Below, in pieces: positions 1-7,396 of a stretch of 7,396 nt of DNA. Under the pieces are notes generated by a model that did not search any database, was not told the origin of the DNA, and saw only the letters and a list, made by a program, of their open reading frames with translations. The stretch spans positions 1 to 7,396 of the forward strand of contig PLSY01000226.1 in assembly GCA_003164275.1 (NCBI GenBank), given 5' to 3'. Source of the stretch: Acidimicrobiaceae bacterium (lineage in GTDB: Bacteria > Actinomycetota > Acidimicrobiia > Acidimicrobiales > RAAP-2). Positions within the stretch are counted from its first letter, which is position 1. Each line of letters opens with the position of its first letter. The position numbers were made by a program, and so were the translations under genes.

Positions 1-1
1 C

Positions 2-1279
2 GAGGTGTCGACGGACAAGGTTGACTCCGAGGTGCCCTCGCCTGCCGAGGGGGTCCTGACCAACATCCTGGTCGAAGAAGGTGACACCGTCGACGTCGGT
101 GTGACGTTGGCCGTCATCGGCGAGGCCTCGTCGTCCAACGGGGATGCCCCGGGTGCGGCAGCAGCAGCGCAGGAAGCGGGACCTGCTCCTGAGCCCGAGC
201 AGTCGCCTGCGGCACAGGCACCGGCTGAGAGCCCGACGGTCCAGGCCGACCGAGAGCCGGCCTCTGACCACGAGGGCGACCCCTCCCCGGTCGGCACCGA
301 GCCGACGCCGCCTCCTACCTCTCCTCTCAACGGATCCTCGGGCGATGGACTCGTGTTGTCGCCAGTGGTTCGGAAGCTGATGACCGAGCACGGCATCGAT
401 CCGGCCTCGGTGACCGGTACCGGACTCGGGGGACGTATCACCCGCTCCGACGTCGAAGCCATCGTGGCCAAAGGAGAACCGGCAGCAGTGCCGAGCATCG
501 CCCCGGCCCCCGTCGTCTCCGCTCCTCCTCCTGCTGGTGAAACTGGCCCACTCCCGACGGCCACGGAGCGGGACGAAGTGGTGCCATTCACCAACATCCG
601 CCGTCGGACGGCCGAGCACATGGTGCGTTCCAAAGCCACCTCAGCCCATACGCTGATGGTCAAGGAGATCGACTACGAGCGGGTCGAGCAGGTTCGCCGG
701 GCCCATGGCGAGCGCTTCAAGTCTGAAGAGGGGTTCAGCCTCACCTACCTGCCGTTCGCCGCTCGAGCCACCGTCGAAGCGCTGGCCGAATTCCCCCATC
801 TCAACTCGTCAGTCGGGGACGACTCGCTCATCGTCCACCGCGACATCAACTTGGGCATCGCAGTCGACCTCGACAATGAGGGTCTCATCGTGCCGGTGGT
901 GCACAACGCTGAGGAGCTGAACCTGCGGGGCATGGCCCGAAGGATCCGGGATGTGGCCGGCCGGGCCCGGAGCAAGCGGCTCAGCCTCGACGACATCAGC
1001 AACGGGACCTTCTCGATCACCAACGCCGGACCGTTCGGAACCATGATCACGGGAGCGATCATCAACCAGCCCCAGGTGGCGATCTTGTCCACCGACGGAG
1101 TCTCGAGGAAGCCCGTGGTCGTCGAACTGCCCGACGGCACCGAGTCGATCGCTATCCACTCCGTTGGTCTCGTGGCCATGAGCTTCGACCACCGAGCGGT
1201 GGACGGTGCGTACGTCGCCAGGTTCCTTGCCCGACTGTCACAGGTTCTCAACGATCGTGACTGGGCCGGCGAGCTCTAG
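2..1279 (+). CDS. sucB: Dihydrolipoamide acyltransferase, E2 of a 2-oxoacid dehydrogenase complex (5' partial)
   Basis: E2 core enzyme that carries acyl groups on a swinging lipoyl arm and transfers them to CoA. The gene starts before the window: the frame is open from base 2 and the first codons lie inside the lipoyl domain, so the GTG at base 5 is not the real start. Counting that valine as 1, the STDKVD lipoylation motif gives lipoyl-lysine 5, and the lipoyl domain ends near 40. A Pro/Ala/Glu-rich linker follows to about 115. A peripheral subunit-binding domain occupies about 117-155 (VRKLMTEHGID, GRITRSDV), then a second Pro/Ala linker. The catalytic domain spans about 190-424 with the active-site motif FDHRAVDG (His396, Asp400). 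The family is certain, but the substrate (succinyl, acetyl or branched-chain) cannot be told from this part. The symbol follows the mycobacterial-type synteny with lipB and lipA. The lipoylation genes lie 41 bases downstream. Confidence 0.95.
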   Translation, partial: EVSTDKVDSEVPSPAEGVLTNILVEEGDTVDVGVTLAVIGEASSSNGDAPGAAAAAQEAGPAPEPEQSPAAQAPAESPTVQADREPASDHEGDPSPVGTEPTPPPTSPLNGSSGDGLVLSPVVRKLMTEHGIDPASVTGTGLGGRITRSDVEAIVAKGEPAAVPSIAPAPVVSAPPPAGETGPLPTATERDEVVPFTNIRRRTAEHMVRSKATSAHTLMVKEIDYERVEQVRRAHGERFKSEEGFSLTYLPFAARATVEALAEFPHLNSSVGDDSLIVHRDINLGIAVDLDNEGLIVPVVHNAEELNLRGMARRIRDVAGRARSKRLSLDDISNGTFSITNAGPFGTMITGAIINQPQVAILSTDGVSRKPVVVELPDGTESIAIHSVGLVAMSFDHRAVDGAYVARFLARLSQVLNDRDWAGEL

Positions 1280-1320
1280 GTCACGGATTTCATGCCTTCA
1301 GGCCGGTCGGCCGACAACTG

Positions 1321-3054
1321 ATGAGAGCCCGGTGGCTGGGTCGCGTCCCCTATGAGGAGGCATTGGTCCTACAACAGGCCATGAGCGCCAGAGCTGACGG
1401 TGACTATCTGTTGCTGTTGGAGCACCCGGCCGTCTACACGCTGGGCCGGAACGGAGACAGCGAGAACCTCCTTGTCGACCCGGCAGACGTCGGTGCCGAA
1501 CTGGTCCACGTCGATCGGGGCGGCGACATCACCTTCCACGGGCCCGGCCAACTTGTCGGGTATCCGCTGATCTCGGTCGGCCCGGGCCTCCACCGGGGGC
1601 CCGAGCACGTGCGGCGGGTCGAGCAGATTGTGATCGACGCCCTTGTCGCTCTCGGCCTTTCGCCCGCGGATGTAGGGCGCCTGCCCGGCTTCCCCGGGGT
1701 CTGGGTGGGCCTGCGTCGAGATGGAGGCCGGGAGCCGAGGAAGATCTGCGCTGTTGGCGTCCGCACCGCCAGGGGTCGCACGACCCACGGCTTTGCCCTC
1801 AACGTGCGTCCCGACCTCGCCATGTTCGCCAATATCGTGCCGTGCGGAATTAGCGACAAGTCCGTAACCTCGCTTGCTGCCGAGGGACTTGATCTGGCCA
1901 TGTCCGACGTGGTCGATGCCATCGTCCACTCGGCCGAAGAGATATGGGGCCGTGCCGACCAGGTTCAGCGTGTGATGGACGCAGCGACGTCGGCTGAGCT
2001 CGGTTTACACTCGATGCCCACCCGGGCAGGGGCAGAGTCGCCTGGGCCATCGCCAACTCCAGAATGGGTGCCGGTCGTACTTGGCCGGCGCCGACCAGGC
2101 GAGCGATCCCTCGACCGTCGTCTCGAGCAAGCCGGTGTCGATCCGAACGGTGGCGTGGGCATGGCCGAACGGAAGCCGTCGTGGCTCCGGGTGAAGGCGA
2201 AGATGAGCGGGGAGTACCTGGGGCTCCAGCACGAGATCCGGGATCTCGGACTCAGCACCGTGTGCGAAGAGGCGGGCTGCCCGAACATCTACGAGTGCTG
2301 GGCGGACGGCACCGCCACCTTCATGATCAACGGTTCCCGGTGCACCAGGGCTTGTGGGTTCTGCCAAGTCGACACGCGGCACCCCCTGCCGCTCGACGCC
2401 GACGAGCCTCTTCGGGTGGCCGAAGCGGTGAAGAGGATGGGCCTCGCCCACGCGGTGATCACCTGTGTGGCTAGAGACGACCTTCGAGACGGGGGAGCTG
2501 GGGGCTTCGTCGCAACCATCGCCGCCATCCGCTGCCTCACCCCCCGCACGAAGATCGAAGTGTTGATCTCTGACTGCAAGGGTGACGCGCCCTCGTTGCG
2601 CTCGATCTTCGACGCCCAGCCGGATGTTCTGAACCACAACATAGAAACGGTGGCCCGCCTCCAGAGGGCAGTCAGGCCCTCGGCCGGATATGCCCGGAGC
2701 CTGGCCGTACTGGCCCGTGCGAAAGATGCCGGCCTGGTCACCAAGTCAGGCATGATCGTCGGCATGGGTGAGCGCACCGATGAGGTCATTGCCACACTGG
2801 AGGACCTCCGGGCGGTGGGCGTCGACATCGTGACCGTGGGCCAGTACCTTCGTCCGAGCCACCTTCACCTGCCGGTGGCTCGCTGGTGGACGCCAGAGGA
2901 GTTCGAGTCCATCCGGGTGGCCGGCATGTCCATGGGATTCGCTCATGTGCAATCCTCACCGCTCACCCGATCGAGCTACCACGCACGCGAAGCCTCACAG
3001 GCATCGTCCGGGATGGACATTGAGGGCTACGAGAACCTGGCGGCCGCGCTATGA
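1321..3054 (+). CDS. lipB-lipA: LipB-LipA fusion: octanoyl-ACP:protein octanoyltransferase joined to lipoyl synthase
   Basis: A single 577-residue protein that appears to hold both steps of endogenous lipoate synthesis. Residues 1 to about 216 are LipB, which moves octanoate from ACP to the lipoyl-domain lysine. They include RGGDITFHGPGQ (66-77), the KICAVGVR lysine (Lys141) and the IVPCGI nucleophile (Cys175), spaced as in known LipB. Residues about 217-283 are a linker, Pro/Ser/Gly-rich at first and then Arg-rich. Residues about 284-577 are LipA, a radical-SAM enzyme that inserts two sulfurs. The auxiliary [4Fe-4S] cysteines are CX4CX5C (315, 320, 326), the radical-SAM cysteines are CX3CX2C (341, 345, 348), and the C-terminal RSSY motif is at 550-553. 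Both halves look full length and intact. The ATG at 1321 fits the normal LipB N-terminus and no in-frame ATG, GTG or TTG lies between the E2 stop and it, although no strong ribosome site is visible, so coupling to the E2 gene is plausible. An internal ATG at 2161 lacks a clear ribosome site. That the protein stays uncut is inferred. Confidence 0.95.
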   Translation: MRARWLGRVPYEEALVLQQAMSARADGDYLLLLEHPAVYTLGRNGDSENLLVDPADVGAELVHVDRGGDITFHGPGQLVGYPLISVGPGLHRGPEHVRRVEQIVIDALVALGLSPADVGRLPGFPGVWVGLRRDGGREPRKICAVGVRTARGRTTHGFALNVRPDLAMFANIVPCGISDKSVTSLAAEGLDLAMSDVVDAIVHSAEEIWGRADQVQRVMDAATSAELGLHSMPTRAGAESPGPSPTPEWVPVVLGRRRPGERSLDRRLEQAGVDPNGGVGMAERKPSWLRVKAKMSGEYLGLQHEIRDLGLSTVCEEAGCPNIYECWADGTATFMINGSRCTRACGFCQVDTRHPLPLDADEPLRVAEAVKRMGLAHAVITCVARDDLRDGGAGGFVATIAAIRCLTPRTKIEVLISDCKGDAPSLRSIFDAQPDVLNHNIETVARLQRAVRPSAGYARSLAVLARAKDAGLVTKSGMIVGMGERTDEVIATLEDLRAVGVDIVTVGQYLRPSHLHLPVARWWTPEEFESIRVAGMSMGFAHVQSSPLTRSSYHAREASQASSGMDIEGYENLAAAL

Positions 3055-3076
3055 CGCGGACATCGCTCACCCGGGC

Positions 3077-3081
3077 GAAGG
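3077..3081 (+). promoter_or_regulatory. Ribosome binding site that decides the M24 peptidase start
   Basis: GAAGG lies 7 bases before the ATG at 3089. It supports that start over an upstream ATG at 2945, which would sit inside lipA and add 48 residues with no family resemblance. Confidence 0.7.
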
Positions 3082-3088
3082 TGGGGCC

Positions 3089-4246
3089 ATGACGGCCCTG
3101 ACGAGCCACGCGTTGAGTTCGCGCCAGATCCGGATCGACAGGGTGAGGGCACGCATGGAGGAGACGGGTGTCGACGCCCTCTTGTTGTCCCATGGGGCCG
3201 ACCTGCCGTGGCTCACCGGTTACAGGGCAATGCCGCTCGAACGGCTGACCATGCTGGTGCTGCGGGCCCAAGGTGATCCGGTGCTGGTTGTGCCGGCCCT
3301 CGAGGCCCCTCGGGTGAGCGCGGCGGATGACTTGTTCTCGATGCTGCCGTGGACCGACACCGAAAACCCCATCGACTTGGTCACCTCCATCCTCGGTGCC
3401 GGCGGCACGTCCGGGGACAAGCAGCGATACGCCGTGTCGGACCGCGCCTGGGTGACGACAGTTCTCGCCCTCCAACGTGAGATGCCTTCCGCGGAGTGGG
3501 TCGAGGCGTCAACGGTGACCTCTCCGATCAGGGCGGTCAAGGACGCAGACGAGCTGGAAGCCCTGAGACGTGCCGGCGCCGCCGCTGACCGCGTGGCGAC
3601 AAAGCTCCAAGCCGGCCAGATTCCGCTTATCGGTCGCACCGAGGCCGCAGTGTCGGGGGACATCGCGTCGATGCTGGTCGCCGAGGGGCACCAACAGGTC
3701 AACTTCGCCATCGTCGGCAGCGGGCCCAATGCCGCCAGCCCTCACCATGAGCCGGGCAGCAGGGTCATCGGCAGGAACGAGACCGTTGTCTGTGACTTCG
3801 GCGGGACCTACTCCCTCGACGGCGACGTCGGCTACTGCTCGGACATCACCCGAACGGTCATGACCGGATCACCGGGCGCCGACATCGACGAGTGCTACCA
3901 AGCCCTCTGGGGAGCCCAGCAGGCGGCAGTGGCCGCCGCGGCGTCAGGAGTGAGTTGCGAGCAGGTGGACAAAGTGGCGAGAGACGCGATCGGCGAAGCC
4001 GGCTTCGGCCACCTCTTCGTCCACCGGACCGGGCATGGCATCGGCATCGAAGAGCACGAGGACCCCTATCTCGTTTCGGGCAACACCGAGCTACTGCAGC
4101 CCGGTCATGCCTTCTCAGTGGAGCCTGGTATCTATTGGCCGGATCGGTTTGGCATGCGCTTGGAGGACATCATCGTCATCGATGCCGACGGACAACCTGA
4201 ACCTCTCAACCGTGTCGACCACGCACTCGTGGTCGTCGACGCCTGA
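3089..4246 (+). CDS. M24 family metallopeptidase (Xaa-Pro aminopeptidase / prolidase type)
   Basis: A 385-residue cytosolic peptidase expected to cut peptides next to proline, either an X-Pro N-terminal bond or an X-Pro dipeptide. The creatinase-type N-terminal domain covers about 12-140 (RMEETGVDALLLSHGADLPWL). The pita-bread catalytic domain covers about 150-380. All five metal ligands are visible: Asp236 (VCDFGG), Asp252 (GYCSDITRT), His316 (RTGHGIG), Glu345 (VEPGIY) and Glu359 (MRLEDI). The conserved histidines at 219-220 and 323 are also present. The two metal aspartates are 16 residues apart, five more than in E. coli PepP as I recall it, because of a small insert with sequence SLDGD. 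No signal peptide is seen. The start at 3089 is chosen for its ribosome site and because homology begins there. It follows lipB-lipA by 34 bases and precedes the SDR gene by 9, so it is probably in the same transcript. Sequence alone does not separate PepP from PepQ; creatinase-like hydrolases share this fold. Confidence 0.9.
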   Translation: MTALTSHALSSRQIRIDRVRARMEETGVDALLLSHGADLPWLTGYRAMPLERLTMLVLRAQGDPVLVVPALEAPRVSAADDLFSMLPWTDTENPIDLVTSILGAGGTSGDKQRYAVSDRAWVTTVLALQREMPSAEWVEASTVTSPIRAVKDADELEALRRAGAAADRVATKLQAGQIPLIGRTEAAVSGDIASMLVAEGHQQVNFAIVGSGPNAASPHHEPGSRVIGRNETVVCDFGGTYSLDGDVGYCSDITRTVMTGSPGADIDECYQALWGAQQAAVAAAASGVSCEQVDKVARDAIGEAGFGHLFVHRTGHGIGIEEHEDPYLVSGNTELLQPGHAFSVEPGIYWPDRFGMRLEDIIVIDADGQPEPLNRVDHALVVVDA

Positions 4247-4255
4247 GCTGGCGTC

Positions 4256-4981
4256 GTGGACCTTGGTATCGAGGGAAGGGTCGCCCTCGTCGTTGCCGGT
4301 TCCCGGGGACTCGGGCGGGCCACAGCCGAGGCGCTGGCGGCCGAGGGTGTCAAAGTCATGGTGTCGGCACGGAACGAAGCCAGCCTGGCCGAGGTGGGCG
4401 AAGCCATCGGCTCCGCCGGCGGAACGGCGGCGACCACCGTGGCCGACCTCGCTGACCCGGCGGCACCGGCCATGCTGGTGGCGGCGACCGTCGAGGCGTT
4501 CGGGACCATCGACATCGTCGTCGCCAACTCTGGTGGCCCACCCCCGGGATCCGCACTCGAGCTCGATGACGAACAACTCGACTCCGCCCTCAATTTGAAC
4601 CTCTTGTCGGCTGTGCGACTGGTGCGAGAATCGATACCGACCATGCGGGCCGGCGGCTGGGGGAGAATCTGCTGCATCACGTCCTACTCCGTCGTGCAGC
4701 CCATTCCAGGCTTGGCGCTGTCCAATACGGCCAGGGCGGGGCTTTGGGCGTGGGCGAAGACGGCGGCCCAGGACCTGGCTCGAGAGCAAAGCGGCATCAC
4801 CTTGAATCTGGTCTGCCCGGGGCCTCACGCCACGGATCGGATGCGCGAGCTCGGAGGAACGGGTGTCATGGGACAGCCCGATGACTTTGGCCAGGTCGTT
4901 GCCTTCCTCTGCTCCGAGCAGGCCGGCTTCGTGAATGGAGCGGCCGTCGTGGTCGACGGCGGTGCCACCCTGGCCTTGTGA
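4256..4981 (+). CDS. SDR-fold protein, atypical beta-ketoacyl-ACP-reductase-like, lacking the catalytic Tyr/Lys
   Basis: A 241-residue Rossmann-fold protein of the short-chain dehydrogenase/reductase superfamily. The cofactor loop reads VAGSRGLG (13-20), with Ala where most members have Thr. The NNAG motif is replaced by ANSGGPPPG (90-98). The usual Ser is present (ITSYS, Ser143), but at the place of the YxxxK pair the sequence is SNTAR, giving Ser156 and Arg160. The C-terminal half keeps the PGP turn (188-190) and the VDGGATLAL ending typical of FabG-like proteins. A known subgroup of SDRs called beta-ketoacyl-reductase-like deviates in just these motifs, and I place the protein there. Its reaction is unknown; it may use a different mechanism or bind without classical catalysis. 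The start is GTG with only a weak ribosome site, 9 bases after the peptidase stop, which suggests translational coupling. The C-terminus is intact, so this is not an eroding gene. Confidence 0.88.
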   Translation: MDLGIEGRVALVVAGSRGLGRATAEALAAEGVKVMVSARNEASLAEVGEAIGSAGGTAATTVADLADPAAPAMLVAATVEAFGTIDIVVANSGGPPPGSALELDDEQLDSALNLNLLSAVRLVRESIPTMRAGGWGRICCITSYSVVQPIPGLALSNTARAGLWAWAKTAAQDLAREQSGITLNLVCPGPHATDRMRELGGTGVMGQPDDFGQVVAFLCSEQAGFVNGAAVVVDGGATLAL

Positions 4982-4997
4982 TCGGGCGTGCCTCTAC

Positions 4998-5960
4998 TCA
5001 GGCCGTCTGTCCTGCTGCTAGACCGTCCGCCCATTCGCGCCGGGTCCGTGCATTCCAGAAGCGGCGTTGCACGATGAGGGCGATCACGCCCACCACCAAG
5101 AGGATGGCCACGTTCAAGAACAGCTGCTCGGTGGCGCCCCACGCCGCGTGCCACTCTCCGTAGGCGACCGAGACTCCCATTGAGGCGGCGGCGGGGATGG
5201 TGGTGACCGAAATGAACACACCGATCAGGGCACTGACCTTGCTTTGGAGGATCGAGACGACCCCAACGATGCCGGCGATGACGGCGACCAGCACCGAGAA
5301 GATGTCGGGCTCGCTGATGAGTTCGGAGACCGGGCGGTACCCCAGTGTGAAGTCATGGGGTGTGAGACCGAGTCCCCTGATGATCAGGCCGAGCAGCCAA
5401 CAAGACACGATGGCGAGGGCGAATCCCACGGCGAGAGCGACCATCCCGCGCCTGACGGGACGCCGATGGCGCTGGGTGATCCCGAGAGCGGCACCGAGTA
5501 TGGCGCTGTACTCCGGGCCAACCACCATGGCGGCCACAATGAGAATCTGGGAGTTGTCGAGGATGCCGGCCGCGGCGAGCAGTCCGGCACACAGGAGCAG
5601 GAGGAAGAAGCTGAACGGATAGGTGGCGTTGGCCCGGATAGTGGCGTCGACCACCTCCCAGACCGGGGCGATCTCACGATCGTTCACCGTCTGCTTGATC
5701 ATCTCGCGATGAGACCGTATGACCGCTGTCTCCGTCCTGTCGACCGAGATGGGTCCTCGCTGGCGCGGGCTCAACCCCCGCAGCTGACCGATCACCTGGT
5801 GGGCGACCTCTGCGGTGAGGTCGCACTCGACCACGTCGCCGTCAGGGAAGCGGGCAGATCCGGCCTGGACGGCCACGTTGACAGCGCCGCTGCTCGCACC
5901 GAGGACCTGGAGGATGATCGGGGTGCTCTCGGGGGGGCTGGCCAAACGGATGTGATACAT
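4998..5960 (-). CDS. DUF389 family integral membrane protein
   Basis: A 320-residue protein of unknown function. The N-terminal soluble part (about 1-110) begins MYHIRLASPPEST and looks like a small regulatory or ferredoxin-like domain. It is followed by about six hydrophobic segments at roughly 114-133, 137-160, 173-195, 219-238, 242-264 and 277-298. The stretch AAMVVGPEYSAILGAALGI (143-161) is the hallmark of DUF389 proteins, and the loop TTIPAAASMGVSVAYGEW (253-270) also fits the family. The C-terminus is short, charged and probably cytosolic. The ATG is preceded by AGGAGG only 3 bases away, with further AGGAGC copies from the hexamer repeat upstream. The protein matches the family from its first residues, so the start is well supported. 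It lies 141 bases downstream of metH on the same strand and converges with the SDR gene, leaving 16 bases between stops. No function can be assigned from context. Confidence 0.88.
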   Translation of the reverse strand: MYHIRLASPPESTPIILQVLGASSGAVNVAVQAGSARFPDGDVVECDLTAEVAHQVIGQLRGLSPRQRGPISVDRTETAVIRSHREMIKQTVNDREIAPVWEVVDATIRANATYPFSFFLLLLCAGLLAAAGILDNSQILIVAAMVVGPEYSAILGAALGITQRHRRPVRRGMVALAVGFALAIVSCWLLGLIIRGLGLTPHDFTLGYRPVSELISEPDIFSVLVAVIAGIVGVVSILQSKVSALIGVFISVTTIPAAASMGVSVAYGEWHAAWGATEQLFLNVAILLVVGVIALIVQRRFWNARTRREWADGLAAGQTA

Positions 5961-5963
5961 CTG

Positions 5964-5998
<35 letters not shown>

Positions 5999-6074
5999 GG
6001 TCCGCGCTCCGGCCGCGATGTCGGCTCGGCTGCAGGACCGCCGTGAGCCAGCACGCTAGCGACGCACCGGCCCG

Positions 6075-6090
6075 GTCGGAGTGATCCGAC
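6075..6090 (-). terminator. Short hairpin after metH, weak terminator candidate
   Basis: GTCGGA and TCCGAC form a perfect 6-base-pair stem around a 4-base loop, beginning 11 bases past the metH stop in the direction of transcription. No run of U follows, so it is not a classical intrinsic terminator. It may be chance in GC-rich DNA or a pause or decay barrier. Confidence 0.3.
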
Positions 6091-6101
6091 GGAAACCGCG
6101 A

Positions 6102-7396
6102 TCAGGCGACGAAGTACTTGGCCTGTGGATGATGGCAGATGATGGCTGTCGTCGACTGCTCAGGGTGAAGCTGGAACCCCTCTGAGACCTCGATCCCTAT
6201 GCGCTCGGCACCGAGCAGGTCGACGACCTTGGCATTGTCCTCGAGTGCCGGGCACGCCGGATAGCCCCATGAGTAGCGTCCTCCCCGATACTTCTGGCGG
6301 AAGAGCCCGGTCAGAGTCGGCCCGTCCTGATCGGCGAACCCGAGCTCCTCGCGGATCCGGTGGTGCCAGAACTCGGCGAGCGCCTCGGCCATCTCCACGC
6401 CCAGACCGTGAAGGTAGAGGTACTGCTGGTACTCGTCGGCCGCGTACAGCCGGCCTGCCTCCTCGGTGACCCGAAAGCCCATGGTCACGACCTGGAAGCT
6501 GGCCCAGTCGGGCTCTCCGGAGGTCACCGGCCGGAAGAAGTCGCTGATGCAGAGCCACGGATCCTCGGTCTGGCGGGGGAACGAGAACCGCATCCACTCC
6601 GAGGTGCGACTGTCATCTTTGAAGATGACAAGGTCGTCTCCGTCAGAGTTGGCTGCGAAGTGGCCCCAGGCCACCTGGGGCAGAAGGAGTTGCTCGGCCT
6701 TGGCAGTGGCCAGCTGCTCTCGCAGGAGGCTCCTCACCCGCTCTTTGAATGCAGGGTCGTTCTCCCCGCTCTGGGGGCGGAAACCCCATTGGTTCCGGAA
6801 CAGTGCGGTCTCGTTGAGGTAGGTGGCGATCTCGTCGATAGCCATGCCCTTGGCCACCCGGCTGCCTACGAAGGGCGGCACGAACACAGGATTGTCAGCG
6901 GCGACCTCCGGCGAGCGGGCCGGCAGCACTTCGCCCCGCTCGAGGGCTTCGGCCGCGGCCTGCTTGCGCAGCTCGCTCTTCCGTGGGCCGAGGTCCCGCC
7001 CGCCGATGGCGATACCGAACTCGGGGTCGTCCTCCCCGGAGCGTGAGAGCTCGACCAGTCGGTCCATGGTTCTCAGCCCTTCGAAGGCGTCCTTACCGTA
7101 GAAGAGACGTCCGTCGTAGACCTGTCGCAAGTCGCGCTCGACGTAGGTTCGGGTGAGGGCGGCTCCGCCCAGGATCACTGGGATGTGGGAGAGGCCCCGG
7201 CGGTTCAGCTCCTCCAAGTTGTCTCGCATGATGAGGGTCGACTTGACCAGCAGTCCGGACATGCCGATGGCGTCGGCGTCCGACTCCTCGAGGGCAGCGA
7301 CCATATCGGTGATGCCAACCTTGATCCCCAAGTTCTTCACCGTGTACCCGTTGTTGGTCAAGATGATGTCCACCAGGTTCTTCCCGATGTCGTGCA
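6102..7396 (-). CDS. metH: Cobalamin-dependent methionine synthase, B12-binding and reactivation domains (5' partial)
   Basis: MetH methylates homocysteine with a methyl group from 5-methyltetrahydrofolate through bound cobalamin. Only the C-terminal part, about 430 codons, is in the window, and the gene continues past base 7396. The first visible codons give HDIGKN (7377-7394), whose His is the lower cobalamin ligand. SGLLVKS and GGAALT complete the B12-binding signature, so the frame is open upstream of the GTG at 7373, which is not the real start. After a linker rich in charged residues comes the AdoMet-binding activation domain with AWGHFAANSDGDD, FPRQ, EFWHHRIREELG and the AdoMet motif RYSWGYPACP (GYPACP at 6249-6266). 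The protein ends normally in HPQAKYFVA. The catalytic homocysteine and folate modules lie outside the window, so completeness is not shown. The next gene on this strand, DUF389, has no evident functional tie. Confidence 0.95.
   Translation of the reverse strand, partial: HDIGKNLVDIILTNNGYTVKNLGIKVGITDMVAALEESDADAIGMSGLLVKSTLIMRDNLEELNRRGLSHIPVILGGAALTRTYVERDLRQVYDGRLFYGKDAFEGLRTMDRLVELSRSGEDDPEFGIAIGGRDLGPRKSELRKQAAAEALERGEVLPARSPEVAADNPVFVPPFVGSRVAKGMAIDEIATYLNETALFRNQWGFRPQSGENDPAFKERVRSLLREQLATAKAEQLLLPQVAWGHFAANSDGDDLVIFKDDSRTSEWMRFSFPRQTEDPWLCISDFFRPVTSGEPDWASFQVVTMGFRVTEEAGRLYAADEYQQYLYLHGLGVEMAEALAEFWHHRIREELGFADQDGPTLTGLFRQKYRGGRYSWGYPACPALEDNAKVVDLLGAERIGIEVSEGFQLHPEQSTTAIICHHPQAKYFVA

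Follow-up and report, generated by a model that had tools for sequence, protein, structure and literature searches.

Two classic steps of lipoate assembly are usually treated as the work of separate enzymes. The octanoyltransferase LipB carries octanoate from octanoyl-ACP to a lipoyl domain, and the lipoyl synthase LipA, a radical SAM enzyme, inserts sulfur at C6 and C8. In the window, by which we mean the whole stretch of 7,396 nucleotides of Acidimicrobiaceae DNA that was analysed, one reading frame appears to carry both. Is this a genuine bifunctional enzyme, how widely is the arrangement shared and what might the joining of the two activities achieve?

The gene very probably encodes one bifunctional fused LipB–LipA enzyme, judging from comparisons with both protein families. 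A sequence-only reading had placed the two enzymes in a single uninterrupted frame, and it was correct: the frame at 1321..3054 (Table 1) contains no internal stop codon and its 577-residue product, with a predicted mass of 61.98 kDa, passes both NCBIfam cut-offs, scoring 127.7 bits against 83.55 for TIGR00214 (lipB) and 345.9 bits against 310.25 for TIGR00510 (lipA). Pfam places LplA-B_cat (PF21948) at residues 17–203, LIAS_N (PF16881) at 282–320 and Radical_SAM (PF04055) at 339–496, and the LipA half matches lipoyl synthase 5exi with an E value of 9.9e-95. The key residues that the same reading had named, Lys141, Cys175, both LipA cysteine triads and RSSY, are all present. We take Lys141 and Cys175 to be the Cys/Lys dyad of octanoyltransferase; the dyad of M. 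tuberculosis LipB is reportedly the subject of one paper's title. Neither residue varies in any of three alignments with overlapping membership, of 24, 24 and 98 fused sequences. The CX3CX2C and CX4CX5C motifs and the serine of the C-terminal RSSY, all found in the window protein, are given as hallmarks of LipA in PMC12246082, and the six cysteines, Arg550 and Ser552 are invariant across the 98 aligned fusions. GC content at the third codon position is 0.78 in the LipB half and 0.81 in the LipA half, the highest of the three positions in both; in the linker it is 0.63, below the 0.80 of the first position.

Table 1. Features of the window, in nucleotide positions, with residue numbers of the fused protein where they apply.
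Feature	Position	Strand	Remarks
2-oxoacid dehydrogenase E2	2..1279	+	PF00364, PF02817, PF00198; lipoyl domain cut by window edge
Fused LipB–LipA gene	1321..3054	+	ATG to TGA, 577 aa, single frame
LipB (lipoyl(octanoyl) transferase) half	1321..1953	+	aa 1–211; PF21948, TIGR00214
Lys141 codon	1741–1743	+	LipB half
Cys175 codon	1843–1845	+	LipB half
Linker	1951..2163	+	aa 211–281, from alignments
LipA (lipoyl synthase, radical SAM) half	2164..3051	+	aa 282–577; PF16881, PF04055, TIGR00510
Cys315/320/326, codon starts	2263/2278/2296	+	CX4CX5C, LipA half
Cys341/345/348, codon starts	2341/2353/2362	+	CX3CX2C, LipA half
RSSY, residues 550–553	2968–2979	+	LipA half
Stop codon of the fused gene	3052..3054	+	ORF end
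M24 family peptidase	3089..4246	+	Pfam
DUF389 protein gene	4998–5960	-	Pfam

The fusion is not confined to this contig. A search of about 5.8 billion proteins gave 7994 scored candidates, the best 120 of which were considered, including the window's own protein (P0002). The best 120 are 546–622 residues in length, with query coverage of 95–100% and identity of at least 67%. Their names, where given, are lipoic acid synthetase or lipoyl synthase; the names of the window's closest relatives thus cover the LipA half only and hide the octanoyltransferase, and lipB could in consequence be wrongly called missing from reconstructed pathways of the class. A scan of named genomes produced at least 80 loci, with the genes fused in 63, separate and adjacent in 16 and, in one (L073), LipA at a contig end. 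Among these loci, the fused ones bear the titles Acidimicrobiia, Acidimicrobiales, Acidimicrobiaceae, Microthrix, Actinomarina/OCS155 and Acidiferrimicrobium, and some have the broader titles Actinomycetes, Actinomycetota or bacterium; the Acidiferrimicrobium sp. locus (L039) carries no MAG mark. The separate genes come from Rhodococcus, Dietzia, Nocardioides, Mumia, Streptomyces, Allonocardiopsis, Streptomonospora and a Nocardiaceae MAG. A MAG titled Bifidobacterium breve (L046) has a fusion of the Acidimicrobiia type, on account of which its label is probably wrong.

The class itself was surveyed in 394 genomes of unstated completeness, drawn from the class of the genome (G001) that holds one of the fused loci (L025, titled Acidimicrobiales). 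A match was found in 376 of the 394, and in each of the 149 genomes listed it spanned nearly the whole query; a profile built from 24 fusions was then run against the other 227 matching genomes and all 18 non-matching ones, and none of the 18 gained a match. The LipB–LipA junction lies in one open frame in 371 of the 376 matching genomes (149 + 78 + 79 + 64 + 1), a figure that is our own reading, two matches having been pooled when contig, strand and open-frame length agreed, and that includes fusions truncated by contig ends or broken elsewhere provided that the junction is open (for example G083, G136, G145, G156, G164, G175, G238, G243 and G282). Of the five left out, four (G101, G194, G335 and G361) run into contig ends. 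The fifth, G092 (locus L091), has a separate LipB and no LipA was found in it, by reason of either an incomplete assembly or a real loss. In none of the 376 matching genomes was a split pair alone seen. Nineteen of the genomes in which one stop was counted inside a full-length match were fetched, and 18 of these have the two halves in a common frame that the stop terminates. In the remaining genome, G282 (L131), a stop lies within the LipB half, through decay or sequence error, and the junction is open. Two genomes (G343 and G392) carry two fused copies each, and G057 has, besides its fused copy, a second and very divergent unfused lipB/lipA pair (L095, contig C83) that may be contamination. 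The database search for single proteins matching LipB and LipA over their full length, proposed when only the window's sequence had been read, therefore finds them class-wide, and the fusion is conserved in nearly all sampled Acidimicrobiia that have these genes.

The E2 encoded in the window has lipoyl, E3-binding and acyltransferase domains, its gene ends 41 nt before the fused gene and it is the expected substrate of LipB and LipA. Of the 63 fused loci, 50 have a relative of this E2 no more than 200 nt upstream (two more are cut by contig ends and 11 are without it), compared with five of the 16 unfused loci. A relative of the M24 peptidase is found just downstream in 26 of the 63, and the peptidase gene is possibly on the same transcript as the fused gene. 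Further along, a short repeat of CTGCTC type occupies approximately 5964–6000, just upstream of the start of the DUF389 gene.

The search was then taken outside the class. In a phylum sample of 396 genomes, 318 of them with a match, the best matches listed include no full-length stop-free match outside the genomes of the class sample, and the other listed matches to both halves have one or two stops inside. A further 17 loci, each with a long LipA frame, were retrieved and none is fused: nine have LipB beside LipA, either in a different frame or separated from it by a stop, seven have no LipB in the stretch and one has a LipB fragment 2.2 kb away. With the LipB region of a Streptomyces locus as query, a search restricted to proteins of fusion size gave 6902 candidates, and from the best 120 of these 32 were compared with fused and unfused references. 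Eight are of the Acidimicrobiia type. In 23 both halves are nearer to unfused genes, and one (P0199) is mixed, its LipA being nearer to the fused type and its LipB to the unfused type. Of the 23, 15 have a LipA match exceeding 270 residues and 19 are clusters with a single member, which leaves sequence error possible for each of the sporadic fusions; P0152, from Actinomycetales bacterium JB111, belongs to a cluster of 13 members. The sporadic fusions noted are P0123, P0134, P0137, P0147, P0152, P0186, P0194, P0195, P0197 and P0199. We dropped the idea that the fusion is unique to Acidimicrobiia, since LipB–LipA single proteins nearer to other actinobacteria exist. By their sequence affinities these are possibly independent events, suggesting that such a fusion arises easily and may be near neutral. 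One of them, a JGI entry (P0147), is named 'lipoate synthase/lipoate-protein ligase B', which bears out an early caution that annotation may already flag fusions of this sort.

The LipA tree, and only that tree, favours a single origin of the fusion within the class. Of its 86 rows, 64 are fused, and they group together apart from the 22 unfused ones (support 97/88; 98% of bootstrap trees) in a clade with two lineages, one of 14 rows that includes Actinomarina and one of 50 that includes the window. In the LipB tree three changes are required and a single fused clade appears in 7% of bootstrap trees, with no starred branch contradicting such a clade; as this tree gives no clear single clade, two fusion events are possible. 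Just after LipB, 23 of 64 fused sequences, from both deep lineages, share a motif LxxF[STAVGK]RGxG that none of 22 unfused LipB ends has. Its presence in both lineages favours one ancestral linker, with 41 of the 64 fused sequences, the window included, being without it. The ancestor probably had a tandem lipB–lipA near E2, an order reconstructed from present loci, and the loss of the lipB stop and of a separate lipA promoter would have produced the fusion early in Acidimicrobiia.

Does the joined protein act as more than the sum of its parts? AlphaFold2 modelling of the fusion with 98 fused sequences gave a mean pLDDT of 89.6 and a pTM of 0.89, and a control in which the stop of unfused genes was read through gave 83.4 and 0.54 in what is an unmatched comparison, the control alignment having nine full-length and 20 half rows against 98 full-length rows and its query coming from another species. 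By our estimate 0.54 is about the value for two unconnected domains of such sizes. With that reservation, the difference suggests a preferred LipB–LipA docking in the fusion. It speaks to some degree against a rival account, that the fused protein is made and its halves act independently, the stop having merely been lost, with equal amounts as the sole effect and neither docking nor hand-over; so do the retention of the fusion in nearly all sampled genomes of the class and the occurrence of the LxxFxRGxG motif in both deep lineages. The same account gains from the linker, which begins with a variable Pro/Ala-rich part and has residues 222–254 predicted to be disordered (pLDDT below 50), from the sporadic independent fusions elsewhere and from the missing promoter-like box before lipA that is described below. 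We consider the chances of independent halves to be evenly balanced.

A second possibility is that a separate LipA is also made, through an internal start codon, an internal leaderless transcript or proteolytic cleavage of the exposed linker; we regard this as improbable. It has some appeal, because LipA consumes its auxiliary cluster (PMC12246082) and extra LipA could help, an ATG at 2161 stands just before the LipA domain and the linker is predicted to be disordered. In alignments the later part of the linker, which includes a segment LDRRLxxAGVDPxxG kept in the closer relatives, corresponds to the N-terminal tail of unfused LipA. Other details of the linker argue against a separate LipA. 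The window linker has ATG or GTG codons at 1972, 1975, 2014, 2068, 2155 and 2161, and a Shine–Dalgarno match of at least 5 nt precedes none of these six; the codon at 2161, for Met281, is not conserved among 24 fusions. Nine of 64 fused linkers lack any ATG or GTG, and five of the 64 have one with a 5-nt Shine–Dalgarno match. The earlier statement that there is no convincing internal ribosome site thus stands. At unfused loci a TANNNT box lies 6–7 nt before an in-frame ATG or GTG at the lipA start in 11 of 16 (L062–L068, L070, L072, L075 and L077), and the form TAGGNT is seen in nine of the 16; such a box suggests that unfused lipA has its own leaderless transcript. A TANNNT box 4–9 nt before ATG or GTG is present in two of 64 fused sequences, compared with four of 192 background stretches, and the window linker has no -10-like box before the LipA part. 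We therefore rejected an internal start or internal leaderless promoter, for which there is no signal in the window and none conserved among the fusions. It follows from the fusion that LipB and LipA would be produced in equal amounts, with which the missing box is in keeping, and that LipA production is tied to that of LipB and often to that of E2.

It is more improbable still that one half has lost its activity, leaving the fusion as a scaffold. Ten genomes, in each of which the match is on contig C1, have the fusion as their best PF21948 match, and two of them have no other; the remaining eight have a second, weaker match (that of G001 is below the cut-off), from which it follows that another acyl ligase may exist, and this may be a biotin or lipoate ligase. 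A spare ligase of that kind would leave room for an inactive half, but no catalytic residue of either half varies among the 98 aligned fusions and both halves score above equivalog cut-offs.

That a sequencing or assembly error masks a stop or frameshift between two genes has next to no chance of being right: in all 16 unfused loci (chosen by a match to both halves, which favours a shared frame) lipB and lipA share a frame and are separated by one or two stops, so that a single change could fake a fusion, but the same frame over the junction in 63 of at least 80 loci and in 371 of 376 genomes rules error out for the group, no sign of it was found in the window and the missed frameshift or stop near 1950–2170 against which the sequence-only reading had warned is very unlikely.

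The fusion is accordingly a true, class-wide variant of the known lipoate pathway, and the best reading is an obligate 1:1 LipB–LipA enzyme made beside its E2 substrate. Both halves of the window protein are, on sequence grounds, presumed active. The N-terminal half would take octanoate from octanoyl-ACP, form an acyl-Cys175 intermediate with the help of Lys141 and pass the chain to a lipoyl domain, for example that of the E2 encoded upstream. The C-terminal half would then place two sulfurs from its own auxiliary [4Fe–4S] cluster on the octanoyl chain. This matches the sequence of events in PMC12246082, where octanoylation by LipB is followed by thiolation of that chain by LipA, with the LipA auxiliary cluster sacrificed in the reaction and, in E. 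coli, renewed by NfuA. The fusion would fix LipB to LipA at 1:1, and the halves may dock, leaving the octanoylated domain only a short way to go; the predicted model hints at a direct hand-over of the lipoyl domain from the LipB to the LipA site. A stronger version, put forward tentatively and with more doubt than conviction, is that throughout the class a rigidly docked LipB–LipA beside E2 passes the domain on before its release, with LxxFxRGxG holding the pair together or gripping the lipoyl domain or ACP. If each turnover costs LipA its auxiliary cluster, a 1:1 ratio looks wasteful. In the window's bacterium, and in nearly all sampled members of its class, the enzymes for these two consecutive steps come as a single product, with the possibility of physical coupling. 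The class-wide fusion thus offers a natural test of product hand-over from LipB to LipA, and of the means by which a cell manages with the 1:1 ratio fixed while LipA sacrifices its sulfur cluster.

Among the papers listed by open-access full-text searches, judged by title and abstract opening and with subscription papers and domain databases outside this scope, none describes a natural LipB–LipA fusion. Passages in PMC10332631 and PMC3904984 discuss fusions of LplA and LplB type, and those in PMC7468506 tagged or targeted proteins only. The nearest known arrangement is the tandem lipB–lipA of other Actinomycetota (Dietzia, Rhodococcus, Nocardioides, Streptomyces and others), in which order, strand and enzymes are as in the fusion and E2 is within 200 nt upstream in five of 16; it differs in the one or two stops between the genes and in the -10-like box of lipA in 11 of 16. 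The sporadic fusions P0123, P0152 and P0147 share the domain order and the single frame of the window protein, whereas 23 of the 32 proteins compared have both halves nearer to unfused actinobacterial genes. M. tuberculosis LipA (5exi/5exk) and LipB (1w66) have folds like each half but are separate proteins; in Foldseek comparisons the LipA half matches 5exk with a TMt of 0.94, and the LipB half matches 2qhs with 0.85 and 1w66 with 0.79. The bifunctional lipoate–protein ligase/lipoyl synthase family NF053790 (LplA_LipA_fuse) likewise sets an acyl-attaching enzyme ahead of LipA in one protein. The window protein falls outside that family, with 347.8 bits against a cut-off of 800 over profile positions 331–605 of 606; the match covers the LipA half only (residues 283–557), and the front half of the window protein passes the LipB model instead.
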